This document shows, piece after piece, positions 1 through 64,000 of a stretch of DNA of 64,000 bases (position 1 is the stretch's first letter; every line of letters starts with the position of its first letter). Location of the stretch: the NCBI GenBank assembly GCA_020725545.1, contig DYEV01000027.1:62001-126000 (forward strand), given 5' to 3'. The translations under genes and the position numbers were made by a program. This stretch comes from Desulfobacca sp. Lineage in GTDB: Bacteria; Desulfobacterota; Desulfobaccia; Desulfobaccales; Desulfobaccaceae. Below the pieces are notes generated by a model that saw only the letters and a program-made list of their open reading frames with translations, did not search any database and was not told the origin of the DNA.

Positions 1-40
1 CAGGTTTGGCGGCCAGAACACGGATTTTTCTTTCAGGCAT
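1..40 (-). CDS. Methylmalonyl-CoA mutase, B12-binding small subunit (5' end only)
   Basis: Only the first 13 codons lie in the window, reading MPERKIRVLAAKP. This matches the start of the cobalamin-binding domain of methylmalonyl-CoA mutase, where the motif R-K-I-R-V-L-x-A-K-P precedes the DxHxxG cobalt-ligand histidine, which would lie just off the left edge. A GAAGGAG ribosome site sits 7-9 bases before the ATG. The gene follows the catalytic subunit gene on the same strand with a gap of about 30 bases, so the two chains of a split enzyme are probably co-expressed. Confidence 0.8.
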   Translation of the reverse strand, partial: MPERKIRVLAAKP

Positions 41-69
41 ACTCTCTCTCCTTCAATGATCGCTGGCCC

Positions 70-1737
70 TTAGACAAAGGGAGCCGCTTCGTATTCCCCA
101 AAGACATCCCGTAGGGTGTCGCAGATCTCGCCCAAAGTGGCCATGGCCCGGACCGCACTCAGGATGGGGGGCATGAGGTTGGCGCCGGTCTGGGCCGCTT
201 CCTTGACGCCGGCCAGGGCCTGGCTGACCGCGGCGGCATCCCGCTGGCTCTTCAGTTGTTTGAGCCGTTCGACCTGCTGATCCCGGACGCTCGGATCGAC
301 CTTCAGGAGTTCCTTGGGTTTTTCCTCCTGGACCTGGAATTTGTTCAGTCCGACAATGATCCGTTCGTTGCTTTCGATCTCTTTCTGATACCGATAGGCG
401 CTTTCCTGGATTTCTTTCTGGATATAGCCCTTTTCGATGGCCACCACCGGCCCGCCCATCTTCTCAATGGTATCGATGTAGGCTTGGGCCCGGGCTTCGA
501 TCTCGTCGGTGAGTTTTTCGATGTAGTAGGAGCCGGCCAGGGGATCGACCGTATCGGCGACGCCGGTTTCGTAGGCGATGAGCTGCTGGGTCCGCAGGGC
601 CACTTGCACGGCCTGTTCGGAAGGCAGGGCCAGGGCTTCGTCCATGGAGTTGGTGTGCAAGGATTGCGTGCCGCCCAGGACGGCGCTCATGGCCTGGAAG
701 GCGACTCGGATGATGTTATTCAGAGGCTGCTGGGCTGTCAAGGTGCAACCGGCCGTCTGGGTATGGAAGCGCAGCATCAGGGTGCGGGGGTCCTTGGCCC
801 CGAAGCGTTCTTTCATGGTCTTGGCCCAGAGGCGGCGGGCGGCCCGGAATTTGGCCACTTCTTCCAAGAAATCCTGATGGGAATTGAAGAAGAACGACAG
901 CCGGGGGCCAAAGGAATCCACCGGCAGGCCAGCATTGATGGCCGCATCCACATAGGCAAAGCCGTTGGCCAGGGTAAAGGCCACTTCCTGCACCGCCGTG
1001 GCCCCGGCTTCCCGGATGTGATAGCCGCTGATGCTGATGGTGTTCCATTGCGGTACTTCTTTGGAGCAGTATTCAAAGATATCGGTAATAATTTTCATGG
1101 AGGGCCGCGGCGGGAAGATATAAGTGCCCCGGGATGAATATTCTTTCAGAATATCGTTCTGAATGGTGCCCCGGAGTTTGTCATAGCTGATGTTCTGCTT
1201 TTCCGCCAGGACCAGATACATGGCCATGAGGATGGCCGCGGGAGAATTAATGGTCATGGAGGTGCTGACTTTGTCCAGGGGAATGCCTTTGAACAGGGTT
1301 TCCATATCCCAGAGGGAGTCGATGGCCACCCCTACTTTGCCTACTTCCCCCCGGGCCAGCTCGTGGTCCGAGTCATAACCGATCTGGGTAGGCAGGTCAA
1401 AGGCCACGGACAGGCCGGTCTGGCCGGCATTGAGCAGGTAATGGTAGCGTTCATTGGTCTCCTGGGCGGAGCCGAAGCCGGCATACTGGCGCATAGTCCA
1501 GAACCGCCCCCGGTAGGCGGTGGGCTGGACACCCCGGGTATACGGAAAGTCGCCGGGGAAGCCCAGCTTCTCCATGTAGTCGAAGTCTTCTAAATCCAAG
1601 GGGGTGTAGACCCGCTCCACCGGAATCCCCGAGGTGTTGACAAAGGCGGGTTTCCGTTCCGGCATCTTCTGCAAAGTTTTGGCGACTTTCTCCTCAAATT
1701 TGGCTTTTGCCGCCTTAATACGTTCCAAAGCTGACAT
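70..1737 (-). CDS. Methylmalonyl-CoA mutase, catalytic large subunit
   Basis: This 555-residue protein is the substrate-binding TIM-barrel subunit of an adenosylcobalamin enzyme that interconverts (R)-methylmalonyl-CoA and succinyl-CoA, as in propionate metabolism. Two positions separate this family from isobutyryl-CoA mutase. Tyr85 in MRQYAGF and Arg203 in [10 protein letters not shown] are both the methylmalonyl-type residues, where isobutyryl mutases have Phe and Gln. The B12-contact histidine (His240, [11 protein letters not shown]) is present. The chain stops before the B12-binding domain, which is encoded by the next gene. The reading frame extends 55 codons further upstream, but the start at 1737 has a GGAG ribosome site and begins the conserved sequence. 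Confidence 0.93.
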
Positions 1738-2020
1738 ACTCACTCCTTTTTCTCCCGGATGAGGGGCGCACCACTCATCCTTATGATTGGCACCAATGTC
1801 GCCGCGTCCCGGTGAGGCGGCCGGGGTATGCGGCAGCGGGCGGCAATTGCAGCGAAATCGGCGCATTGGCTGAATTGCCACTGTACCAATATAGCGAAAC
1901 ATCCGGCCAGAGAAAACAAGAAAGTGGCGGCGGATATACTTTCAAGCCATTTGTGACACCGGTGGCCGAATATATCTGACAGGGTTGTCGTAATACCTGT
2001 GACAACCGCGCCGCGTCCTA

Positions 2021-2848
2021 CTAAGGCTTATAATACATCATCTGGCGGGCATAGAGCTGCATATTGTCCACCAGCATTTGCTGCTGGTCCGGGGACAAGG
2101 GCGCAAAAGTCGCAGCGGCCGCAGCCAGTTCCTGGACCTGGCCTACCGTCTCGGCCCCGACAACGATGACGTCCACCGGTTGACTGAGGGCATAGTGGAT
2201 AAAAAAAGGCAAGCCCGTCTCGAACAGTTCCACCAGAATCCCTCGGCAGAGGACTTTCATGCCAATGACCCCCAGACCTTTGGCCGCGGCCTCCTGGGCC
2301 AGGGGCAGGAAGGAGCGGTGGTGGGGTTCGGCCGGGTTGACGGGCAACAAGACCGTATCAAAATCGTAGGTCTCGATGGCCAGCCGCAGGATGTCGGGAT
2401 CATGATGGCCGGTGACGCCGATGAACCGCGTCTTGCCCTGCTCCTTGGCCCGATAAAAGGCCTCCAGAGCGCCGCCGGGGCGGCCGATGGCCATGACCTC
2501 ATCTTTGCTGCGCAGGTCATGGACCTGCCAGAGGTCCAGGTGATCGGTCTGCAGATTCGTCAGGGTGGTATGCAGATGGGCCTCCGCTTCGGCCCGGCTG
2601 CGGCCGTGGGATTTGCTGGTGAGAAAAACCTGGTCACGGCGGCCCTGCAGGCCGTGGCCCAGATACACTTCACTGTCGGAGTAGGCCCGGGCCGACTCAA
2701 AATAAAGGATGCCGGCGTCCAAGGCCGCCTGGATAACCTGTTGGGCCTCCTGGTGGCGGTGATAGGTGCGCAGGATGCCTTCACCGCCCAATCCCAAGGC
2801 GGTAACTTCCACTCCGGTGCGGCCTAATCGGCGTCGGGGTAAGTCCAT
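2021..2848 (-). CDS. Aldo/keto reductase
   Basis: This 275-residue protein belongs to the NAD(P)H-dependent aldo/keto reductase family of cytosolic TIM-barrel oxidoreductases. The N-terminal RRLGRTGVEVTALGLGG is typical. Of the catalytic tetrad, Tyr56 (AYSDSE), Lys79 (LTSKS) and His110 (WQVHD) are visible, while the Asp position is Glu51 in YFESARAY. The protein is short for the family (usually 280-330), lacking the long C-terminal loops that set substrate choice. An AAAGGA ribosome site precedes the ATG. The neighbours do not suggest a substrate. Confidence 0.85.
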   Translation of the reverse strand: MDLPRRRLGRTGVEVTALGLGGEGILRTYHRHQEAQQVIQAALDAGILYFESARAYSDSEVYLGHGLQGRRDQVFLTSKSHGRSRAEAEAHLHTTLTNLQTDHLDLWQVHDLRSKDEVMAIGRPGGALEAFYRAKEQGKTRFIGVTGHHDPDILRLAIETYDFDTVLLPVNPAEPHHRSFLPLAQEAAAKGLGVIGMKVLCRGILVELFETGLPFFIHYALSQPVDVIVVGAETVGQVQELAAAAATFAPLSPDQQQMLVDNMQLYARQMMYYKP

Positions 2849-3180
2849 GGTTTTTCCTTTTCTGGGACGGCGCTGCCTGCCGCCGGCCTTGAGAATTTTT
2901 CTTACGGCGCACTGCTCAGCAATGATTTGATATGAAAGTAATCATCTTGGAGTCGAGCGGCCAGGGTTTACCGGTTGTTGCCAAACCTTCGTGCTTGTGA
3001 TCCGGAATGAAGTGAAGGATCTCTCTTTGGGTGGCAAAACAAGATTCTTCGCTATGCCCAGCAGAACAAGGAATCGGCTTTCAAGGTTGTGCATTAGCCT
3101 GTCGCCCCGGGGCTGGGGTTTGCCCCAGTGCCAGACTATGTTAGAATGATTTTGAAAAATTCACGGCACCTCGGGCGACC
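2849..3180. other. Intergenic region between divergent genes
   Basis: About 330 bases lie between the 5' ends of the aldo/keto reductase and cyclase genes. It holds a six-pair stem with CTGGGG/CCCCAG arms around 3109-3127 and the candidate cyclase promoter. No ORF with coding character was seen. Confidence 0.6.
3120..3147 (+). promoter_or_regulatory. Candidate sigma70 promoter for the adenylate cyclase gene
   Basis: TTGCCC (3120-3125) and TAGAAT (3142-3147) are separated by 16 bases. The -10 matches consensus at five of six positions and the -35 at four. The predicted transcript would start near 3154, leaving a leader of about 27 bases. There is no strong ribosome site before the ATG. Confidence 0.45.
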
Positions 3181-5433
3181 ATGAAAAAATACCTCTCTTT
3201 CTTGTTGCGGCCCACCTATCTGACTGCGACAGTTCTCGTCATCCTCCTGCATCTCCTCCTGATGACGGTGCATCCCCGTTTTGTGCATAACCTGGAGATG
3301 ATTTTTTATGATCTCATGTTTCAGCTCCGGGGGCCGCTCCCGGTGGGACCGGAGGTGGTCATTGTGGCCATTGACGATGCCAGCGTCAAGGCCATCGGCC
3401 GCTGGCCCTGGTCCCGGCGGGAAATCATCCGACTTATGGAGGTGCTGACTCAGTCTGAGGCACGTGTTGTCGGTTTTGATATTATTTTTGCCGAGAAAGA
3501 GGAAGGGCTGGACCTGGCTTTCCTGTCCCGCCTGGAGCGTGACCTGGCGCAGTTTGCCCGGCAGATACCGGAGTTGCGACGCTGGCTGCAGCAGGAGTTG
3601 CAGACTGTGGATCCGGATACCAAACTGGCGGCCCTTTTCCAGCGGCACGGCAATGTGGTTTTGGGCTATTATTTTCAAGGGTTGGCGAGTGTCGCCAGCG
3701 GACCCGAGTCTTTCGGCATGGGCATATCCAAAGATATTATTAAATCCTCCACCTTTGATTTAGTCCGCTGGACCTCCCACCACTGCAGCCCCTGTCCGCT
3801 GGTGAACGCCTGGGGGGTGGAGACCAACCTGCCGAAACTCACGGCCGCCGCTGCAGACACCGGTTTTTTTAACGCCATGCCCGATCCTGACGGCGCCATC
3901 CGTTCAGTCCCCCTGGTAATCAGCTATCAGGATGATCTCTACGCCCCTCTGTCACTTGCCATCCTGCAGCGCTATCTCGATGATCCGCCTCTGCAAATTA
4001 CCTTAGGTGATCATGGCATCCTGAATCTGGCCCTGGGGTCGATCCGCCTGCCGGTGGATGATTACGGCCGCTTAAGGATCAATTTTCGCGGCCCGGCCAA
4101 AACCTTTCCCTATTATTCTTTCGTGGATGTAGTCTCGGGCGAGGTGCCGCTGGCAAAATTCAAAGATAAAATCGTCCTGGTGGGCGCTTCCGCAGTGGGC
4201 ATCTATGACATCCGGGTGACGCCCTTTGCGGCCGTTTTTCCCGGTGTCGAAGTGCACGCCAATGTCATTGACAACATCCTGCGGGGGGACTTTCTGTGGG
4301 CCCCCACGGGCTTGGTCAACCCCACGGCCCTGGTCCTCATCTTCTTGGCCCTTATCATTTGCTGGGTCCAACCCCGGGTGCGCCCCTGGTTCGGCCTGAT
4401 GTTATTGGCCCTGATGATCTTTGTGGCTTTTTATATCAACTTCTATCTGTTTACCCGCCACCAGATTTATCTGCAGATAACCTATGTGCTCAGTTGTTTA
4501 ATTGTCACCTATGTCGTCGTGGCCTTTCTGCGGTTTCTGGCGGAAGAACGGGAGCGCAAACGCATCCGGGCGGCCTTTCAGAATTATGTGGCCCCCGAGG
4601 TCGTCAATACCATGCTGCAGCACCCCGAAAAGCTCAAACTCGGAGGCGAAAAACGGGAGATGACCGTCCTGTTCTCCGATATCCGCGGCTTTACCAGCCT
4701 CTCGGAGCAGATGGAGCCGGAAGTCTTGGTGAGCCTGCTGCATTCCTATCTGAATCCCATGACGGAGATTGTTTTTCAGCATAAAGGCACCATGGATAAA
4801 TATATCGGGGACGCCATCATGGCCATCTACGGGGCACCGTTGCCCTTGCCCGATCACGCAGCCCGGGCCTGCGAAACGGCTTTGGACATGCTGGCCACCC
4901 TGACCCGCCTCTGGGAGGGTTGGCGGGCCCAGGGGCTGCCGGAGTTAAAGATCGGCATCGGCATTAATTCCGGCCCCATGACCGTGGGCAATATGGGCTC
5001 GGAACGGCTCTTTGATTACACCGTCATCGGCGACAACGTCAACCTGGCCTCCCGTCTGGAAGGGCTGAATAAATACTATGGCACGGCTATCCTGATCTCC
5101 GAGGCCACCCAAAAGCTGCTGCCCCCCATCTTTATCCTCCGGGAAGTGGATCGGGTGCGGGTCAAAGGCAAGAAGGCCCCGGTGAGCATCTTTGAACTGC
5201 GGGGCCAGGGCCAGCCTGAGGGCAAAGAAGAGGAACTACTGCAGGCTTTCGCGGCCGGGCTGACCGCCTTCCGGCAACAACACTGGGAGGAGGCAGAAAA
5301 GCTCTTTGCTCACTGTCTTGGATTATACCCCGATGACGGGCCGACCAAACTCTTGCTGAAACGGACCAAAGATCTGCCAGGAAGTCCGCTGCCGCCGGAT
5401 TGGGATGGCACGGCGACGCTGACGGAAAAATGA
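3181..5433 (+). CDS. CHASE2-domain adenylate cyclase
   Basis: This 750-residue membrane signalling protein is predicted to make cAMP in response to an extracytoplasmic signal. One N-terminal membrane segment (about residues 8-28) is followed by a CHASE2 sensor (to about 370, with VAIDDASVKAIGRWPW and FDIIFAE), then three close transmembrane helices (about 377-455) and a class III cyclase domain (about 495-680). The two metal-binding aspartates are in FSDIRGFT (about 500) and GDAIMA (about 543). Lys in MDKYIGD and Asp in VIGDNVNLASRLE favour adenine over guanine. The last 60 residues resemble a degenerate TPR. The gene stands alone, and no cAMP-binding regulator is nearby. Confidence 0.92.
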   Translation: MKKYLSFLLRPTYLTATVLVILLHLLLMTVHPRFVHNLEMIFYDLMFQLRGPLPVGPEVVIVAIDDASVKAIGRWPWSRREIIRLMEVLTQSEARVVGFDIIFAEKEEGLDLAFLSRLERDLAQFARQIPELRRWLQQELQTVDPDTKLAALFQRHGNVVLGYYFQGLASVASGPESFGMGISKDIIKSSTFDLVRWTSHHCSPCPLVNAWGVETNLPKLTAAAADTGFFNAMPDPDGAIRSVPLVISYQDDLYAPLSLAILQRYLDDPPLQITLGDHGILNLALGSIRLPVDDYGRLRINFRGPAKTFPYYSFVDVVSGEVPLAKFKDKIVLVGASAVGIYDIRVTPFAAVFPGVEVHANVIDNILRGDFLWAPTGLVNPTALVLIFLALIICWVQPRVRPWFGLMLLALMIFVAFYINFYLFTRHQIYLQITYVLSCLIVTYVVVAFLRFLAEERERKRIRAAFQNYVAPEVVNTMLQHPEKLKLGGEKREMTVLFSDIRGFTSLSEQMEPEVLVSLLHSYLNPMTEIVFQHKGTMDKYIGDAIMAIYGAPLPLPDHAARACETALDMLATLTRLWEGWRAQGLPELKIGIGINSGPMTVGNMGSERLFDYTVIGDNVNLASRLEGLNKYYGTAILISEATQKLLPPIFILREVDRVRVKGKKAPVSIFELRGQGQPEGKEEELLQAFAAGLTAFRQQHWEEAEKLFAHCLGLYPDDGPTKLLLKRTKDLPGSPLPPDWDGTATLTEK

Positions 5434-5920
5434 GAAAAACGGGGGGAGAAAACCGCGGCTGCCCCCTCTTGGGAGTAATTGCCCTAACCCGAGCCGCGAG
5501 CGTGAGCGCATGGTTATCATTGGGCACCACTCCCTGACGGTCGTGGCTTGGCATTGGGTAAGTATGCAATACAGAACACTTTTCACCCCAAGCTTGGGCG
5601 GGCCCGGAGGCCCGCCCCCCTAAGAGAGAATATGCTCCAGGATCCAGGCGTTCATGAGCCTCTGGCTTTCGCAAGATAATGGAAAGCGACGGCAAAGGCT
5701 GGCTTGAGCGGACCTGGAGGTCGGTAGCGGACCTGGAGGTCGGTAGCGGACCTGGAGGTCGGTAGCGGACCTGGAGGTCCGCTCTACTAGATACTTTGCA
5801 ATGGCACCGGCTTTCCAGCCTGGGCAAGCATCATTTTCAAACGAGAAACCGGAAGCCGATTTTTCTAACAACTATCAACTAACAACCAACAACTTCACCA
5901 ACTGCTTTTTCGAGGTAGCC
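5434..5920. other. Intergenic region with hairpins and tandem repeats
   Basis: About 490 bases without a convincing gene. It contains a strong GC hairpin with arms GGGCGGGCC/GGCCCGCCC (5596-5617), a four-copy 19-base tandem repeat (5708-5783) and an A/C-rich stretch at 5868-5895 made of near-repeats of CAACTAACAACC. That stretch is similar in reverse complement to the repeats near 59870. The reading frame of the next gene runs back into this region, but that part has no coding character. Confidence 0.6.
5708..5783. repeat. Four tandem copies of a 19-base palindromic unit
   Basis: The unit GCGGACCTGGAGGTCGGTA is repeated exactly at 5708-5726, 5727-5745 and 5746-5764. The fourth copy (5765-5783) ends GGTCCGCT, so AGCGGACCT/AGGTCCGCT forms a perfect nine-pair inverted repeat. 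This is the local form of a palindrome family also found near 10.8, 24.3 and 26.5 kb. Confidence 0.9.
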
Positions 5921-6952
5921 ATGCCCCAGCTGATCCCCGGCAATCTGCTGACCACGGCCATGGCCATTCTGCCTCATGACGAGGTGGAAGCGGCCCTGGA
6001 GTTGGCCCTGAGCCTGGATATCCCCTTCTGGCCGCAGCTGCCGCATGTCAGCTATTTCGAAGACATGTATGTGCAGGCCGCCGAGCATTTTCCCGGCATT
6101 ATCCTGCTCCCTGAGCAGAACAGCATCCGTTTTGATAGCAACAAGTTTTATGAAGAGCTGCCGGAAATGCTGGAGCACTGGGAGGATCTGTCCTATTTTG
6201 ATATTTCCGAGACCTATTCGGCGGTGTATCATCGCTTCCTCTCGCTGGATTTGAGCCACTATGCGGCTATCCGGGGGCAGTTGGAGGGGCCGGTGAGTTT
6301 TGGCATGAAGATCCTGGATGAAAACGACCGACCGCTGATCTTCAATGAACAGGTCCGGGGAGTGCTCATGGATTTCATGGCCCGCCGGGCCCAGGCGCAA
6401 TTGGTCCATCTCAAGACTCGGCATCCCGGCGCCTTTATGTTCATTGACGAACCGGGCCTGCAGTTCATCTTCAGTTCGATCTCAGGGTACACCGATACCA
6501 TGGGCCGGGAGGACCTGGACCGGTTTTTTGCCCAGATTGAGCGGCCCCGGGGAATTCATCTGTGCGGCAACCCCGATTGGCAGTTCCTCCTGAACCGGGA
6601 TCTGGATATCCTCTCCATGGATATCTATACTAATGCCGAGATCTTCCGCTGCTATGGCAAGGAAATCAAACGCTTCCTGGAGCGGGGCAGTGTGCTGGCC
6701 TGGGGGGTCGTGCCCACGGGCTTTGAGACCTTTGACCGAGAGTCACAAGACCATCTCATCGGGCTGCTGGAAGAAGTCTGGACGACCCTGGGCGAAGCCG
6801 GTATTGCCCGGGAACAGCTCCTGGCCCAAAGCCTCCTGGGGCCGGCCACCTGCTGCCTTATCAATCCCGATCGGGAAAAGACCGTGGCCAAAGCCTATGC
6901 TTGGGTCAAGTCCTTGTCCCGACGGCTGCGGGAAAAATATCGCCTCGAATAG
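5921..6952 (+). CDS. MetE/UROD-superfamily methyltransferase-like protein
   Basis: This 343-residue protein resembles the C-terminal catalytic barrel of cobalamin-independent methionine synthase and the related uroporphyrinogen decarboxylase fold. Candidate zinc ligands are His213 and Cys215 in IHLCGNPDW and a Cys-Cys pair at 311-312 in GPATCCLINP. An acidic motif FIDEPGLQF lies between the halves. It is about half the length of full MetE and lacks the N-terminal folate domain, so true methionine synthesis with methyl-folate is unlikely. Related single-domain proteins take methyl groups from corrinoid proteins. The start at 5921 has GAGG upstream and begins the family-like sequence MPQLIPGNLLTTAM. 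Confidence 0.75.
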   Translation: MPQLIPGNLLTTAMAILPHDEVEAALELALSLDIPFWPQLPHVSYFEDMYVQAAEHFPGIILLPEQNSIRFDSNKFYEELPEMLEHWEDLSYFDISETYSAVYHRFLSLDLSHYAAIRGQLEGPVSFGMKILDENDRPLIFNEQVRGVLMDFMARRAQAQLVHLKTRHPGAFMFIDEPGLQFIFSSISGYTDTMGREDLDRFFAQIERPRGIHLCGNPDWQFLLNRDLDILSMDIYTNAEIFRCYGKEIKRFLERGSVLAWGVVPTGFETFDRESQDHLIGLLEEVWTTLGEAGIAREQLLAQSLLGPATCCLINPDREKTVAKAYAWVKSLSRRLREKYRLE

Positions 6953-7227
6953 CCCCACCGCCTGGATTTTTCAGGAAGAATACTTATATTGGTGGTTAAG
7001 CTGTAAAGAATTAGGATGAGTCAGACGCGGCCGGCAAGTTCTTGCTGATATCTAGAGAGGAAAATGCTTTTTGCCGGCCGGCGGTGAGTGACCACGCGGC
7101 CTCGGTTTTTTAAAAAATCTGCTATGTCGCCTTTTACCCTCCTGGCATGGAGATTATCACAGGCAACTGTTGGCCTCGATGGAGGTTGAATCTCTTCGGA
7201 TGCACGTCTGGAAAAAGGAGACAGACC

Positions 7228-7830
7228 ATGGTGGCGCAAAAAACGATGGATTTCAGTCCGATCAAGGAAAAACTGGTGGCCATGATCGGGGCGGGCCGGG
7301 ACGCCTTCAATCGGCATAGCCGGGCCAGTCTGGAACAATTCAAAACCCTGGAAGAGGCGGCTCGTCAGGAGATTGCCGCGGCCAAAAAGAAGGTGGCAGA
7401 GTATCTGGCCCAAGCTAAGGGCGCGGAAAAAGATCAATTCACCGTCTATCAGAAGATCTTGGCCGCTCTGGAGGGACTGGTCACGACCCTGGCCGGCCTG
7501 CAGGAGCCTATCCAGAAAAAAGTGAAGGATAGCATCCTCTTTTCCGAAAAAGCGGTGTCGCAGACCAATTGCCTGTTTGATACCCAGACCGGGGTGATCC
7601 GCTCTATTTTTGATATTATCCAGACGAATAATGAATATTTAAAGAAGTTCGTCCGGGAAGAGGGGGGCAAGGTTCAGAAAGACTGTGACGACTATGCCAC
7701 GGAGCACGAAACCCGGTTGGTGGAAGGTCTGTGCACGCCGCAGGCGGCGCCCATTTTTTTGGCCATCTTGGAGCAGTTCCGATCTTTAGGGAAACAGGAA
7801 AGTGAGCTGGTAGAACATTTTCAAGGTTAA
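7228..7830 (+). CDS. Hypothetical alpha-helical protein
   Basis: This 200-residue protein of unknown function starts at an ATG preceded by AAAAAGGAGACAGACC, an excellent ribosome site. The reading frame is open further upstream, but only this start is credible. The sequence is almost wholly helical and rich in Lys, Glu and Ala (for example EEAARQEIAAAKKKVAEYL), with a long predicted coiled coil around residues 20-80 and no signal peptide or membrane segment. It has two cysteines near the middle and C-terminus with no metal-binding arrangement. A terminator follows directly, so it is probably monocistronic. Confidence 0.75.
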   Translation: MVAQKTMDFSPIKEKLVAMIGAGRDAFNRHSRASLEQFKTLEEAARQEIAAAKKKVAEYLAQAKGAEKDQFTVYQKILAALEGLVTTLAGLQEPIQKKVKDSILFSEKAVSQTNCLFDTQTGVIRSIFDIIQTNNEYLKKFVREEGGKVQKDCDDYATEHETRLVEGLCTPQAAPIFLAILEQFRSLGKQESELVEHFQG

Positions 7831-7859
7831 ACAGAGATAAAGAGCAATATTCCGATGCC

Positions 7860-7902
7860 AACCTGAGGCCGGGGGAAACTCACCCCGGCCTCGGGTTGTT
7901 TT
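7860..7902 (+). terminator. Rho-independent terminator
   Basis: The arms AACCTGAGGCCGGGG and CCCCGGCCTCGGGTT enclose an eight-base loop and are followed by GTTTT. It lies about 30 bases after the stop of the helical protein gene. Confidence 0.85.
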
Positions 7903-7920
7903 GGGGGGATGCAAAAGACT

Positions 7921-7943
7921 TTAAAAGCCGGGGCCGGCTTTTT
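7921..7943. terminator. Bidirectional hairpin terminator overlapping a stop codon
   Basis: AAAAGCCGG/CCGGCTTTT is a perfect palindrome with U-runs in both directions. It encodes the last residues (KKAGPGF) and sits on the stop codon of the minus-strand gene. Confidence 0.65.
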
Positions 7944-8991
7944 TGCCAAACCTATCGCAGCTTGGCTGCACCGGCGCTGCTCCCCCACGTGTCCCGTCTC
8001 CTGCCTCACAGGGGGATTGACGCCGGCGAGCCACGTCCTTTTGCAGCCAGCGGGGGTGGAGTTGGAGAAAACGGGAACCGGTGGGCAGGCTGCGCCAGAC
8101 CAAGATTTCCTGAGCCGCCAAGTCTCTCAGAAAAGCCTGCTGCTCTGGCTCGGGAAATTCCTGCTCCCAATCGTTCTGAGAGAAGGGCTCGCCGGCGGTG
8201 GCAATCAGGAAATCGCTGACTTTTTCCGCCAGTTCTTCAAGAATCGGCGACAAACAGAGGCTAATGGCCAGCCGGAGGGCATCGGCCTCCACCTTGAGAA
8301 AGGCGGGGGCTAAACAATAGCGCACGGCCGCAGAATTCTTGCGGTTGTGACAGAGCAAACCCGCCTGTAAAAATTGCTGCAAATAGTCCCAGGCGGTTTT
8401 GCGATCCATCTGCACGTACCGTTCGAAATCCCGGAGGCGGAACCAGCGGCCGCCGCTCTGACAGAGGAAGGAACGCAGCTTATCAGGGGTCAACTTTCGG
8501 TGGGAACGGTGCGGCATCTCGGTTTTGGCCTCTGCCAACCAGCTTTCCAACAATTCTTCCAAACAGGCCTGGCGCCTCGGGCCAGACGGCTTGTCTGCGG
8601 GTTTGGCTCCCAACCACGCAGCCCGGTCTTCCTGCACGGCATAAACCGGGCGGGACTCGAGGACGCCATAGGTCACCGGCTGACCTGCCGCTGGCGTCGA
8701 CCGCTCCTTGGCGGCCAGCAAGGAAAAGTAATAATCAAACCAACCATCCAGGTTCTGGGCCAAGCGCCGGAAATGGTCCAGGGAGATCCGGCCGGCCAGA
8801 TACTGCACTAAATAATCCTGGAGACAACGCTTCACTTCCTGCTGGCGAGCGGGCAGGGAATCGGGCCAGTTCGTCTGATCCAAGATGACCTCGACGATCA
8901 GACCGGCCACCAGGGCGCGGTCCAGCTTCTCCTGCGCCTTGCCTTCCCTATGGCCGCTGCTGTCCCTTGTCTGATCGACAACCCACATCAT
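7921..8991 (-). CDS. Hypothetical protein, possible winged-helix segment
   Basis: This 356-residue cytosolic protein was not recognised. It is rich in Leu, Arg and Gln. The segment around residues 170-230 (SGGRWFRLRDFERYVQMDRK then AWDYLQQFLQAGLL) reads like a winged helix-turn-helix, in which the phrase about one polypeptide chain becoming the substrate-bound recognition helix would fit DRKTAWDYL. No catalytic motif, membrane helix or signal peptide is visible. The gene starts at ATGATG with AGGAGG-like sequence (CTGGAGGAATC) upstream. It converges with the helical protein gene and the two share the terminator region. A DNA-binding role is inference only. Confidence 0.6.
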   Translation of the reverse strand: MMWVVDQTRDSSGHREGKAQEKLDRALVAGLIVEVILDQTNWPDSLPARQQEVKRCLQDYLVQYLAGRISLDHFRRLAQNLDGWFDYYFSLLAAKERSTPAAGQPVTYGVLESRPVYAVQEDRAAWLGAKPADKPSGPRRQACLEELLESWLAEAKTEMPHRSHRKLTPDKLRSFLCQSGGRWFRLRDFERYVQMDRKTAWDYLQQFLQAGLLCHNRKNSAAVRYCLAPAFLKVEADALRLAISLCLSPILEELAEKVSDFLIATAGEPFSQNDWEQEFPEPEQQAFLRDLAAQEILVWRSLPTGSRFLQLHPRWLQKDVARRRQSPCEAGDGTRGGAAPVQPSCDRFGKKAGPGF

Positions 8992-9445
8992 GATTCCTCC
9001 AGGCCTATGTCGGTGCTATGCAAGATGCGTGTGCAAGGAGCATTTTCTTCCTGGATCCTTCAACTTTGCTATACTCTTGTGCAAATTGCTTGCCAGATGT
9101 ACCGTGGGCACGGGTTTATACCTGGCTTGGAAGTTCTTTCCTGTGACAGGCATTTGCTGTAAGTCAATCACAAAACTGGCAACAACATAAAAAAATAGAA
9201 TAATTTACTATCTTATGGAAAATCCTACGGTCTGGTGAAAAGAAGCACGACTTAGCCCAAGAAGATATCGGTTCAGGGAAGGGAGGCCGGGACCGGCACC
9301 GGGATTACCATGACCCGCCCAGGCCTGACAGGGACCGTCCCGGGACATGTCCCAGAAAGGCAGGAGGTGCTCGGGGAGGGGAGGGGAGGGCGGGGGCGCA
9401 GATCCCACCGCTCTCCCCTGAAATTTTTTGCCGCGTTGTTGGCGT
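8992..9445. other. Intergenic region, partly G-rich
   Basis: About 450 bases without a supported gene. The left half (9000-9230) is AT-rich and probably holds the promoter of the minus-strand gene ending at 8991, although no clear -35/-10 pair was seen. The right half contains an uninterrupted G-rich run at about 9372-9396 with five tracts of three to five G. Confidence 0.5.
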
Positions 9446-10690
9446 TTAAGCGCCTTTGCGGCCCCAGGCGGCAAAGATGGGGTCGGAAAAGCGCACCTGG
9501 GGGAAGTATTTGTCTTCCGGCGGCCGCGGCCAGCCCCGGGCCGAGAAGGTCTGCAGATCAGTAAAACCGCCAGCCCGCAGGAAGTATTCCAAGGTTAGCC
9601 CCAGGCGTTCAAAATCCAGCAATTCCGTCCAGATCTGTATCACCTTGGGCGGGAACCAGCGATTGGCAAAGCTCACCACAAAGATGCCGTCAGGCTTGAG
9701 GAGCCGCCTAACTCCCGCAAAGACCTCCAACGGCCGGGTGAGATACTCCACCGAGACGGTGCAGATGACGGCATCAAAAGAGGTCTCCGGCAAGGGCAGG
9801 CGGGGGTCCTGATTCAGATCATGCACGAGATAACCGGTCAATTGGGGATTGCGCCGCATTTCTTCGTCGTTCAGGCCCAGTCCCACCACTTCTGCAGCCA
9901 GGTAGGTGGTGGGCAGATGGGATTGCCAACTGCTCATCAGGTCCAAAACTCGCCAGCCCGGCTGCAGCAAGCGACCGTAGAGCGCGCCGATGGTCTGCCG
10001 GGCCTGGGCGTCAAGATGGCTGACCAACCGAGGCTGGGTATAAAAGTGCTCGTCCGGCTGTTCATCCTGACGTCGGAAAGCATCGGCGCTGAAAAAATCC
10101 GTGGGCTGGCCCTGCCAGCGGCTCTGCTGGCCGGGGCCATCCAACAATTGTCCGAGCCATTCCTGACATTGGCCGCCGGTCTCGCCCTTTTTGCGCCGGA
10201 TGTTCTGGACGGTGATGTTGAGCTCCAGGGTCCGGCCGGCCAGAGGGTGGTTCAGGTCCATGGTGAAACTGGTCGGCGTCAGGCCCACACAGCGGCAGGC
10301 CTGCCCGAACAGAGGAAACTCCCGCAACAGGCCCAGGGGATAGAAGCGGCCCAGGCGAGGCTGCAGCCGGCCCTGGGCAAAGCTGGCCAGAGGGAATTCC
10401 CGGATTTTTTGGGGATCAGGGACGGGCAGGATCTCACCGGCACCGCAGCGATAGCTCAAGGTAGCCCCGACGGCCTGGCCGGGCAGGTCCCGCACGATGG
10501 CCGGCGGACAAAAGTCCAAATCCCGCCAGACGTTGAAAGGGGTAAAGAGAGTTTCCGTGTGTTGGACGCCGCCGCTCTGCCAACGCAACTCCCAGATCAG
10601 GTCCACGAGACTGTGGGAGGTGATAACGGTCTCAGGGGGTAGAGAGTGCGAGCCACGGAGAGGTTCATCTGTTTGAAGGTGCACTGCCAT
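9446..10690 (-). CDS. SlyD-like FKBP domain fused to a SAM-dependent methyltransferase
   Basis: This 414-residue cytosolic protein appears to have two parts. Residues about 15-175 end in FTMDLNHPLAGRTLELNITV, the hallmark of SlyD-type FKBP peptidyl-prolyl isomerases (D-x-NHPLAGxTL). Residues about 210-410 form a class I methyltransferase. These have a motif I variant (WRVLDLMSSW), an acidic strand end (EVVGLGLNDEEM), a motif IV-like strand (FDAVICTVSVEYL) and a post-motif helix with LKPDGIFVVSFANRWF. The substrate is unknown. One possibility is modification of a prolyl-containing protein or metallochaperone client. The start at 10690 has TATAAGGAGT immediately before the ATG. Confidence 0.75.
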   Translation of the reverse strand: MAVHLQTDEPLRGSHSLPPETVITSHSLVDLIWELRWQSGGVQHTETLFTPFNVWRDLDFCPPAIVRDLPGQAVGATLSYRCGAGEILPVPDPQKIREFPLASFAQGRLQPRLGRFYPLGLLREFPLFGQACRCVGLTPTSFTMDLNHPLAGRTLELNITVQNIRRKKGETGGQCQEWLGQLLDGPGQQSRWQGQPTDFFSADAFRRQDEQPDEHFYTQPRLVSHLDAQARQTIGALYGRLLQPGWRVLDLMSSWQSHLPTTYLAAEVVGLGLNDEEMRRNPQLTGYLVHDLNQDPRLPLPETSFDAVICTVSVEYLTRPLEVFAGVRRLLKPDGIFVVSFANRWFPPKVIQIWTELLDFERLGLTLEYFLRAGGFTDLQTFSARGWPRPPEDKYFPQVRFSDPIFAAWGRKGA

Positions 10691-10806
10691 ACTCCTTATA
10701 AAAGGTTTTTCTTTTTAAATAATCATTCTTATTAATAACCACAAGACCCATAACTTCTACCGTCTCCGGTTGCTGGTTTTAGTTTCTGGTTTAAATGCTC
10801 GAGGGT

Positions 10807-10909
10807 TACTTTGCCGATCTGGAGATCGACTCCTGTGCCGATCTGGAGATCGGCGCTACTTTGCTTATCTGGAGGTCGGCTCCTGTGTCGATCTGGAGAT
10901 CGGCGCTAC
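10807..10909. repeat. Two tandem 50-base repeats, each with two GATC-type palindromes
   Basis: Units at 10807-10856 and 10857-10906 begin TACTTTGC and are nearly identical. Each contains two copies of a palindrome of the form GATCTGGAGATC with flanking GC/GGC. Compare 5708-5783, 24267-24314 and 26518-26551. The repeats lie downstream of hemA and upstream of the SlyD-methyltransferase gene. Confidence 0.9.
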
Positions 10910-10965
10910 TTCATTTTTTAAATGGCCATGGTCTAGTTTAATGAGGGTTTTCGGATGGGCACTAG

Positions 10966-12255
10966 CTAACGCAAGTCTTCGCTGCGATCCGGGTCCAGGT
11001 TGAAGAGGCGGCGGGTCAGGTCGATATCCTGGGAGCGGCGTTTGGGGTGGTGGTTGCGTTTCAGGTAGAGGAAGGGATCGTGCAGGAGTTTCAGGGCGAT
11101 GGATTCGGCCAGGACTTCCAGAGACTTTTGCTGTTCCGGGGTCAGGGGGCCGAGCTGCGGCAGGGTTTTTTTCAATTCGCTCTGGCAGATCTGTCTGGCC
11201 TTGTCCACCAGGGCGACGATGGTGGGGGTGACAGCCAGCGTTTCCCGCCATTGCAGGAATTTTTGGGTCTCCACGTCGATGATGCGTTGGGCCTTGACCG
11301 CCTCGGCCTGGCGGTGGTGCAGATTGGCCTGAATAACCCCCTGCAGGTCGTCGATATTATAGAGGTAGACGTTGTCCAGGTCGTTGATGGCCGGGTCCAG
11401 ATCCCGGGGCACGGCGATGTCAATGAGGAACAGGGGGCGTTGTTTGCGCCGGCGCATAACGCCCTTGACCTGGTCTTTGGTCAGGATCAGTTCCGGCGCC
11501 CCGGTGGAGCTGATGACGATATCGGCCCGGAGGAGTTGTTCCGGCAGTTCCGCCAGGGAGACGGCTTCGCCGCCAAAGCGGCCGGCCAACTCCAGACCCC
11601 GTTCCACGGTGCGGTTGGCCACAATCAGACGGGCCACGCCGTGGCGTTTGAGGTGTTCCACCGCCAATTCGGCCATCTCCCCGGCGCCGATGAGCAGCCC
11701 GGTTTTATCGGTCAGAGAGCCGAAGATCTTGCGGGCCAATTCCACCGCGGCGTAGCTGACGCTGACCGCCAGGCCACCGATCCCTGTTTCGCTGCGGACT
11801 TTCTTGGCCACGGAAAAGGTCTTGTGGAGCAGGCGATTGAGCAAGGGGCCGGTGGCCTGCTGCTCGGTGCCCTGGCGATATGCGGCCTTGATCTGACCCA
11901 GGACCTGGGGCTCGCCCATGACCATGGAGTCCAGACCACAGGCCACCTGAAAGAGGTGGCTGACGGCCTCGGCCTCTCGATAGACATACAGGGCCTGTTG
12001 CATGGCCTGGACATCTGCCTCGCCGCCCTGGGCTATGAGAAACTGCCTGACCTGGGGGATGGCCGTCTCCGGGTCCGGGCTGGCAAAAAGGATTTCCACC
12101 CGGTTGCAGGTGGCATAGAGCAAGGCTTCCTGAACCGCCTGGAGTTCGCGCAGGTACTGATAGGCCGCGGCCGGCTCCGGGGCCAGGGCCGCCAGCTTTT
12201 CCCGCAGTTCCACGGGCGCGGTTTTATGATTCAGACCGATGAGGACCAGGGTCAC
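10966..12255 (-). CDS. hemA: Glutamyl-tRNA reductase
   Basis: This 429-residue enzyme reduces glutamyl-tRNA(Glu) with NADPH to glutamate-1-semialdehyde, the first committed step of C5-pathway tetrapyrrole synthesis. The catalytic cysteine is Cys50 in YATCNRVEI. The substrate-binding GLNHKTAPVELREKL stands at the N-terminus and a nucleotide-binding IGAGEMAEL near residue 190. The C-terminal helical dimerisation region is intact. The start is GTG at 12255, overlapping the stop of the upstream gene in the sequence GTGA, which indicates translational coupling. The reading frame continues 67 codons upstream in the shadow of the neighbouring gene. Its location after siroheme and cytochrome assembly genes fits a haem/siroheme operon. 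Confidence 0.95.
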   Translation of the reverse strand: MTLVLIGLNHKTAPVELREKLAALAPEPAAAYQYLRELQAVQEALLYATCNRVEILFASPDPETAIPQVRQFLIAQGGEADVQAMQQALYVYREAEAVSHLFQVACGLDSMVMGEPQVLGQIKAAYRQGTEQQATGPLLNRLLHKTFSVAKKVRSETGIGGLAVSVSYAAVELARKIFGSLTDKTGLLIGAGEMAELAVEHLKRHGVARLIVANRTVERGLELAGRFGGEAVSLAELPEQLLRADIVISSTGAPELILTKDQVKGVMRRRKQRPLFLIDIAVPRDLDPAINDLDNVYLYNIDDLQGVIQANLHHRQAEAVKAQRIIDVETQKFLQWRETLAVTPTIVALVDKARQICQSELKKTLPQLGPLTPEQQKSLEVLAESIALKLLHDPFLYLKRNHHPKRRSQDIDLTRRLFNLDPDRSEDLR

Positions 12256-13082
12256 GGCAGCCGTCCGAAGGTGTCGAAGCGGTGATAGCTCCGGTGCCAG
12301 AAATCGGCGCCCACAAAGGTCACCATGAGGACCACAAACCCGGCAATGGCCAAGAGGGCAGCCCGCCGGCCCCGCCAGCCCTTGACCAACCGTTCGTGCA
12401 ACAGCCCGGCATACAGCAGCCAGGCCATGAGGGTCATGGTTTCTTTGGGATCCCACTGCCAGAAAGTGCCCAGGGTATATTGGGCATAAAGGGAACCGGA
12501 GATAATCCCCAAGGTGAGCAGGACAAAGCCGATGTTAATACAATAATAATTCAGGGCATCCAGGGTTTCCAGGGAGGGGAGGCGCCTGTAAAAAAAGCCG
12601 AATTTCTTGCTTTTGATCTGCCGCTCCTGGATAAGATAGAGAATCCCCCCCAGAAAGGCCAGGGCAAAGGTGGCATTCCCCAAAAGCGCGGCGGCGATAT
12701 GAAAAGAGAGCCAGAAACTCTGCAGGATGGCCGGCAATTCCTGTGGCCGGGGCAGAATTAGGGAGCCGGACAGCAGCATGGCGGCCATGGGGATGACCAT
12801 GGCACCCAAGACCTTTACGGGATAGCGCCAATTCAGGATCAGAAAGGTGGTGATGAGAGCCCAACTAAACAGGCTGAGCGCCGCCCCGAAACTCCCCACC
12901 GGAAAAAAGCCTTGGGTTAAGGTCTGGACAAGCAGCGCCAAGGTATGGCAAAGCCAACCCAGGGCAATCGTCCGGCTGCCGGCGAGATAGTAAGACTCCT
13001 TCTGGAACCAGACATAGCCCAGCCAAATGAGGGTGGCGACGCCATAGGAGGCCAAAGCTAGATAAAGGAGCCACATATCCAC
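12252..13082 (-). CDS. CcsA/HemX-like cytochrome c assembly protein
   Basis: This 276-residue integral membrane protein has eight predicted helices. It carries the tryptophan-rich haem-handling motif of the CcsA/ResC/CcmC superfamily (GTFWQWDPKETMTLMAWL, about residues 208-225) and conserved histidines in helices (for example LCHTLAL and SFHIAAAL). The length fits HemX-type proteins, which are shorter than CcsA and encoded beside hemA, where they affect HemA level. It could instead work in system II haem delivery, but no CcsB/ResB partner is in the window. The start is GTG with AGGAGG five bases upstream, directly after the stop of the siroheme gene. Confidence 0.85.
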   Translation of the reverse strand: MDMWLLYLALASYGVATLIWLGYVWFQKESYYLAGSRTIALGWLCHTLALLVQTLTQGFFPVGSFGAALSLFSWALITTFLILNWRYPVKVLGAMVIPMAAMLLSGSLILPRPQELPAILQSFWLSFHIAAALLGNATFALAFLGGILYLIQERQIKSKKFGFFYRRLPSLETLDALNYYCINIGFVLLTLGIISGSLYAQYTLGTFWQWDPKETMTLMAWLLYAGLLHERLVKGWRGRRAALLAIAGFVVLMVTFVGADFWHRSYHRFDTFGRLP

Positions 13083-13094
13083 GATGACCTCCTG

Positions 13095-13805
13095 TCAGGC
13101 CGGACACGGCTGGGCCAGGGACTGGCACAGGGCGCTGGCCTGGCGTTGCAGTTCCTGCAGGCGCGACGGCGGCAACACCGAGCCCAACAGGTCGGCCAGC
13201 AGCCCGGCCAATCCGGCCTGATCGTTCTGCCGCAGACAGGCCAACAGCGGGCTGGCCACGATGGTGGTAAACAAAGATTGGTTTTCCGGGTGGTCCCGGC
13301 GTTCGGCCAGGACCGCCTCCCGGATTGCCCCCAACAGCTCCAGATATGGCCCATATTCAGGCCCGAAGCGCGCCTCCAGTTCCTGCCGGAGTTTTTTGGC
13401 CAACGCCGGGCTGCGGCCGCCGGTACCGATGGCCACCACCAGATCACCCCGGCGGATGGTGGCCGGCACCACGAAGGAACAGAGGGCCGGCTGATCCACC
13501 ACGTTGACCGGCAGCCCCCGAGCTTGCGCGGCCGCACTGACCGCTTCATTGACGGGTTGAGCGTTGGTGGCTGCGATTGCCAGGACCATGCCCTCCAGGT
13601 GTTCAGGGCGGAAGTCCCCCTGTTGCAGGGTGATCAGCCCCTGGGCGGCTTGGCTGTGCAACAGCGGCGTGGCCTCCCGGCTGATTACCGTTACCTTGGC
13701 CCCCGCGGCCAGCAGATCCTGGACCTTGCGCTCACCCACCGCGCCGCCGCCCACCACCAGGCAGGGTTTGCCGTCAATATTGAGGAAGATGGGATAGACT
13801 TTCAC
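13095..13805 (-). CDS. Precorrin-2 dehydrogenase / sirohydrochlorin ferrochelatase family protein
   Basis: This 236-residue protein is a Met8/SirC/CysG-N homologue that oxidises precorrin-2 to sirohydrochlorin with NAD+, and may insert iron. The start YPIFLNIDGKPCLVVGGGAVGERKV is a textbook Rossmann entry with GGGAVGERKV. The later VPATIRRGDLVVAIGTGGRSPALAKKLR is the second family signature. It heads the operon with the CcsA-like and hemA genes, supplying siroheme for sulfite and nitrite reductases. Whether it also chelates iron cannot be judged from sequence alone. Confidence 0.92.
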   Translation of the reverse strand: MKVYPIFLNIDGKPCLVVGGGAVGERKVQDLLAAGAKVTVISREATPLLHSQAAQGLITLQQGDFRPEHLEGMVLAIAATNAQPVNEAVSAAAQARGLPVNVVDQPALCSFVVPATIRRGDLVVAIGTGGRSPALAKKLRQELEARFGPEYGPYLELLGAIREAVLAERRDHPENQSLFTTIVASPLLACLRQNDQAGLAGLLADLLGSVLPPSRLQELQRQASALCQSLAQPCPA

Positions 13806-14283
13806 AGGGAAATGGTTTCTGGTTTCTCGTTTCCGGTTTCGGGTTTAAATACCCGCGTTTTTAACGTGGCTACAGGGGCAGTTGGTTTTCTCTCATCCCG
13901 AACTTGGTCTTCGTGCAACAATATTGATCTTAACCCGCCCCCGAGGGGGAGTGGGAATTAAGGAATACTATCCATATGTTGCAAAATTATACCAAGGCTT
14001 TGGCGTGGGCCTGAGACTCGACTAGGCCAACGCCGGCGGTGGCAGTATCAGGAATCAGGGCGGATCCGCGGCTCGTCCGCCATAGGCCAAGATATTGGGG
14101 CCTCAGAATGGCAGAAGGGGGGCACCTTGAGATACATTCGCAGCGCGCCGTGCAGTTGCCAAAACCTTACCAGACGCTCCGGATTTTATCCTATCATTTT
14201 TTTCTCGCAGCCGAAAGACGGCGGCGTTGCCGGTTGGCCGGCGGCTGCCGGGAAGAGATTTCCTGCCGATGGCCCGAGGCCGT
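13806..14283. other. Intergenic region upstream of the haem operon
   Basis: About 480 bases. It holds the candidate haem-operon promoter and an imperfect direct-repeat stretch of GGTTTCTGGTTT type (about 13812-13850) that also occurs near 10770-10797. A CCCCCGAGGGGG palindrome lies near 13940. The part from 14000 to 14283 shows nothing recognisable. Confidence 0.55.
13986..13994 (-). promoter_or_regulatory. Candidate extended -10 promoter of the siroheme/haem operon
   Basis: On the minus strand the sequence TGGTATAAT matches an extended -10 (TGn plus a perfect TATAAT). No good -35 is present, as expected for extended -10 promoters. The leader to the first ATG would be about 175 bases. Confidence 0.45.
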
Positions 14284-14649
14284 TTATTTCAGTTCATTAT
14301 ATTTGGTATGGCGCCCGAAGCTCTGCGCCACCGGATATTTCTTTTGATTTTTGACAATCTTGGCCTTGACAGCCTCGGTCAGGTCCACTCCGGCGGCCTC
14401 GGCCAGATAGAGCAGGAAGATGAGGACATCGGCCATCTCCTCCTGCATGCGATTCTGAAACTCGGGCGCAGCCAGGTCAGCCTGAACTTCCCCGTCATCT
14501 TTCCACAGAAACAATTCCTGCAGCTCCCCCGCTTCAATGGCGACGGCCATGGCCAGGTTTTTGGGCGTATGAAACGCCTGCCAGGCCCGTTCGTCCCGAA
14601 AGGCGATGACCAAACGCTGCAGGGCTACGAGGGTCTCATGATCATCCAA
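14284..14649 (-). CDS. MazG-like nucleotide pyrophosphohydrolase
   Basis: This 121-residue all-alpha protein of the MazG/dCTPase superfamily hydrolyses nucleoside triphosphates to monophosphates, usually as house-cleaning. The metal-binding pattern is visible in AIEAGELQELFLWK and in EEMADVLIFLLYLAE, giving the E-E...E-x-x-D arrangement. It is followed by KIVKNQKKYP, the usual lysine-rich end of the fold. The start is a TTG preceded by GGGAGGAA nine bases upstream. The next in-frame ATG would remove conserved sequence. It follows a 106-residue unknown by 21 bases. Confidence 0.88.
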   Translation of the reverse strand: MDDHETLVALQRLVIAFRDERAWQAFHTPKNLAMAVAIEAGELQELFLWKDDGEVQADLAAPEFQNRMQEEMADVLIFLLYLAEAAGVDLTEAVKAKIVKNQKKYPVAQSFGRHTKYNELK

Positions 14650-14670
14650 GCCGGCGTTCCTCCCGAGGGT

Positions 14671-14991
14671 TCAGCAGAGCCAGCAGCCCTGCTCCCGGAT
14701 CTCTGCATACCACTGCCGCAGTTTCGGTTTCATGGCCTCTTTGGGCAGCAGCAGGAGCTGGCGAGCCTCGCCCAACTGGATAAACCCGCCGAAATAGGCA
14801 AACTTGACCAGACCTTCCAAATGCTCTGGGGAAAATTCCAGGTATGCGGCCGGCACCCGTTCCAGCATCTCTTGCTCGGTAATGATCTGCTTAACCACGG
14901 CAAAATTTTCCCGAAGCTTGGCCTCCTGATCACTGCCAAGCTGTTCAGGGGTAATCTGGGTTGAGGCGAGCGCCTGAACGGTCTGAGACAT
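14671..14991 (-). CDS. Hypothetical protein
   Basis: This 106-residue cytosolic protein is predominantly helical and was not recognised. The central part EHLEGLVKFAYFGGFIQLGE and the Lys/Trp-rich end MKPKLRQWYAEIREQGCWLC are distinctive, and it ends with two Cys around Trp-Leu. AGGAGGAGGGAA sits just before the ATG at 14991, nine codons inside the open frame. It lies between a secreted trypsin-like protease and a MazG-like gene with short gaps, so the three are probably co-transcribed. Confidence 0.7.
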   Translation of the reverse strand: MSQTVQALASTQITPEQLGSDQEAKLRENFAVVKQIITEQEMLERVPAAYLEFSPEHLEGLVKFAYFGGFIQLGEARQLLLLPKEAMKPKLRQWYAEIREQGCWLC

Positions 14992-15024
14992 TTCCCTCCT
15001 CCTCTTCGCGATGACCAAATTGGC

Positions 15025-15822
15025 TCAAAAGGCTTGCCCGACTTGCCGGAGCCAGGGGGAGACGATCTTTTTTGCCAGATTAATGGGGATGGCAAAGCCG
15101 ATGCCCTGGCCCGGGGCGACAATCATGCTGTTAATGCCGATGACTTCGCCGTTGAGGTTTACCAAGGGTCCGCCGCTGTTGCCCGGGTTAATGGAGGCAT
15201 CGGTCTGGATAAAATCGCCGACCCGGCCTTCCCCCAGGCCTTTGCGGCCGGTAGCGCTGATAACGCCGACGGTGACGGTGTTTTCCAGGCCAAAGGGGCT
15301 GCCGATGGCAATGGCAAACTGGCCGGGCTTCAGGGCATCGGAATTGCCCAAGGGCGCAACTCGCAAGCCGTTGGCATTGACCTGCACCAGGGCCAGGTCA
15401 AAGCGGGGATCACTCCCCACCACCCGGCCCTGCAGGGTCCGGCCATCCTGCAGATGTACGGCAATGGCCTGCGCCCCGGCCACCACATGATGGTTGGTCA
15501 GGATAAACCCCCGGGAGTCAATGATAACCCCCGATCCTTGCCCCACCTGGCGCTGCCGCAGGGTACGGGGCGGTATCATCTCCCGGAAGAACCCCTCAAA
15601 AGGCGTACCCCGGAAAAATTCCTCGTCAAATCCGAACACCGGCCCCACATCCACCACCCGGACGCATTTGATACTAACCACAGCTGGGGCAACCCGCTCC
15701 GCGGCCCGGACAAAATCCTGCTGCAGCTCAAAGGCGCTGACAGCCAAGCTCGGCGCCGGAGTCAGGATGAAAGTTAAAGAGAGAAAGATCGCAGCCAACG
15801 TCGGCCAGCACAAACGCAGCAT
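15025..15822 (-). CDS. Secreted trypsin-like serine protease (DegP/HtrA type without PDZ domain)
   Basis: This 265-residue protein has an N-terminal signal peptide (about residues 1-27, ending PAPSLAVSA), so it should act in the periplasm. The S1C catalytic triad is complete: His in LTNHHVVAG, Asp in FDLALVQV and Ser in INPGNSGGPLV. The chain ends just after the protease domain (GIGFAIPINLAKKIV), with no PDZ domain. It may therefore lack the PDZ-driven oligomer control and substrate binding of DegP and resemble single-domain HtrA forms. GAGG precedes the ATG by about seven bases. Confidence 0.88.
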   Translation of the reverse strand: MLRLCWPTLAAIFLSLTFILTPAPSLAVSAFELQQDFVRAAERVAPAVVSIKCVRVVDVGPVFGFDEEFFRGTPFEGFFREMIPPRTLRQRQVGQGSGVIIDSRGFILTNHHVVAGAQAIAVHLQDGRTLQGRVVGSDPRFDLALVQVNANGLRVAPLGNSDALKPGQFAIAIGSPFGLENTVTVGVISATGRKGLGEGRVGDFIQTDASINPGNSGGPLVNLNGEVIGINSMIVAPGQGIGFAIPINLAKKIVSPWLRQVGQAF

Positions 15823-15945
15823 GATAACATCCTCAATAATTATCCGTTATCATTAATAAAAACAGGGAGCAGCACTAGCGGGCGTGCCGTGCTCGCCATG
15901 AGCCTGTGCAAGTATCAAGGTAATAACGTTGTCTGTCCTGAAATC

Positions 15946-15968
15946 GTAGCGCCGGCATTCTTGCCGGC
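15946..15968. repeat. GTAGCGCCGGC palindromic repeat
   Basis: GTAGCGCCGGCA then TTCT then TGCCGGC forms a hairpin preceded by GTAGC. It shares the GTAGCGCCG edge and overall design with the GATC-core palindromes of this window but has a different core. Confidence 0.6.
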
Positions 15969-16001
15969 AATAGCCAGCTCTGACCTCTGCCCCCTCACTG
16001 T

Positions 16002-16406
16002 TTACCCCAACAACCGGGGCGACCTCGCCGGTTCCGGGCCGATGACCCGGCGCACCGCCTGGGGGATTAGGGGGGTGGCCAGGGCCAGAAAGGGTCTGAC
16101 GACCGCGGTCTGTGGGCTGTCAAGATCGTCGGGGTGGCCTTCCACCAGGTAAACGCCGCCGTCGCCGCCGATGGCCAAGCAGACGGGCGGCCCGCCGATG
16201 ACCGCTTCGGTCCAGAAGACCCGGAGATCACAGGGACGGTCAGTAACGGTGCGGCCGCTCAGGGTTTGCTGCCAGCCGTCTGGAAAGACGATGGTAAGTT
16301 CGGCTCCCTGCCAGACAGGCGACAACACGGTGAGGGTCACCGCCGCCATGCCCGCGGGCAGCTGGTCAGAGGGCTGCACGTGGTACCACAGATACGTTGG
16401 ACTCAT
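16002..16406 (-). CDS. Hypothetical protein
   Basis: This 134-residue protein of unknown function is predicted to be mostly beta-strand and rich in Pro, Val and Gly, with no signal peptide. It overlaps the 3' end of the alcohol dehydrogenase gene by 41 bases in another frame. This suggests it is translated from the same message, although no clear ribosome site is visible. Segments such as AELTIVFPDGWQQTLSGRTV and GGPPVCLAIGGDGGVYLVEG look like genuine strands rather than shadow translation. Confidence 0.55.
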   Translation of the reverse strand: MSPTYLWYHVQPSDQLPAGMAAVTLTVLSPVWQGAELTIVFPDGWQQTLSGRTVTDRPCDLRVFWTEAVIGGPPVCLAIGGDGGVYLVEGHPDDLDSPQTAVVRPFLALATPLIPQAVRRVIGPEPARSPRLLG

Positions 16407-17358
16407 ACAACGGCATCTCCACCAGAATTTTTAACACCCCCCGCTGGCCGGCATAGGCCAGGGCCTCTCGGGCTTGAGCCAACGGGTAGACCCGGGAAAT
16501 AAGTTTTTTCGGATTGATCAAGCGCCGGGCCAGGAGCCGCAGGGCCGGGGCAAAAGGCCCGCAGCGGGAGCCCACTACCGTCACCTCAGGAACCACCAGG
16601 GCAGTGGGGTTTTCTGCCCCCCGGCCAGGGTAGGTGCTCTTGAGCACGATCGTGCCCCGGGGCCGGACTGCCTGTAGGGCAGTCTGCCAACCGCTGGGGT
16701 TGCCGGTGACCTCAATGACCACGTCAAAGCCGGCCTGGGCGAAGCCGTCGGCCGGATACACTTTGACCCCCCGCGCGCCTATAAGATCCAGGTTGCGAGG
16801 CTGCCGCCCCACCAGGTGCAGGTCGCAGCCCACCAGGCGCAGGACCTGGGCAATGAGCAGCCCCAGCTTGCCGTCGCCGATGACAAGCACCCGGGAACTG
16901 GGGCAGATATGCACCTGTTCCAGGATTGCCAGGGCCGCGGCCAAAGGTTCGGTGAAGACGGCGAAGGCGTCCGGGACCGTGTCCGGCACCGCATGCAGGT
17001 TGGCCAACGGCAAGGTGATGAATTCCGCCAAACAGCCGTCCTTGCCCCGGATGCCCAACACCCGCCGCGCCGCACAATGGCGGGGCAGACCGGCTTGGCA
17101 CCAGGCGCAGGTCCCGCACGGCAGATTGATTTCCCCCACCACCCGCCGGCCCAGCCACTGCGGCTCCGGGGCCGCCATCACGTCAGCGACAAATTCATGG
17201 CCCAAGATGCCATGAAAGTCAGCGTAGCCCCGGCTGATATGCAGATCGGTACCGCAGATGCCGGCCAGCCGGATGCGCAGCAGCGCCTCACCGGCTTGCG
17301 GCTCTGGCACCGGCAGGTCAACGAGTCGGACATCACCGTCATAAACTAGGGCTTGCAA
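16366..17358 (-). CDS. Zinc-dependent alcohol dehydrogenase, medium-chain family
   Basis: This 330-residue MDR-superfamily oxidoreductase couples alcohol/aldehyde interconversion to NAD(P). Catalytic zinc ligands are visible in GICGTDLH and GILGHEFVADV. The four structural zinc cysteines are in CGTCAWCQAGLPRHC. The nucleotide fold has RVLVIGDGKLGLLIAQVL, with GDGKLG in place of the usual GxGxxG. Sequence style is nearest to threonine or sugar-alcohol dehydrogenases, but the substrate cannot be assigned. The downstream unknown gene overlaps it. Confidence 0.88.
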   Translation of the reverse strand: MQALVYDGDVRLVDLPVPEPQAGEALLRIRLAGICGTDLHISRGYADFHGILGHEFVADVMAAPEPQWLGRRVVGEINLPCGTCAWCQAGLPRHCAARRVLGIRGKDGCLAEFITLPLANLHAVPDTVPDAFAVFTEPLAAALAILEQVHICPSSRVLVIGDGKLGLLIAQVLRLVGCDLHLVGRQPRNLDLIGARGVKVYPADGFAQAGFDVVIEVTGNPSGWQTALQAVRPRGTIVLKSTYPGRGAENPTALVVPEVTVVGSRCGPFAPALRLLARRLINPKKLISRVYPLAQAREALAYAGQRGVLKILVEMPLYESNVSVVPRAAL

Positions 17359-17461
17359 TGTGGTTCCTCAATGTATCGAGCAGCCAGGTCGGTGGCTGGC
17401 CACTTTACATCAATGTTCAATATAATCAATTTGTTCCAATTCGGCAAGGTGATGGCGGCAG

Positions 17462-18571
17462 TTAACGGGAAGCAACTTTTTGGAGGGCAGCCATCGTTTC
17501 CGTCACATTCCGGGGCCAGGAGAGGTCGGCAACGGCGGCCACGGCCGCCTGCGGCACGGCCGGATCGTCAGCCCGGTCCAAAAACTCGTCCAACGCCGCG
17601 GCCAGACCGGTAATGTCATCGGGCCGCGCCAGGACCGCACCGTTGACCCCGGGTTGGATAAACTCCGAGGCGCCGTTGGCCGCGGTGGTGACCACCGGTC
17701 GACCGCAGGCCAGGGCCTCCAGGACGACGTTGGCGCAGGGATCATAGATGGTGGGCAGAGCCAACACGTTCGCCCGGGCATACAACCGCTCCACTCGGGG
17801 TTGCGGACCCAGGAAGGCGAGACGCCGCGACACCCCCAGATGCCAGGCCTGGCGTTGATACGCCGCAATCCGACCTTGGCCGGCCACCACCAGACGGGCT
17901 TGCCGGTGCTGCAGTCTGGCCAGGGCCTGAATGAGAAAACTGAGGCCCTTGCGCTTGAAACCGGAGCCGACAAAGAGGATGGTCGGCGGTGTTGTCTGAC
18001 TGGGCCTGGGCAGCAGCCGAAAACGGCGCTGATCCACGCCGTTGTAAATAACCTGGATTTTCTCCGGCCGCACCTGATAATGACGCCCGATTTCCTCCTT
18101 GACCTGGCGAGAATTGGCGATGATCAGTTTGAGCCCCGGGGCGTCAAAGAGCCTCTTTTCCAGGCTCAGGAGGGTGCGATGGAAAGGGCTGAGGGACAGC
18201 CAGAGACGCTGGGGCAGGGAGTCATAAGACCGGCGCCGGGCCAGCCACTCCCGGTGGCAGCCGTCGCCGGCCCGATAGGCATCTTGGGCCAGAGTCCGCT
18301 CCAGGCTATAGACCAGATCATAATGGCCGGCCCGCACCAACCGGCGGGCATTGATGGCAAACCCCAGGATGCGGCCCACTTTGCCCGGCCAGATTGGTAC
18401 CCGCACCCAGCCACAGCCGCCGAGGTCGGCCAGCTCCCGGGGCCGGCGGTCATCGGCGCTGAGGATAGTCACCTCGTGCCCCTGGCGCAGGAGTTCCTGG
18501 GTCAGGGCCAAAAGGGTGGTCTCGGCGCCTCCCAGACTGTTCAAACGCTGGCGGATAAGGGCGAGGTGCAT
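17462..18571 (-). CDS. GT4-family glycosyltransferase
   Basis: This 369-residue GT-B fold enzyme probably adds a sugar to the LPS core or another envelope glycan at the cytoplasmic face. The N-terminus LIRQRLNSLGGAETTLLAL is the acceptor-side glycine loop. The donor-binding signature is PTIYDPCANVVLEALACGRP with the E-x7-E acidic pair, after ILFVGSGFKRKGL. It overlaps the 3' end of the heptosyltransferase-like gene by 31 bases and is the last gene of a five-gene minus-strand envelope operon. Resemblance is greatest to WaaG-like glucosyltransferases, but the sugar is not determined. Confidence 0.88.
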   Translation of the reverse strand: MHLALIRQRLNSLGGAETTLLALTQELLRQGHEVTILSADDRRPRELADLGGCGWVRVPIWPGKVGRILGFAINARRLVRAGHYDLVYSLERTLAQDAYRAGDGCHREWLARRRSYDSLPQRLWLSLSPFHRTLLSLEKRLFDAPGLKLIIANSRQVKEEIGRHYQVRPEKIQVIYNGVDQRRFRLLPRPSQTTPPTILFVGSGFKRKGLSFLIQALARLQHRQARLVVAGQGRIAAYQRQAWHLGVSRRLAFLGPQPRVERLYARANVLALPTIYDPCANVVLEALACGRPVVTTAANGASEFIQPGVNGAVLARPDDITGLAAALDEFLDRADDPAVPQAAVAAVADLSWPRNVTETMAALQKVASR

Positions 18572-19602
18572 ACCTGCAGTTGCCGGTCAATGGCGGCCAA
18601 CACTTCCTCGGGAGTGATGGCGGTCAGACAGCGGCTGATCTTGCTGCCGTCGCAGCCATCCCGGCCGCAGGGCTGGCAGTCGAAATCCTTCGTCAGAACC
18701 ATGTGCCCGGCCCCCCAAGGCCCCCAATTGTATGAACCCGATGGCCCGAAGAGGACAACGCTGGGAGTGCCCACCGCCGCGGCCAGATGCATGGGGGCGC
18801 TGTCCACCCCCACAAAGAGCCGGGCTTGGGCAATAAGGGCCCCCAAAGTCTGCAGCTCGAGTTGGCCCGCCAGATTGATGGGACGGGTCCGGACCAGGGA
18901 TAGAATCTCTGTGATTAAATCCATCTCTTGGGGAGCCGGCGCGGCCGTCAGGATCACGGGCAGCTGATACTCTCCTTGCAGCACATCGATGACCTGGGCG
19001 TAGCCAGCCGCGGTCCAACATTTAAACAGCCAGCGGGCCGGGGGGTGCATGAGAATAAAACCCCGGGGCGTCAGATTAAAGCGACACATGAGGTCCTGCA
19101 CCGTTGCTTCGGTCTTTGGGCTCCAGAAAAATTCCAAACCCTGATGGTGGGGGTTGACCCCGAGGGCTGCCACGAGGGCCAGATTTTTTTCCACTGTATG
19201 GGCCCGCAAGGGAAGGGGAGGGGCCAGAAGTGTAAAGGCCAGGCGGCGGTGCCACCACGGCCGCTTCGGATGGGCAAAACTCACCCGGGTGCCCGCGCCG
19301 GTCAGCCAGGTCGCAATGGCCCCCCGGTCTCCCCCGGAAAATTCCAGGACCAGATCAAAATGCCGGCGCCGCAGTTCCCAGGCAAACCGCACCGGGGCAG
19401 CCATACCGCCCGCCCGCCGAGCCAGCGTCAGAATTTCCCGGAGCAGAGGATGTTCCCGGAGCATGGCCTCCATACCGCGGGGCACCAGGGCGCTGAGGCT
19501 CGCCGCCGGCCAGGCATGGTGCAGCGCCCGGAGCACCGGCGTGGTCAGCAGGACATCGCCCAGATGTTTGAGCTGGATCACCAGGATATTGTTAAAGGTC
19601 AT
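18541..19602 (-). CDS. GT9-family heptosyltransferase-like protein
   Basis: This 353-residue GT9 protein is related to WaaC/WaaF/WaaQ LPS heptosyltransferases. The start MTFNNILVIQLKHLGDVLLT is the family N-terminus, with acceptor-side KHLGD. The later FVGVDSAPMHLAAAVGTPSV is the nucleotide-sugar signature, with Asp-Ser-Ala-Pro-Met-His intact. A cysteine-rich loop (DCQPCGRDGCDG, then SRCL) occurs near the C-terminus, as in WaaQ-type enzymes. The frame is open 26 codons upstream of this start. The chosen ATG overlaps the lpxA-like stop by 11 bases. An rfaE2 gene for ADP-heptose synthesis elsewhere in the window supports a heptose-containing core. Confidence 0.9.
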   Translation of the reverse strand: MTFNNILVIQLKHLGDVLLTTPVLRALHHAWPAASLSALVPRGMEAMLREHPLLREILTLARRAGGMAAPVRFAWELRRRHFDLVLEFSGGDRGAIATWLTGAGTRVSFAHPKRPWWHRRLAFTLLAPPLPLRAHTVEKNLALVAALGVNPHHQGLEFFWSPKTEATVQDLMCRFNLTPRGFILMHPPARWLFKCWTAAGYAQVIDVLQGEYQLPVILTAAPAPQEMDLITEILSLVRTRPINLAGQLELQTLGALIAQARLFVGVDSAPMHLAAAVGTPSVVLFGPSGSYNWGPWGAGHMVLTKDFDCQPCGRDGCDGSKISRCLTAITPEEVLAAIDRQLQVCTSPLSASV

Positions 19603-20392
19603 CGGAGGCCGCGGCAGTTTTGGGGCCCAGGGCCACGCCCCGTTTGGATTGGCGGATAAATGCCAACAGGTATTGAACATCCTCGGTCATGGGCACCTCG
19701 GCCTCCACCTGGACCAGGGCCTCTTTCAGATTGACCCGATGCTGGAACAGGAGGCGGAAGGCCTTTTTCAGGGCGGCCAGCCGTTCCCGGTCAAACCCGG
19801 CCCGTTTTAAGCCCACCAGGTTCAGGGCCCGCACGGTATGCTCCCAGTCGCTGATACAAAAGGGCGGGATGTCCCGGGAGGCCCGGGAACCGCCCCGCAT
19901 CATGGCCAGGCGCCCCACCCGGCAGAATTGGTGGATGACGCAGTTGCCGGAGATCAAGGCCCGATCCTGCACCTCCACATAGCCGCCGATGAGGGCGCCG
20001 TTGATGACAATGACATGATTGCCCACCGACGCGTTGTGCGCCATGTGCGACAAAGCCATGAGGAAATTGTGGTCGCCCACCCGGGTGGCGCTGCCGGGCA
20101 CCGTGCCCCGGTGGATGGTCACATATTCCCTAATAATATTGTGATTGCCGATGATGGTAAAACTGGGCTCGCCCTTGAAGGCATAGTCCTGGGGTTCGTG
20201 CCCGATGACCGCGCCAAAGGAGATGAGATTATTTTCGCCGATGGTAGTATAGGGCCCGATATAGGCATGGGCCTGGATCCTGGTGCCGGCGCCGATCGTG
20301 GTCGGCCCCTCAATAAGGACACCCGGTCCGATTTCCACGTCGGGCGCCAGCTCGACGGCGGCTCCGATACGGGCAGTGGCATCAATCTTCAT
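19592..20392 (-). CDS. lpxA: LpxA-like acyl-ACP--UDP-sugar O-acyltransferase
   Basis: This 266-residue protein forms a left-handed beta-helix with hexapeptide repeats (IGAAVELAPDVEIGPGVLIE and on) and an LpxA-type C-terminal helical domain. It would start lipid A synthesis by acylating UDP-GlcNAc. Aligned to E. coli LpxA, the catalytic base His125 corresponds to His119 (SHMAHNASVG), and His122 and His160 correspond to His116 and His154. His144 is replaced by Tyr138 (LIGGYVEV) and the Asp after the catalytic His by Asn. It sits in a glycosyltransferase operon rather than beside lpxD/fabZ, so it may be a specialised paralogue. It overlaps its neighbours on both sides (4 and 11 bases). Confidence 0.85.
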   Translation of the reverse strand: MKIDATARIGAAVELAPDVEIGPGVLIEGPTTIGAGTRIQAHAYIGPYTTIGENNLISFGAVIGHEPQDYAFKGEPSFTIIGNHNIIREYVTIHRGTVPGSATRVGDHNFLMALSHMAHNASVGNHVIVINGALIGGYVEVQDRALISGNCVIHQFCRVGRLAMMRGGSRASRDIPPFCISDWEHTVRALNLVGLKRAGFDRERLAALKKAFRLLFQHRVNLKEALVQVEAEVPMTEDVQYLLAFIRQSKRGVALGPKTAAASDDL

Positions 20393-21159
20393 GATGCTTG
20401 TCCTTCCTGGCCAGACTGCTGCCGCAGCTCCCGGGCCTTGGCATATTTGACCAAGGTATAGGTGCTGTAGAGAAAGGCCAGGGTATAGCCATCCCGTCCA
20501 TCTAAAAAACCCCGCTGCAGAAAATAGAGTTTCAAAAAAGTCAAGAACGGCCGCCAGACCAGCTCTCCCCAGACCGGTTTTTTCCCCTGTTTGACCAACT
20601 CCCGGGCTGCCAACGTCGAGTAGCGGTCCAGACGCTGCAGAAAATCGCTCAACGACCTATAGGTGTAGTGCAGCATGGGATGGACGAGGGTCCCCACCCG
20701 GCCCTGAACCTGGACGCTCTCGTGCACCTCCCGCTCCACAAACCGGCCCCTCTCCTTCCGGAACAGACGGATGGAGTAATCGGGATACCAGCCCAGGTGT
20801 CTGATAAACCGGCCGCAGAAAAAGTTGCGGCGGGGCACCCGGTAGCCGTCCAGCGGCCCATCGGTTCTGAGAATGCCCTCTATCTCCTGCCGCAGTTCCG
20901 GCGTGATCCGCTCATCCGCGTCCAGCACAAAGATCCAGGGCATGGTAGCCGCGTCCACGGCCCGGTTCTTGGTTTTGCCGAACCCTTCCCAGGCCACGGT
21001 GAAGACCCTCTCGGTGAATTGCCGGGCCAACTCCACCGTCCGATCGGTGCTGCCCGAGTCCAGCACTACGATCTCATCGGCCCAGCGGGCCGACTCCAGG
21101 CAGGGGACGATATTCTGCTCTTCGTTGTGGGTGATGACCGTTATTGAGAGGCCTGGCAT
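20389..21159 (-). CDS. GT2-family glycosyltransferase (WaaE/KdtX-like)
   Basis: This 256-residue GT-A fold enzyme begins GLSITVITHNEEQNIVPCLES and has DSGSTDRT and FVLDADERI, the DxD-type metal/nucleotide site. The pattern of WYPDYSIRLFRKERGRF and VHESV is typical of WaaE-like LPS core glucosyltransferases and lipid-sugar transferases. Its stop overlaps the lpxA start in ATGA. It follows the Trm112 gene, whose stop lies 19 bases inside it. A role in the inner LPS core is likely from context. Confidence 0.88.
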   Translation of the reverse strand: MPGLSITVITHNEEQNIVPCLESARWADEIVVLDSGSTDRTVELARQFTERVFTVAWEGFGKTKNRAVDAATMPWIFVLDADERITPELRQEIEGILRTDGPLDGYRVPRRNFFCGRFIRHLGWYPDYSIRLFRKERGRFVEREVHESVQVQGRVGTLVHPMLHYTYRSLSDFLQRLDRYSTLAARELVKQGKKPVWGELVWRPFLTFLKLYFLQRGFLDGRDGYTLAFLYSTYTLVKYAKARELRQQSGQEGQAS

Positions 21160-21335
21160 GATCCGGCATCGAGCTGTTTGGCTTTTTCCACCAACATGAC
21201 CGGGATGTCGTCTTTGATCTCATACAACAATAGACAGTTGGCACAGATAAGACCGTCGCCGCGGTCATTAAGATGCACTTTCTGCCGACATTGCGGGCAG
21301 ACCAGGATATCCAAGAGTTCCTTGGCGATAGCCAT
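21141..21335 (-). CDS. Trm112-family zinc-ribbon protein
   Basis: This 64-residue protein has two CxxC pairs (LVCPQCRQKV and LICANCLLLY), forming a small zinc ribbon, and ends with the family motif YEIKDDIPVMLVEKA. In bacteria Trm112-like proteins (the YcaR/UPF0434 group) often accompany lpx and kds genes. In other domains they stabilise methyltransferases. The ATG at 21335 has GAGGAAGAT upstream. The frame is open 27 codons beyond. It heads the LPS operon. Confidence 0.88.
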   Translation of the reverse strand: MAIAKELLDILVCPQCRQKVHLNDRGDGLICANCLLLYEIKDDIPVMLVEKAKQLDAGSCQASQ

Positions 21336-21668
21336 ATCTTCCTCGCTGCTGGTAACTTTTCCGGGGGTGCAGGTCTTCACTGCGCCAGGAGAGCTGGCCT
21401 TGCCAGCACAACCCAACTTAAGAACCCTCTTTTCCGTATGCTATCAGACCCAGCCCCGTTTGCCAAAAAATTTTTCCTGCCCTGGGGCGGGAAAGAGGCG
21501 CGATGGCGGGTCCGCGCTCCGGGCCACGGCACCAGGCCGAGCCAACCTAACCGGGAAAACGCCTTTTATCTGATTTATAACAGAAGAAAAACACAGTTTT
21601 TAAGGAGTTATTATAAAAATAAAACAAACTGATCATAAGATATATAGAAATGATGTTTATCATGGATC
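21336..21668. other. Divergent intergenic region, AT-rich right half
   Basis: About 330 bases between the LPS operon and the PlsC-like gene. From about 21560 to 21700 the sequence is strongly A/T-rich against a GC-rich background, as expected for a promoter. No confident -35/-10 pair was seen. Confidence 0.5.
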
Positions 21669-22625
21669 ATGCTGATTTTTTTCCTAAGAAATCATCCAAT
21701 GGATTCATTATCTTTATTTCCATATCGGTTTATTGCTAAATTGCTACATCTTTGTTTTCGCAATGTTATCCAAGTGGAAGAAGTCAGCGATCTCAAAAAA
21801 ATACCCCATCCTATAATATTTGCCTATAATCACAATAACTACTATGAGACCATAGTTTTAAGTAGTTACTTTTTGAACTGCTGGCGGCGCCGGATCAGTT
21901 TCGTGGTAGATTGGATGTATGGCCAATTCCCTATCCTGCGGTGGCTCCTGCAAGGGGTGCAACCGGTATACGTCTACAACAAACCGGCCAAGTGGGATTT
22001 TCTCAATCGCCGCCGGAACCTAGGCGCCCATAATCCCATCGCCGAGTCTCTCGACCGCCTGGCCCAGGGTTGGAGTCTGGGGATTTTTCCCGAGGGCAGC
22101 CGCAATCGCCATCCCTTTGTCCTGAAGCGGGGGCGGCAGGGGATTGGCGAGATCGCCCTGCGTTCCCAGGTGCCGGTGTTGCCGGTGGGTATTGATTTTC
22201 CCGGCCGCGTGCGCTGTGGCCGCATCCCTTCTCTCGGGCGGATCATCCTCCGGTTTGGCGAGCCTCTCTATTTTACCGCTGAAATTGCCGCCTGGCAACA
22301 AGCCCAGCAGGACAATGCCCTGTCGCCGGCGGTCCGGGAAAAGCTTCGCCTTTACCTCAATCGCCGCATTACCCATACCGTCATGCAGGAACTGGCCCGC
22401 TTGTCTGGCAAGCATTATCCCTATCGCCAGCCCAGGGGGTTGGCGCTGGGGCCAACGTCGCACACTTATTTTCTCTCGGGGGGAAATGAAGATGGGAAAA
22501 ATTCAGACCAAGAAAGTTCTAGACGGCTTTGCCAGACAGCAAGCCCTACAAGTGATCGAAGAGGTATACCGGCGGGAGAAAAATTGGCTCCAGTCAGTGG
22601 AGACAGAAATCCCATTGCCGATTGA
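21669..22625 (+). CDS. PlsC-like 1-acyl-glycerol-phosphate acyltransferase
   Basis: This reading frame of 318 codons encodes a membrane-associated lysophospholipid acyltransferase. Motif I is NHNNYYE (His with Glu in place of the usual Asp of NHxxxxD). Motif III is FPEGSRNR, followed by VPVLPVGIDFPG. The family-like part ends near residue 255. The remaining 60 codons overlap the next gene in another frame and look like shadow sequence. The start is uncertain: ATG at 21669 or 21699, neither with a good ribosome site, in a notably AT-rich stretch. Confidence 0.75.
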   Translation: MLIFFLRNHPMDSLSLFPYRFIAKLLHLCFRNVIQVEEVSDLKKIPHPIIFAYNHNNYYETIVLSSYFLNCWRRRISFVVDWMYGQFPILRWLLQGVQPVYVYNKPAKWDFLNRRRNLGAHNPIAESLDRLAQGWSLGIFPEGSRNRHPFVLKRGRQGIGEIALRSQVPVLPVGIDFPGRVRCGRIPSLGRIILRFGEPLYFTAEIAAWQQAQQDNALSPAVREKLRLYLNRRITHTVMQELARLSGKHYPYRQPRGLALGPTSHTYFLSGGNEDGKNSDQESSRRLCQTASPTSDRRGIPAGEKLAPVSGDRNPIAD

Positions 22626-23136
22626 TCCTGTTGGGCCCTACTCCTGGTTCCTGGCCACCGTCAATGGCCAGCCGGCCGGCGTGTTGCGCCTGTTTTACGA
22701 TCCGCCCTTGGAAATGCCGGCCGAATTCCAGGTATCGCTGCACCAGGGGGTGGACCTGAAAAAAATGGCCGAGAATGGGCGTTTTGTGGAGATCGGCCGG
22801 TTCATGATCCTGCCGGCCTATCGGAAAAAAATGTTGGTGGCCATTCGCCTGATGGGGAGCGCCGTCCAGGAAGTGGTGGCGCGCAACTACACGCACTTTA
22901 TTACCGATGTCTTCCAGGGCGAACCCCACTCGCCTTTGCAATTCCATACCCGTATCCTCGGTTTTGAGGTCATCGGCAGCCACCTCCAGGGGGAATTAAA
23001 CTGCAGTTTGACCCGCATCATCCTGACCTTGGATATCCTCAAGGCTTACCAGCGCCTGCGGGAAAAGAAAAACCGCCTCTATTGGACATTAACCGAGGGT
23101 ATTCGGGGGGTTCTGGATCAGAAGCTGGCCGCCTGA
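22492..23136 (+). CDS. FeeM/GNAT-like N-acyltransferase
   Basis: This 214-residue protein resembles the FeeM-type N-acyl amino acid synthases and exosortase-associated acyltransferases, distant relatives of acyl-homoserine-lactone synthases with a GNAT fold. The key region is FVEIGRFMILPAYRKKMLV followed by a helix and FQGEPHSPLQFHTRILGFEVIG. Such enzymes move acyl groups from ACP to an amine. GGGGGGAA lies eight bases before the ATG at 22492, and another ATG two codons earlier is possible. It overlaps the PlsC frame by 134 bases and ends at a strong terminator, so the two are one transcript. Confidence 0.65.
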   Translation: MGKIQTKKVLDGFARQQALQVIEEVYRREKNWLQSVETEIPLPIDPVGPYSWFLATVNGQPAGVLRLFYDPPLEMPAEFQVSLHQGVDLKKMAENGRFVEIGRFMILPAYRKKMLVAIRLMGSAVQEVVARNYTHFITDVFQGEPHSPLQFHTRILGFEVIGSHLQGELNCSLTRIILTLDILKAYQRLREKKNRLYWTLTEGIRGVLDQKLAA

Positions 23137-23163
23137 TTGTGTCCGGACAGTCTGTGTTCTCCC

Positions 23164-23197
23164 AAGGCGCCCCCTTACTAGGGGCGCCTTTCGTTTG
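23164..23197 (+). terminator. Rho-independent terminator
   Basis: AAGGCGCCCC and GGGGCGCCTT form a perfect ten-pair stem with a seven-base loop, followed by TCGTTT. It lies about 30 bases after the FeeM-like stop. Confidence 0.88.
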
Positions 23198-23330
23198 GCT
23201 TTACCAGCAAAAAGGGAGAGCCGGGGGTGGTGCAGAGTCATCTGGCAGGGGCCGGGGCTGCGCCTTTTGGCCCCTTCCCCTCAAAGCACTTGACCAACAA
23301 CCTGCTACTGGAGTTTGGACCGCCGTATTC

Positions 23331-24029
23331 TCAGGAGGCGTCCAGGTGGTCTATTTCCAAGAGAGGGCGGGAAGGCTCGGGCTCAGCCAACTGGTCGGCG
23401 GCTTTTGATCCGTTCTTGGGTGGTGCGGCAATCAATTTTCCCGTTTTCCGGTCCACGATGACCCCATGCCGCTCGGCCAGGAGGAGGAGGTACTGATACT
23501 CCATGGCCTGTTTGGCCAACCGGTAGCGCAGGATCAGGCTGATGGGAAAATACAACATGCTCAGGGCCACGATGCCGATGACTACATACGTTCCCCAGAG
23601 GCCCAGGACCGAGAACAAGGCCTTGAGAAAGCCTAAAACTTTTTCCGGATACATCACCCCATAGAAAAAGGCAAAGACCAGGGCCAGGCCCATGAGGTAG
23701 GTGATCAGGGCAAAGCGGTGCCGCCAGCGGCGCAGAGGTTGGCTGCCGTCGTCCCCCTCCCCGGCCGGCGTGGCATTGAGCAGATCAAAGCCCCGGATGA
23801 TAATGCCGAAGAGAAAGATCATGACAATGGGGGCCAAGAAAGAGACGAGCAGATATTCCTGCCAAGGGAAAGGGATAACCCTGACCTCGCCCCCGAACCA
23901 GCCTTCGTCGATCTGCCAGATGATGGTGGCGCCCAGAATAATGAGCTCCACCAGGACCACAAAAATCAGAAAACTGTTGAAGATATATTTTTTCTCTGCC
24001 GGGTCATGGAGACTGAAAAAGCGACTCAT
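23331..24029 (-). CDS. Hypothetical integral membrane protein
   Basis: This 232-residue protein has four predicted transmembrane helices (about residues 18-40, 60-82, 108-128 and 142-166) and a charged cytosolic tail rich in Lys, Glu and Pro. The N-terminus MSRFFSLHDPAEKKYIFNS lacks a signal peptide. No family was recognised. A loop TPAGEGDDGSQPLRRW separates the two helix pairs. AAGGAAGAACC precedes the ATG. It stands alone between a terminator and an intergenic repeat. Confidence 0.65.
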   Translation of the reverse strand: MSRFFSLHDPAEKKYIFNSFLIFVVLVELIILGATIIWQIDEGWFGGEVRVIPFPWQEYLLVSFLAPIVMIFLFGIIIRGFDLLNATPAGEGDDGSQPLRRWRHRFALITYLMGLALVFAFFYGVMYPEKVLGFLKALFSVLGLWGTYVVIGIVALSMLYFPISLILRYRLAKQAMEYQYLLLLAERHGVIVDRKTGKLIAAPPKNGSKAADQLAEPEPSRPLLEIDHLDAS

Positions 24030-24375
24030 GGTTCTTCCTTATTGGACTTTGCTGCGGTGGGAGCCAATCAGCCGTTGGGCATGGTTGGGCGTCTTGTCCC
24101 TGTTATTGTAGCCTGTGAACCATGGGCTTGCAAAGCACTTTCGGCAGAGGTCCCCCCCACGCCGCGGGCATTGCCTGGCTTATGATTGCGGGGATAACGG
24201 CGGTGAGATATTTCATATTTCGAAATAAATATATTGCCAATAACTTAGCAGCCAGAGAGGCACCATGCCGACCTGGAGATCGGCGCCAGCTGCCGATTTG
24301 GAGATCGGCGCTACAAAATGCTAAGCCCTTGAGGGGGAGAGGGGTGAGCCCTTTTGGTCCACCCCGCCGGGGACC
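24030..24375. other. Intergenic region with dispersed repeat
   Basis: About 350 bases. The centre is AT-rich with a short palindrome ATTTCGAAAT near 24216. The right part holds two GATC-type palindromes (24267-24314). No gene was seen. Confidence 0.55.
24267..24314. repeat. Two GATC-core palindromes
   Basis: GCCGACCTGGAGATCGGCGC and a second copy GCCGATTTGGAGATCGGCGC are separated by five bases. Both are members of the same family as the repeats at 5708, 10807 and 26518. Confidence 0.85.
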
Positions 24376-24846
24376 TTAAGGCACAGTTTCAATTGCTTGC
24401 ACCGCAGCCCGCGGGGGCAGGAGGGCAGTATACAGGCCGAGCAGGAGCAGGAGCAGGATGCCGTCTTCCAGCAGGGCCTGCCAGCCTACGGGGCGGTCCA
24501 CCAGCAGACCGCAACCGCAGTCGATGTCGAGCCCCCGGGCCATGGTAATGACAATGGCTGCCAGGAAGACGATCATCAAGGCGCTGAGGACCAGCACCGC
24601 ACTCCGGGGCTTCCAACCGATGATGAGGGCACCGGCCGCCACGGCCTCCATCCAGGGGATGAAAACCGCGGTGACGGCAACGAGGGCCGGGGGCAGAAGC
24701 TGATAGGCCTGCACCGCGGCGGCAAAGTTATAGGGTTTGAAGATCTTGGCGAGGCCGGCGTACAGAAAAAGGCCGCCGAGAACCAGGCGGGCGGCAATTA
24801 CCAGCCAATTTTTAGCGGACGATGTCAACGGGATATCCGGCCTCAT
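24376..24846 (-). CDS. MauE/DoxX-family redox-associated membrane protein
   Basis: This 156-residue membrane protein has four predicted helices and the start NWLVIAARLVLGGLFLYAGLAKIF, the family hallmark. A CxC motif in LDIDCGCGLL fits the thiol/disulfide role proposed for MauE-like proteins in periplasmic redox work. The ATG at 24846 begins 34 bases inside the rhodanese gene. The frame is open 28 codons further but only in the shadow of that gene. The pairing with a membrane-anchored rhodanese suggests shared sulfur or thiol chemistry, which is inference. Confidence 0.82.
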   Translation of the reverse strand: MRPDIPLTSSAKNWLVIAARLVLGGLFLYAGLAKIFKPYNFAAAVQAYQLLPPALVAVTAVFIPWMEAVAAGALIIGWKPRSAVLVLSALMIVFLAAIVITMARGLDIDCGCGLLVDRPVGWQALLEDGILLLLLLGLYTALLPPRAAVQAIETVP

Positions 24847-25336
24847 CCCAGGCGCGAAACCCCCCCACATACACTGCCACCTGAGTATAACCTTGTTTTT
24901 GGAGAAATTCTGCCACCCGCAGGCTGGCATGGCAGTCCGCCGAACCGCAATAGACCACGATGGGGTGGTCCCGGGCGATGCCGGCGAGGGTCGCGGCCAC
25001 CTGCCGCACAGAGATCTGGGAGGCCGGCAGACTCACTGCCCGTGCAATATGCAGCTCCCGGTACTCTGCTGGCTCCCGGGCGTCGATGAAAACCGCCCGA
25101 CCCTCCTGATGAATACTGAGAACCTGATCCAGAGGATACGTTTGGATGGCCGCCAGGCGCCGGGTCGCCTCCACCTTTTCCACGGCCGCAATCTGCAGCT
25201 CCAGAGTCCCCTGCCAGCCGTGGCGGATAACGCCCCATTGGGCCACCAACCCCAGGGCCGCTCCCAGGAGGGCCAGACAGACCGCCCAGGTAAGGTCGGA
25301 GGCCATGGTGCTGCGAACGATCAGACCACGGCTCAT
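24812..25336 (-). CDS. Membrane-anchored rhodanese-like protein
   Basis: This 174-residue protein has an N-terminal membrane helix (about residues 13-35) and one rhodanese domain. The active-site cysteine is in VVYCGSADCHAS. The CH2-like motifs are VFIDAREPAEYRELHI and YVGGFRAWDEAGYPV. It probably carries persulfide sulfur at the membrane. Its ATG overlaps the stop of the preceding gene in ATGA, and its end overlaps the MauE-like gene. Confidence 0.88.
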   Translation of the reverse strand: MSRGLIVRSTMASDLTWAVCLALLGAALGLVAQWGVIRHGWQGTLELQIAAVEKVEATRRLAAIQTYPLDQVLSIHQEGRAVFIDAREPAEYRELHIARAVSLPASQISVRQVAATLAGIARDHPIVVYCGSADCHASLRVAEFLQKQGYTQVAVYVGGFRAWDEAGYPVDIVR

Positions 25337-25752
25337 TGCGGTTTGAGGTCGGCACCTTCCGGTGCGCCGGCTGCCTCGCCAGCTGTAAAGAATTTTTTAT
25401 TCCCCTGAAAAAAGGGCAGGGGGGCAAATCCTTCCACATCCTTGGACCAGCCCTCGGCCTTGCCGTAATGAAAATAGCGCCAGACCCGGCCGGTCTGCAG
25501 ATCGGCCAGAAAGGTCTTGCCGCCCTCAGAGACCAGGGCATAGCGAGGCCCGACCGCCTTGGCCGGCGCCCCGGCCATAAGGGGCTCGCTCCCTTTGCCC
25601 ACCTGCAGGGTAAATTCTTTTTTCTCCAAGGCCCCGGCCACCCGGCGGTTAATCTCCCGCTCCAAATAAGGTCCGTAAAGCAAAAAGATGCTGGCCGCGA
25701 TGACCCCCAGCACTAAGGCCCAGAGAAACGTCCATCCGGTGCTTCTGGCCAT
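25333..25752 (-). CDS. Hypothetical membrane-anchored protein
   Basis: This 139-residue protein has one N-terminal transmembrane helix (about residues 8-27), a short coiled stretch, then a small domain containing PRYALVSEGGKTFLADLQTG and RVWRYFHYG that looks beta-rich. No family was recognised. The chosen ATG has GCGAGGAGAAAAT upstream, although the frame is open 14 codons further. It heads a three-gene operon with rhodanese and MauE-like genes, so it may be a periplasmic partner of them. Confidence 0.68.
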   Translation of the reverse strand: MARSTGWTFLWALVLGVIAASIFLLYGPYLEREINRRVAGALEKKEFTLQVGKGSEPLMAGAPAKAVGPRYALVSEGGKTFLADLQTGRVWRYFHYGKAEGWSKDVEGFAPLPFFQGNKKFFTAGEAAGAPEGADLKPQ

Positions 25753-25871
25753 ATTTTCTCCTCGCTTGGCGGCCCAAGCAAAAAATTCAGGCAAAATTGT
25801 GGCAAAAGCCGTATAACTATATACACTCCGCTATTTTACAGCAAATGTCAAGAGTTTGGGAGGAAGGAAGG

Positions 25872-26492
25872 GTGTTGCAGCCTCAAGGGAAAGCCGTTGA
25901 TATTATCACCTTCGACTTGGGCAATGTCTTAGTCCGGGTCGACCACCTGGAATTCTGCCGCCGCTTGGCGGCCCTGGCCGGGACCAGCCCCGAGGCGGTC
26001 TTTGCCGCAGTCTTTGCCAGCGAGCTGGAACCGGGGTATGATACCGGGCGCCTCTCCTCCCAAGAGTTTTACGAGGCAGTATTGGCCAAGTTCCGGGTCG
26101 CTTTACCGTTTGCCACCTTCCGGGAGTGGTGGAACAGCATCTTCACCCCCATGCCTGAGATGGTGCCGGTCGTCGAGCATCTGGTTGCCCATTACCCCCT
26201 CTTTCTCCTCTCCAACACCAACGCTTTGCACTTTCAATATATCCAGGAACAATATCCCCTCTTGGAAAGATTTACTCAGTTTATCCTGTCCTATGAGGTG
26301 GGCAGTCGCAAACCGGAGCCGCAGATTTATCGCCACCTCATCTATCAGGCCAAAACGCAGCCGGCCCGGATCCTCTTCATCGACGATAAACTGCCCTTTG
26401 TCGAGGCGGCCCGGGAACAGGGGCTGCAGGCCTGGCAGTTTACCGACAAGGATCGCCTGATGCAACAACTTCAGGAAGCGGGTCTGTGGTAA
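25872..26492 (+). CDS. HAD-superfamily hydrolase (subfamily IA)
   Basis: This 206-residue soluble phosphatase-type protein has nucleophile Asp15 in TFDLGNVLV, where Gly stands at the usual second Asp position, as in the DLGGV group. Motif II is FLLSNTNALHF, the lysine is in GSRKPEPQIY and motif IV is ILFIDDKLPFVEAA. The best start is GTG at 25872 because GGAGGAAGGAAGG lies just upstream. An open frame reaches 25797. The substrate is unknown. A hairpin with a T-run follows the stop. Confidence 0.85.
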   Translation: MLQPQGKAVDIITFDLGNVLVRVDHLEFCRRLAALAGTSPEAVFAAVFASELEPGYDTGRLSSQEFYEAVLAKFRVALPFATFREWWNSIFTPMPEMVPVVEHLVAHYPLFLLSNTNALHFQYIQEQYPLLERFTQFILSYEVGSRKPEPQIYRHLIYQAKTQPARILFIDDKLPFVEAAREQGLQAWQFTDKDRLMQQLQEAGLW

Positions 26493-26517
26493 CTGGTGGG
26501 CAAGGGGTAAGGTCAAA

Positions 26518-26564
26518 GGCGCCGAATGCCGGATTGAAGGTCGGCGCTGCCAGTTTTTCTTTTA
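26518..26564 (+). terminator. Terminator built from a GATC-family-like palindrome
   Basis: GGCGCCGA (26518-26525) pairs with TCGGCGCTGCC (26541-26551), followed by AGTTTTTCTTTT. It closes the HAD gene and also resembles the dispersed repeat family. Confidence 0.6.
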
Positions 26565-26606
26565 ACCTCCCAGATGCCCGGATGGCCACTAACTGACCAC
26601 TGCCCC

Positions 26607-27980
26607 CTAATACGCCACCCCCATGGCCTTTTCCAGCTGGGCTTCGGCCACCTTCAGATCGTAGACGGCGCGGATATAGGTCAGCTCGGCATTGAAATAC
26701 TTCACCTGGGCGTCGGTGACTTCAATGATGGAGCCGACTCCGGCGTTGTAGCGGCCCCGGGCCAGATCCCAGTTTTCCCTGGCTGCCTCCTGCCCCTTGG
26801 CCGCGGCCCGGATCCGTTCGGCCGCGGCCCGGATGTTGAGATAACTCTGTTCCACCTGTTTGTTAATGTCCTGGCGCAAGACCTCGGCGTTGGCTTCGGT
26901 GGCCCGGAGATTTTCCTTGGCCTGCTGGACGCTGTAGCGGGTGGCCAGCCCCTCGAAGAGGGGGACCGAGGCGTTCAGGGACAGGGACCAGGTGCCCCGC
27001 ATATCGCCATAAGGTTTGCCCTGGGTATTCTGCAACCCTTGAGCATAAAGGGTCGGGTAGTAGCCGGCCCGGGCCGCACGGATGGCCTGTTTATCGGCCT
27101 CCTGTTGATAGCGGTTGCGGGCCAGGTCCGGACGATCGCTCAGGGCCTTTTCTTTGGCTTCATTCAGATTGATGGCTTTGGGACGGGTCTCTACCTGATA
27201 GCTGAGGCCGGCGTAGGGCCAGGATTTCAGTCCCAAGGCGGTCATAAGGGAGACCTGGGCAATCTGCAGGTTGTTGCGGGCGGTGATCAGGTCGGCCTGG
27301 GCCGTATAGAGGTTGGCCTCGGCGGTAGTGACATCGATGCGAGCCCGCACCCCCACCTCATAAAACCCCTTGGCCTGCCGCACCAGGTCTTCGTTCAACC
27401 GGAGATTTTCTTCACTCACCCTGACGGCCCGTTCCGCGGCCAAATATCCATAAAAGGCAGTCTTGGCGTCCAGCACCACCTGCTGCCGGATATTTTGCAG
27501 ATCCATCTTGGCGGCTTCGAAGAGGGCCTTGGACTGCCCCACTTGCCCCAGAGTCTTGCCGAAGTCATAAAGGAGTTGATTGCCCTGAAACTGGTGGACG
27601 GTAAAATCGTTGATCTGGCCGCGCGTGCCGGCAAACTGGCCGAATCCCGAGGGGACGGCGAGACTGGAGGTGGGCACGGACGTACCATAATAATAGGAAG
27701 AGGTATGGGTCACCTTGGGCAGGAGGTTGGCCCGGCTGACGCCAATTTGGGCCCGGGCTGCCTGAGACCGGGATTTGAACTCCTGGATGGCCGGATGGTT
27801 GGCCAGAGCCGTGGCCATGGCCTCCTCCAGGGTCAACTTTTGCCCCGCCCCTTGACCCTGCCCCCGAGCAGGGCAGGGGGGCCACCCGAAAATCAGGAGT
27901 GCCAGCACCAAGACGCAACCCCAAATATATAGCCCGAGCCTGTGAGTTCGGGATGCCTGATTTATGCAGTTATTCAACAT
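26607..27980 (-). CDS. tolC: TolC-family outer-membrane channel
   Basis: This 457-residue outer-membrane efflux protein probably forms the exit duct for the divergent MacA/MacB system. A signal-like segment (residues about 17-40) precedes LTLEEAMATALANHPAIQ, the family start. Two repeats of long helices follow, with LLPKVTHTSSYYYG and RAGYYPTLYAQGLQN marking the strand/loop repeats. The ATG at 27980 has AGAAGGCC upstream, while the frame is open 12 codons further. It is transcribed away from the MacA gene across a 376-base gap. Confidence 0.92.
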   Translation of the reverse strand: MLNNCINQASRTHRLGLYIWGCVLVLALLIFGWPPCPARGQGQGAGQKLTLEEAMATALANHPAIQEFKSRSQAARAQIGVSRANLLPKVTHTSSYYYGTSVPTSSLAVPSGFGQFAGTRGQINDFTVHQFQGNQLLYDFGKTLGQVGQSKALFEAAKMDLQNIRQQVVLDAKTAFYGYLAAERAVRVSEENLRLNEDLVRQAKGFYEVGVRARIDVTTAEANLYTAQADLITARNNLQIAQVSLMTALGLKSWPYAGLSYQVETRPKAINLNEAKEKALSDRPDLARNRYQQEADKQAIRAARAGYYPTLYAQGLQNTQGKPYGDMRGTWSLSLNASVPLFEGLATRYSVQQAKENLRATEANAEVLRQDINKQVEQSYLNIRAAAERIRAAAKGQEAARENWDLARGRYNAGVGSIIEVTDAQVKYFNAELTYIRAVYDLKVAEAQLEKAMGVAY

Positions 27981-28356
27981 GGCCTTCTCTTCGGGTTGAC
28001 CAAGGGAAGTTATCACCTAGCTTAGACATCATCCCCGAGTAGTAGCAGCAGTGGGCAACGACCGTCCGGTTTGTGCCTGTGCTCGACCGGGACAACAGAA
28101 ATCGCGCACGCGCGTCTCCAAACAATGTTCTTTAGTCTTACCCAATCATTTTCTTTTGACAAGCAAAAACCCGGCTGGTACGATAAACAATTAAGTTTTC
28201 CCGCCGCCGTGCTGTCAAGAAATCCAGACCTTTTGTCGATATCGTTATCAGCGGACTCGCCCGCGTCGTGGCCGCGGGCGGCGACGCCGGTCCCGGCAGA
28301 AATATTTATCGGCCGAATCACAGGCCGCCATCAGGTAGAAGGGTTATCAGAAGAGG
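27981..28356. other. Divergent regulatory region of the export locus
   Basis: About 375 bases between tolC and macA. The macA-side promoter lies at 28156-28184, leaving a leader of about 165 bases. No clear promoter for tolC was recognised. Confidence 0.55.
28156..28184 (+). promoter_or_regulatory. Sigma70 promoter of the macA operon
   Basis: TTGACA (28156-28161), perfect, and TACGAT (28179-28184), four to five of six, are separated by exactly 17 bases. They are followed by AAACAATTAAG. It is one of the strongest promoter matches in the window. Confidence 0.7.
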
Positions 28357-29532
28357 ATGGTGCACATTAGGATCGCATTGCCCCACAGGCTGAGGCTGCT
28401 GCTTCTCGGCCTGCTCAGCGCCTTGTTGAGTTTAGGCTGTCAATCGGGGAACTCCCGGCTGGAGTATGTGACCCAAGAGGCGGCCATCCGCACCCTGGAA
28501 CAGAAGGTTGTGGCCAACGGCACAGTCAATCCTTTGGAAACGGTCCAGGTGGGCGCTCAGGTCTCAGGATTGATTCAAGAAATTCTGGTGGATTTTAATT
28601 CCCCGGTCCGGCGGGGGCAGGTCATTGCCCGCATCGACCCCACCATCTACGCCGCCAAGGTGGAGCAGGCCAGATCAGCCCTGACTTCGGCCCAGGCCGA
28701 AATGGAGAAGACCAAAATCAACCTGGAACTGGCTCGGACGCAACTCCGGCGCTACGAGACCCTGGCCGGCCAGAACCTGATCCCCCTAATGGAGTTGGAC
28801 AACCAACGGGCTCTGGCGGAAGCCGCTTGGGCCGATTTTCAGGCGGCCCAAGCCCGGTTGGCCCAGGTCAAAGCCCAGTATGCTGAAGCGGCTGCCAATC
28901 TGCGTTATACGACGATCTCTTCGCCGGTGGACGGCATTATCATTTCCCGCAATGTGGAGGTAGGCCGCACCGTGGTTGCGGCTTTGCAAACCCCGACCCT
29001 TTTTACCATTGCCCAGGACTTGACCCAGATGCAGGTGGCCGCCGAAGTGGATGGCAGTGAGATGGGCAATGTCAAGGTGGGCCAGCCGGTGACGTTTACC
29101 GTGGACGCCTACCGGGACAAGGTCTTTGCGGGGCAGGTTGATCAGGTGCGTCTGGCCCCCAATGTCACCCAGAATGTGGTGACCTATACTATCCTGATCC
29201 GGACCGCCAATCCCGAACTCCTCCTGAAACCGGGGATGATCGCCACGGTTACCGTTCTAGCTGCCAGCCGCGGCAATGTCCTGGCCGTGCCTAATGCAGC
29301 CTTACGGTTCCAGCCGCACGGGAATAAGATAGAAGCCGCGGCCGACTCGCCCTCGGTCTGGCGGCTGTCGGCCAACGGCAGGCCCCAACAGGTCCCGGTG
29401 ACCGTCGGCATCAGCGACGGCCTCTGGACGGAGATCAAAGCCGGAGCCCTGCAGGCAGGTGAGCCGGTGATCGTCGAACAGAAGGGCAACGCCGGTGGCG
29501 ACGGCCTCGGTTTGCGGCGCCTATTCTATTGA
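28357..29532 (+). CDS. macA: MacA-type periplasmic adaptor of an ABC exporter
   Basis: This 391-residue membrane-fusion protein links an inner-membrane ABC exporter with TolC. A signal segment ends in LSLGC at Cys28, an imperfect lipobox, so it may be lipidated. Then come a barrel-sandwich half (VQVGAQVSGLIQEILVDFNS), a coiled coil (about residues 95-185), the second lipoyl half (TTISSPVDGIIISRNVEVG) and the beta-barrel. A short GGAAG-type ribosome site precedes the ATG. It is seven bases upstream of the ATPase gene, forming one operon to 33039. Confidence 0.9.
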   Translation: MVHIRIALPHRLRLLLLGLLSALLSLGCQSGNSRLEYVTQEAAIRTLEQKVVANGTVNPLETVQVGAQVSGLIQEILVDFNSPVRRGQVIARIDPTIYAAKVEQARSALTSAQAEMEKTKINLELARTQLRRYETLAGQNLIPLMELDNQRALAEAAWADFQAAQARLAQVKAQYAEAAANLRYTTISSPVDGIIISRNVEVGRTVVAALQTPTLFTIAQDLTQMQVAAEVDGSEMGNVKVGQPVTFTVDAYRDKVFAGQVDQVRLAPNVTQNVVTYTILIRTANPELLLKPGMIATVTVLAASRGNVLAVPNAALRFQPHGNKIEAAADSPSVWRLSANGRPQQVPVTVGISDGLWTEIKAGALQAGEPVIVEQKGNAGGDGLGLRRLFY

Positions 29533-29539
29533 TTTGACC

Positions 29540-30235
29540 ATGTTGCTTTCCCTGCGCAATATTCACAAAACCTATCGGTTGGATTCCGTGCAGGTGCCGG
29601 CCTTGCGAGGGATTTCCTTGCAGGTGGCGGCCGGAGAATTCGTTGCCATTATGGGACCCTCCGGCTCCGGCAAATCCACGCTTCTTCATATCTTGGGCTG
29701 TCTGGATCAACCCACTCACGGGGAGTATTATCTGGATGGGGAGCTGGTCTCCCATCTGTCCCCGAAGCGACTGGCCCTCCTTCGTAATACCAAGATCGGT
29801 ATCGTCTTCCAGTCTTTTTTCATGCTGCCCCGTCTGACCGCCCTGGATAATGTGGCCCTGCCATTGATGTACAGCCCGGGGCGGGGCAACGGTGAACGGG
29901 AGTTGGCCTTGGCGGCCCTGGCCAAGGTTTATCTGGCCGATCGGGCTCACCATTTGCCCCGGCAATTATCGGGCGGCCAGCAGCAGCGGGTGTCCTTGGC
30001 CCGGGCCCTGGTAAATCAACCGGAACTCTTATTGGCCGACGAACCGACGGGCAACCTGGATCGGCAGACCGGCTTTCAGATCATGGCGTTGCTCCAGGAA
30101 TTGCATCGCCACCAGGGATTGAGCATCATTTTGGTGACCCACGATCCGGAGATGGCTGCCTTTGCCGGGCGACAGCTTATTCTGCGGGACGGTCTCATTA
30201 TTTCGGACACGGAGAACCATGCCTCGGCCGGATAA
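29540..30235 (+). CDS. MacB-type ABC exporter, ATPase subunit
   Basis: This 231-residue ATPase has Walker A GPSGSGKST, Q-loop VFQSF, signature LSGGQQQRVSLARAL, Walker B LLLADEPTGNLD and switch His in LVTHDP. In MacB the ATPase and permease are usually one chain, but here they are separate genes. The ATG at 29540 begins the conserved N-terminus (LLSLRNIHKTYRL). The frame extends 15 codons into the macA end. The next gene overlaps its end by 17 bases. Confidence 0.92.
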   Translation: MLLSLRNIHKTYRLDSVQVPALRGISLQVAAGEFVAIMGPSGSGKSTLLHILGCLDQPTHGEYYLDGELVSHLSPKRLALLRNTKIGIVFQSFFMLPRLTALDNVALPLMYSPGRGNGERELALAALAKVYLADRAHHLPRQLSGGQQQRVSLARALVNQPELLLADEPTGNLDRQTGFQIMALLQELHRHQGLSIILVTHDPEMAAFAGRQLILRDGLIISDTENHASAG

Positions 30236-31124
30236 CAAAACAGCAATTCTGGGCCTGCCCTGGAGATGCGGCCCCCAGCAGATCACCGCTGCTTGGCTGG
30301 CAGCGGGAAGCCGCCTGACTGCCAGCAGACTTTTTCACCTGGCCGAAATTATTGCGGTTTCGGCCATTTTCTTCTGGATGGCCTGGATCGCCACCCCCAT
30401 GCTGGTGACCGGCGGACCACGATTGTTCCCGTTGGGCCTGACGCTCCTGACAATAATCTATGTGGCCTACGTCTCTCCTGTCCTCATCCATCGGGAGACC
30501 CTGACGAGCCGGGGAATCGGTCCGGCCGCTGATCTCTTTATCAGGAAGGATAATCTGGCCGAAGCCGGCCGTATTTTTGGGGCCGGCACCCTTGGCGGCA
30601 TCGTTTTGATCCTCTCAGGTGGGTATCTGCTGGGATACGGTCCCTGGTTCGATTTCAGCAGCCAGACCTTTTTCTTAAGATTTTTTCTTTACTTCCCCTC
30701 GGCCTTTTTCCAGGACGGCCTCTTCTTCAGCTTTTTTCTGCGACGCTGGCAGGCCGTCTGCCAGCCGGCCGAAGCCGGGGCCGTGTCCTGGCCGCGGTCA
30801 GGTGTGGTTGGCAAACTCCGGGCCACCGACCCCGGATGGCTGGCCATTGTGGCCAACACCCTGGTGTTTTCGCTGTACCATCTCCCCAACCGACCGGTGA
30901 TGGGGCTGGCCCTGATCCTGGGAATTGTTTGGGGCAGAATTTTCAGCCGGAGACCGAACGTGCTGGCCGCCGCCCTGGGCCATGCCGTTTTGGGAACCGT
31001 GCTCCATCTCTGTTGCAAGGTGAGTACGAAAGTAGGCTCAGCCTATGCCTCAGGTCACAAAGGTTTCTACGCGGTTCTCTGCCCTTTTTTGGAGTCATTA
31101 ATTTCCGGGAGGTTCCAGTGGTAG
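30219..31124 (+). CDS. CPBP-family membrane protein with altered active site
   Basis: This 301-residue membrane protein with about seven predicted helices resembles the CPBP (CAAX protease/bacteriocin-processing) family. In active members, motif 1 is EExxFRxxL. Here the matching region reads SAFFQDGLFFSFFLRRW, with Gln165-Asp166 instead of Glu-Glu. Later motifs FSLYHLPN and GHAVLGT keep the two histidines. Protease activity is therefore doubtful. It starts at 30219 with GGAGAACC upstream, overlaps the ATPase gene by 17 bases and the following gene by seven (GTGGTAG). Confidence 0.65.
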   Translation: MPRPDNKTAILGLPWRCGPQQITAAWLAAGSRLTASRLFHLAEIIAVSAIFFWMAWIATPMLVTGGPRLFPLGLTLLTIIYVAYVSPVLIHRETLTSRGIGPAADLFIRKDNLAEAGRIFGAGTLGGIVLILSGGYLLGYGPWFDFSSQTFFLRFFLYFPSAFFQDGLFFSFFLRRWQAVCQPAEAGAVSWPRSGVVGKLRATDPGWLAIVANTLVFSLYHLPNRPVMGLALILGIVWGRIFSRRPNVLAAALGHAVLGTVLHLCCKVSTKVGSAYASGHKGFYAVLCPFLESLISGRFQW

Positions 31125-31816
31125 CCAACAGGTTGGACAGTGACAATTGGTCTTGGCAACGGTATAAATGGCAGGCGCAACAGGCGTCTGCCCTGATCGC
31201 CGCCACCCCGTTGGTGTCGAAAAAGGATTTTTATCTGCATACGCAACCCTGCGATATCATCCTGACGACAACCCCCAGAAAATCTCAAGATCATTGGCTC
31301 CGGCGCCTGTGGGTCAAAGTTTCCGGTCTGGCCCAGGCTTGTCATTACTGTTCAGCCAAAATCTATCTGGACCACAATCTGGTGGCAGGCTACGGCTTGC
31401 GCTTGCACTGGGAAAGGTCGCGGTATAGAGGGGTTGATTACCAAAGACTGGTATCCCTTTTGGATGAGGCCCTGCTCCTGCGGGTGCCGGGTTTGACCGA
31501 CGGACAACGGCAACGCATCAGCCGTTTTGTGCAGGAAAATTTTGGTGCCCCCTTTAATCAACGTTGGGTGATACGCAGCTTTCTGCAACGCCGGTTCGGC
31601 AAGAAACTTAATCCAAAAGGCCTGTCCCCGGTGGCATCTCTCGGCCGGAACGGCATACTCCCTCTGTCCTGTTCCACCATCATCGCCTTTCCCTTTTTTC
31701 AGGAAGGGATAGCCTTTGCCGAGTCGCCGACTCTGATTTGGCCCATTGATTTTCTGCTCTCGCCCTTGACCCAAAAGGTCTGCCGGTTGGGTGGCAGCGA
31801 GGCGACGCGCCTATGA
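31118..31816 (+). CDS. YiiX-like permuted-papain-fold protein, putative cysteine peptidase
   Basis: This 232-residue protein starts at a GTG with GGGAGG five bases upstream, overlapping the previous stop. It shows the order expected for permuted NlpC/P60 (YiiX/YebB-like) proteins. First comes a strand PCDIILTTTP, then a His in AQACHYCSAKIYLDHN (His76), and much later a Cys in LPLSCSTIIAFPF (Cys185) as candidate nucleophile. It has no signal peptide. The assignment is by motif pattern only. Its position between ABC subunit genes implies a role in processing or modifying the exported substrate. Confidence 0.5.
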   Translation: MVANRLDSDNWSWQRYKWQAQQASALIAATPLVSKKDFYLHTQPCDIILTTTPRKSQDHWLRRLWVKVSGLAQACHYCSAKIYLDHNLVAGYGLRLHWERSRYRGVDYQRLVSLLDEALLLRVPGLTDGQRQRISRFVQENFGAPFNQRWVIRSFLQRRFGKKLNPKGLSPVASLGRNGILPLSCSTIIAFPFFQEGIAFAESPTLIWPIDFLLSPLTQKVCRLGGSEATRL

Positions 31817-33039
31817 GATGGGGCAAATGTCTCCGCAGCATCGCCCTGTCTTTGTGGGTGCATAAACTGCGCAGCGCTCTGACCGTGTTGGGCGTAATCA
31901 TCGGCGTCGGCGCCGTGGTCCTGGTCTGGAGCCTGGGGGCCGGGGCCCGGACGTTGGTGGCCCAACAGATCTCCGGGGCCGGAGCCGGTCTCCTCATGAT
32001 CAACTCCGGGGCCACCAGTAAAGGCGGCTGGCGCATGGGCCTGGGCAGCATGCCATCTCTGACCATCGGGGATGTCCAGGCCATTATGCGAGAGGTGCCG
32101 GAAGTGGAATATGCTGTGCCTTTCTGGGGGGATGTGGCCCAAGTGGTCCTGGGGGCGCACAATTGGTCTACCCTGATCTTGGGCACTACTCCGGAATTCT
32201 TCCAACTCAGGCGGGTGACCATGGTCGCAGGCCGGTTTTTTACTTCGGCCGAAAGCAACCGCGGTGCCAAGGTCTGCGTCCTGGGATTTACTGCGGCCCA
32301 GAATCTGCCAGGGGCCCTGGCGCACGTCGGGCAGACGGTCCGGATCAATAACACGCCGTTCCATCTCCTGGGCGTTATGGCCCCAAAAGGCCGGACCCCG
32401 GATGGCCGGGATCAGGACGATATTGTCCTTGTGCCGCTGCCTACCGCCCAGAAATCGCTCTTCGGCACGGCATTGCCGGGTGTGGTGAAATTTATCTTGG
32501 TATCTGTGGCCAATCCCAGTGAGTTGGCCCAGGCCGAGGATAAAATTGATCGATTGTTGACCCAGCGGCATCGTTTAAAGCCTGGGGCCGAGAAAGATTT
32601 TTCCATCCGCAACCTCACCGAAGTGTTAAAAACCTGGGAGATAACCATCACCACCATGACCTGGCTGTTGTGGGGCGTGGCCATGATCTCCCTTTTGGTG
32701 GGCGGCATCGGCATCATGAATATTATGCTGGTGTCGGTAAAAGAGCGCACCGGCGAAATCGGCCTGCGCCTGGCGGTGGGCGCCTGTCCCCGGGACATCA
32801 TGGTCCAGTTCCTCATCGAAGCGGTGGTCCTGAGCTGCGCCGGGGGACTGGTGGGACTGGTCCTGGGGGCGACCACGGCAAACATTGTAGCCCGATTGCT
32901 GGACTGGCCCATGGTCTTTTCTCTGGCCCCAGCCTTGGCTGCCCTCCTCATTTCGGTAACGGTGGGAGTGGCCTTCGGCTTTTTGCCGGCCCGCCAAGCC
33001 GCCCGCCTGCAGCCCATGGATACCCTCCGGTCCTTTTAA
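31813..33039 (+). CDS. MacB-type ABC exporter, permease subunit
   Basis: This 408-residue permease has one N-terminal helix (VLGVIIGVGAVVLVWSLGAG), a large periplasmic domain (about residues 45-275) and three C-terminal helices. The coupling region is SVKERTGEIGLRLAVGACPRD. It matches the FtsX/MacB fold. It starts in ATGA overlap with the YiiX-like gene. With MacA and TolC it would form a tripartite exporter for a peptide, lipopeptide or glycolipid, and the substrate is not evident. Confidence 0.9.
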   Translation: MRWGKCLRSIALSLWVHKLRSALTVLGVIIGVGAVVLVWSLGAGARTLVAQQISGAGAGLLMINSGATSKGGWRMGLGSMPSLTIGDVQAIMREVPEVEYAVPFWGDVAQVVLGAHNWSTLILGTTPEFFQLRRVTMVAGRFFTSAESNRGAKVCVLGFTAAQNLPGALAHVGQTVRINNTPFHLLGVMAPKGRTPDGRDQDDIVLVPLPTAQKSLFGTALPGVVKFILVSVANPSELAQAEDKIDRLLTQRHRLKPGAEKDFSIRNLTEVLKTWEITITTMTWLLWGVAMISLLVGGIGIMNIMLVSVKERTGEIGLRLAVGACPRDIMVQFLIEAVVLSCAGGLVGLVLGATTANIVARLLDWPMVFSLAPALAALLISVTVGVAFGFLPARQAARLQPMDTLRSF

Positions 33040-33137
33040 ACCGCTTCCGAAACCCCAGAGTCGATGCCTTGTCGCGCTCTCATCAACCAAGCCTCCTTTT
33101 CGAGAAAATTTTCTTAAACAATTTCCCAACAAAACAC

Positions 33138-33167
33138 TTGCCAAACATTTCTCTCCTGAGCTAATGT
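33138..33167 (+). promoter_or_regulatory. Candidate promoter upstream of nrfHA
   Basis: TTGCCA (33138-33143) and TAATGT (33162-33167) are separated by 18 bases. The -35 matches at five of six positions. No FNR-type TTGAT-N4-ATCAA site was found. Confidence 0.35.
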
Positions 33168-33277
33168 AGAAACAAATTCCATAATTTTGGGACCGCTCCT
33201 GCAGGCAGAGATTCCAGGCAGATCAGGCAGGGCGGCAAACAGCTGGGGCCCTGACAGCCGATCAGGAGGAAATGCCG

Positions 33278-33742
33278 ATGGCCTTATCCCGGTTCGCCAG
33301 AATCTCGTTGCACCTTGGGATACTCCTGGCGGTCGCCGCTTTTGTCGGTCTGTTCGTGGCTTTTGGCCCGCCCAAATTGCTGGCCAAGACCTCCACCCCC
33401 GAATTCTGCGCCAGTTGCCACGTCATGAGCAGCCAATACGAAGCCTGGTTTCATGGCGGGGCTCATAAACGCAGCGCCTGTGTGGACTGCCACCTGCCCA
33501 ATGATACCATGGCCCGCCATCTCTTCTGGAAGACTGTGGACGGCGTCCATGACGTTGTCCGATTTCAAACCGGCCAGATCAGCGAAAATCCACGCCTGTC
33601 AGCCCGAGGGGCGGGCGTGGTCCAGGAAAACTGCCTCCGCTGCCACGCCGAGACCATGGCCCGGGTGAGCGTCGACCGGCAATGTTGGAGCTGCCACCGC
33701 CGCCTGTCCCACCGCCTGACCGGTGCCATGGCCACTCAATAA
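33278..33742 (+). CDS. nrfH: Cytochrome c nitrite reductase small subunit NrfH
   Basis: This 154-residue membrane tetraheme cytochrome feeds quinol electrons to NrfA. One N-terminal transmembrane helix (about residues 10-30) is followed by four haem motifs: CASCH (44-48), CVDCH (68-72), CLRCH (119-123) and CWSCH (136-140). AGGAGG at 33264-33269 lies eight bases before the ATG at 33278, better than the ATG at 33272. The gene is followed by nrfA after 30 bases. Confidence 0.93.
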   Translation: MALSRFARISLHLGILLAVAAFVGLFVAFGPPKLLAKTSTPEFCASCHVMSSQYEAWFHGGAHKRSACVDCHLPNDTMARHLFWKTVDGVHDVVRFQTGQISENPRLSARGAGVVQENCLRCHAETMARVSVDRQCWSCHRRLSHRLTGAMATQ

Positions 33743-33772
33743 TCTTCACGTCGCGGTTTGATGAGGGTGCCT

Positions 33773-35296
33773 ATGAAACGGGAAAAAATCTGTGCGGTTT
33801 GGTTGCTCGTGGGCTGGCTCGGCTTGTTGGCCGCCGTACCGGCTTGTTCACCGCCGCCCAAACCGGAACCGGTAAAGACCGCCACCATCCCGGATAATGC
33901 CTTTGATCCGGCGGTCTGGGGCAAGGTCTATCCGCTGGAATACGATTCCTACATGAAGACTCGGGATCCCAAACCGCCACTGAGTCGCTACAAGCGGGGG
34001 TGGGACACGGATCTCATCGTCTGGGACAAACTGAGTCAATTTCCGTACATGGCCCTCTTGTTCAACGGCTGGGGTTTTGGGGTGGAATACAACGAACCCC
34101 GGGGCCATTACTATATGCTCATCGATCAGCTGGAGATCGACCCCTCCCGCCTTAAAGCAGGCGGTGTCTGTCTGACCTGCAAGTCGCCGTACGTGCCGAA
34201 ATTAATGCAGGAATTGGGCCCCAGTTATTTCTCTGATCCCTACTTGGACGTCCATGCCAGGATTCCCGAGGAGGGTCAGAAACTGGGAGTAGCCTGCATC
34301 AACTGCCATGACAACCGGGATATGGCTCTGAGGATCCATCAGCCGCCGTTGAAAAAGGCCCTGGCGGTGATAGGGGTGGATATGAACCGGGTCGGCCGCC
34401 AGGAAATGCGCAGCCTGGTCTGTGCCCAATGCCACGTCACCTATATTATCCCCAAGGACGCCAACAACAAATCCATCGACGTCTTCTTCCCCTGGCAGGG
34501 GAGCACCGTGGGCAATATCTCAATGGAGAATATTATTAAGGTGTTGCGCAGCAGTCCGTCCTATGGCGAGTGGAAACAGGCTGTCACCGGTTATAAGTTC
34601 GGATTTATCCGCCACCCGGAGTATGAATTTTATTCCCGGAACAGCACCCACTGGAACGCCGACGTCTCCTGCGCCGACTGCCACATGCCCTATACCCGGG
34701 TGGGGGCCAACAAGATTTCCAACCACAACGTCACCAGCCCCTTGAAAGACAATATGCGGGCCTGCCAACAGTGCCACACCGAATCCCCGGCATGGCTGAA
34801 GAACCAGGTGCTGGCCATCCAGGACCGGACGGTCTCCCTGATGCTCCGGGCCGGCTACGCCACAGCCATCGCGGCCAAACTCATTGAGAAGGTGCACGCC
34901 GCTCAGGCCGAAGGCAAGGCTATCCCGCCGGATCTCTACGACCGGGCGAAGGATTTGTATATTGAGGCTTTTTATCGGGTCATCTATTCGGGCGCCGAGA
35001 ACTCCGTGGGCTTCCACAACCCTACGGAGATGGGCCGCATCCTGGGTGATGCCATTGCCATGGCCGGCCAGGCTGAGGCCCTGCTGCGCCAGGCCCTTAC
35101 CCAAGCCGGAGTGGCTGTTCCCAAAGAAATCAACCTGGAGCTGGCCAAATACCTGAATAACCGCGGAGTAAAACCTTTGAACTTTGAACCTAAAATGGAA
35201 TTCCTGGATCCCTTCAGCATCCAGGAAATGTTGACCCCCCGGCAGTCCCTGGGGATTGCCGCACCGGCCGCGGCCCCGCCCAAGAAAGGCGAATAA
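33773..35296 (+). CDS. nrfA: Ammonia-forming cytochrome c nitrite reductase NrfA
   Basis: This 507-residue periplasmic pentaheme enzyme reduces nitrite to ammonium with six electrons. The active-site haem has the lysine motif CLTCK (about residue 133), followed by four CxxCH sites: CINCH, CAQCH, CADCH and CQQCH. An N-terminal signal segment ends near VPAC (Cys25), which may be a lipid attachment site. The reading frame offers TTG and ATG starts upstream, but GAGGG with five-base spacing favours 33773. A terminator follows. It forms a two-gene nitrite-respiration or detoxification unit with nrfH. Confidence 0.95.
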   Translation: MKREKICAVWLLVGWLGLLAAVPACSPPPKPEPVKTATIPDNAFDPAVWGKVYPLEYDSYMKTRDPKPPLSRYKRGWDTDLIVWDKLSQFPYMALLFNGWGFGVEYNEPRGHYYMLIDQLEIDPSRLKAGGVCLTCKSPYVPKLMQELGPSYFSDPYLDVHARIPEEGQKLGVACINCHDNRDMALRIHQPPLKKALAVIGVDMNRVGRQEMRSLVCAQCHVTYIIPKDANNKSIDVFFPWQGSTVGNISMENIIKVLRSSPSYGEWKQAVTGYKFGFIRHPEYEFYSRNSTHWNADVSCADCHMPYTRVGANKISNHNVTSPLKDNMRACQQCHTESPAWLKNQVLAIQDRTVSLMLRAGYATAIAAKLIEKVHAAQAEGKAIPPDLYDRAKDLYIEAFYRVIYSGAENSVGFHNPTEMGRILGDAIAMAGQAEALLRQALTQAGVAVPKEINLELAKYLNNRGVKPLNFEPKMEFLDPFSIQEMLTPRQSLGIAAPAAAPPKKGE

Positions 35297-35315
35297 CTGC
35301 CCGCCGGTTTAACCT

Positions 35316-35357
35316 GCCCGCGTTGCCAGCTAATGTCTGGGACGCGGGCGGTTTCTT
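35316..35357 (+). terminator. Rho-independent terminator of nrfHA
   Basis: GCCCGCGT and ACGCGGGC with an inner CCAG/CTGG pair form a long stem about 20 bases after the nrfA stop, followed by GGTTTCTT. Confidence 0.75.
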
Positions 35358-35415
35358 GAAGACTACCCCCTCCACTCCTTCTTCATTTTTGCATTAAATA
35401 TCAATAGGTAGATAA

Positions 35416-35444
35416 TTAAACTTAATACTTTTTCTTAAGTTTAA
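35416..35444. repeat. AT-rich perfect inverted repeat
   Basis: TTAAACTTAA and TTAAGTTTAA enclose a nine-base loop TACTTTTTC. It lies between the nrfA terminator and the waaA stop in an AT-rich stretch. It could end waaA transcripts or bind a protein. Confidence 0.7.
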
Positions 35445-35504
35445 GGCTTGTTCGTTCTGGCCTGGGCAGGCAGGGAGGCTGGCAGCAGCGGGGGTGGGGT
35501 CCGG

Positions 35505-36806
35505 TTAAACGGGGGGGCCTGGCGAGGAGAGAAGGGTCATTAACAGGTCGGCCTGGCGTTGCGCTGCGCCCCGGTGCAGTTTCAGGGCTTCCTGCCCCAA
35601 TGCCCCCCGTCGGCGCATCTCTGCCGGGTCTGCCAAGCAGGCGCGGCCGGCGGCGACCAGGCCGGGGCCGTCGGCAATCTGGATGCCGGCCTGCACCCCT
35701 GCCAGGAGGCTCTGGGCGGCGCGGAAATTGTCCAGGTGGGGGCCGTAGAGGGGGACCTTGCCCCAGACAGCCGGCTCCAGGATATTCTGGCCGCCGTGGG
35801 GGACCAGGCTGCCGCCCACAAAGATGAGGTCGGCCAGGCCATAAAGGGCAAAGAGATCGCCCACGGTGTCGATGAGGACCACCTGGGCCTGACGCGGTCT
35901 GCCGCCCTCTTTCAGTTCCTGCCAGAGCTGCCACGGGAGTCCGGCAGCCTCGAGAAGTTTGCTCACCGCACCGGCGCGTTCCGGATGGCGGGGGGCTAAC
36001 AACAAAAGCAGGGCAGGGGAGGTCTGCCGCAGTTCCTGATAGGCCTGGATAAGAATCTCTTCCTCGCCCGGATGAGTGGACGCGGCCAGAAAAACCGGCT
36101 GGTCCCTAATCTGCAGGCGTTGCCGAAAAATCTCGACCTGCTCTTGGGCCGCAGCATCAGGCCAGCGGTCAAATTTCGTGTTGCCGGTGCAGACCAGCCT
36201 GCGAGGCTCGGCGCCCAAAGAGGCGAAACGCTCCTGATCCTCGGGACTGCTGGTGGCAATGACATTAAATAGATTAAGAATATAGCGTAGTTGATCTTTA
36301 AACTTCAGATATCCTCTTAAGGATCTGGCGGACAGCCGGCCATTGACCAGGGCCAGTTTGACGCCCTGATCTTTGGCCGCCAGGAGAAAATTGGGCCAGA
36401 TTTCCGTTTCCAGGGCCACGTAAAGCGAGGGTTGCACATGAGCCAAAAGTCGGCGCACGCTCCAGGGAACGTCCACGGGATAATAGAATACCGTGCCGTT
36501 CTGGCCATATAAGCGGCGGGCCACCGCCTGACCGGTCTCCGTGCCGGTGGATAAGAACAGCTGGGCCTGGGGCAGGCGGGCCTGCAGTTCCCTCACCAAA
36601 GGCGCAGCGCCGGCAATCTCCCCCACGGAGACGCCGTGCAGCCAGAGACGGGGTTGATTGTTGGGGGAGGGGACAACCGGCAGCTTCAGCCCCAAGCGAT
36701 AGCGGAAACTCTCCCCATAGCCCCGGCGGCGCAAGCGCCAATAGAGATAGGGCCAGCCAACCGCCCCCACCAGGGTGGCCAAACCGTGGTAGAACCGGAG
36801 ACCCAT
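35505..36806 (-). CDS. waaA: Kdo transferase
   Basis: This 433-residue inner-membrane GT-B enzyme transfers Kdo from CMP-Kdo to lipid A precursor. The N-terminal anchor is LRFYHGLATLVGAVGWPYLY. Family blocks include WLHGVSVGEIAGAAPLV (with the catalytic Glu), STGTETGQ, ETEIWPNFL, TGNTKFDRWP, APRHPER and VGGSLVPHGGQNILEPA. The ATG at 36806 lies 28 bases after the upstream stop. A GTG at 36821 with GAGGG ten bases upstream is an alternative start. Together with lpxA and heptosyltransferase genes this shows a full LPS-making cell. Confidence 0.93.
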   Translation of the reverse strand: MGLRFYHGLATLVGAVGWPYLYWRLRRRGYGESFRYRLGLKLPVVPSPNNQPRLWLHGVSVGEIAGAAPLVRELQARLPQAQLFLSTGTETGQAVARRLYGQNGTVFYYPVDVPWSVRRLLAHVQPSLYVALETEIWPNFLLAAKDQGVKLALVNGRLSARSLRGYLKFKDQLRYILNLFNVIATSSPEDQERFASLGAEPRRLVCTGNTKFDRWPDAAAQEQVEIFRQRLQIRDQPVFLAASTHPGEEEILIQAYQELRQTSPALLLLLAPRHPERAGAVSKLLEAAGLPWQLWQELKEGGRPRQAQVVLIDTVGDLFALYGLADLIFVGGSLVPHGGQNILEPAVWGKVPLYGPHLDNFRAAQSLLAGVQAGIQIADGPGLVAAGRACLADPAEMRRRGALGQEALKLHRGAAQRQADLLMTLLSSPGPPV

Positions 36807-36834
36807 TGGTTTGACAGCCACGTTCCCGAAACCC

Positions 36835-37746
36835 TCAGTCCTGCTCTGATAGCTGGTGGCGTAAAGCCGCCTCAAGGGTCGGATACGCAAAGGTAAAACC
36901 GGCGGCCAGCAGTTTTTTGGGCAATACTTTCTGACCCCCCAAGATCACGGGGGCGAATTCTCCCAACGCCATTTTCACCATAAAAGCCGGAGCCGCCAGA
37001 AAACTGGGGCGATTGAGCACCCTGCCCAAGGCCGCGGCAAATTCGGCATTGCGCACCGGGTTGGGTGAGCAAAAATTAATGACGCCGCTCAGGTCCGGGT
37101 GTTCCAGGACAAAGAGAAAGGCCCGCAATTGATCGCTCTGGTCGATCCAGGAAAACCATTGCCGGCCAGAACCTACCGGGCCGCCCACAAAACTCTTGAA
37201 GAGCGGGACCATCGATGCCAGGATGCCACCGCCGCGTCCCAAAACGATGCCAAACCGGGTGATGATGGTGCGCACCCCCAAGTCTTGGGCTGCCAGCGCC
37301 GCAGCTTCCCATTCCTGGGCCACCTGGGCCAAGAAATCGTTTCCCGGCGGCGAGTCCTCGGTGAGCTCTTCGTCGCCCCGATCGCCGTAATAGCCGATGG
37401 CCGACGTGCTCAAGAGGACCTTGGTCTGCCGGTCCGGGGCGGCGGCCAGGGCGGCCACCAGATTCTGAGTGGTCAGAACCCGGCTGGCCCGAATGATCCT
37501 TTTGTTTTCTGCCGTCCACCGGACAAAGATGGAAGCCCCGGCCAGATTAATGATAACATCGTGCTCGGGCACGTGTTGCTGCCAGGGACCGGGTTCTGTG
37601 GGGTCTCCCTGCACATAGCGGCTTTGCGGGTCAGAGCTGGCTTGCGGCCGGCGGGAGAGAATGGTCAGTTCGTGGCCTTGCTGCCGCAGATGTTTGGCCA
37701 GATAAGTTCCCACAAAACCAGTGCCGCCGGTCAGGAAAAATTTCAT
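36835..37746 (-). CDS. TIGR01777-family epimerase-like protein
   Basis: This 303-residue extended short-chain dehydrogenase-like protein of the YfcH/SULA group begins KFFLTGGTGFVGTYLAKHL (GGxGFxG NAD(P) site). It has the family motifs INLAGASIFVRWTAENKR and SAIGYYGDRG and ends with the DUF1731-type tail (LPKKLLAAGFTFAYPTLEAAL). The physiological substrate of this family is unknown. It precedes waaA with a small gap, possibly co-transcribed. Confidence 0.88.
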   Translation of the reverse strand: MKFFLTGGTGFVGTYLAKHLRQQGHELTILSRRPQASSDPQSRYVQGDPTEPGPWQQHVPEHDVIINLAGASIFVRWTAENKRIIRASRVLTTQNLVAALAAAPDRQTKVLLSTSAIGYYGDRGDEELTEDSPPGNDFLAQVAQEWEAAALAAQDLGVRTIITRFGIVLGRGGGILASMVPLFKSFVGGPVGSGRQWFSWIDQSDQLRAFLFVLEHPDLSGVINFCSPNPVRNAEFAAALGRVLNRPSFLAAPAFMVKMALGEFAPVILGGQKVLPKKLLAAGFTFAYPTLEAALRHQLSEQD

Positions 37747-37890
37747 GGGCGCATCCTTTCGTTGCTGTGTGGGGGTGTGGGCACCTTGGCAAGATTTTCA
37801 GGGTGCCCCCCAGGCCGATGGTTATATTAGTTTACATAATATATATTATCAGACGCATTGAAGGGGTCGGGCCAAAAGGCCCTCCCAGAG

Positions 37891-38523
37891 TCATTGGGAA
37901 ATGTGCCGATCCAACAAGGACCGCAGGTCCTGATAATTGATTTCCACAATGCGCCACTGCCTCACATCTTCAGGTCGCACCATCCGAAAACGAAAGCTCT
38001 GGCTGCCGTTGGGAATAGTCAAAGTCACCCAGGCGCTACCTTCTTCCTGGCGGATCTGGGCCTGGGCCGGGATTGCTGCCAAGGCCGCTCTTTCGGCGGT
38101 ATTTAATTCCGCCAGATATTTCTCCACCGACGCCTTTATCTGGGGCTCCAAGGCCACCACAAGTTTGGGGGCCAGAAATTTGGCAAATTTTTTGGTAAGG
38201 TTGCGCCCCAGCCGGGTTAACTGGTCGTCAGGCAACTCCAAGCCTTTGGGTAGCAGCCAGGTGCCAAGATCGCCGGCCGATTGTTCCACCAGACTGTCAA
38301 CCACGGCCGGCAAATCGATAAATTGAAAGAGGGTTTTCGTATCATTGGCTTGCATGGCCTGGACCATCTGCCAGAGGGCGTAGCGCGGCGTCTGCCGCCA
38401 ATAGGTCTGGTAGCCGAGGTAACCGCCGATGGCCAGGCCGAGGAGAATGACCACCCCGATCACGGTCAGGAGGAATCGTTTCGAGCCTTTTTTTCGAATA
38501 TTTTCTGAGGCCAGGGTGCTCAT
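37891..38523 (-). CDS. DUF2939-like membrane-anchored protein
   Basis: This 210-residue protein has one N-terminal transmembrane helix (about residues 17-40, LLTVIGVVILLGLAIGGYLG), then the pattern TPRYALWQMVQAMQANDTKTLFQFID typical of DUF2939. The rest is a periplasmic domain of unknown function ending WRIVEINYQDLRSLL. It is monocistronic by position and divergent from the rRNA methyltransferase gene. Between them an inverted repeat TAGTAG/CTACTA lies near 38546-38560. Confidence 0.75.
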   Translation of the reverse strand: MSTLASENIRKKGSKRFLLTVIGVVILLGLAIGGYLGYQTYWRQTPRYALWQMVQAMQANDTKTLFQFIDLPAVVDSLVEQSAGDLGTWLLPKGLELPDDQLTRLGRNLTKKFAKFLAPKLVVALEPQIKASVEKYLAELNTAERAALAAIPAQAQIRQEEGSAWVTLTIPNGSQSFRFRMVRPEDVRQWRIVEINYQDLRSLLDRHISQ

Positions 38524-38662
38524 CGCCGCAATTTTCCTTTCTGCCGGTAGTAGCTTCCTACTATATCATAGATTAAAGAGGGCACCAAGACTTGGCGCCA
38601 CGGCTGCCGTATGGTAAGACGTACTGGCGGCCGGCCGACTCAAGATCAAGGAGAGGAACGGA

Positions 38663-39850
38663 ATGGAGACAAGACCGACGATCATGCTCAGTCGCAAGGG
38701 CGTGGCCTGGTGGCGCAGCGGCCACCCTTGGATATACCGGGACGACCTCCTTCCTGGCCAGACTGCGTCGCCCGGCGAGATCGTTGGGGTGCAGGACAAC
38801 CATGGCCGCTTCCTGGGCCAGGCCTTTTACAGCGCCACCTCCCGGTTGGCCCTGCGGTTTTTGACCACGGCCGCCGAGCCCATTGACGCGGCTTTTTGGG
38901 AGGCCAGACTTCAGCAGGCCCTGGCATATCGCCGCCGGGTCGTCCATGACAGCACCGCCTATCGCCTGATTTATGCCGAAGCCGACGGTTTTCCCGGCCT
39001 CATTGTCGATAATTATGACGGCCATCTGGTCATGCAGGTGCACCATGCCGGTTTCAGCCGCTGTTTGCCCGAATTGCTGCCCCTCTGCCACCGCCTGCTG
39101 CCCGTCAAATCCATCACCTTGCGCAACGACAGTGAAGTCCGTCGCCTGGAAGGCCTGCCCCTGGAAGTCCAGACGATCTTCGGCAGCGTACCCGAAAACC
39201 TCACTATCCAGGAAGGCCCTCTGCAGTTTCGAGTGGATCTGCTCAAGGGACAAAAGACCGGGCTGTTTCTGGACCAGCGGGAGAACCGCCAGGCCGCCGC
39301 GGCCTGGGCCCAAGGCGAGGTCTTGGATTGTTTCTCTTACCAGGGTGGGTTTGCCTTACATGCGGCCAGAGGGGCTCGCCGGGTAACCGCGGTCGAGGCT
39401 TCTGCCTTTTCCCTGCAGATGGCCCAGGAAAACGCCCGCTTGAACGGCCTGGACAATATTGATTGGGTCCAGACTAACTGCTTTGATTTTCTCAAAAGCG
39501 CCGTTAACGCCGGCCGGCAATATGACCTGATTATCTTGGACCCGCCAGCCTTTGCCAAAAGCCGGGCGGACCGGCCGGCAGCCGTCAAGGGCTATCGGGA
39601 TTTAAACCGTCGCGCCTTCCAACTCCTGCGGCCGGGCGGGGTCCTGGTGACCAATTCCTGTTCCTATAATCTGCCCCTGAACGCCTTTCTGGACCTCCTC
39701 CGCCAAGCCGCGCAGGAGGCCCACCGTTCGGCCCGCCTCATCGAATGCCGGGGGGCTGCCAGGGATCACCCCGCCCTCCTGGCCCTGCCGGAAAGCGCCT
39801 ATTTGAAATGCGTTCTGGCCATGGTCTCCTCTGGGAGCCAGGTGCCATGA
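38663..39850 (+). CDS. RlmI-like class I rRNA methyltransferase
   Basis: This 395-residue SAM-dependent RNA methyltransferase of the RlmI/RlmK group has an N-terminal PUA domain (LSRKGVAWWRSGHPWIYRDD). It continues through EADGFPGLIVDNYDGHLVM and QKTGLFLDQRENR, then the SAM fold (VLDCFSYQGGFALHAA), the catalytic DPPAFAKSRA and SCSYNL, whose Cys fits m5C chemistry. The likely target is a 23S rRNA cytosine. GAGAGGAACGGA precedes the ATG. Confidence 0.9.
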   Translation: METRPTIMLSRKGVAWWRSGHPWIYRDDLLPGQTASPGEIVGVQDNHGRFLGQAFYSATSRLALRFLTTAAEPIDAAFWEARLQQALAYRRRVVHDSTAYRLIYAEADGFPGLIVDNYDGHLVMQVHHAGFSRCLPELLPLCHRLLPVKSITLRNDSEVRRLEGLPLEVQTIFGSVPENLTIQEGPLQFRVDLLKGQKTGLFLDQRENRQAAAAWAQGEVLDCFSYQGGFALHAARGARRVTAVEASAFSLQMAQENARLNGLDNIDWVQTNCFDFLKSAVNAGRQYDLIILDPPAFAKSRADRPAAVKGYRDLNRRAFQLLRPGGVLVTNSCSYNLPLNAFLDLLRQAAQEAHRSARLIECRGAARDHPALLALPESAYLKCVLAMVSSGSQVP

Positions 39851-39890
39851 CGGCTGAGCCGTAAAAAATATCAATAAGGATACCTCTACC

Positions 39891-40835
39891 ATGGCAACCG
39901 GAGCCTGCGGAGTCGCCTGCGACGTCTGTAAATTAAAATTATTAATGATTTGTTCTAGTTGTGGTCCGGGTAAAAGCCAGCTGGCCAAGGCCAAATTGGC
40001 GGCCCAAAAACGCCTCTTGGGGGCCCCCTGCCCTATCCTGGCCTGCGCCGCGCTCAAACAGGTGGATTATTGTCTGCGGGACTGCGAGCTGTTTCCCTGT
40101 GAAAATTTTGTCCAGGGCCCCTACCCTTTCAGTCAGAGTTTCCTGGACATGCAACGGCGTCGCCGGCAGCAGCGGCCGCCGGCCATCAGCCCTTACCGCA
40201 GCTTCATTCAAACCCCCGAACCCTATTGGCAGGCAATCCTGGGCCGCGAGATCGCCGAGCTCTGCCGTCTGTTGCCGGCCCGTCCTTTTGGTGCTGATGG
40301 CCTGATCTTTGCGTCCTTCCACGAAGAAATCTTATTGGACCGGCGCCAACGGGCGCTCTTCCGCCAACAGCAGGGCCGTTGGGAGCGCAGCGACGATCCC
40401 CAGCTGGAGCTGCTCACCCTCCTGTTTTTGGCCAAAACCCAGCAGCTGCAGCCTCTCAGCCACCAGCTCGTCAGTGTGGCGGACCTGAAAGAAGCCCAAT
40501 ATTTCAAAGGGCCACACCGCCTGCCGGTGGATATCCTGGCCGAGCGCTTCGGTCAGGACCTCCCCGGGTTCCAGCGGGTAGCCCGTTTTTTGGCGGGGAC
40601 TCCCCTGGCCATGGCCGACGCGGCCTATACCTTTCTGCCCCTCCCCCGTCTGCCGGTCTCTCTCCTCCTCTGGCTGGGCGACGAGGAGTTTCCACCCCAA
40701 GGCACCGTCCTCTTCGACCGCTCCATCGAGGCCTATCTTTCGGCTTCGGGTATCTGGCTGTTGGTCAACTTCGTGATTTCCACTCTTTTGTGGAGTTCAC
40801 CCGCCCAGGGCATCACCCCGCAAGGGAACCCTTAA
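39891..40835 (+). CDS. DUF3786 protein with N-terminal cysteine cluster
   Basis: This 314-residue protein begins CGVACDVCKLKLLMICSSC and continues APCPILACA, CLRDCELFPC, giving ten cysteines in the first 75 residues. This is a probable metal or Fe-S site of DUF3795 type. The remainder matches the DUF3786 pattern (YFKGPHRLPVDILAERFGQD and DAAYTFLPLPRLPVSLLLWLGDEEFPP). DUF3786 occurs in anaerobes, often near corrinoid or Fe-S enzymes, with unknown activity. Its stop codon interlocks with that of the convergent gene. Confidence 0.82.
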   Translation: MATGACGVACDVCKLKLLMICSSCGPGKSQLAKAKLAAQKRLLGAPCPILACAALKQVDYCLRDCELFPCENFVQGPYPFSQSFLDMQRRRRQQRPPAISPYRSFIQTPEPYWQAILGREIAELCRLLPARPFGADGLIFASFHEEILLDRRQRALFRQQQGRWERSDDPQLELLTLLFLAKTQQLQPLSHQLVSVADLKEAQYFKGPHRLPVDILAERFGQDLPGFQRVARFLAGTPLAMADAAYTFLPLPRLPVSLLLWLGDEEFPPQGTVLFDRSIEAYLSASGIWLLVNFVISTLLWSSPAQGITPQGNP

Positions 40836-41734
40836 AAAGCATACCAGATCCTGACCCAATTGCGGACACCCTCGGGCCGGTTCTTGGTGGCCATCTCAAA
40901 TTGACTGATGGCGGCAAAGCTCCAGCGCTGCCAATCATATTTGATGCCCGGCCCGAGAGCAAAACTCCGGCCATGGAAACCGATATCAATCCCATCCGCC
41001 ACATCTGAAGTGGTCTGGGTATAGTAATAGCCGGTCGCGCCTATCCGCAGGCTGGGCAGCACGGCATAATCGACACAATAATCAAAATGGAAGGACTGTC
41101 CCGATTGATAGGTATCCCGGGCGCCGGTGATCGCCAGCGGCCGATTGTTCCGGGTGGGGAAGTCATACATCATCTTGATGTTGATCCCCAATCCCCAGGA
41201 CGGCATGTAAGCGAAAGCCAGAATGGGTTGAAACGTAAAATAATTGCGGGATGGACTGGCCGGCTGCAACCGATCATACGTGCCCGGGAACTGGATCTCG
41301 AAGGCAGCCGTGACATGGAAATCCCCGAAATGCCACCCCAAAATAATGGGATCAAAGGCCGTGTTGGCCAACCCGAAGCGTTGGTCGTCGGCAATGGTGA
41401 TTCCCTGAAAAGTGGATTTTAAATCGGTATAGACCAGGGGCAGCACCAGATGGGTCCCCCAGTTTGCCCCAAAAATCTGAAACTTGCTGGAATAAATGAA
41501 ACGAAAAACCTGGGCAAAGAGAAAGGCCTTGGGATTGGGCGGCCCCCCCGGGAACCGGTCCGCAGTATAGAAGAGCCAGTAATTCAGGTAATACATCCCT
41601 GGCGGCGGGAACACCCCGCAGGCAAAATTCTCAATGCCGTCGGCGTATGAGGTCAATCCCAACTCCGTTGCTGCGCCGGTCACGGGGATGAGCAGTAGCA
41701 GTAGACACAAGCCCACCATAAGCCGTTTTCCCAT
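40832..41734 (-). CDS. SphA/MetA-pathway-like outer-membrane protein
   Basis: This 300-residue protein has a signal peptide (about residues 1-22) and alternating aromatic beta-strands ending WVRIWYAF, typical of an outer-membrane barrel. The opening LGLTSYADGIENFACGVFPPPGMYYLNYW is the SphA (phenol degradation MetA-like) signature. It is paralogous to the protein at 50745-51386. The ATG at 41734 begins the signal peptide, and the frame is open 24 codons beyond. Transported substrate unknown, perhaps hydrophobic compounds. Confidence 0.82.
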   Translation of the reverse strand: MGKRLMVGLCLLLLLIPVTGAATELGLTSYADGIENFACGVFPPPGMYYLNYWLFYTADRFPGGPPNPKAFLFAQVFRFIYSSKFQIFGANWGTHLVLPLVYTDLKSTFQGITIADDQRFGLANTAFDPIILGWHFGDFHVTAAFEIQFPGTYDRLQPASPSRNYFTFQPILAFAYMPSWGLGINIKMMYDFPTRNNRPLAITGARDTYQSGQSFHFDYCVDYAVLPSLRIGATGYYYTQTTSDVADGIDIGFHGRSFALGPGIKYDWQRWSFAAISQFEMATKNRPEGVRNWVRIWYAF

Positions 41735-41819
41735 GGAAATTAAGCCTCCCTCATGCAAGATAACCTGCCGGTGCTGGGCAGGGCCACGGCGGCGTTGGCT
41801 CCACACTTTGGCTAGGCCA

Positions 41820-41848
41820 CCTTAATCAAGGATGAAATTTTTTGTCAA
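41820..41848 (-). promoter_or_regulatory. Candidate promoter of the SphA-like gene
   Basis: On the minus strand a perfect TTGACA (41843-41848) is followed after 17 bases by TTAAGG (41820-41825). The -35 is strong and the -10 weak. Confidence 0.4.
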
Positions 41849-41910
41849 GGGAAAAATGGACGGCGGGGGCGGAGAGATTTGTGCTTAATATATTAGATTA
41901 TAATAATAAA

Positions 41911-42204
41911 CTATAACTCTCTGCCAAACAAATCCAGCACCAGAGCCAGGAGGCCCATGAGGCGGTTGTCCCGCAGGCGATAAAAGACCTGGTTGCCGGT
42001 CCGCCGAGAGGTCAGCAAGCCCTTGTCCTTCATGAGGTTCAGGTGCTGGGAGAGATTGGCCTGCCCAAGGTCCAAGAGCTCAGCCAACTCACCGACCGTC
42101 CGTTCGGCCTGGCTCAGGATCTGCAGGATCTGTAGGCGGGCCGGATGGCCCATGGCCTTCAGGGCCTGGCTGGCTTTTTCTAAGCTGCGGAGATCGTTGG
42201 GCAT
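41911..42204 (-). CDS. ArsR-family transcriptional regulator
   Basis: This 97-residue winged-helix repressor has the pattern MGHPARLQILQILSQAERTVGELAELLDLGQANLSQHLNLMKDKGLLTSRRTG, the full ArsR helix-turn-helix and wing. It has no cysteines, so it cannot use the ELCVCDL metal site or a dithiol switch like BigR/SqrR and probably responds to another signal. No strong ribosome site is visible. Divergent to it lies the CXXC/polyferredoxin operon, a plausible target. Confidence 0.85.
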   Translation of the reverse strand: MPNDLRSLEKASQALKAMGHPARLQILQILSQAERTVGELAELLDLGQANLSQHLNLMKDKGLLTSRRTGNQVFYRLRDNRLMGLLALVLDLFGREL

Positions 42205-42655
42205 CAGAGAAACCCAGGATTGCTTTGCAAGCAGCGAGCTTTAAGCCTCGCTGCCAGGCTTGAACCGGTGTCCTGAAAACGCTTTCCCAGCAGGGCAACC
42301 TCACTTGGTGTAGAGTAGAGCGCAGCCAAGGATCTGAGATTCTTCAGTCGCTGCGCTCCTTCAGATGCCAGCATGACGCAAAAGCAAGCCCAATGAAGGG
42401 GCAGTTACTTGCTTGCGGGAACCTTGTGGGAACTAATTATTTATTATATTCTTATATTCTGATATTGCAATACCGGGAAATATTTTTTCTGACTTGCCTG
42501 AGGCCGCCGAAGAAGATATTATTGTTTAATTCAAGTGTCTCTAGCCTTTGTGGCCGCCACTCTGGTCTTCTGCGGGGTTAGCCTGGCATGGCAATAGAAG
42601 CACAGGTAGCGCCGGGGTGGTCCGTTTGCCATCTCCATCCCGACCGGAGGAGTTC
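42205..42655. other. Intergenic region between ArsR gene and polyferredoxin operon
   Basis: About 450 bases. A degraded copy of a larger inverted-repeat family lies at 42331-42377. The stretch 42430-42535 is AT-rich with a TATTGCAATA palindrome (about 42463-42472) and is the likely promoter/operator region. A weak TTGTGG-N17-TATTCT pair is present. Confidence 0.5.
42331..42377. repeat. Degraded copy of inverted-repeat element
   Basis: GATTCTTCAGTCGCTGCGCT followed by CCTTCAGA and CATGAC resembles the reverse complement of one arm of the element at 50390-50468 (GATTCCTCGCTGCGCTCAGA then ATGAC). Confidence 0.5.
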
Positions 42656-42787
42656 ATGCCCAAACGATCCCTATGGCTTCTTATCCTTTTCGTCCTCCTC
42701 TTGCTTCTGGGGTTGAACAGTGGTGAGGTTGCCAGCATCTTAAATTCGGGCACCAGCATCTGTCTTTCCTGCATCGGAGTGGGTTAA
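42656..42787 (+). CDS. Small CXXC-motif membrane protein (CD1871A-like)
   Basis: This 43-residue protein has one hydrophobic helix (LWLLILFVLLLLLGLN) and a C-terminal SGEVASILNSGTSICLSCIGVG. The CxxC-I-G-x-G end is like the small CD1871A-type CXXC proteins found beside Fe-S membrane proteins. GGAGGAGTTC precedes the ATG at 42656, about 36 codons inside an open frame. Its stop and the next start interlock in TAATG, so its translation is coupled to the polyferredoxin. It may deliver thiols or metal to the partner, which is inference. Confidence 0.75.
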   Translation: MPKRSLWLLILFVLLLLLGLNSGEVASILNSGTSICLSCIGVG

Positions 42788-43665
42788 TGAACCGCATCCG
42801 GCGCCTGGTGCAAACTCTCTTTACCATCATCACCAATGCCTATTTGCTTTTCCCTTTCGGTTCGGCCATCTATCAAGGCCCTTTGAAAAGCCTGTGCACG
42901 CCGGGCCTCCATTGTTATTCCTGCCCGTCTGCGGTTCTCAGTTGTCCGGTGGGGGCGTTCCAGAACATGGTGGCCTCCCTGCGCCTGTCCCTGCAATCGG
43001 GCGTGTTTCATTTCGGCTCGTTGGTGGTGGGGTATTTGGGCATCATCGGCGTCATCAGCGGCCGCTTCCCCTGCGGCTGGCTGTGTCCCTTCGGCCTGAT
43101 CCAGGATTTACTGCATAAGATACCGGTGCTAAAACTGAAGCTGCCGTCGGCTTTTAACTATCTCCGTTATGTGGTGTTGGTCCTGCTGGTGCTCCTCCTA
43201 CCCCTCTTCTGGTTGGACGATCTGGGCATGGGGCAGCCATGGTTCTGCAAACTCCTGTGCCCTTCCGGGACTTTGACGGGGGCTTTGCCGCTTCTTGTCA
43301 TCAAACCAGCCTTATGGCAAAACATCGGCTTCTTTTTTTGGCACAAGATTTTTTGGTTGGTGATTATTATTATTGGCGCCATGGTCATCAGCCGGTTTTT
43401 CTGCCGCCTGCTCTGCCCGTTGGGTGCTTTTTACGGCCTGTTCAACCGGGTCAGTTTCTTCTGTCTCCAGTTCGATGAGGAAAAATGCGTCCATTGTCTG
43501 GCCTGTGAACGCCGCTGTCCCACCGGCTGCAAGCCCTACAAAGACGCCAACAGTGCGGCCTGCATCAACTGCCTGCGCTGCCTTGAGGCCTGCCGCTTCG
43601 GCGCCCTGGCCTTCCAACGCCGCCCGGTCGCAGCTGCCAGCCTGAATGACAAAGTGCACTCATGA
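42787..43665 (+). CDS. NapH/NosR-like membrane polyferredoxin
   Basis: This 292-residue membrane Fe-S protein has about five helices, three CxxxCP membrane motifs (PCGWLCPFG, FCKLLCPSG, FCRLLCPLG) and two C-terminal 4Fe-4S sites (CVHCLACERRCPTGC and CINCLRCLEAC). An N-terminal CTPGLHCYSCPSAVLSCP adds four cysteines. Such proteins pass electrons from quinol or thiols to a periplasmic or maturation partner. It lies between the small CXXC protein and the deacetylase-like gene, overlapping both. Confidence 0.9.
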   Translation: MNRIRRLVQTLFTIITNAYLLFPFGSAIYQGPLKSLCTPGLHCYSCPSAVLSCPVGAFQNMVASLRLSLQSGVFHFGSLVVGYLGIIGVISGRFPCGWLCPFGLIQDLLHKIPVLKLKLPSAFNYLRYVVLVLLVLLLPLFWLDDLGMGQPWFCKLLCPSGTLTGALPLLVIKPALWQNIGFFFWHKIFWLVIIIIGAMVISRFFCRLLCPLGAFYGLFNRVSFFCLQFDEEKCVHCLACERRCPTGCKPYKDANSAACINCLRCLEACRFGALAFQRRPVAAASLNDKVHS

Positions 43666-44414
43666 AAATTATTTACCACGAGCGCTTCTTGACCCCATAT
43701 CCGACGGCGGGCGTGGAAAAGCCGCAGCGGCTCAAGACCATCTACCAGGTAATTAAGGATCATGGGGAGATCGTGACGCCGGTACCGGCCCAACCCGAGG
43801 ACCTCCTCCTGGTCCACACCCCCCGTCTCCTCAAATCCATGGCCAGCCAAGCCGATGTCCATGAGGTGGCCTTATTGGCGGTGGGCGGGGCCATCCTGAC
43901 CGCCTCGCTGGCGCTGGCCGGAGAACCGGCCTTTGGTCTGCTCCGCCCCCCCGGCCACCACGCTGGTCCCGACAGCCATTGGGGCTTTTGTTTTTACAAT
44001 AACATGGCCATCGCCATCGAGCGGCTGCGGCGCCAGGGCCGCATCCAGAGGGCCCTGATCCTGGATATCGATCTGCACTTTGGCGACGGCACCGACCGCA
44101 TTTTTGCCGCCGTTCCAGAAGTTGAAGTCGTCAACATCGAGGCTGCGACCCGGGAGCAGTTCCTCTTTGCGGTCAAAAACACCCTGCAAGTCAGCCGGCA
44201 GCTCGATATTATCGGCGTTTCCGCCGGGTTTGATACCTATGTCAAGGATTGGGGCGGCCTCCTGCAGACCGAGGATTATCGGCAGATCGGCGCCTGGGTC
44301 AAGGAAGCGGCCCAAAGGGACTGCCAAGGGCGGCGCTTTGGCCTTTTGGAGGGGGGCTACTATCTGCCGGACCTGGGAAAAAACTGCCTCGCCTTCCTTA
44401 CGGGGCTGGCCTGA
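43662..44414 (+). CDS. Histone deacetylase/AcuC-family amidohydrolase
   Basis: This 250-residue zinc hydrolase of the arginase/deacetylase fold contains RPPGHHAG (general-base histidines), DIDLHFGDGTD (zinc ligands Asp and His), SAGFDTY (third Asp) and LEGGYYL (transition-state Tyr). It is shorter than most members (300-370). Substrates may be acetyl-lysine, acetylpolyamines or other amides. It starts within ATGA of the polyferredoxin stop, an unexpected partnership. A promoter for the next gene follows. Confidence 0.88.
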   Translation: MKIIYHERFLTPYPTAGVEKPQRLKTIYQVIKDHGEIVTPVPAQPEDLLLVHTPRLLKSMASQADVHEVALLAVGGAILTASLALAGEPAFGLLRPPGHHAGPDSHWGFCFYNNMAIAIERLRRQGRIQRALILDIDLHFGDGTDRIFAAVPEVEVVNIEAATREQFLFAVKNTLQVSRQLDIIGVSAGFDTYVKDWGGLLQTEDYRQIGAWVKEAAQRDCQGRRFGLLEGGYYLPDLGKNCLAFLTGLA

Positions 44415-44503
44415 CACTGGCCCCCTCCCCTCTTGGACCGCTACCTGCCTTCCTCGGACCGACCTACACGGCCTCGGAAAATTCTCCTGTGGCGATAAAA
44501 AAC

Positions 44504-44532
44504 TTGACAGTGATTTATAAGTGAATAATAAT
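44504..44532 (+). promoter_or_regulatory. Sigma70 promoter of the IHF/HU gene
   Basis: A perfect TTGACA (44504-44509) and AATAAT (44527-44532) are separated by exactly 17 bases, about 57 bases before the start codon. Confidence 0.7.
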
Positions 44533-44589
44533 AGTTGGCACTCCCGGGCAAGGCTTGCGGTTCGTCCGGCAAAGGAGGGAGGGCCGCCC

Positions 44590-44883
44590 ATGGCTCTAAC
44601 CAAAGAAAAAGTAATCAGCAACATCTCTGAGCAGCTCGGCCTCAGCAAACCCGAAGCCCGAAGCGCCGTGGAACGGGTCCTGGAACTCATGAAGGCGGCC
44701 TTGGTCCGGGAAGAAGACGTTCTCATCAGCGGCTTTGGCAAGTTTAGCGTCCGCCATAAAAATCCCCGCCGCGGCCGTAATCCCCAGACGAAAGAGGATC
44801 TCATCCTGCGAGCCCGGCGCGTCGTCGTTTTTAAGACTTCCGGGGTTCTCAGGCAACGGCTAAACCCCCCCGTCAAAGAATAG
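44590..44883 (+). CDS. IHF/HU-family DNA-binding protein
   Basis: This 97-residue nucleoid protein has the HU/IHF fold: an N-terminal two-helix dimer part (TKEKVISNISEQLGLSKPEA) and a beta-arm with GFGKFSVRHKNPRRGRNPQT, in which the Arg-Asn-Pro tip intercalates in DNA. It is closest to IHF-alpha by the KPEARSAVERVLELMK segment, but HU/IHF cannot be separated firmly. AAAGGAGGGAGGG precedes the ATG at 44590. Confidence 0.92.
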   Translation: MALTKEKVISNISEQLGLSKPEARSAVERVLELMKAALVREEDVLISGFGKFSVRHKNPRRGRNPQTKEDLILRARRVVVFKTSGVLRQRLNPPVKE

Positions 44884-45081
44884 AAGGACCTCTTCCCCGC
44901 CAGGCTGAAAAACTTGGCCGGTCGCCACGCTGCCCTAACGCCTCTCCCCTCGCCCTACTGCATACCGCCGGTTCCCCCTGCCAAAAAGCCGTGCAGGAGG
45001 CTGGCTTCCCGTGATATAATGAAAATTGTTTAAACAGGTTATCTCGTAAAGTGCATTGACCCGGCATTAAGGAATGGCTGT

Positions 45082-46251
45082 ATGAATTTCTCCTGTACCC
45101 GGCGACGCTTTCTCCAAGCCGGTCTCATAGGTCTGGGCATGGTGGGCCTGCCGGGTTTGGTCCGGATTGGCTCGGCCCAGGAGGTGCGCTTGGGGTATGT
45201 CCGCCCCGCCCCTGCGGTGTTTTATAGTGTTTTGGCCAATGGCAATATCCGCTGCGAACTCTGCCCCCGGCAGTGTGAAATCATGGACGGTGATCGGGGT
45301 GAGTGCGGCGTGCGGGAAAACCGCGGCGGGAAATACGTTACCTTGGCCTACGGCAACCCCTGCGCAGTCCACATTGACCCCATTGAAAAGAAGCCCCTTT
45401 TCCATGTCCTGCCCGGCACCGGCTCCTACTCTTTGGCTACGGCCGGCTGCAACCTGCATTGCAAGTTTTGCCAGAACTGGGAGATCTCCCAGGCCCGGCC
45501 CGAGGAGACCCACAACTTCGCCCTCAGCCCCGAGGCCATCGTCCAGGCGGCCCAAAAGACCGGCTGCCCCAGCATCGCCCACACCTATGTGGAACCCATG
45601 ATTTTCTATGAATATATGCGCGATATCGCCCGGCTCTCGCAAACCGCCGGGATCCTCAATGTCTGTCATACGGCGGCCTACATCAATCCCAAACCTTTGG
45701 AGGAGCTCTGTCCCCTGCTGCAGGCCGCTTGTGTGGACCTCAAAGGCTTTACCGATACCTTTTACCGCGACCTGGTGGGCGCCACCCTCGCCCCGGTCTT
45801 AGAGGCCTTAAAAATCCTGCGCCGCCAGGGCGTGCACCTTGAAATCGTCAACCTGGTCATCCCTCAATACAACGATAATCCCAAAGACCTGGCCGCCATG
45901 TGCACCTGGATCCGCGACGAATTGGGTCCCTTAACCCCCCTGCACTTTTCCCGGTTCTACCCCCTCTATAAAATGAAGCAGCACTATCCGACGCCGTTGA
46001 GTACTTTGGAAAAGGCCCGGGAAATTGCCCTGCAACAGGGTTTGCGGTATGTCTATCTGGGAAATGTCCCCCAACATCCCGCCGAGAGCACCTATTGCCA
46101 TAATTGCCAACAACTGCTCATTCCCCGCCGGGGCTATCAGGTGGGTGAGATCAAGATCAAGAATGGTGCCTGCGGCTATTGCGGCGCCGCGATCCCGGGC
46201 ATTTGGTCAAAAAACAGGGAAAAGGGAGAAGGACCAAGGAAAGAGGCATAA
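45082..46251 (+). CDS. amrS: AmmeMemoRadiSam-system radical SAM enzyme
   Basis: This 389-residue radical SAM protein has the 4Fe-4S/SAM motif CNLHCKFC (about residue 130). It also has a cysteine-rich N-terminal segment (CELCPRQCEIMDGDRGECGVREN) and a C-terminal zinc-ribbon-like end (CHNCQQLLIP, CGYCG), all typical of the AmrS family related to pyruvate formate-lyase activase. The first residues TRRRFLQAGLIGLGMVGLPG read as a Tat signal, unusual for an oxygen-sensitive enzyme. The partner Memo and AMMECR1 genes are not in the window. A TATAAT-like -10 lies at 45015-45020. Confidence 0.88.
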   Translation: MNFSCTRRRFLQAGLIGLGMVGLPGLVRIGSAQEVRLGYVRPAPAVFYSVLANGNIRCELCPRQCEIMDGDRGECGVRENRGGKYVTLAYGNPCAVHIDPIEKKPLFHVLPGTGSYSLATAGCNLHCKFCQNWEISQARPEETHNFALSPEAIVQAAQKTGCPSIAHTYVEPMIFYEYMRDIARLSQTAGILNVCHTAAYINPKPLEELCPLLQAACVDLKGFTDTFYRDLVGATLAPVLEALKILRRQGVHLEIVNLVIPQYNDNPKDLAAMCTWIRDELGPLTPLHFSRFYPLYKMKQHYPTPLSTLEKAREIALQQGLRYVYLGNVPQHPAESTYCHNCQQLLIPRRGYQVGEIKIKNGACGYCGAAIPGIWSKNREKGEGPRKEA

Positions 46252-46349
46252 CTTAAGAACATTTCTTAGCTTTTTAGCTTATCTATTTGTTATTTATAAT
46301 ATAATTACTGCAACTGTAGTTAACTCTGAACGCCGGGAGAGTCCCGCAC

Positions 46350-47444
46350 GTGGCCTGTCGTTGTGGCTTGGTCGGCCTGCCCAATGTGGGCAAATCCACC
46401 ATTTTTAACGCCCTGACCGGTGGCCAGGCCGAGGTAGCTGGTTATCCTTTCACCACCCTCGCACCTCAAGTCGGCATCGTGCCCGTCCCTGATCCCCGCC
46501 TCGAAACCCTCGGGCGGCTGCTCCAGCCCCCCAAACTCACCCCCACCACCATTGAGTTTGTGGATATCGCCGGTCTCATTGCCGGGGCCAGCCAGGGGGA
46601 GGGGTTGGGGAACCAGTTTCTGGCCGCCATCCGGGAGGTAGATCTGCTGGTCCAGGTGGTGCGCGCCTTCGAAGCCCCGGACATCCCACATGTGGCTCCG
46701 GACCTCGATCCGGTCCGGGATGTGGGCATCATTGACACCGAACTCCTGTTGGCCGATGTGGAACTGCTCCGCCGCCACCTCCTCAAGGTGGAAAGAGTGG
46801 CCAAAGCCGGGGACAAAAAGGCTATGGCCCAGCTCCAATTCCTGCGGCGGCTGGAGGCCTTTGTCAATCAAGGCCGGTGGGCCCGGGAATTTCCCGTCGC
46901 CGAGGCCGACGCATCCTGCTGGCCTGACATTCCCCTGCTGACCCGGAAACCTTCCTTGTTGGTAGCCAATATCAGTGAGCAGGAGTGGCGGGCACGGCGA
47001 TTCCTGCCGGCCCTCGAAGAGTTGGCCAGCCAACGCCGGGTGCCTTTGATCCCCATCCTGGGCGACCTGGAAGCGGAACTACAGGACCTGCCGCCAGAGG
47101 AGCGCCAGGAATTTCTGGCCGCGGCCGGATTCCCGGAATCGGCTCTCACCCGCCTCATCCGGGCCAGCTACGAATTACTGGGTCTGATCACGTTTTATAC
47201 CATCGTCGGGGCCGAAGTCCGGGCTTGGACCGTGCCGGCCGGCACCCCCGCGGTCCGGTGCGCCGGCCGCATCCATTCTGATATGGAAAAGGGCTTTATC
47301 AAAGCTGAAATCATGGCTTTTGCTGATCTGCTGCGGTTGGGTTCTGCAGCCAAGGTCAAAGAGGCCGGCCTCGTTCACCTGGAAGGCCGGGATTATCTTA
47401 TCCAGGACGGCGATATCGTCCTGTTCCGGTTCCAGGCCCGGTAA
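46350..47444 (+). CDS. ychF: Redox-regulated ATPase/GTPase YchF
   Basis: This 364-residue Obg-family P-loop protein has G1 GLPNVGKST, G2/G3 DIAGLIAGASQGEGLGNQFL and, in place of NKxD, NISE, the substitution that gives YchF its ATP preference. The C-terminal TGS-like domain with the family end DGDIVLFRFQAR is present. The start is GTG at 46350 with GGGAG upstream. It binds ribosomes and stress factors in other bacteria. It is seven bases from the ComF-like gene. Confidence 0.93.
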   Translation: MACRCGLVGLPNVGKSTIFNALTGGQAEVAGYPFTTLAPQVGIVPVPDPRLETLGRLLQPPKLTPTTIEFVDIAGLIAGASQGEGLGNQFLAAIREVDLLVQVVRAFEAPDIPHVAPDLDPVRDVGIIDTELLLADVELLRRHLLKVERVAKAGDKKAMAQLQFLRRLEAFVNQGRWAREFPVAEADASCWPDIPLLTRKPSLLVANISEQEWRARRFLPALEELASQRRVPLIPILGDLEAELQDLPPEERQEFLAAAGFPESALTRLIRASYELLGLITFYTIVGAEVRAWTVPAGTPAVRCAGRIHSDMEKGFIKAEIMAFADLLRLGSAAKVKEAGLVHLEGRDYLIQDGDIVLFRFQAR

Positions 47445-47450
47445 ACCGCC

Positions 47451-48194
47451 ATGCTCCTGCCAGACGCCGACAGATTTATAAGGGGGCTCAACCACGTCCT
47501 GGATTTTTTCTTTCCCCGTTTCTGTCTGTTCTGCCAAACCTCCCTACCCGCCGGAGAACCGGGTCTGGCGTGTTCGGCCTGCCAAGCTGCGATCCCGTAC
47601 CTGCCCCGGCCTGGCTGTCTGTGTTGCGGTGCGCCTTTTCGCAGCCGCCAGGGCGGCGATCGCCTCTGTCAGGCCTGTCTGCGCCAGCCGCCGCCCTTTG
47701 ATCGGGCCCGGGCCGCGGCTTTTTACGACGGCCTGGTCCTGGAAGCCATCCACCGCTTCAAATATCAACGACAGCTGCTCTATGGCAAGCTCTTGGGGGA
47801 GATTATGAGACAGGCATCGGACATCACCGCGATAGTGGCCTCGGCCGATCTTCTCCTGCCAGTGCCCCTGCATCCCCGGCGTCTGCAATGGCGGGGTTTT
47901 AACCAAGCCCTGCTCCTGGCCGAAACTTTTCGGGGTAAACCCGTGACCCGGGAGGTTCTCTGCCGGGCGCGCCCAACCCTGCCCCAGGTCGGCCTCTCCT
48001 CCCAGGAACGTTTGGCGAATGTTAAGGGGGCCTTCCTAGTCCGTCAGCCTCACCAGGTCGCCGGCAGAAACGTGGTTATCCTGGACGATGTCTATACCAC
48101 CGGCGCCACTGTGGCCGAGTGCGCCCGGGTCCTGCGCCGGGCCGGGGCCGCCCGTATTGAGATCGTCACCGTCGCCCGAGTTGGCTATGTCTAA
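47451..48194 (+). CDS. ComF-family phosphoribosyltransferase-like protein
   Basis: This 247-residue protein has an N-terminal zinc-finger-like region ([22 protein letters not shown]), then [15 protein letters not shown] and the PRPP loop [17 protein letters not shown]. The family is linked to DNA uptake in competent bacteria and is widespread with unknown job in others. Its end overlaps the rfaE2 start by eight bases (ATGTCTAA). Confidence 0.88.
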
Positions 48195-48714
48195 CCCCGG
48201 CACCTCACTCCAGAAAGTCTTGGCTTGGCACGCAGCCCGCCGCCAGGTCCAGCACCTCCAGGCCCAAGGCCAGAGGGTGGTCTTCACCAACGGTTGTTTT
48301 GATCTGCTGCACGTCGGCCACGTCCGCTACCTGCAAGCCGCTCGGGCCTTGGGCGATTTCCTCATCGTCGGCCTCAATGACGATGCCTCGGTCCGCCGCT
48401 TGCACAAAGGTCCTGGGCGGCCGTTGGTCCCTGAGGCCGAAAGGGCCGAAGTCCTGGCCGCCTTGGCTTGTGTGGACGCAGTAGTCATCTTTAGCCAGGA
48501 TACCCCGTTGGAGCTGATCCGGACCCTCCGTCCCCAGGTTCTGGTCAAAGGCGGCGACTACACTCTGGAAACCATCGTCGGCCGTCCTGAGGTCCTCTCC
48601 TGGGGAGGCGAAGTGTACGTCATTCCCTTTGTCCCCGGCTACTCCACGAGCAGCCTGATAAAACGGATTCTGGCGACGGCGGGAAGCGGGTCAATCGCCG
48701 ATGAGCAGGGGTAG
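48187..48714 (+). CDS. rfaE2: D-glycero-beta-D-manno-heptose 1-phosphate adenylyltransferase
   Basis: This 175-residue cytidylyltransferase-fold enzyme forms ADP-heptose for the LPS core, corresponding to the C-terminal half of HldE. The motif [16 protein letters not shown] contains HxGH. It continues [24 protein letters not shown] and the end [11 protein letters not shown] (ISTTKII type). The ATG at 48187 overlaps the upstream gene, and the frame is open 33 codons further. The kinase half RfaE1 is not in the window. Confidence 0.93.
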
Positions 48715-48869
48715 CGAGCCAGGAGAACAATGGGGGCAAGGCCAACGGCTGAGAGGAACCGGCGTCGAGAAAAGCTGCCAGGATAATGAAAGAACACACC
48801 ACTAATGGTCCGGGGTAAGGAATGGGGCCAACCCCTTGGCTCCTGCCCCCGGCCCTTTCCCACAAGCTG

Positions 48870-49256
48870 CTAACGGCGCTGGGCGGCCACCTGCTCCGGG
48901 GTCACCGCCTCGGCCTGATTCTCCCAGGCCTGCCGGATATAAGTCACCACCGCAGCAATCTCCTGATCATTCAGGATTGCCTTCCAGGCCGGCATGCGGC
49001 CGATGCTGCTCCGGCGGCCCTCCAGGATAATCTGGATGACGCCTTGGCGGTCGCCGGTGACAAAACTATTCTTGGCCAGAGCCGGGAAGACGTTGGGCAG
49101 GCCTTGGCCATTCTGGCGGTGACAAGCGGCACAGCGCGCCGCATACACCTTCTCTCCTTGCTGCCATGATGCCGACTTTTCCTGAGCCGCCGCCACGGCC
49201 AGGACCCCCAGGATGAGGCTGCCAACGCTGAGCATGACAATATTGCTTTTTGCCAT
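48870..49256 (-). CDS. Secreted class I cytochrome c
   Basis: This 128-residue protein has a signal peptide or membrane anchor (about residues 6-24) and one haem site, CAACH. The axial methionine is probably in SIGRMPAWKAILND, and the helix IAAVVTYIRQAWEN ends the fold, as in small c-type cytochromes of oxidase or reductase chains. AGGAGTGCTT precedes the ATG at 49256, while the frame is open 12 codons more. Its redox partner is not evident. Confidence 0.88.
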   Translation of the reverse strand: MAKSNIVMLSVGSLILGVLAVAAAQEKSASWQQGEKVYAARCAACHRQNGQGLPNVFPALAKNSFVTGDRQGVIQIILEGRRSSIGRMPAWKAILNDQEIAAVVTYIRQAWENQAEAVTPEQVAAQRR

Positions 49257-49352
49257 AAGCACTCCTATGCCGAGACCGGCCTTCCAGGTCAAGAGCTTGG
49301 CTCACATCCAGAATCGGTCCCGCCGCTTTATGAGGTAAGAAGCCGATACTCG

Positions 49353-50303
49353 TTAGAATTGAATATCGAAGATGGAGCTGATGGAGTCTTCATGATGGAT
49401 GCTGGTAATGGCCTTGCAAAAGAGTGGCGCCACGGAAAGTTGGACGATTTTATCTGATTTTTTGGCTTGTTCAGAGAGGGGAATGGTGTCGGTAACCACC
49501 AACCTTTTGATGACCGACGCCTCGATGCGGTCAATGGCCGGACCCGACAGGACCGGATGGGAGCAGCAGGCATACACCGCTTTGGCACCGTGATCCATAA
49601 TAACCTTGGCCGCTTCGGTAAGGGTGCCGCCGGTATCAATGATATCGTCCAGGATGACGGCGATGAGATCCTTGACTTCGCCGATGATGTGCATGGCCTT
49701 GGCTGTTCCGGCTTCATCCCGGCGTTTATCGATGAAGGCCAGTTTGGACCCCAACCGCCTGGCATAGGCCCGGGCCCGGGGCACACCGCCGGCATCGGGG
49801 GAAATCATCACCAGGTTGTTCTGGAAAGTGGCCTTGATATAGGGCATCATGACCGGCGAGGCATAGAGGTTGTCCACTGGGATGTTGAAAAAGCCCTGGA
49901 TCTGGCCGACGTGCAGATCCATGGTCAGGATCCGGTTGGCCCCGGCGCTGGTCAAAAGGTCGGCCACCAATTTGGCGCTGATGGGCACCCGGGGAGCCAC
50001 TTTGCGGTCTTGCCGGGCATAGCCATAATAGGGGATGACAGCGGTTATCCGGCGGGCCGAGGCCCTTTTCAGGGCATCGATCATGATCAACAGTTCCATG
50101 AGATTGGTATTGACCGGTTGGCAGGTGGATTGAATCACAAAGACATCCCGTCCCCGGACATTTTCGCCGATCTCCACCTTGATTTCGCCGTCACTGAACG
50201 TTCCCACCAGGGCTTTGCCCAGCGGCATGGATAAACAGTTGCAGATTTCCCAGGCCAGATCAGGATTACTGTTCCCGGCGAAGATTTTCAGATCAGTGTC
50301 CAT
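49353..50303 (-). CDS. prs: Ribose-phosphate pyrophosphokinase
   Basis: This 316-residue enzyme makes PRPP from ribose-5-phosphate and ATP. The key motifs are [61 protein letters not shown] and the PRPP loop [15 protein letters not shown]. Length and composition are standard for class I enzymes. AGGAAGAG precedes the ATG. Confidence 0.96.
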
Positions 50304-50744
50304 CTCTTCCTACTCCAAACACCGAGATCATTATAGTCCAGGCAGAATAAGCGCCAATGCTGTTGCATGAAGCCGCGCGTTTATGGGAGGTCATTCTGAG
50401 CGCAGCGAGGAATCTAACCTAGTACGTCAGGTTAGATCCTTACGCCGCCTGCGGCGGCTCAGGATGACAAAGGGGGGCAACGCCCTATTTCATAAGCATT
50501 GAGACTAAGCGCCCCGCAGCCTCCCTACCCTCCGGGGCACTCGTTCGACATCGCTGGGCGCGCCGCGCTGTCATGGCAACCAGATTATGTTAAAATATCC
50601 TCAAGGTCTTGGCAAGCCGATTTTGACAGAATTCTGACAGGCTGCTTATTTGTTAGCAACAAATCACTGGCAGCCGACTGCCTCCTGGTCCGGAAGGGCA
50701 TAATTGTTTATGATTCTGAGGGGGATGAACGGCAGGTCGTTTGC
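50304..50744. other. Intergenic region with inverted-repeat element
   Basis: About 440 bases upstream of prs, dominated by the element at 50390-50468. The rest (50480-50740) shows no ORF, promoter or RNA fold that could be supported, apart from a TTAAAATAT patch near 50590. Confidence 0.5.
50390..50468. repeat. Inverted-repeat element, MITE-like
   Basis: The outer arms GTCATTCTGAGC and GCTCAGGATGAC and the inner arms CTAACCT and AGGTTAG are nested around a short loop, giving a nearly full-length hairpin of 79 bases. A degraded partial copy lies at 42331-42377. Confidence 0.75.
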
Positions 50745-51386
50745 TTAAAAGGCATACCAGACGCGGAACCAGTTATGCAGGGCATCACCCCGGTCTTTGG
50801 TGCCCGGTTCCAGTTGGGTGCGGAGGAGAAAACTCCAGCGGCCCAGATCATATTGGACACCCGGACCGAAGCCATAGAGGGGATCAGCCAACTGGGGGTT
50901 GCTGCGCCAGGTCAAAGAACCAGGCGTCGGTTTGTAGAGATAGCCGCTGATCCCTACCTTCAGATGGGGCATGATGCAATAATCCATGGAATAGCGGAAG
51001 AGGAGATGACCGGCGGGGTTGATGGGGGATTGCCCCGGTGTTTGATCCTGATTATAGAGAAAAGACACCCGCAATTCCGACGTCGGCGACAACTGAAATT
51101 TGGTCGTTAACTGCGAGGCCTGGGGTTCGCTTGCCTCCAAAGAGCCCAAATTGCCCGACAGGGCCCGGGTCACCATCCGCGGCCGTGCTTCGGTAAAAGA
51201 AAACGTCAACGTCGGTGCCGCTTCCTTGGCCTCACCGAGTTGCATCTCCAGGGAATTTTTCGGCGTGGCGGATGGCACGCCAGCCGGAATGAAGGCAGAT
51301 GCAGGGGTGACCTTGCTAGCAAGGATACCTAGCCATAAGAAACAGAACAATAGCCAGAGGCTCTGTCTGATTCTCCCCCAAAACAT
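50745..51386 (-). CDS. SphA-like outer-membrane protein, paralogue
   Basis: This 213-residue protein has a signal peptide (about residues 1-32) and a beta-rich domain ending ALHNWFRVWYAF. Its last 90 residues align clearly with the end of the 300-residue protein at 40832-41734 (shared GPGxxYDxxRWSF and NWxRxWYAF). The N-terminal half is shorter and lacks the SphA opening, so it is a diverged or trimmed paralogue. GGGGGGAA precedes the ATG. Confidence 0.72.
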   Translation of the reverse strand: MFWGRIRQSLWLLFCFLWLGILASKVTPASAFIPAGVPSATPKNSLEMQLGEAKEAAPTLTFSFTEARPRMVTRALSGNLGSLEASEPQASQLTTKFQLSPTSELRVSFLYNQDQTPGQSPINPAGHLLFRYSMDYCIMPHLKVGISGYLYKPTPGSLTWRSNPQLADPLYGFGPGVQYDLGRWSFLLRTQLEPGTKDRGDALHNWFRVWYAF

Positions 51387-51414
51387 TTTTTCCCCCCTAT
51401 TCTCCGTTCATTTA

Positions 51415-51443
51415 ATGGTACTTAGCGCCGCAAAAAAAGTCAA
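51415..51443 (-). promoter_or_regulatory. Sigma70 promoter of the SphA-like paralogue
   Basis: TTGACT (51438-51443) and TACCAT (51415-51420) are separated by 17 bases. Transcription would start about 20 bases before the ATG. Confidence 0.6.
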
Positions 51444-51646
51444 TCCTTTTTTAAAAAAATGCCCGTTGGAGATTTTCCCGAAAAACTTTTCTTAACTTAC
51501 TAGTCCAACTACAAAAAATTATTTGATAAAAATGCGCCTCCGGCAGACTTCTGGCAGGGAGGGTGCAACCTTCCCCAAGAATGACCGAAGGGGCCGACTT
51601 GAGAGACATTCGGCGCACACCGCGCTGCCTGCCAACAACCTACCGG

Positions 51647-51673
51647 CCACGCCTCTCTCTCTCTCTGGCGTGG
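51647..51673. repeat. Palindrome with CT-dinucleotide loop
   Basis: CCACGCC and GGCGTGG flank a loop of about 13 bases made only of alternating T and C. It is a small simple-sequence tract that could slip. Confidence 0.7.
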
Positions 51674-51717
51674 CGCGGGGATCACGCAATGACATCGAAC
51701 TCGGCATGGTCCCCTTT

Positions 51718-51763
51718 TTAAAAAAAGTATCGACCCTCCTCACGAAAAACGTAAGGAGGGTCT
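51718..51763 (-). terminator. Terminator of the ferritin/ubiquitin-like operon
   Basis: Arms GACCCTCCT-ACG and CGT-AGGAGGGTC, with one mismatch, enclose five A. On the minus strand the hairpin is followed by GATACTTTTTTT. It lies about 35 bases after the ferritin-like stop. Confidence 0.85.
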
Positions 51764-51797
51764 CGAACTGGCGTCCCCGATCCTGTCCCTCTTTGCC

Positions 51798-52307
51798 TCA
51801 GCCACCCCAGGGCATGTGGGCATACGTCTCCGTCAGGGCATCCCGGAACTGCCGGAAAAATTTTTCGTGGCTGGCTTCCCAATCCGCCAGCATGGCCAGC
51901 GCCAGTTTAGCTTCACCCTCGGTCTTCTGGGCCATATTGTGATAAAACTCGCTCAGGTCCTTTTCAATGAGCCAGGCCAGATTGAACACGGTGACATCTG
52001 GCACCATGGACTCTGCTGTACAGCGCTCCAGAAATTCCGACCGGGCCCGGGAATCGAAATAGTCTACCGGTTTCAGGACCACCTCTTCCACGTCGGCCAA
52101 ACCGATCTTTTTGCCGGCTTTGATGTGACCGATGAGGCGCTGCAGGAATTCGATGTGTTTCTGCTCTTCCTGAATAAGGCGTTGGAAAGCTGACACGGCC
52201 GAACCGATGTTCAGGCGCGTCAGCGAATCCTGAAAGAATTTTTTACCGGTCTCCTCCTGGTTCAGGGCGTATTCAAAAATCCGGAGCAAGCCTTCTTGTC
52301 CACTCAT
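51798..52307 (-). CDS. Ferritin-like/rubrerythrin-family protein
   Basis: This 169-residue four-helix protein is likely to bind a di-iron centre. Ligand patterns are FEYALNQEETGKKFF, LIQEEQKHIEFL (E-E-x-x-H), EKDLSEFYHNMA and WEASHEKFF. No rubredoxin domain is present. It probably scavenges peroxide or stores iron. It ends Met-Pro-Trp-Gly-Gly, an unusual C-terminus given the ubiquitin-like genes just upstream. GGGAGGAAGGAAA precedes the ATG, 18 bases after the transporter stop. Confidence 0.82.
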   Translation of the reverse strand: MSGQEGLLRIFEYALNQEETGKKFFQDSLTRLNIGSAVSAFQRLIQEEQKHIEFLQRLIGHIKAGKKIGLADVEEVVLKPVDYFDSRARSEFLERCTAESMVPDVTVFNLAWLIEKDLSEFYHNMAQKTEGEAKLALAMLADWEASHEKFFRQFRDALTETYAHMPWGG

Positions 52308-52325
52308 TTTCCTTCCTCCCGATGG

Positions 52326-53258
52326 TTAAAATTTGGCAAGTTTGGCCTGCCGTTTCCAGACCCATTGCCATTTGAGATTGAGCCAAATAATATAGACGAT
52401 CATAAAGACCGTGGACACCGCGGCCGGCACTGATGTCTGCGGGCTGAACAGGGTGAGGGCCAAACCGCCGGCCAGACCATAGTTTTTTAAAGTGCCCAAA
52501 AGCACCAGGCTGGTCAGCCGCGGCTGACTGACACCCTGCCAACGGCAGAACCATTCGATGATCTCGCCCCAGAGAAAAGTTGTGGCCAGGGCAATGACCA
52601 TCACCGGCAGCAACTCCAGGGGCTGCTGGAGAAAAAGGTGGCGGTTCAGACCGACGATGGTATAGGTAATAAGAAAAAACGACCAATTCGTGACGGTGCC
52701 TTTATAGGGCTCCAGGGACCGGTCCCAGCCCCAACGTTGCAGCAGCGCGGCCAGCAGCAGCGGCAGCAGGATCAATTCGGCCACGATGACCGCGATCCTA
52801 TATGGATGAACCACCACCTCGCCGGCCAGGAACAGCCAGGCGCATACCGGCGTGAGGATAAGGGCGCTCAGATAGGAGCCCACCGTTCCCACCAGGGAAA
52901 AGATCCGGTCGCCGCCCAGGAGGTGGGTGAAAGGAATAACCGCCACGGCCGGTGGCACCACCGCCAGGAGGACAAAGCCGTTGCTGATTTCCGGCTGGTG
53001 AATCAACAGCCGGCTGAGCCCCAGTTGCAGGCCGCCCAAAAGGAGGAAATTGGCAAAGAGAGCCAGGAGGGTCGGGGCCACCAGATCTTTGGGCGAGCGC
53101 AAGATATCCATGGGTACGCCCAGGACTGAGAGGGTCATGACCAACCCCAGGGCCGGCAGGACCAGTGGTTCGCAGTAAGCTGCCCCCTGCCCTACCCCCA
53201 GTCCCGCAAGCAGCGCTAGGATCAGGATAACATCGCGATTGCGCAGTAGTCTGAGCAT
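52326..53258 (-). CDS. BASS-family (bile acid:Na+ symporter-like) membrane transporter
   Basis: This 310-residue membrane protein has about ten helices. It resembles the bile-acid/arsenical/auxin-type symporter fold, with paired inverted repeats and motifs such as AVVPPAVAVIPFTHLLGG and LGTLKNYGLAGGLALTLF, the second of which is the crossing-helix region. The substrate is unknown. The start at 53258 follows the E1 gene stop by one base (TGATATG), so it is coupled to that operon. The frame is open 13 codons more. Confidence 0.75.
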   Translation of the reverse strand: MLRLLRNRDVILILALLAGLGVGQGAAYCEPLVLPALGLVMTLSVLGVPMDILRSPKDLVAPTLLALFANFLLLGGLQLGLSRLLIHQPEISNGFVLLAVVPPAVAVIPFTHLLGGDRIFSLVGTVGSYLSALILTPVCAWLFLAGEVVVHPYRIAVIVAELILLPLLLAALLQRWGWDRSLEPYKGTVTNWSFFLITYTIVGLNRHLFLQQPLELLPVMVIALATTFLWGEIIEWFCRWQGVSQPRLTSLVLLGTLKNYGLAGGLALTLFSPQTSVPAAVSTVFMIVYIIWLNLKWQWVWKRQAKLAKF

Positions 53259-53259
53259 A

Positions 53260-54513
53260 TCAGGCCTGGCCCAGCTTCTGGGGCGCCGTCGCCTCATACC
53301 ACAGGGGCGGCCAAGGCAGGCCGGCCAGAAGGTGGCGGGCCGCCTCCACCATAAAGCCGCCGATCACCTGATTGGTCATAATGACGGCGGGATTGGGCTG
53401 ATAAATACACGCGGCCCGGGGCTGGCGCCGATTTTCTTCCTCCCTGGTCTTCTGCACCTCGTACATCTTGAGCAGCGCCGCCGGGGTCTGGGGTTGCAGC
53501 AACGGATGGCAGGCCACTACTTGGCCCCGGGAGACGTCGGCACCGCCGCTGAGCAGCGGCTTATGATAAGCGGCACAAGCCTCGCTGATGGCAATCCGGC
53601 TGGCAAAATTGTCCACGCAATCAAAAATCAGGTCAAAATGTCTGACATCCTGCTCCTGAAAGTAGTCTGCCACATACTGCGCCCGAGTGCCGAAATCCTG
53701 ATGCAGCCGCGCCGCCAAGGTTTGGGCCTTGCCGGCGCCCACGGCGCCGCCGAAAAATATCTGCCGGTTTAAGTTGGTCACTTCAATCACATCCGGATCA
53801 ATAAAGGTCAGATGCCGGAAGCCGGCCAAGGCCAACCCCAGGCCCACAAAATTGCCCAGAGCGCCGGCGCCCACAATACCGATGGTTGGCTGTTGCTCAG
53901 GTTCGGGCCACCGGGGGCCCGTATAAGCGCTGACCTCAGGGGAGCTCTGACCGGTCATGAGGATTACTTTGATTTCTTCTAACATAATACCGGCGGCGAT
54001 GATGTCCAGGACCCCATCCAAATTTGGCACGGTCCACCCGGGTAGTTGTGCGGCCGGCAAGACCTCCTGTAGGTCCAGCCATTCCCGGCCCCGCTGATAT
54101 GTCCAAACAGCCAATCCCTGGGTCTGGGCCTCCTGCCAACGATGGCCCCGGACCACGGTCAGGCGGTGTTGAAAGGCCTGTTCCAGCAGGATTTTGCTGG
54201 CCAGACCGAAGTGGCTCAGGTCCACCAGGGGGTGACAGTGCCGCAAGGCTTCCAGGCAGAGGGGATGGGTGAGGTAACCGGTCAGGTGCTGAAGACGAAA
54301 GTCGGGGTTCAAGGCGCGGGCCAAACCAATGAGGCGCTCGTCCAGCCAGGGGGCGATCACCCTGACCTCGTTGAGCCCCAAGGCTGCCGCACCCAATAAA
54401 AAAACCGAGGTCAGCTGGGCGTCGTCAGCGACCACGCCGAGCCGGGCGCGACTCAGCATTTCTTGACGCCACTCCGGGATGCGCAGTTGTCGATCCAGAC
54501 GGGGGCTGGCCAC
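53260..54513 (-). CDS. E1-like/ThiF-family ubiquitin-activating-type enzyme
   Basis: This 417-residue protein has a complete ThiF/E1 adenylation domain in its C-terminal half. The nucleotide motif is GIVGAGALGNFVG (213-224), with FIDPDVIEVTNLNRQIFF (Arg250), GKAQTLA (Lys262) and FDCVDNFASR (Asp301). Cys369 in RAACIYQPNPAV is a candidate thioester cysteine. The N-terminal half (about residues 15-200) reads like a degenerate copy of the same Rossmann fold (LTSVFLLGAAALGLNEVRVI), giving a two-lobe arrangement as in eukaryotic E1. GTG start with AGAAGGA upstream. Confidence 0.85.
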   Translation of the reverse strand: MASPRLDRQLRIPEWRQEMLSRARLGVVADDAQLTSVFLLGAAALGLNEVRVIAPWLDERLIGLARALNPDFRLQHLTGYLTHPLCLEALRHCHPLVDLSHFGLASKILLEQAFQHRLTVVRGHRWQEAQTQGLAVWTYQRGREWLDLQEVLPAAQLPGWTVPNLDGVLDIIAAGIMLEEIKVILMTGQSSPEVSAYTGPRWPEPEQQPTIGIVGAGALGNFVGLGLALAGFRHLTFIDPDVIEVTNLNRQIFFGGAVGAGKAQTLAARLHQDFGTRAQYVADYFQEQDVRHFDLIFDCVDNFASRIAISEACAAYHKPLLSGGADVSRGQVVACHPLLQPQTPAALLKMYEVQKTREEENRRQPRAACIYQPNPAVIMTNQVIGGFMVEAARHLLAGLPWPPLWYEATAPQKLGQA

Positions 54514-54518
54514 GAGGT

Positions 54519-55316
54519 TTACAGTCCTTCTAATTTGGCCGGGATATAAGGCACCGGCGACAACCGGGTCCGCACCGCTTCCTCCAACTCCTCCCGGTCG
54601 GAGGGGGTCAGCTGCCGGCCATCGGGGACCAATCTCATGTTGGCAGACTGGTGGCTGACAAAGGTCCGGCCCGACAGGATACCCCGCTTTTTATAATGGA
54701 TTTCCTGATCGTGCCAGCCATCGTCACCGATGACAATGGCAAAGCAGAAGCCGCCGTATTCAGTCTCCCAGAGCCGGGCGGTGCGCACCGGCACGTCGGT
54801 GATCAGGGTGACGCTCCCGGGGCGCAGGTCCGCTTCGGTCCAACGGCCCTCCTCCAGGCAGACAAGATCCTGGATAGCCACCTCCACCTTGGCCACCGGC
54901 AGCCAGAGTTGGGCCGTGACATAATCCAATACCGTGGCCTGATTGGCCGCGTCGACCCTAGAGAAGTGCTGCAGGGCCAAGTCGCCGTGGGAGTGAATCC
55001 ACCCGTTGATCAACATGGCCTTGGGCAAGGCCTCCCGGAAAGCGGCAATCTGGTCCGGGGCCAGACTGACGTACTGATCCTGATTCTTTTCGTTGACCGG
55101 CAGGCCGATGTCCACGATGACCTCCGGCTGCCGCCGCCAGGCCAGGGTAAAGCCATACCACTCGTAACTCTGGCCATGGATGGCGCGCACCAACTTATTG
55201 ATAGTATAAGCCTTTTCCCGGGCGAAAGGCGTGATCCGAATCTCGTGAGGCAGATCGGCCAGAGGGATCTCCCGCTGGGCAGGCTTTTTCAGGTCGGCCA
55301 GACGTTTGAGCCTCAC
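54519..55316 (-). CDS. JAMM/MPN+ metalloprotease-like deconjugase
   Basis: This 265-residue protein has an MPN+ site: Glu52 (SYEWYGF), then His108-x-His110 and Asp122 in GWIHSHGDLALQHFSRVD. The spacing is HSHG plus seven residues, then S-x-x-D, which is one residue longer than in Rpn11/CSN5. Such enzymes cut isopeptide bonds or the C-terminal tail of ubiquitin-like proteins. The ATG overlaps the AAA+ gene stop in ATGA, and the E1 gene follows after five bases. Confidence 0.88.
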   Translation of the reverse strand: MRLKRLADLKKPAQREIPLADLPHEIRITPFAREKAYTINKLVRAIHGQSYEWYGFTLAWRRQPEVIVDIGLPVNEKNQDQYVSLAPDQIAAFREALPKAMLINGWIHSHGDLALQHFSRVDAANQATVLDYVTAQLWLPVAKVEVAIQDLVCLEEGRWTEADLRPGSVTLITDVPVRTARLWETEYGGFCFAIVIGDDGWHDQEIHYKKRGILSGRTFVSHQSANMRLVPDGRQLTPSDREELEEAVRTRLSPVPYIPAKLEGL

Positions 55317-56416
55317 AGCAGTCTCCGGCGCACATAGTTTTCATCCACCTGCAGCGGACCGGTGTAGGTGCCGGGCAGCCGGAACATATCCTCCCCCAGG
55401 ACGCGATGCAGGATGCTGATCAGCCCCCGGGCGCCGGTCCGTTCCTGTTGAGCCCGCCGGGCCACAGCCTTCAAGGCTTCGGGGGTAAACTCCAGATCAA
55501 TCCCCCAGGTCTTGAAATCATGGGCATAAGCCTTCAGGGGACTATCCTCGCTTTTGGTCAGGACATCCACCAGATCATCGGTGGTCAGCAAATCATAGGT
55601 TACCCGCACCGGAAACCGGCCCATGAGCTGACGCTCCATGCCGAAGACCACCAGGTCCTCGGTCAGCAGATGGTCCCGCCAGTCCCCCTGGAAGCCATGC
55701 CGATCCAAGCGGTTTTGGACAATCGTGTCCAACTTGTCGAAAACGCCGCCGGCAATAAAGAGGACGTGTTTGGTGGACAGGGAGAAACGCTCCTTGCCCA
55801 CCTCCACAGTATTTTCCACGCCCTCCACCAGCTTCAGCAGCCCCTTTTGGACCCCCCGGCCGGAGACATCCCGCTGCGTCACTGTTTCGGTGGCCACTTT
55901 ATCCACCTCATCCAGATAGACAATGCCCATCTGGGCCACCTGGGGGTTGCCGTCGGCCGCCGTCAGCAGGTCCAACAGGATGTCGGCGGTATTGCGGCCC
56001 ACGTAGCCCGTTTCGCTGAATTTGGTCAAATCCTCCACCACAAAGGGCACGCCCACCAGGTGTGAGGCGGTTTCCGCAGTATAGGTCTTGCCGCAGCCGG
56101 TGGGGCCGATGAGGAGGATGTTGGCCTTGGGGGTCCGGGTCTGGCTTAAGGCCTGATCAATGTCTTTGCCATTGTTGGCCAGGGATTCCTTCAGGGCATG
56201 GCCCAACCGGCGGTAATGAAAGGCAATGGCCGTAGCCATGATCTTTTTGCCCTTTTCCTGGCCAATGATGAACCGATCTAGGTCCTGCTTCAATGCCACC
56301 GGCGTTTTGGCAAACTCAATGATGTGGGCCACCGCAACTTCGACCTTCTGCTGCCGTTGATAATCGAGCTTTTCTTGGATACGCCGGCGAGTCTGGTCAG
56401 AGACGAAATCATACAT
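55313..56416 (-). CDS. ClpX-like AAA+ unfoldase without zinc domain
   Basis: This 367-residue AAA+ ATPase is of the ClpX/HslU clade. Walker A is GPTGCGKT (104-111) and Walker B IVYLDE (165-170). It has the ClpX pore loop GYVG (137-140) within TKFSETGYVGRNTADILLDLL. The ClpX N-terminal cysteine zinc domain is absent. The segment that in ClpX carries the IGF loop (ClpP docking) reads HGF in DRHGFQGDW, so ClpP partnership is uncertain. An AAGGGA ribosome site is present. Likely role: ATP-driven unfolding of tagged proteins. Confidence 0.88.
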   Translation of the reverse strand: MYDFVSDQTRRRIQEKLDYQRQQKVEVAVAHIIEFAKTPVALKQDLDRFIIGQEKGKKIMATAIAFHYRRLGHALKESLANNGKDIDQALSQTRTPKANILLIGPTGCGKTYTAETASHLVGVPFVVEDLTKFSETGYVGRNTADILLDLLTAADGNPQVAQMGIVYLDEVDKVATETVTQRDVSGRGVQKGLLKLVEGVENTVEVGKERFSLSTKHVLFIAGGVFDKLDTIVQNRLDRHGFQGDWRDHLLTEDLVVFGMERQLMGRFPVRVTYDLLTTDDLVDVLTKSEDSPLKAYAHDFKTWGIDLEFTPEALKAVARRAQQERTGARGLISILHRVLGEDMFRLPGTYTGPLQVDENYVRRRLL

Positions 56417-56495
56417 AGACGTTCCCTTATAAGGGGGGGTGAATGTTAGTCAGAGTTTCCAGTTTCTATTTTTAGCCATTTTTGGGCCGTCAGGT

Positions 56496-56891
56496 TTATG
56501 GCTCTGGTTGACAGGCTGTATTCTGCCGCCAGATTTCAGCCAAAGGCGTGGTTGCCAGGATCCCGGGGTCCAAGTCGGGATGAGCAAGGAATAACCGCTG
56601 GCTCAGGATTATATCAGCCGGAGTGCGGGCGTAGCCGAGATAGGGATTGTTGTATTGGCGGATGATTTCCTGAGCCAGGTGATACTGTCCGGCACTGAGC
56701 AATGGGAAGAGGCTGAGGCGCTCCCTGGCTGGGGGCGCGCTGCTCGGCACCGTGTCATTGTCGAGTTGAGCCAGACTCCTCAGGCCATAGTCCCTGACAA
56801 TGGCCGCGACTGCGGCAAAGGCCGTCTGCGGCCACAGCTCCTTGGCGAGCCGGCGTCCCCGCCCCTCTTTAATGCTCTCTAATAAAGACAT
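56496..56891 (-). CDS. Hypothetical helical protein of the ubiquitin-like locus
   Basis: This 131-residue protein was not recognised. It begins MSLLESIKEGRGRRLAKELW, has hydrophobic helices and a Tyr-rich centre (QYHLAQEIIRQYNNPYLGYA), and lacks cysteines apart from one near the end. It lies 79 bases before the AAA+ gene and 206 after the E2-like gene on the same strand. A role as adaptor or target-recognition factor is possible but unsupported by motif. Confidence 0.6.
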   Translation of the reverse strand: MSLLESIKEGRGRRLAKELWPQTAFAAVAAIVRDYGLRSLAQLDNDTVPSSAPPARERLSLFPLLSAGQYHLAQEIIRQYNNPYLGYARTPADIILSQRLFLAHPDLDPGILATTPLAEIWRQNTACQPEP

Positions 56892-57097
56892 GCTGGTTTG
56901 CCTTGCCAGTGATCTGCTGCCATTGTCATCGCGGTTCAGTAGTGTCCAATAAGGTTTTTGCAGGCAGCCCCCGGCGGGCGCCGCAGGTATCGCAAGTTGG
57001 CCCCTTCTGCCGCTCAGTTTAGGTAGGAAAAGATTTTTCCCTCTGTGGGAAGGTTATAACTCCCTGCCAGGATTCTGCCGGATACGCATGATCGCAG

Positions 57098-58300
57098 TTA
57101 CCTATTTTTCACTTCCAGCTCTCCGGCCAAGATTCTGGGATCATCCTCCGGCAGTCGCCAATCCTCGAAATCAACCTCCGAGTGATGCCGGCCAAAACCA
57201 TCCAGGCTGTTATAGCCGTTGCGCTTGCGGCTGTTATAGCCGTAATACAGGGCGTTGAGGCCCTCCTGCAGGGCTTGGATAATCGCCCTGGCAGAAAATT
57301 CCTGGGGGGCCTGATAATCTGTTAAACAGATGGGCTGTCGGGGCGCGCACCGCCGCAGGAGGGGATGCTTGTAGGTATCTAAAACCACCGGCTGAAACGG
57401 CCCCGCGGAGCAGACCGCCACCCGACAGTCGGGGAACAGATAGGGGCGGCCGTAATAATCCTGCAGGACATATTCCCCGGTCTTCTTATAAACCCAATAC
57501 ACTCCCGGACGTTTGGCGTCTCCACAGAAGCCCACGTCGTCAACTTCCAAGGCCCCCCGGGCCGCAATGGTGAGCAGGATGGCTAACTGCTCCTTGGGCA
57601 GGTCTGCCAAAGCTTGCCGGGCCGCGAGTTCCTCCTGGACCTGGGCCATCTCCTGGGCGATAATCCGAGCTTGCAGCACGGTACGCAGCCACCGCCGCAC
57701 GGCCGGGCCATTCCCGGCGGGAGCCGGCACGTCGGGGTTGGCGGCCTGACGGGCTGTTAGCCATTGCAGCACCTCCCGGAGTGTTGCCGCCTGTTCCTGG
57801 AAAGCGGCCAGCAAATCGGCGGCCTGATCTGGTATGGTGTGCGACTCTGCCACATAGGCCAAAAACGCCCCGGCCTCCGTCTTGGCGCGGTGCTTTCCCC
57901 GACGGGTGCGTAGAAAATATGGCAAAACGACGAAGAGAATGGTCTCCAGCTCAGGAGCCAACACAGGCGTGCAGGTGCGCAACCGCGATAGAACTTCCTG
58001 CAGGAGGGCCAACCGCAGCTTCTCATACTCTTCTGGAAAAACGGTCTGATAGTGCTCCGCCAGGGCTGCCAGGGACAGAGACTGAACAAAGTAGCGGCCA
58101 TCTTGCCGCAGCAGGAGGGCTGCCGCATCCGGACGCCGGTTTGCCGCCTCGAGGGAGCAGGCCCCACCATCTCCCGCGGCCCTGCCCTCCCCTCCCCTTG
58201 CCGCCAGCTCCGCGGCGATCTCGGCATCAAACAGCAACGGCAGATAAAGAAAGCCGTCCTGCACGAGGATTTCAGTCTGACCGCTGAGCAGTTGCCACAT
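57098..58300 (-). CDS. Putative E2-like ubiquitin-conjugating protein
   Basis: This 400-residue protein was not recognised as a whole. In the C-terminal third, GPFQPVVLDTYKHPL (from Gly300) and PICLTDYQ (Ile324-Cys325-Leu326) mirror the E2 core. In eukaryotic E2s PFKPPKVxF is followed by YHPN and SICLDIL. A helix (ARAIIQALQEGLNALYYGYN) follows, as after the E2 cysteine. His312-Pro313 to Cys325 is 13 residues, against about ten in UbcH5. The N-terminal two thirds (about 1-250) is helical. It would accept the modifier from the E1. The Asn of HPN is Leu, as reported for prokaryotic E2 families. Confidence 0.5.
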   Translation of the reverse strand: MWQLLSGQTEILVQDGFLYLPLLFDAEIAAELAARGGEGRAAGDGGACSLEAANRRPDAAALLLRQDGRYFVQSLSLAALAEHYQTVFPEEYEKLRLALLQEVLSRLRTCTPVLAPELETILFVVLPYFLRTRRGKHRAKTEAGAFLAYVAESHTIPDQAADLLAAFQEQAATLREVLQWLTARQAANPDVPAPAGNGPAVRRWLRTVLQARIIAQEMAQVQEELAARQALADLPKEQLAILLTIAARGALEVDDVGFCGDAKRPGVYWVYKKTGEYVLQDYYGRPYLFPDCRVAVCSAGPFQPVVLDTYKHPLLRRCAPRQPICLTDYQAPQEFSARAIIQALQEGLNALYYGYNSRKRNGYNSLDGFGRHHSEVDFEDWRLPEDDPRILAGELEVKNR

Positions 58301-58464
58301 GGAGATACGCTTTGCCAGTTTTAAAAGTGCCGTTGGGCGCCCAGCCGCCGGTTTGGGCGGACCTTGTCGGTTGGCCCCATGAAAAGACCACCATCTCTCC
58401 TCCGTAGCCCAAGCTCTTTCCGCTGACGCGACTTATTTTCTGACCACTGATCCCGGACCACTGA

Positions 58465-58824
58465 TCAGCCCCCCTCCTGGGGTTTGATGGCCCGCACCGG
58501 GACATACAAATAACTTTCGCCTTCCTCCGACAGCTCCAGCCGGGCATATGCCAGCGCCGGGCTCTGGGTATCCCGCCCCCGGGCCAAAAGGGTGCCGCCC
58601 TGCAACTGCCGCTGGATATCTTCCAGGATCTGCCGTTCTTCAATGCTCCAATCCCGCCGGGCCAGCATTTCCTGGCAGAGGTCGGCCAAGGTTTGGTCTT
58701 CGTAGGTGCCTGGTTCGAAGATGGCCAGCAACCCTTCCCCAGCCTGGCCGGGCAAAATTTCGACGACCAACGGTAATGGCTGCTCTCGACGTTGTTCCTC
58801 GGAACTTAGGACCACTTCAGTCAT
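58465..58824 (-). CDS. Candidate ubiquitin-like modifier ending in Gly-Gly
   Basis: This 119-residue protein ends ESYLYVPVRAIKPQEGG, with the diglycine exactly at the C-terminus. The middle can be read as a beta-grasp: strand LPLVVEIL, strand LLAIFEPGT, helix TLADLCQEMLARR, helix IEERQILEDIQRQLQ and a last strand YLYVPVRAI before a flexible tail. No Pro/Glu-rich transport signal is seen. The ATG at 58824 has AAAGGAGG upstream and overlaps the AbrB-like gene by eight bases. Function is inferred from its C-terminus and its E1, E2-like and JAMM neighbours. No homologous fold was computed. Confidence 0.5.
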   Translation of the reverse strand: MTEVVLSSEEQRREQPLPLVVEILPGQAGEGLLAIFEPGTYEDQTLADLCQEMLARRDWSIEERQILEDIQRQLQGGTLLARGRDTQSPALAYARLELSEEGESYLYVPVRAIKPQEGG

Positions 58825-59083
58825 GGCGCCCCCTCCTTTGCCCGGTCGTGGCCCCGGCCACGGGCAGACCATGCAGCCCGCCAGCCCGCAGCACCGGCAG
58901 CACCGGTTCCTGGCCACCCTGGCCCATGGTTTTGTCTTTATCCACCAGCATCTTGGCCTTCAGAACCAGACACGACTGCTCCAGTTCAATCTCCAGGATA
59001 TCCCCTTCCTTAATGTCCAGTACCTCCCGTAAATTCTTGGGCAAGGTGATCTGGCCATGGCGCAACACTTTCACCACTGTCAT
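58817..59083 (-). CDS. AbrB/MazE-like DNA-binding regulator
   Basis: This 88-residue protein has an N-terminal SpoVT-AbrB swapped-hairpin domain (VVKVLRHGQITLPKNLREVL then DIKEGDILEIEL), as in antitoxins and transition-state regulators. The C-terminal 40 residues are Gly/Pro/Arg-rich and were not recognised. No toxin gene is adjacent, so it is more likely an autoregulator of the operon it heads. An AAGGAGCAGAGC ribosome site precedes the ATG. A promoter with a palindromic spacer lies 57-85 bases upstream. Confidence 0.82.
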   Translation of the reverse strand: MTVVKVLRHGQITLPKNLREVLDIKEGDILEIELEQSCLVLKAKMLVDKDKTMGQGGQEPVLPVLRAGGLHGLPVAGATTGQRRGRHD

Positions 59084-59139
59084 GCTCTGCTCCTTGTGCC
59101 TGGAACCGGCAAGATCGTCAATATGTAAATCTGTATTTT

Positions 59140-59168
59140 AGTATCGCGGGAGAACCCGCCACCGTCAA
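59140..59168 (-). promoter_or_regulatory. Sigma70 promoter of the ubiquitin-like operon with palindromic spacer
   Basis: On the minus strand TTGACG (59163-59168) and GATACT (59140-59145) are separated by exactly 17 bases. The spacer contains GCGGGTTCTCCCGC, a five-pair inverted repeat that could be an operator for the AbrB-like protein. Transcription would start near 59132. Confidence 0.65.
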
Positions 59169-59374
59169 TCTTTTCCGACTCTTGCCTCTTTCCGAACGGT
59201 TTTGGCTCAAAATAAAATGGTTCCCCGGCCGGCCGCAGTCCTGTAGCGCCGGCGGGGAACCAATAAATGGGAGGGCATGTTTGCGAAGAGAGTCAGGCAC
59301 CGGGGGGGTGGTCAGCGCCCGAGATGCCACCGTTCAAGGGCGTTGCTGGCAAACGGCTTCCCCGAGTTACGATC

Positions 59375-59830
59375 TTACCCGAAGGACGCCTTTTCCAGGC
59401 GGGCGATCTTCTCCAGGCGGCGGCGGTGGCGCTCCAGGCCGCTGAACTCGGCCTCCAAAAAGGCCTGCACCAGGTCCTGGGCCAGGGCCGCGCCGGTCAC
59501 CCAGCCGCCCAAACAGAGCAGATTCAGGTCATCGTGCTCCACGCCCTGGTGGGCTGAATAATAGTCAGTAATTAAGGCAGCCCGGACCCCGGGCAGTTTG
59601 TTGGCGGTAATGGCCGCCCCCACGCCGCTGCCACAGATGGCTATTCCACGGTCCACCTCACCATAGGACACCGCCCGGGCCAGGGGAATGATGAAATCAG
59701 GGTAGTCGTCTTCGGGATTGTAGGTATGGGCGCCGAAATCGATCACTTCATACCCCCAGCGGCGGAGGATTGACAATAAATGCTCCTTCAGTTCAAAACC
59801 ACCGTGGTCCGCGGCGATACCCACCTGCAT
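59375..59830 (-). CDS. rpiB: Ribose 5-phosphate isomerase B
   Basis: This 151-residue enzyme interconverts ribose-5-phosphate and ribulose-5-phosphate. Motifs are GIAADHGGFELKEHL, YPDFIIPLARAV, GIAICGSGVGAAITANKLPGVRA (catalytic Cys and Gly loop) and NLLCLGGWVTGAALAQDLV. AAGGAG precedes the ATG. It forms a pentose-phosphate pair with the nearby transketolase gene. Confidence 0.95.
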   Translation of the reverse strand: MQVGIAADHGGFELKEHLLSILRRWGYEVIDFGAHTYNPEDDYPDFIIPLARAVSYGEVDRGIAICGSGVGAAITANKLPGVRAALITDYYSAHQGVEHDDLNLLCLGGWVTGAALAQDLVQAFLEAEFSGLERHRRRLEKIARLEKASFG

Positions 59831-59869
59831 GGCTCATCTCCTTGCGGCAGTGGCCAGTGGCCAGTGGCC

Positions 59870-59912
59870 GGTTGTTGGTTGTTGGTTGTAAGTTGTAAGT
59901 TGTCGGTTAGAT
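59870..59912. repeat. GTTG-type short tandem repeats
   Basis: A run of near-repeats of GGTTGTT and GTTGTAA lies between rpiB and the transketolase stop. It is similar, in reverse complement, to the A/C-rich stretch at 5868-5895. Confidence 0.6.
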
Positions 59913-60115
59913 TCCGTCCCGCAGGTCTTTGGTTCCAGAACCCTGCTGGCGGCGCTAAGTCTCATCACTCAGGGTATTGGTCATTTCCTGCGGATCACCT
60001 GCGCAGCAGGTAAATATCCTTTTTAACCCTCGGCCGGACTCTTATGGCTCTTGACTGAAGATCAGGAAAAGGCCGCAAGGCGGTGTTGCCATCCCTGACC
60101 TTTCCCGCCCCGCTC

Positions 60116-62170
60116 TCAGGTTTGGGCTCGGGCCACGAGCAGTCGGGCCCGCTCACAGATATTTTTCAGGTGAAAGCCATATTCCCGCAGAACCACCGGC
60201 CCGGGGGCCGAGGCGCCGAAGCGGTCCACGGCAATAACGTCCATACGCGTCTCCCTCCTGATGTAGGGCTGCCAGCCCAGCGATACACCGGCCTCAATGG
60301 CCAGCAGGGGTATCTGCGGGGGGCAGACCTCCTGCTGATACTCCGGGGACTGCTTCTGGAACAGCTCCCAACAGGGGAAGCTCACCACCCGCACCTGGAT
60401 ACCCTCGTCGGTCAGGGCCTCCCGGGCAGCCAGAGCCAGATGGACCTCGGAGCCGGTGGCCACCATGACCAGCTGGGGAAGGCCGCCAGTCGGGGCCTCG
60501 GCCAAGATATAGCCCCCCAGGGAAACCCCGGTCTGGACGTGGGGATAGCTGGCCGGATCCAAAATGGGCAGATTCTGACGGGAGAGTATCAGGACCACCG
60601 GCCCGTCCTGGCGGCTGATGGCCAGACGCCAGGCTGCTGCGGTCTCGTTGGCATCAGCCGGGCGGATGACCAGCAGACCGGGGATGGCCCGCAGCGCCAG
60701 GAGATGCTCCACCGGCTGGTGGGTAGGGCCGTCCTCCCCTACGCCCAAACTGTCGTGGGTGAAGATGAAGATAGTGTGCAGTTTGCTCAAGGCTGCCAAC
60801 CGGAGAGGCGGCCGCATATAGTCGCTGAAGACCAGAAAGGTGGCGCCATAAGGGAGGAAGCCGCCGTAGTAGGCCAGGCCGTTGACGATGGCCCCCATGG
60901 CGTGTTCCCGGATGCCGAAATGGATGTTGCGGCCACAGAGGTGAGTGGCCTGCAACGTGCCACCCTTTTTGATGATGGTTTTGGTACTCGGCGCCAGATC
61001 GCCTGAGCCCCCCACCAGTTCCGGCAGATGCGGCGCAACGGCGTTGAGGACCTGGCCCGAGGCGCTGCGGGTGGCCACGGGACCGTGATCCGTTTTGAAG
61101 ACGGGGACATCCCGGTCCCAGTCCGGCGGCAGTTGCCGGTTGAGCCGGCGCTCCAACTCCTGAGCCAACTCGGGGAATTCTCGGGAATAGGCCTGGCGCA
61201 GCCCCTCCCATGCCTCCTGCCAGGCCTGCCCCCGGGCAATGGCCCGGCGGCAATGGCCCAGGACCTGCTCGGGAACCAGGAAGGCGGGTTCTAGGGGCCA
61301 ACCCAGGTGTTGTTTAGTGAGCTGGACTTCCTCCCGGCCCAAGGGTTCACCATGGGCTGCGGCCGTATCCTGTTTATGGGGACTGCCATAGCCGATGTGA
61401 GTCCGGACGGCGATAAACGACGGCCGTTGGCTGTCGGCTCGGGCCAGGACCAGGGCCGCGGCGACCTGAGAGAGATCATTGCCGTCATGGACCCGCTGCA
61501 CCTGCCAACCATAAGCGGCAAAGCGGGCCAACACATCCTCCGTAAAGGTCAGATTGGTCCCCCCTTCAATGGTGATGCGGTTGTCGGACCACAAGACGAT
61601 GAGCTTGCCCAACTGTAGGTGGCCAGCCAGGGAAGCGGCTTCGGCGCTGACCCCCTCCATGATGTCACCGTCGCTGGCAATCACATACGTATAGTGATCG
61701 ATGATGGGAAAGCCGGGGCGATTATAGGTGGCAGCCAGAGAGGCTTCGGCCATGGCCAAACCCACGGCATTGGCAAATCCCTGTCCCAGGGGCCCGCTGG
61801 TCACCTCCACCCCCGGCGTCTTGCCGTGTTCGGCATGGCCCGGCGTGATACTTCCCAACTGGCGGAAATTCTTGATCTCCTCTAACGGCAGATCATAGCC
61901 ATAGAGATATAACAGGGCATACAGCAGCATGCAGCCATGGCCGGCCGACAGCACGAAGCGGTCCCGATTGGGCCAGTGAGGATCCCGGGGATTAAATCTG
62001 AGGAAGCGGTCCCACAGCGTATACCCCATGGCCGCATCTCCCATGGGCATGCCCGGATGGCCGGAATGGGCCTGTTGCACGGCATCTACAGCCAGAAACC
62101 TGATGGTGTTAACGCATAACTCGTCGATGGCTGAGGCAGGTTGGAGTAGGGTGGCGGCATCCGCTGGCAT
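60116..62170 (-). CDS. tkt: Transketolase
   Basis: This 684-residue TPP enzyme of the pentose-phosphate pathway exchanges two-carbon units between sugar phosphates. The N-terminal half has [10 protein letters not shown] and the TPP motif [20 protein letters not shown]. The pyrimidine domain has [20 protein letters not shown] and the C-terminal domain [11 protein letters not shown]. Length and order are those of full transketolases. AAGGAGACGTC precedes the ATG. Confidence 0.96.
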
Positions 62171-62372
62171 GACGTCTCCTTTTTGGTTTGATTGCCGGTT
62201 TCCGGTTGGCTATACTTTTATCCGCAACTTTGCAAACAAAGTCGCGCGGCAAGCGAGCCTGTCCGGCGGGCTACTCGCCGGCCCCGGCGCTCGCTCTCGC
62301 CGGTTGTTTGTCCGGTGCCCTGTGTCGAGCTTATTATAAAATGAAGACAGGGGAAAGCACTTTTTCAACAAT

Positions 62373-64000
62373 CTATTCGACCAAGACCGCCCGCTGTTTG
62401 GCGGTAAAATAAAGAAGCGTCTTGATGGCGGTGGCGTCGGGGAGGCCGAAAAATTTGGCGGCCATGTCCCGGTAGGCCAGCATCTGGGGGCGGTATTTGG
62501 CTACCTCGGCGGCCTCGAAGTCTGTCCAGGACTCTTCCGGCCCCGGCCGGGTGGTTTTGTAATCCACCAGCCACCAGTCCTGGCCGTCAAAAACCAGCCG
62601 GTCGATCTTGCCCCGATACAAGAAAGGACCCTTGGCCTGCAGCCGAGGCCCGGAATCGACGTCGGGCAAGTCCTCCCAGGCCTCCAAGAGCCATTCACTC
62701 CTGGCCACCGGCAGATCCGCAGCCAGCAGCGGCGCCAGGAACGGGTCGGCCTGGCAGGCCTGCACTTCTGCCAGGATTTCTTCGGCCAAGATCAGGGCTG
62801 TCTCCGGACCGGCCACCACTCTGGCCAACGCCGCGGCCACCGCTGCGGCTTCGGGGAGGGGGCGGCCGCGGGCGACGTCCTCCAACAGCCGGTGGGTGAG
62901 GTCGCCCCGTACCCGGGCCAGGGGCAGAAACAGCGAATCCGACTCGGGAAATTCGACTTCTTCTCTTTCTTCCAGGTTCACTCCGGCTGCCAGGTGCGAA
63001 GGCAGGATCAGCTCATAGGGGCGGCGTTCCGGCTGAATCTCCAGGGCTGGCGGCAGGGCAAGCCCCGCGCCTGAGCCCCCCTCATCTCCCCCCTGGCCCT
63101 GGCCGCCTCCGGCCGCCGGTGCGGACGCCTCCGCCGTGGCGTTGGGGGGGGGAACGCTCACCTGGACCACCAGGGGGGGCTCCCGCCACTCCAGCGCCAG
63201 ATCGGGGATAAGCTCTTCGGCGGCATAGTGTTGCCGCAGCCAGCCCAATGGACTCTGGACCGGAAAATCCCAATCGCCAGAAGCTTTCATCTTGACGCAG
63301 CCGGAGAGGTACAGGTGTTTTTTGGCCCGGGTGACCGCCACATAAAAGAGGCGCCGGGCCTCGCCCAGGGCATTGGCTTGCCCCATCTTCTTGAGAACAG
63401 TGTAGAGGACGCTCTGCTGCTCTTGGTGATAAGGACGACTCAGGGCCATAAGGGCCGTGCCTGTCCCCGGCATTTCCTCCAAAAGGAACGGACTATCGGA
63501 TCTGTTGGTGTTCAAAGGTTGCCAATCCAAAAACGGCACATAGACATGGTCATATTCCAGCCCCTTGGCAGCATGCACCGTGGAAACTTCGATGGCGGCA
63601 TCCTGAGCCCGGGGATCCGGCGGCTGATAGGTTTGGGCCAACAGGTCCTGCAGCCGGCTCAGGGTCTCGGCCGGAGTGGCTGCTGCCGCCGCGGCCACCA
63701 AGTCCAGATAGGTCTGCAGATTGGCCACCCCCTGAGCCCCCTCCCAATGGGCCGCCTGGTCCCAGGCGGCCACGGCGGCCAGCCATTCCCAGAGGATGTC
63801 ATGGAGAGGCACCCGGCCCAGTTTTTCGGCGGCCGCAGCCAAGGGTTGATAAAACCGGCGCATAGCCGGGGGGCCCTGGTCCCCGAGAACGAAGGCCGGG
63901 ATCTTTTCCGACCAAAAATCCCCTGGTAATGCCGCGATAGCAGCCAACAGCGCGAGAGGCTGGGGACCGGCGAATCCCCGGAGCAATCCGGCCCAAGCCA
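62373..64000 (-). CDS. AddA/UvrD-like helicase-nuclease (3' part)
   Basis: The C-terminal 543 residues are in the window. The frame continues past the right edge, and the codons before the first methionine-like start read AWAGLLRGF. Helicase motif V is STVHAAKGLEYDHVYVP and motif VI is ARRLFYVAVTRAKKHLYLSG. The C-terminal part is a PD-(D/E)XK nuclease: YRGKIDRLVFDGQDWWLVDYKTTRP, where Asp and Asp-Tyr-Lys are catalytic, followed by YRPQMLAYRDM. This is the AddA pattern of double-strand-break end processing. A low-complexity Gly/Ala linker lies at about 63060-63140. Confidence 0.88.
   Translation of the reverse strand, partial: AWAGLLRGFAGPQPLALLAAIAALPGDFWSEKIPAFVLGDQGPPAMRRFYQPLAAAAEKLGRVPLHDILWEWLAAVAAWDQAAHWEGAQGVANLQTYLDLVAAAAAATPAETLSRLQDLLAQTYQPPDPRAQDAAIEVSTVHAAKGLEYDHVYVPFLDWQPLNTNRSDSPFLLEEMPGTGTALMALSRPYHQEQQSVLYTVLKKMGQANALGEARRLFYVAVTRAKKHLYLSGCVKMKASGDWDFPVQSPLGWLRQHYAAEELIPDLALEWREPPLVVQVSVPPPNATAEASAPAAGGGQGQGGDEGGSGAGLALPPALEIQPERRPYELILPSHLAAGVNLEEREEVEFPESDSLFLPLARVRGDLTHRLLEDVARGRPLPEAAAVAAALARVVAGPETALILAEEILAEVQACQADPFLAPLLAADLPVARSEWLLEAWEDLPDVDSGPRLQAKGPFLYRGKIDRLVFDGQDWWLVDYKTTRPGPEESWTDFEAAEVAKYRPQMLAYRDMAAKFFGLPDATAIKTLLYFTAKQRAVLVE

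Follow-up and report, generated by a model that had tools for sequence, protein, structure and literature searches.

Does the run of minus-strand genes in a sulfate-reducing bacterium, Desulfobacca sp., encode a ubiquitin-type modification system with an unfoldase of its own and, if so, what would become of the proteins it tags? The window, that is, the whole stretch of 64,000 nucleotides of contig DYEV01000027.1 that we analyzed, contains nine such ORFs. The first-pass annotation had listed these genes, with a promoter upstream and a terminator downstream, and all nine were confirmed at unchanged positions (Table 1). The run is preceded by a promoter-like site and followed by a strong terminator-like hairpin, both of them consensus matches only.

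Table 1. Features of the gene run in the window, in the direction of transcription.
Feature	Position	Strand	Remarks
Promoter-like site TTGACG-17-GATACT	59140..59168	-	5′ of first gene; 9/12 matches; consensus match only
AbrB/MazE-type DNA-binding protein, 88 aa	58817..59083	-	Pfam/NCBIfam 2.3e-9; outside conserved core
Ubl modifier, 119 aa	58465..58824	-	C-terminus ...RAIKPQEGG; predicted beta-grasp
E2-like protein, 400 aa	57098..58300	-	Helical N-terminal half and C-terminal UBC-like domain (~residues 232-400); H312-P313 and C325 invariant
X131, 131 aa	56496..56891	-	Fast-evolving; few invariant or near-invariant residues
ClpX-like AAA+ unfoldase, 367 aa	55313..56416	-	Walker A/B, GYVG pore loop, arginine finger
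JAMM metalloprotease, 265 aa	54519..55316	-	H108, H110, S119, D122 invariant; E52 nearly so
Two-lobed E1	53260..54513	-	Degenerate N-lobe and active ThiF-type C-lobe; C369 invariant
BASS-family transporter	52326..53297	-	SBF/BASS 1e-10; outside conserved core
Ferritin-like (rubrerythrin-type) protein	51798..52307	-	Rubrerythrin/ferritin-like 8.9e-9; outside conserved core
Intrinsic-terminator-like hairpin	51732..51762	-	3′ of last gene; 13-bp stem, T tract; consensus match only

All nine genes had been taken as one system. The middle six (Ubl, E2-like, X131, AAA+, JAMM and E1) form a conserved core: they lie on one strand in 34 loci of Desulfobacterota, in identical order in 28. This synteny extends across families, so that the gene order is conserved in other genomes, and it is far above chance. 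The assignment did not hold for the other three genes. The window and one locus of the same genus (L033) are the only places where the AbrB, BASS and ferritin-like genes adjoin the core; in L034, a BASS remnant lies beside it. Because they are absent from nearly all other core loci, we rejected them as parts of the system; the AbrB/MazE-type protein is a possible local regulator of this locus.

Where the operon is split, every part is retained. For example, one genome (G428) carries Ubl-AAA-JAMM at 2.12 Mb and E2-X131-E1 at 2.87 Mb, another (G139) has the complete set spread over three contigs, and in three genomes of one genus E1 is unlinked and the set still complete. Among the 50 genomes scanned for both E1 and JAMM, both were present in 19 and both absent in 31, with no exception. 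The sole match in the search of genome contigs, L002 (Anaerolineaceae), was rejected, as it showed generic E1 similarity and had no partner genes.

Neither the Ubl nor the E2-like protein nor X131 had a convincing Pfam or NCBIfam family match. For the 119-residue Ubl, a beta-grasp had been expected, and the AlphaFold2 model (pLDDT 85) has the topology β-β-α-α-β-β-β in a single beta-grasp domain of about 100 residues. The top Foldseek matches of this model were mostly beta-grasp proteins, yet none had an E value below 0.17. The sequence PQEGG is invariant in 38 of 38 aligned Ubls and was found in 4 further genomes. Behind it, the Ubls carry unconserved tails of 0 to 151 amino acids, three of which are acetyltransferase domains (L035 and L040 by Pfam GNAT, 7e-18 and 9e-19; L172 by alignment). 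Judged from these sequences, an invariant PQEGG with unconserved tails behind it would imply that the Ubl precursor is processed at its C-terminus.

The E1 matched ThiF (Pfam/NCBIfam, 1.6e-31), and hhalign found a relationship between its two lobes (E 1.1e-6). The ATP-site residues G215, G217, D239, N247, R250, K262 and D301, together with C369, are invariant in 41 of 41 sequences. C369, which lies in a short loop that precedes the C-terminal strands, is by its position the putative catalytic cysteine. In the JAMM family, H108, H110, S119 and D122 are invariant in 44 of 44 sequences and E52 is present in 43 of 44; with this one qualification, the Gly-Gly and catalytic motifs are invariant in the relatives. 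The JAMM of the window matched Prok-JAB weakly (0.017; best among 16 relatives, 2.5e-4), and in its motif, H-x-H-x8-S-x2-D, the x8 spacer exceeds the usual x7 by one residue. The operon JAMM is too diverged for the Prok-JAB model, and the sole Prok-JAB match of its own genome is a different protein, encoded on a different contig.

The 400-residue protein had been proposed to contain a UBC fold. H312, P313 and C325 are invariant in 37 of 37 sequences, the predicted order of elements is helix-strands-Cys-helix, and the best PDB fold match in Foldseek was an E2, UBE2O (E 0.15). Alignment with UBC enzymes by hhalign was in the right register, with P of about 0.02-0.035; 4 of 200 decoys scored equally well. 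There was no match to a Pfam E2 family, searching PDB sequences with the E2 profile yielded only chance-level matches to the Ras activator SOS, and the fold search among viral structures gave nothing useful. The topology is right for a UBC fold and the scores lie below significance; such a fold is likely but short of proof. X131, for which the Pfam search was empty, has the invariant or near-invariant residues F62, P83, Y84, L100 and L112, and is a candidate adaptor or E3-like factor.

A ThiF-type E1 with a JAMM enzyme and a GG protein also fits sulfur-carrier operons (Iyer 2006, PMC1779556). The Ubl would then be a ThiS/MoaD-like carrier in a sulfur-carrier or cofactor pathway, the JAMM its processing protease, as in CysO-Mec and the PDTC clusters, and the 400-aa protein would not be an E2, whose homology does fall short of formal proof. 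We consider this very unlikely, since the best matches of the E1 profile in the PDB search were UBA1, HP...IC is invariant in the 400-aa protein, the core has no rhodanese or cysteine synthase gene, and such a pathway has no role for an unfoldase.

The remaining core protein is that unfoldase. It matched AAA_2 (9.5e-20) and the ClpX model (4.4e-83), and K110, T111, D169, E170, GYVG, R267 and R330 are invariant in 42 of 42 sequences. As had been noticed, a ClpX-type unfoldase with a GYVG loop does stand beside a complete ubiquitin-type module. Over 350 residues it shares 36% identity with the ClpX encoded by the same genome and, like ClpX, retains Walker A/B, the GYVG pore loop, the arginine finger and sensor 2. 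Unlike ClpX, it lacks the zinc-binding domain (CxxC...CxxC missing in 16 of 16 aligned members) and the RKH-loop segment. Compared with the host ClpX, its IGF-loop segment, which in ClpX docks to ClpP, is shorter by 13 residues; it is also unconserved, with HGF, QGH, QNY, QSL, QGI, QKI and NHL among the relatives. From these sequences, the usual connection of such an AAA+ to a proteolytic chamber appears to be gone.

The first-pass annotation had suggested that tagged proteins are unfolded or degraded. In a degradation reading, the AAA+ would deliver them to the host ClpP or HslV, in a simplified ubiquitin-proteasome route. Other parts of the same genome carry genes for ClpXP, HslU and an HslV-type protein, the AAA+ is nearest to ClpX, and the window and some relatives keep H-G-F close to where the host ClpX has its MGF loop. 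Against this, the loop segment is shortened and variable, no peptidase gene lies within the six-gene core, and the coupled partner is a JAMM enzyme instead of a peptidase: the JAMM start overlaps the AAA+ stop by 4 nt in the window; the overlap is 4 nt in 36 of 41 loci and 1 nt in 2 more, and it is absent in one family (f71, three genomes). Ubl-directed proteolysis is therefore quite unlikely. With ClpXP and HslUV-type genes located elsewhere and the ClpP-docking loop of the AAA+ not conserved, we prefer to infer that tagged proteins are unfolded or remodelled in a process coupled to removal of the tag.

The Bil (bacterial ISG15-like) operon BilABCD encodes a Ubl, an E2, a JAMM DUB that trims the Ubl precursor to expose its C-terminal glycine, and an E1 with inactive and active adenylation domains (PMC11354881). 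The same four activities, including an E1 with an inactive and an active lobe, are predicted here. However, the Bil Ubl has two tandem ubiquitin-like domains and ours a single one, the E2-like protein here has 400 aa with a large helical N-terminal half, and a Cys domain of ~80 aa, as inserted in the Bil E1, was not seen in the E1 alignment. X131 and the ClpX-like unfoldase are further differences, as is the mostly vertical, chromosomal inheritance described below. The Bub gene set is reportedly defined by Gong 2025 and Ye 2026, and the present operon resembles it at the level of the general class, bacterial Ub-like operons. Bub stands for bacterial ubiquitination-like (PMC13373217).

The core chemistry shared with Bil (E1, E2, Ubl and JAMM; PMC11354881) and a patchy presence (17 of 29, 24 of 56, 2 of 26 and 5 of 192 genomes) would suit a Bil-, Bub- or CBASS-type system of phage defence or stress immunity to which an unfoldase has been added. 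We nevertheless regard such a role as unlikely. The operon tree tracks host families, with 9 changes against a minimum possible of 7 and a shuffled mean of 26.9, although slow vertical inheritance is still compatible with defence. Flanking genes are shared within genera and families, and some of them, PRPP synthetase for example, have housekeeping roles; PADLOC gave nothing beyond generic E1/AAA similarity. A mobile or viral origin was rejected, as E2 and JAMM had no match on plasmids and no relative in viral contigs, and viral AAA+ matches were at most 39% identical. The operon is mostly vertically inherited and chromosomal.

In operon type 6d, too, separate genes encode a stand-alone Ubl, an E2-like protein, an E1, a JAMM and an additional helical protein (Iyer 2006, PMC1779556), and an extra protein accompanies the same separate genes here. 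In 6d, however, the E2 has no upstream His and its conserved His follows the Cys, whereas H312 upstream of C325 is invariant here; the 6d JAMM has an N-terminal domain that carries an invariant Arg and Trp (PMC1779556), whereas in our alignment both W53 and W106 belong to the JAMM core and no Trp or Arg N-terminal to it is invariant. No AAA+ was reported for operon types 6a-6e (Iyer 2006, PMC1779556). The vWA-MoxR/FtsH ternary conflict systems do join Ubl conjugation genes (a Ubl-E2 fusion, E1, JAB and a RING E3; PMC7159879) to adjoining AAA+ genes. Those AAA+ are of the MoxR and FtsH types and are accompanied by RING proteins and caspase-like effectors; the present locus showed none of these. 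In the literature covered, to which key catalogues after 2006 do not belong, we found no earlier description of this operon type.

In eukaryotes, the 19S particle (Rpt ring and Rpn11) and Cdc48/p97 combine an AAA+ unfoldase with deubiquitinating activity on ubiquitin-tagged proteins. The likeness is one of function, an AAA+ with a putative deubiquitinating partner; the present AAA+ belongs to the ClpX branch, and there is no proteolytic core.

Taken together, the locus probably encodes a dedicated bacterial ubiquitin-like conjugation-deconjugation system with its own unfoldase, and the best reading is that this unfoldase is coupled to the JAMM instead of to a peptidase. Of the simplified ubiquitin-type system first proposed, the complete module, the unfoldase, the order across families and the invariant motifs stand; the membership of the AbrB, BASS and ferritin-like genes does not, degradation is weakened, and the UBC fold is likely only.

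Computation gave the make-up of the core, its synteny and the co-occurrence of its genes, the invariance of the catalytic residues and of PQEGG ahead of unconserved tails, the predicted beta-grasp and the altered docking loop; from these we infer every chemical step of the following cycle, the AAA+/JAMM partnership and the outcome. The JAMM would trim the variable tail off the Ubl precursor and expose PQEGG. The single-chain pseudo-dimeric E1 would adenylate the terminal glycine and then carry the Ubl on C369; from there the Ubl would be passed to the E2-like protein, at C325, and then to target proteins, perhaps with X131 as an adaptor in target tagging. The ClpX-like ring would pull tagged proteins through its GYVG pore, an action suggested by gene coupling only, and the JAMM, usually translationally coupled to the AAA+, would take the tag off during threading. 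Because the operon has no peptidase and the AAA+ no conserved ClpP-docking loop, the output would probably be unfolding, disassembly or hand-over, by analogy with Cdc48/p97 or with an Rpt ring and Rpn11 without the proteolytic core.

In eukaryotes and some archaea, ubiquitin tagging is coupled to an unfolding motor and to a JAMM enzyme, and this combination counts as one of their hallmarks. All such elements except the proteolytic chamber occur here in one six-gene set of sulfate-reducing bacteria. The set makes the joining of tagging and unfolding without degradation directly testable, and it is compact enough for reconstitution. We tentatively suggest, as a possibility rather than a probability, that it is a protease-free bacterial counterpart of the proteasome regulatory particle or Cdc48: a ClpX-derived ring that gave up ClpP and took a JAMM partner and a dedicated Ubl tag, inherited mostly vertically in Desulfobacterota and cellular, not antiviral, in role. 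In these bacteria, tagging may lead to unfolding instead of destruction.

Nine co-directional ORFs occupy the minus strand of the window from 59083 to 51798, each at exactly the coordinates given by the first-pass annotation. The promoter and terminator that it proposed both have counterparts flanking the run: a sequence resembling a promoter upstream and, downstream, a strong hairpin of the terminator type. An 8-nt overlap (58817-58824) between the AbrB-like frame and the start of the gene for the ubiquitin-like protein (Ubl) hints at translational coupling of the two in this genome.

Genes of the minus-strand run, in window coordinates
Gene	Position	Strand
AbrB/MazE-type	58817-59083	minus
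Ubl	58465-58824	minus
E2-like	57098-58300	minus
X131	56496-56891	minus
ClpX-like AAA+	55313-56416	minus
JAMM	54519-55316	minus
E1	53260-54513	minus
BASS	52326-53297	minus
ferritin-like	51798-52307	minus

Among 395 genomes of the phylum, 20 had a two-lobed E1 matched across both lobes. The neighbourhoods of these E1 genes and of further relatives recovered with the JAMM profile yielded 34 loci with all six core genes together on the same strand. Gene order, proposed earlier as a check, was conserved: 28 loci had the window's order, Ubl-E2-X131-AAA-JAMM-E1, and 6 had E1 first. The AbrB, BASS and ferritin-like genes, initially listed as parts of the system, were found next to the core in just two genomes, the window's own and one other of its genus, and are local neighbours of the core. 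A second same-genus genome (single contig, 3,282,536 bp) has a short BASS-like remnant 3′ of E1 (L034:9725-9868), suggesting that the transporter gene is decaying there.

The Ubl had no match in family-database searches. As anticipated for this 119-residue protein, a β-β-α-α-β-β-β fold was confidently predicted (pLDDT 85), and its top PDB matches in Foldseek were mostly beta-grasp, none significant alone (best E 0.17); they included GABARAP, Ub-like domains, Ufm1, USP7 UBLs, PI3K Ras-binding domains and ferredoxins. The terminal Gly-Gly also proved conserved, with PQEGG invariant in 38 of 38 aligned Ubls and present in four more genomes. Conservation ends exactly at this motif; the tails beyond it (0-151 residues) are unconserved, and 5 of the 38 Ubls, including the window's, terminate in GG. 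From this pattern the C-terminus is expected to be processed, and JAMM is the obvious enzyme to propose. Three genomes, all from a single sister genus (the second genus of family f1), have a GNAT acetyltransferase domain as the tail, in frame behind PQEGG (L035:14302-15111 and L040:4818-5633, by Pfam; L172, by alignment). The fusion recalls those between ubiquitin and ribosomal proteins, and processing would free the domain as a separate protein.

The two lobes of E1 are homologous (hhalign E 1.1e-6) and the N-lobe is degenerate, so by sequence comparison E1 is a pseudo-dimer as in UBA1; yeast UBA1 gave the best PDB matches of its profile. C369 of E1 was invariant in 41 sequences, and the JAMM ligands were invariant across 44 except for one Glu. 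The 400-aa protein is a probable E2, as first suggested from its HP and C residues: Y310, H312, P313, I324 and C325 were invariant in 37 sequences, and residues 236-353 of the predicted model follow the UBC element order. The best PDB fold match was an E2, with three more among the top 50, none significant alone. Alignment by hhalign with five E2 sequences gave P 0.02-0.035 and placed the His and Cys residues in register.

The operon AAA+ is nearest to ClpX. Alignment with the genome's own ClpX and relatives showed the zinc domain and RKH-loop segment to be absent and the ClpP-docking-loop segment to be 13 residues shorter than in that ClpX and variable among relatives. ClpX, ClpP, HslU and an HslV-type protein are encoded elsewhere in the genome, as is another ClpX-like paralogue (G000:C2:101213-102268, locus L055), a 667-aa open frame that has an IGF-like motif and is considerably extended at its C-terminus. 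In 36 of 41 loci the AAA+ stop and the JAMM start share 4 nt, and in 2 others they share 1 nt, implying translational coupling.

Most likely, JAMM would mature the Ubl, E1 and E2 would attach it to targets, and the AAA+ ring would pull tagged proteins while JAMM removes the tag; we infer every biochemical step. Of the original proposal that tagged proteins are unfolded or degraded, unfolding or disassembly is favoured because the system has no dedicated peptidase; this and the docking-loop segment argue against degradation.

The core parts belong together even when their genes are unlinked. In genome G428 (single contig) the set is split between 2.12 Mb, the site of Ubl-AAA-JAMM, and 2.87 Mb, where E2-X131-E1 lies. 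An E1 C-terminus remnant just 5′ of its Ubl (L190:7060-7296) suggests derivation of this split set from an E1-first operon via duplication or relocation. G139 has the parts on three contigs, with X131 grouped with Ubl, AAA+ and JAMM, and three genomes, all of one genus, have E1 separated from the other five genes. Both E1 and JAMM were present in 19 and neither in 31 of 50 genomes scanned for both, which are related and thus not 50 independent observations; E2 was absent from all 4 JAMM-less genomes checked for it. In G422, only the E2 end was detected (L185:10863-11279 and upstream) and the Ubl was not, reflecting either sequencing errors or genuine decay.

None of the operon types 6a-6e catalogued in 2006 was described with an AAA+ (PMC1779556); the nearest, 6d, does not match at the histidine of the E2 or in the domain carried by the JAMM. 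Bil shares E1, E2, Ubl and JAMM but has a tandem Ubl (PMC11354881), and in vWA-MoxR/FtsH systems the Ubl genes are accompanied by AAA+ genes of other types (PMC7159879). In the literature covered, which included these three papers, we found no description of the six-gene set, so its novelty is provisional.

The AAA+/JAMM tree largely tracks host families (9 label changes; minimum possible 7, shuffled mean 26.9), and flanking genes, housekeeping genes included, are shared within genera. No E2 or JAMM relatives were found on the plasmids or viral contigs searched. The distribution of the system among classes is patchy (17/29, 24/56, 2/26 and 5/192 genomes). The system thus looks old, mostly vertical and frequently lost, rather than like a mobile defence island, though a defence role would still be compatible with this pattern.
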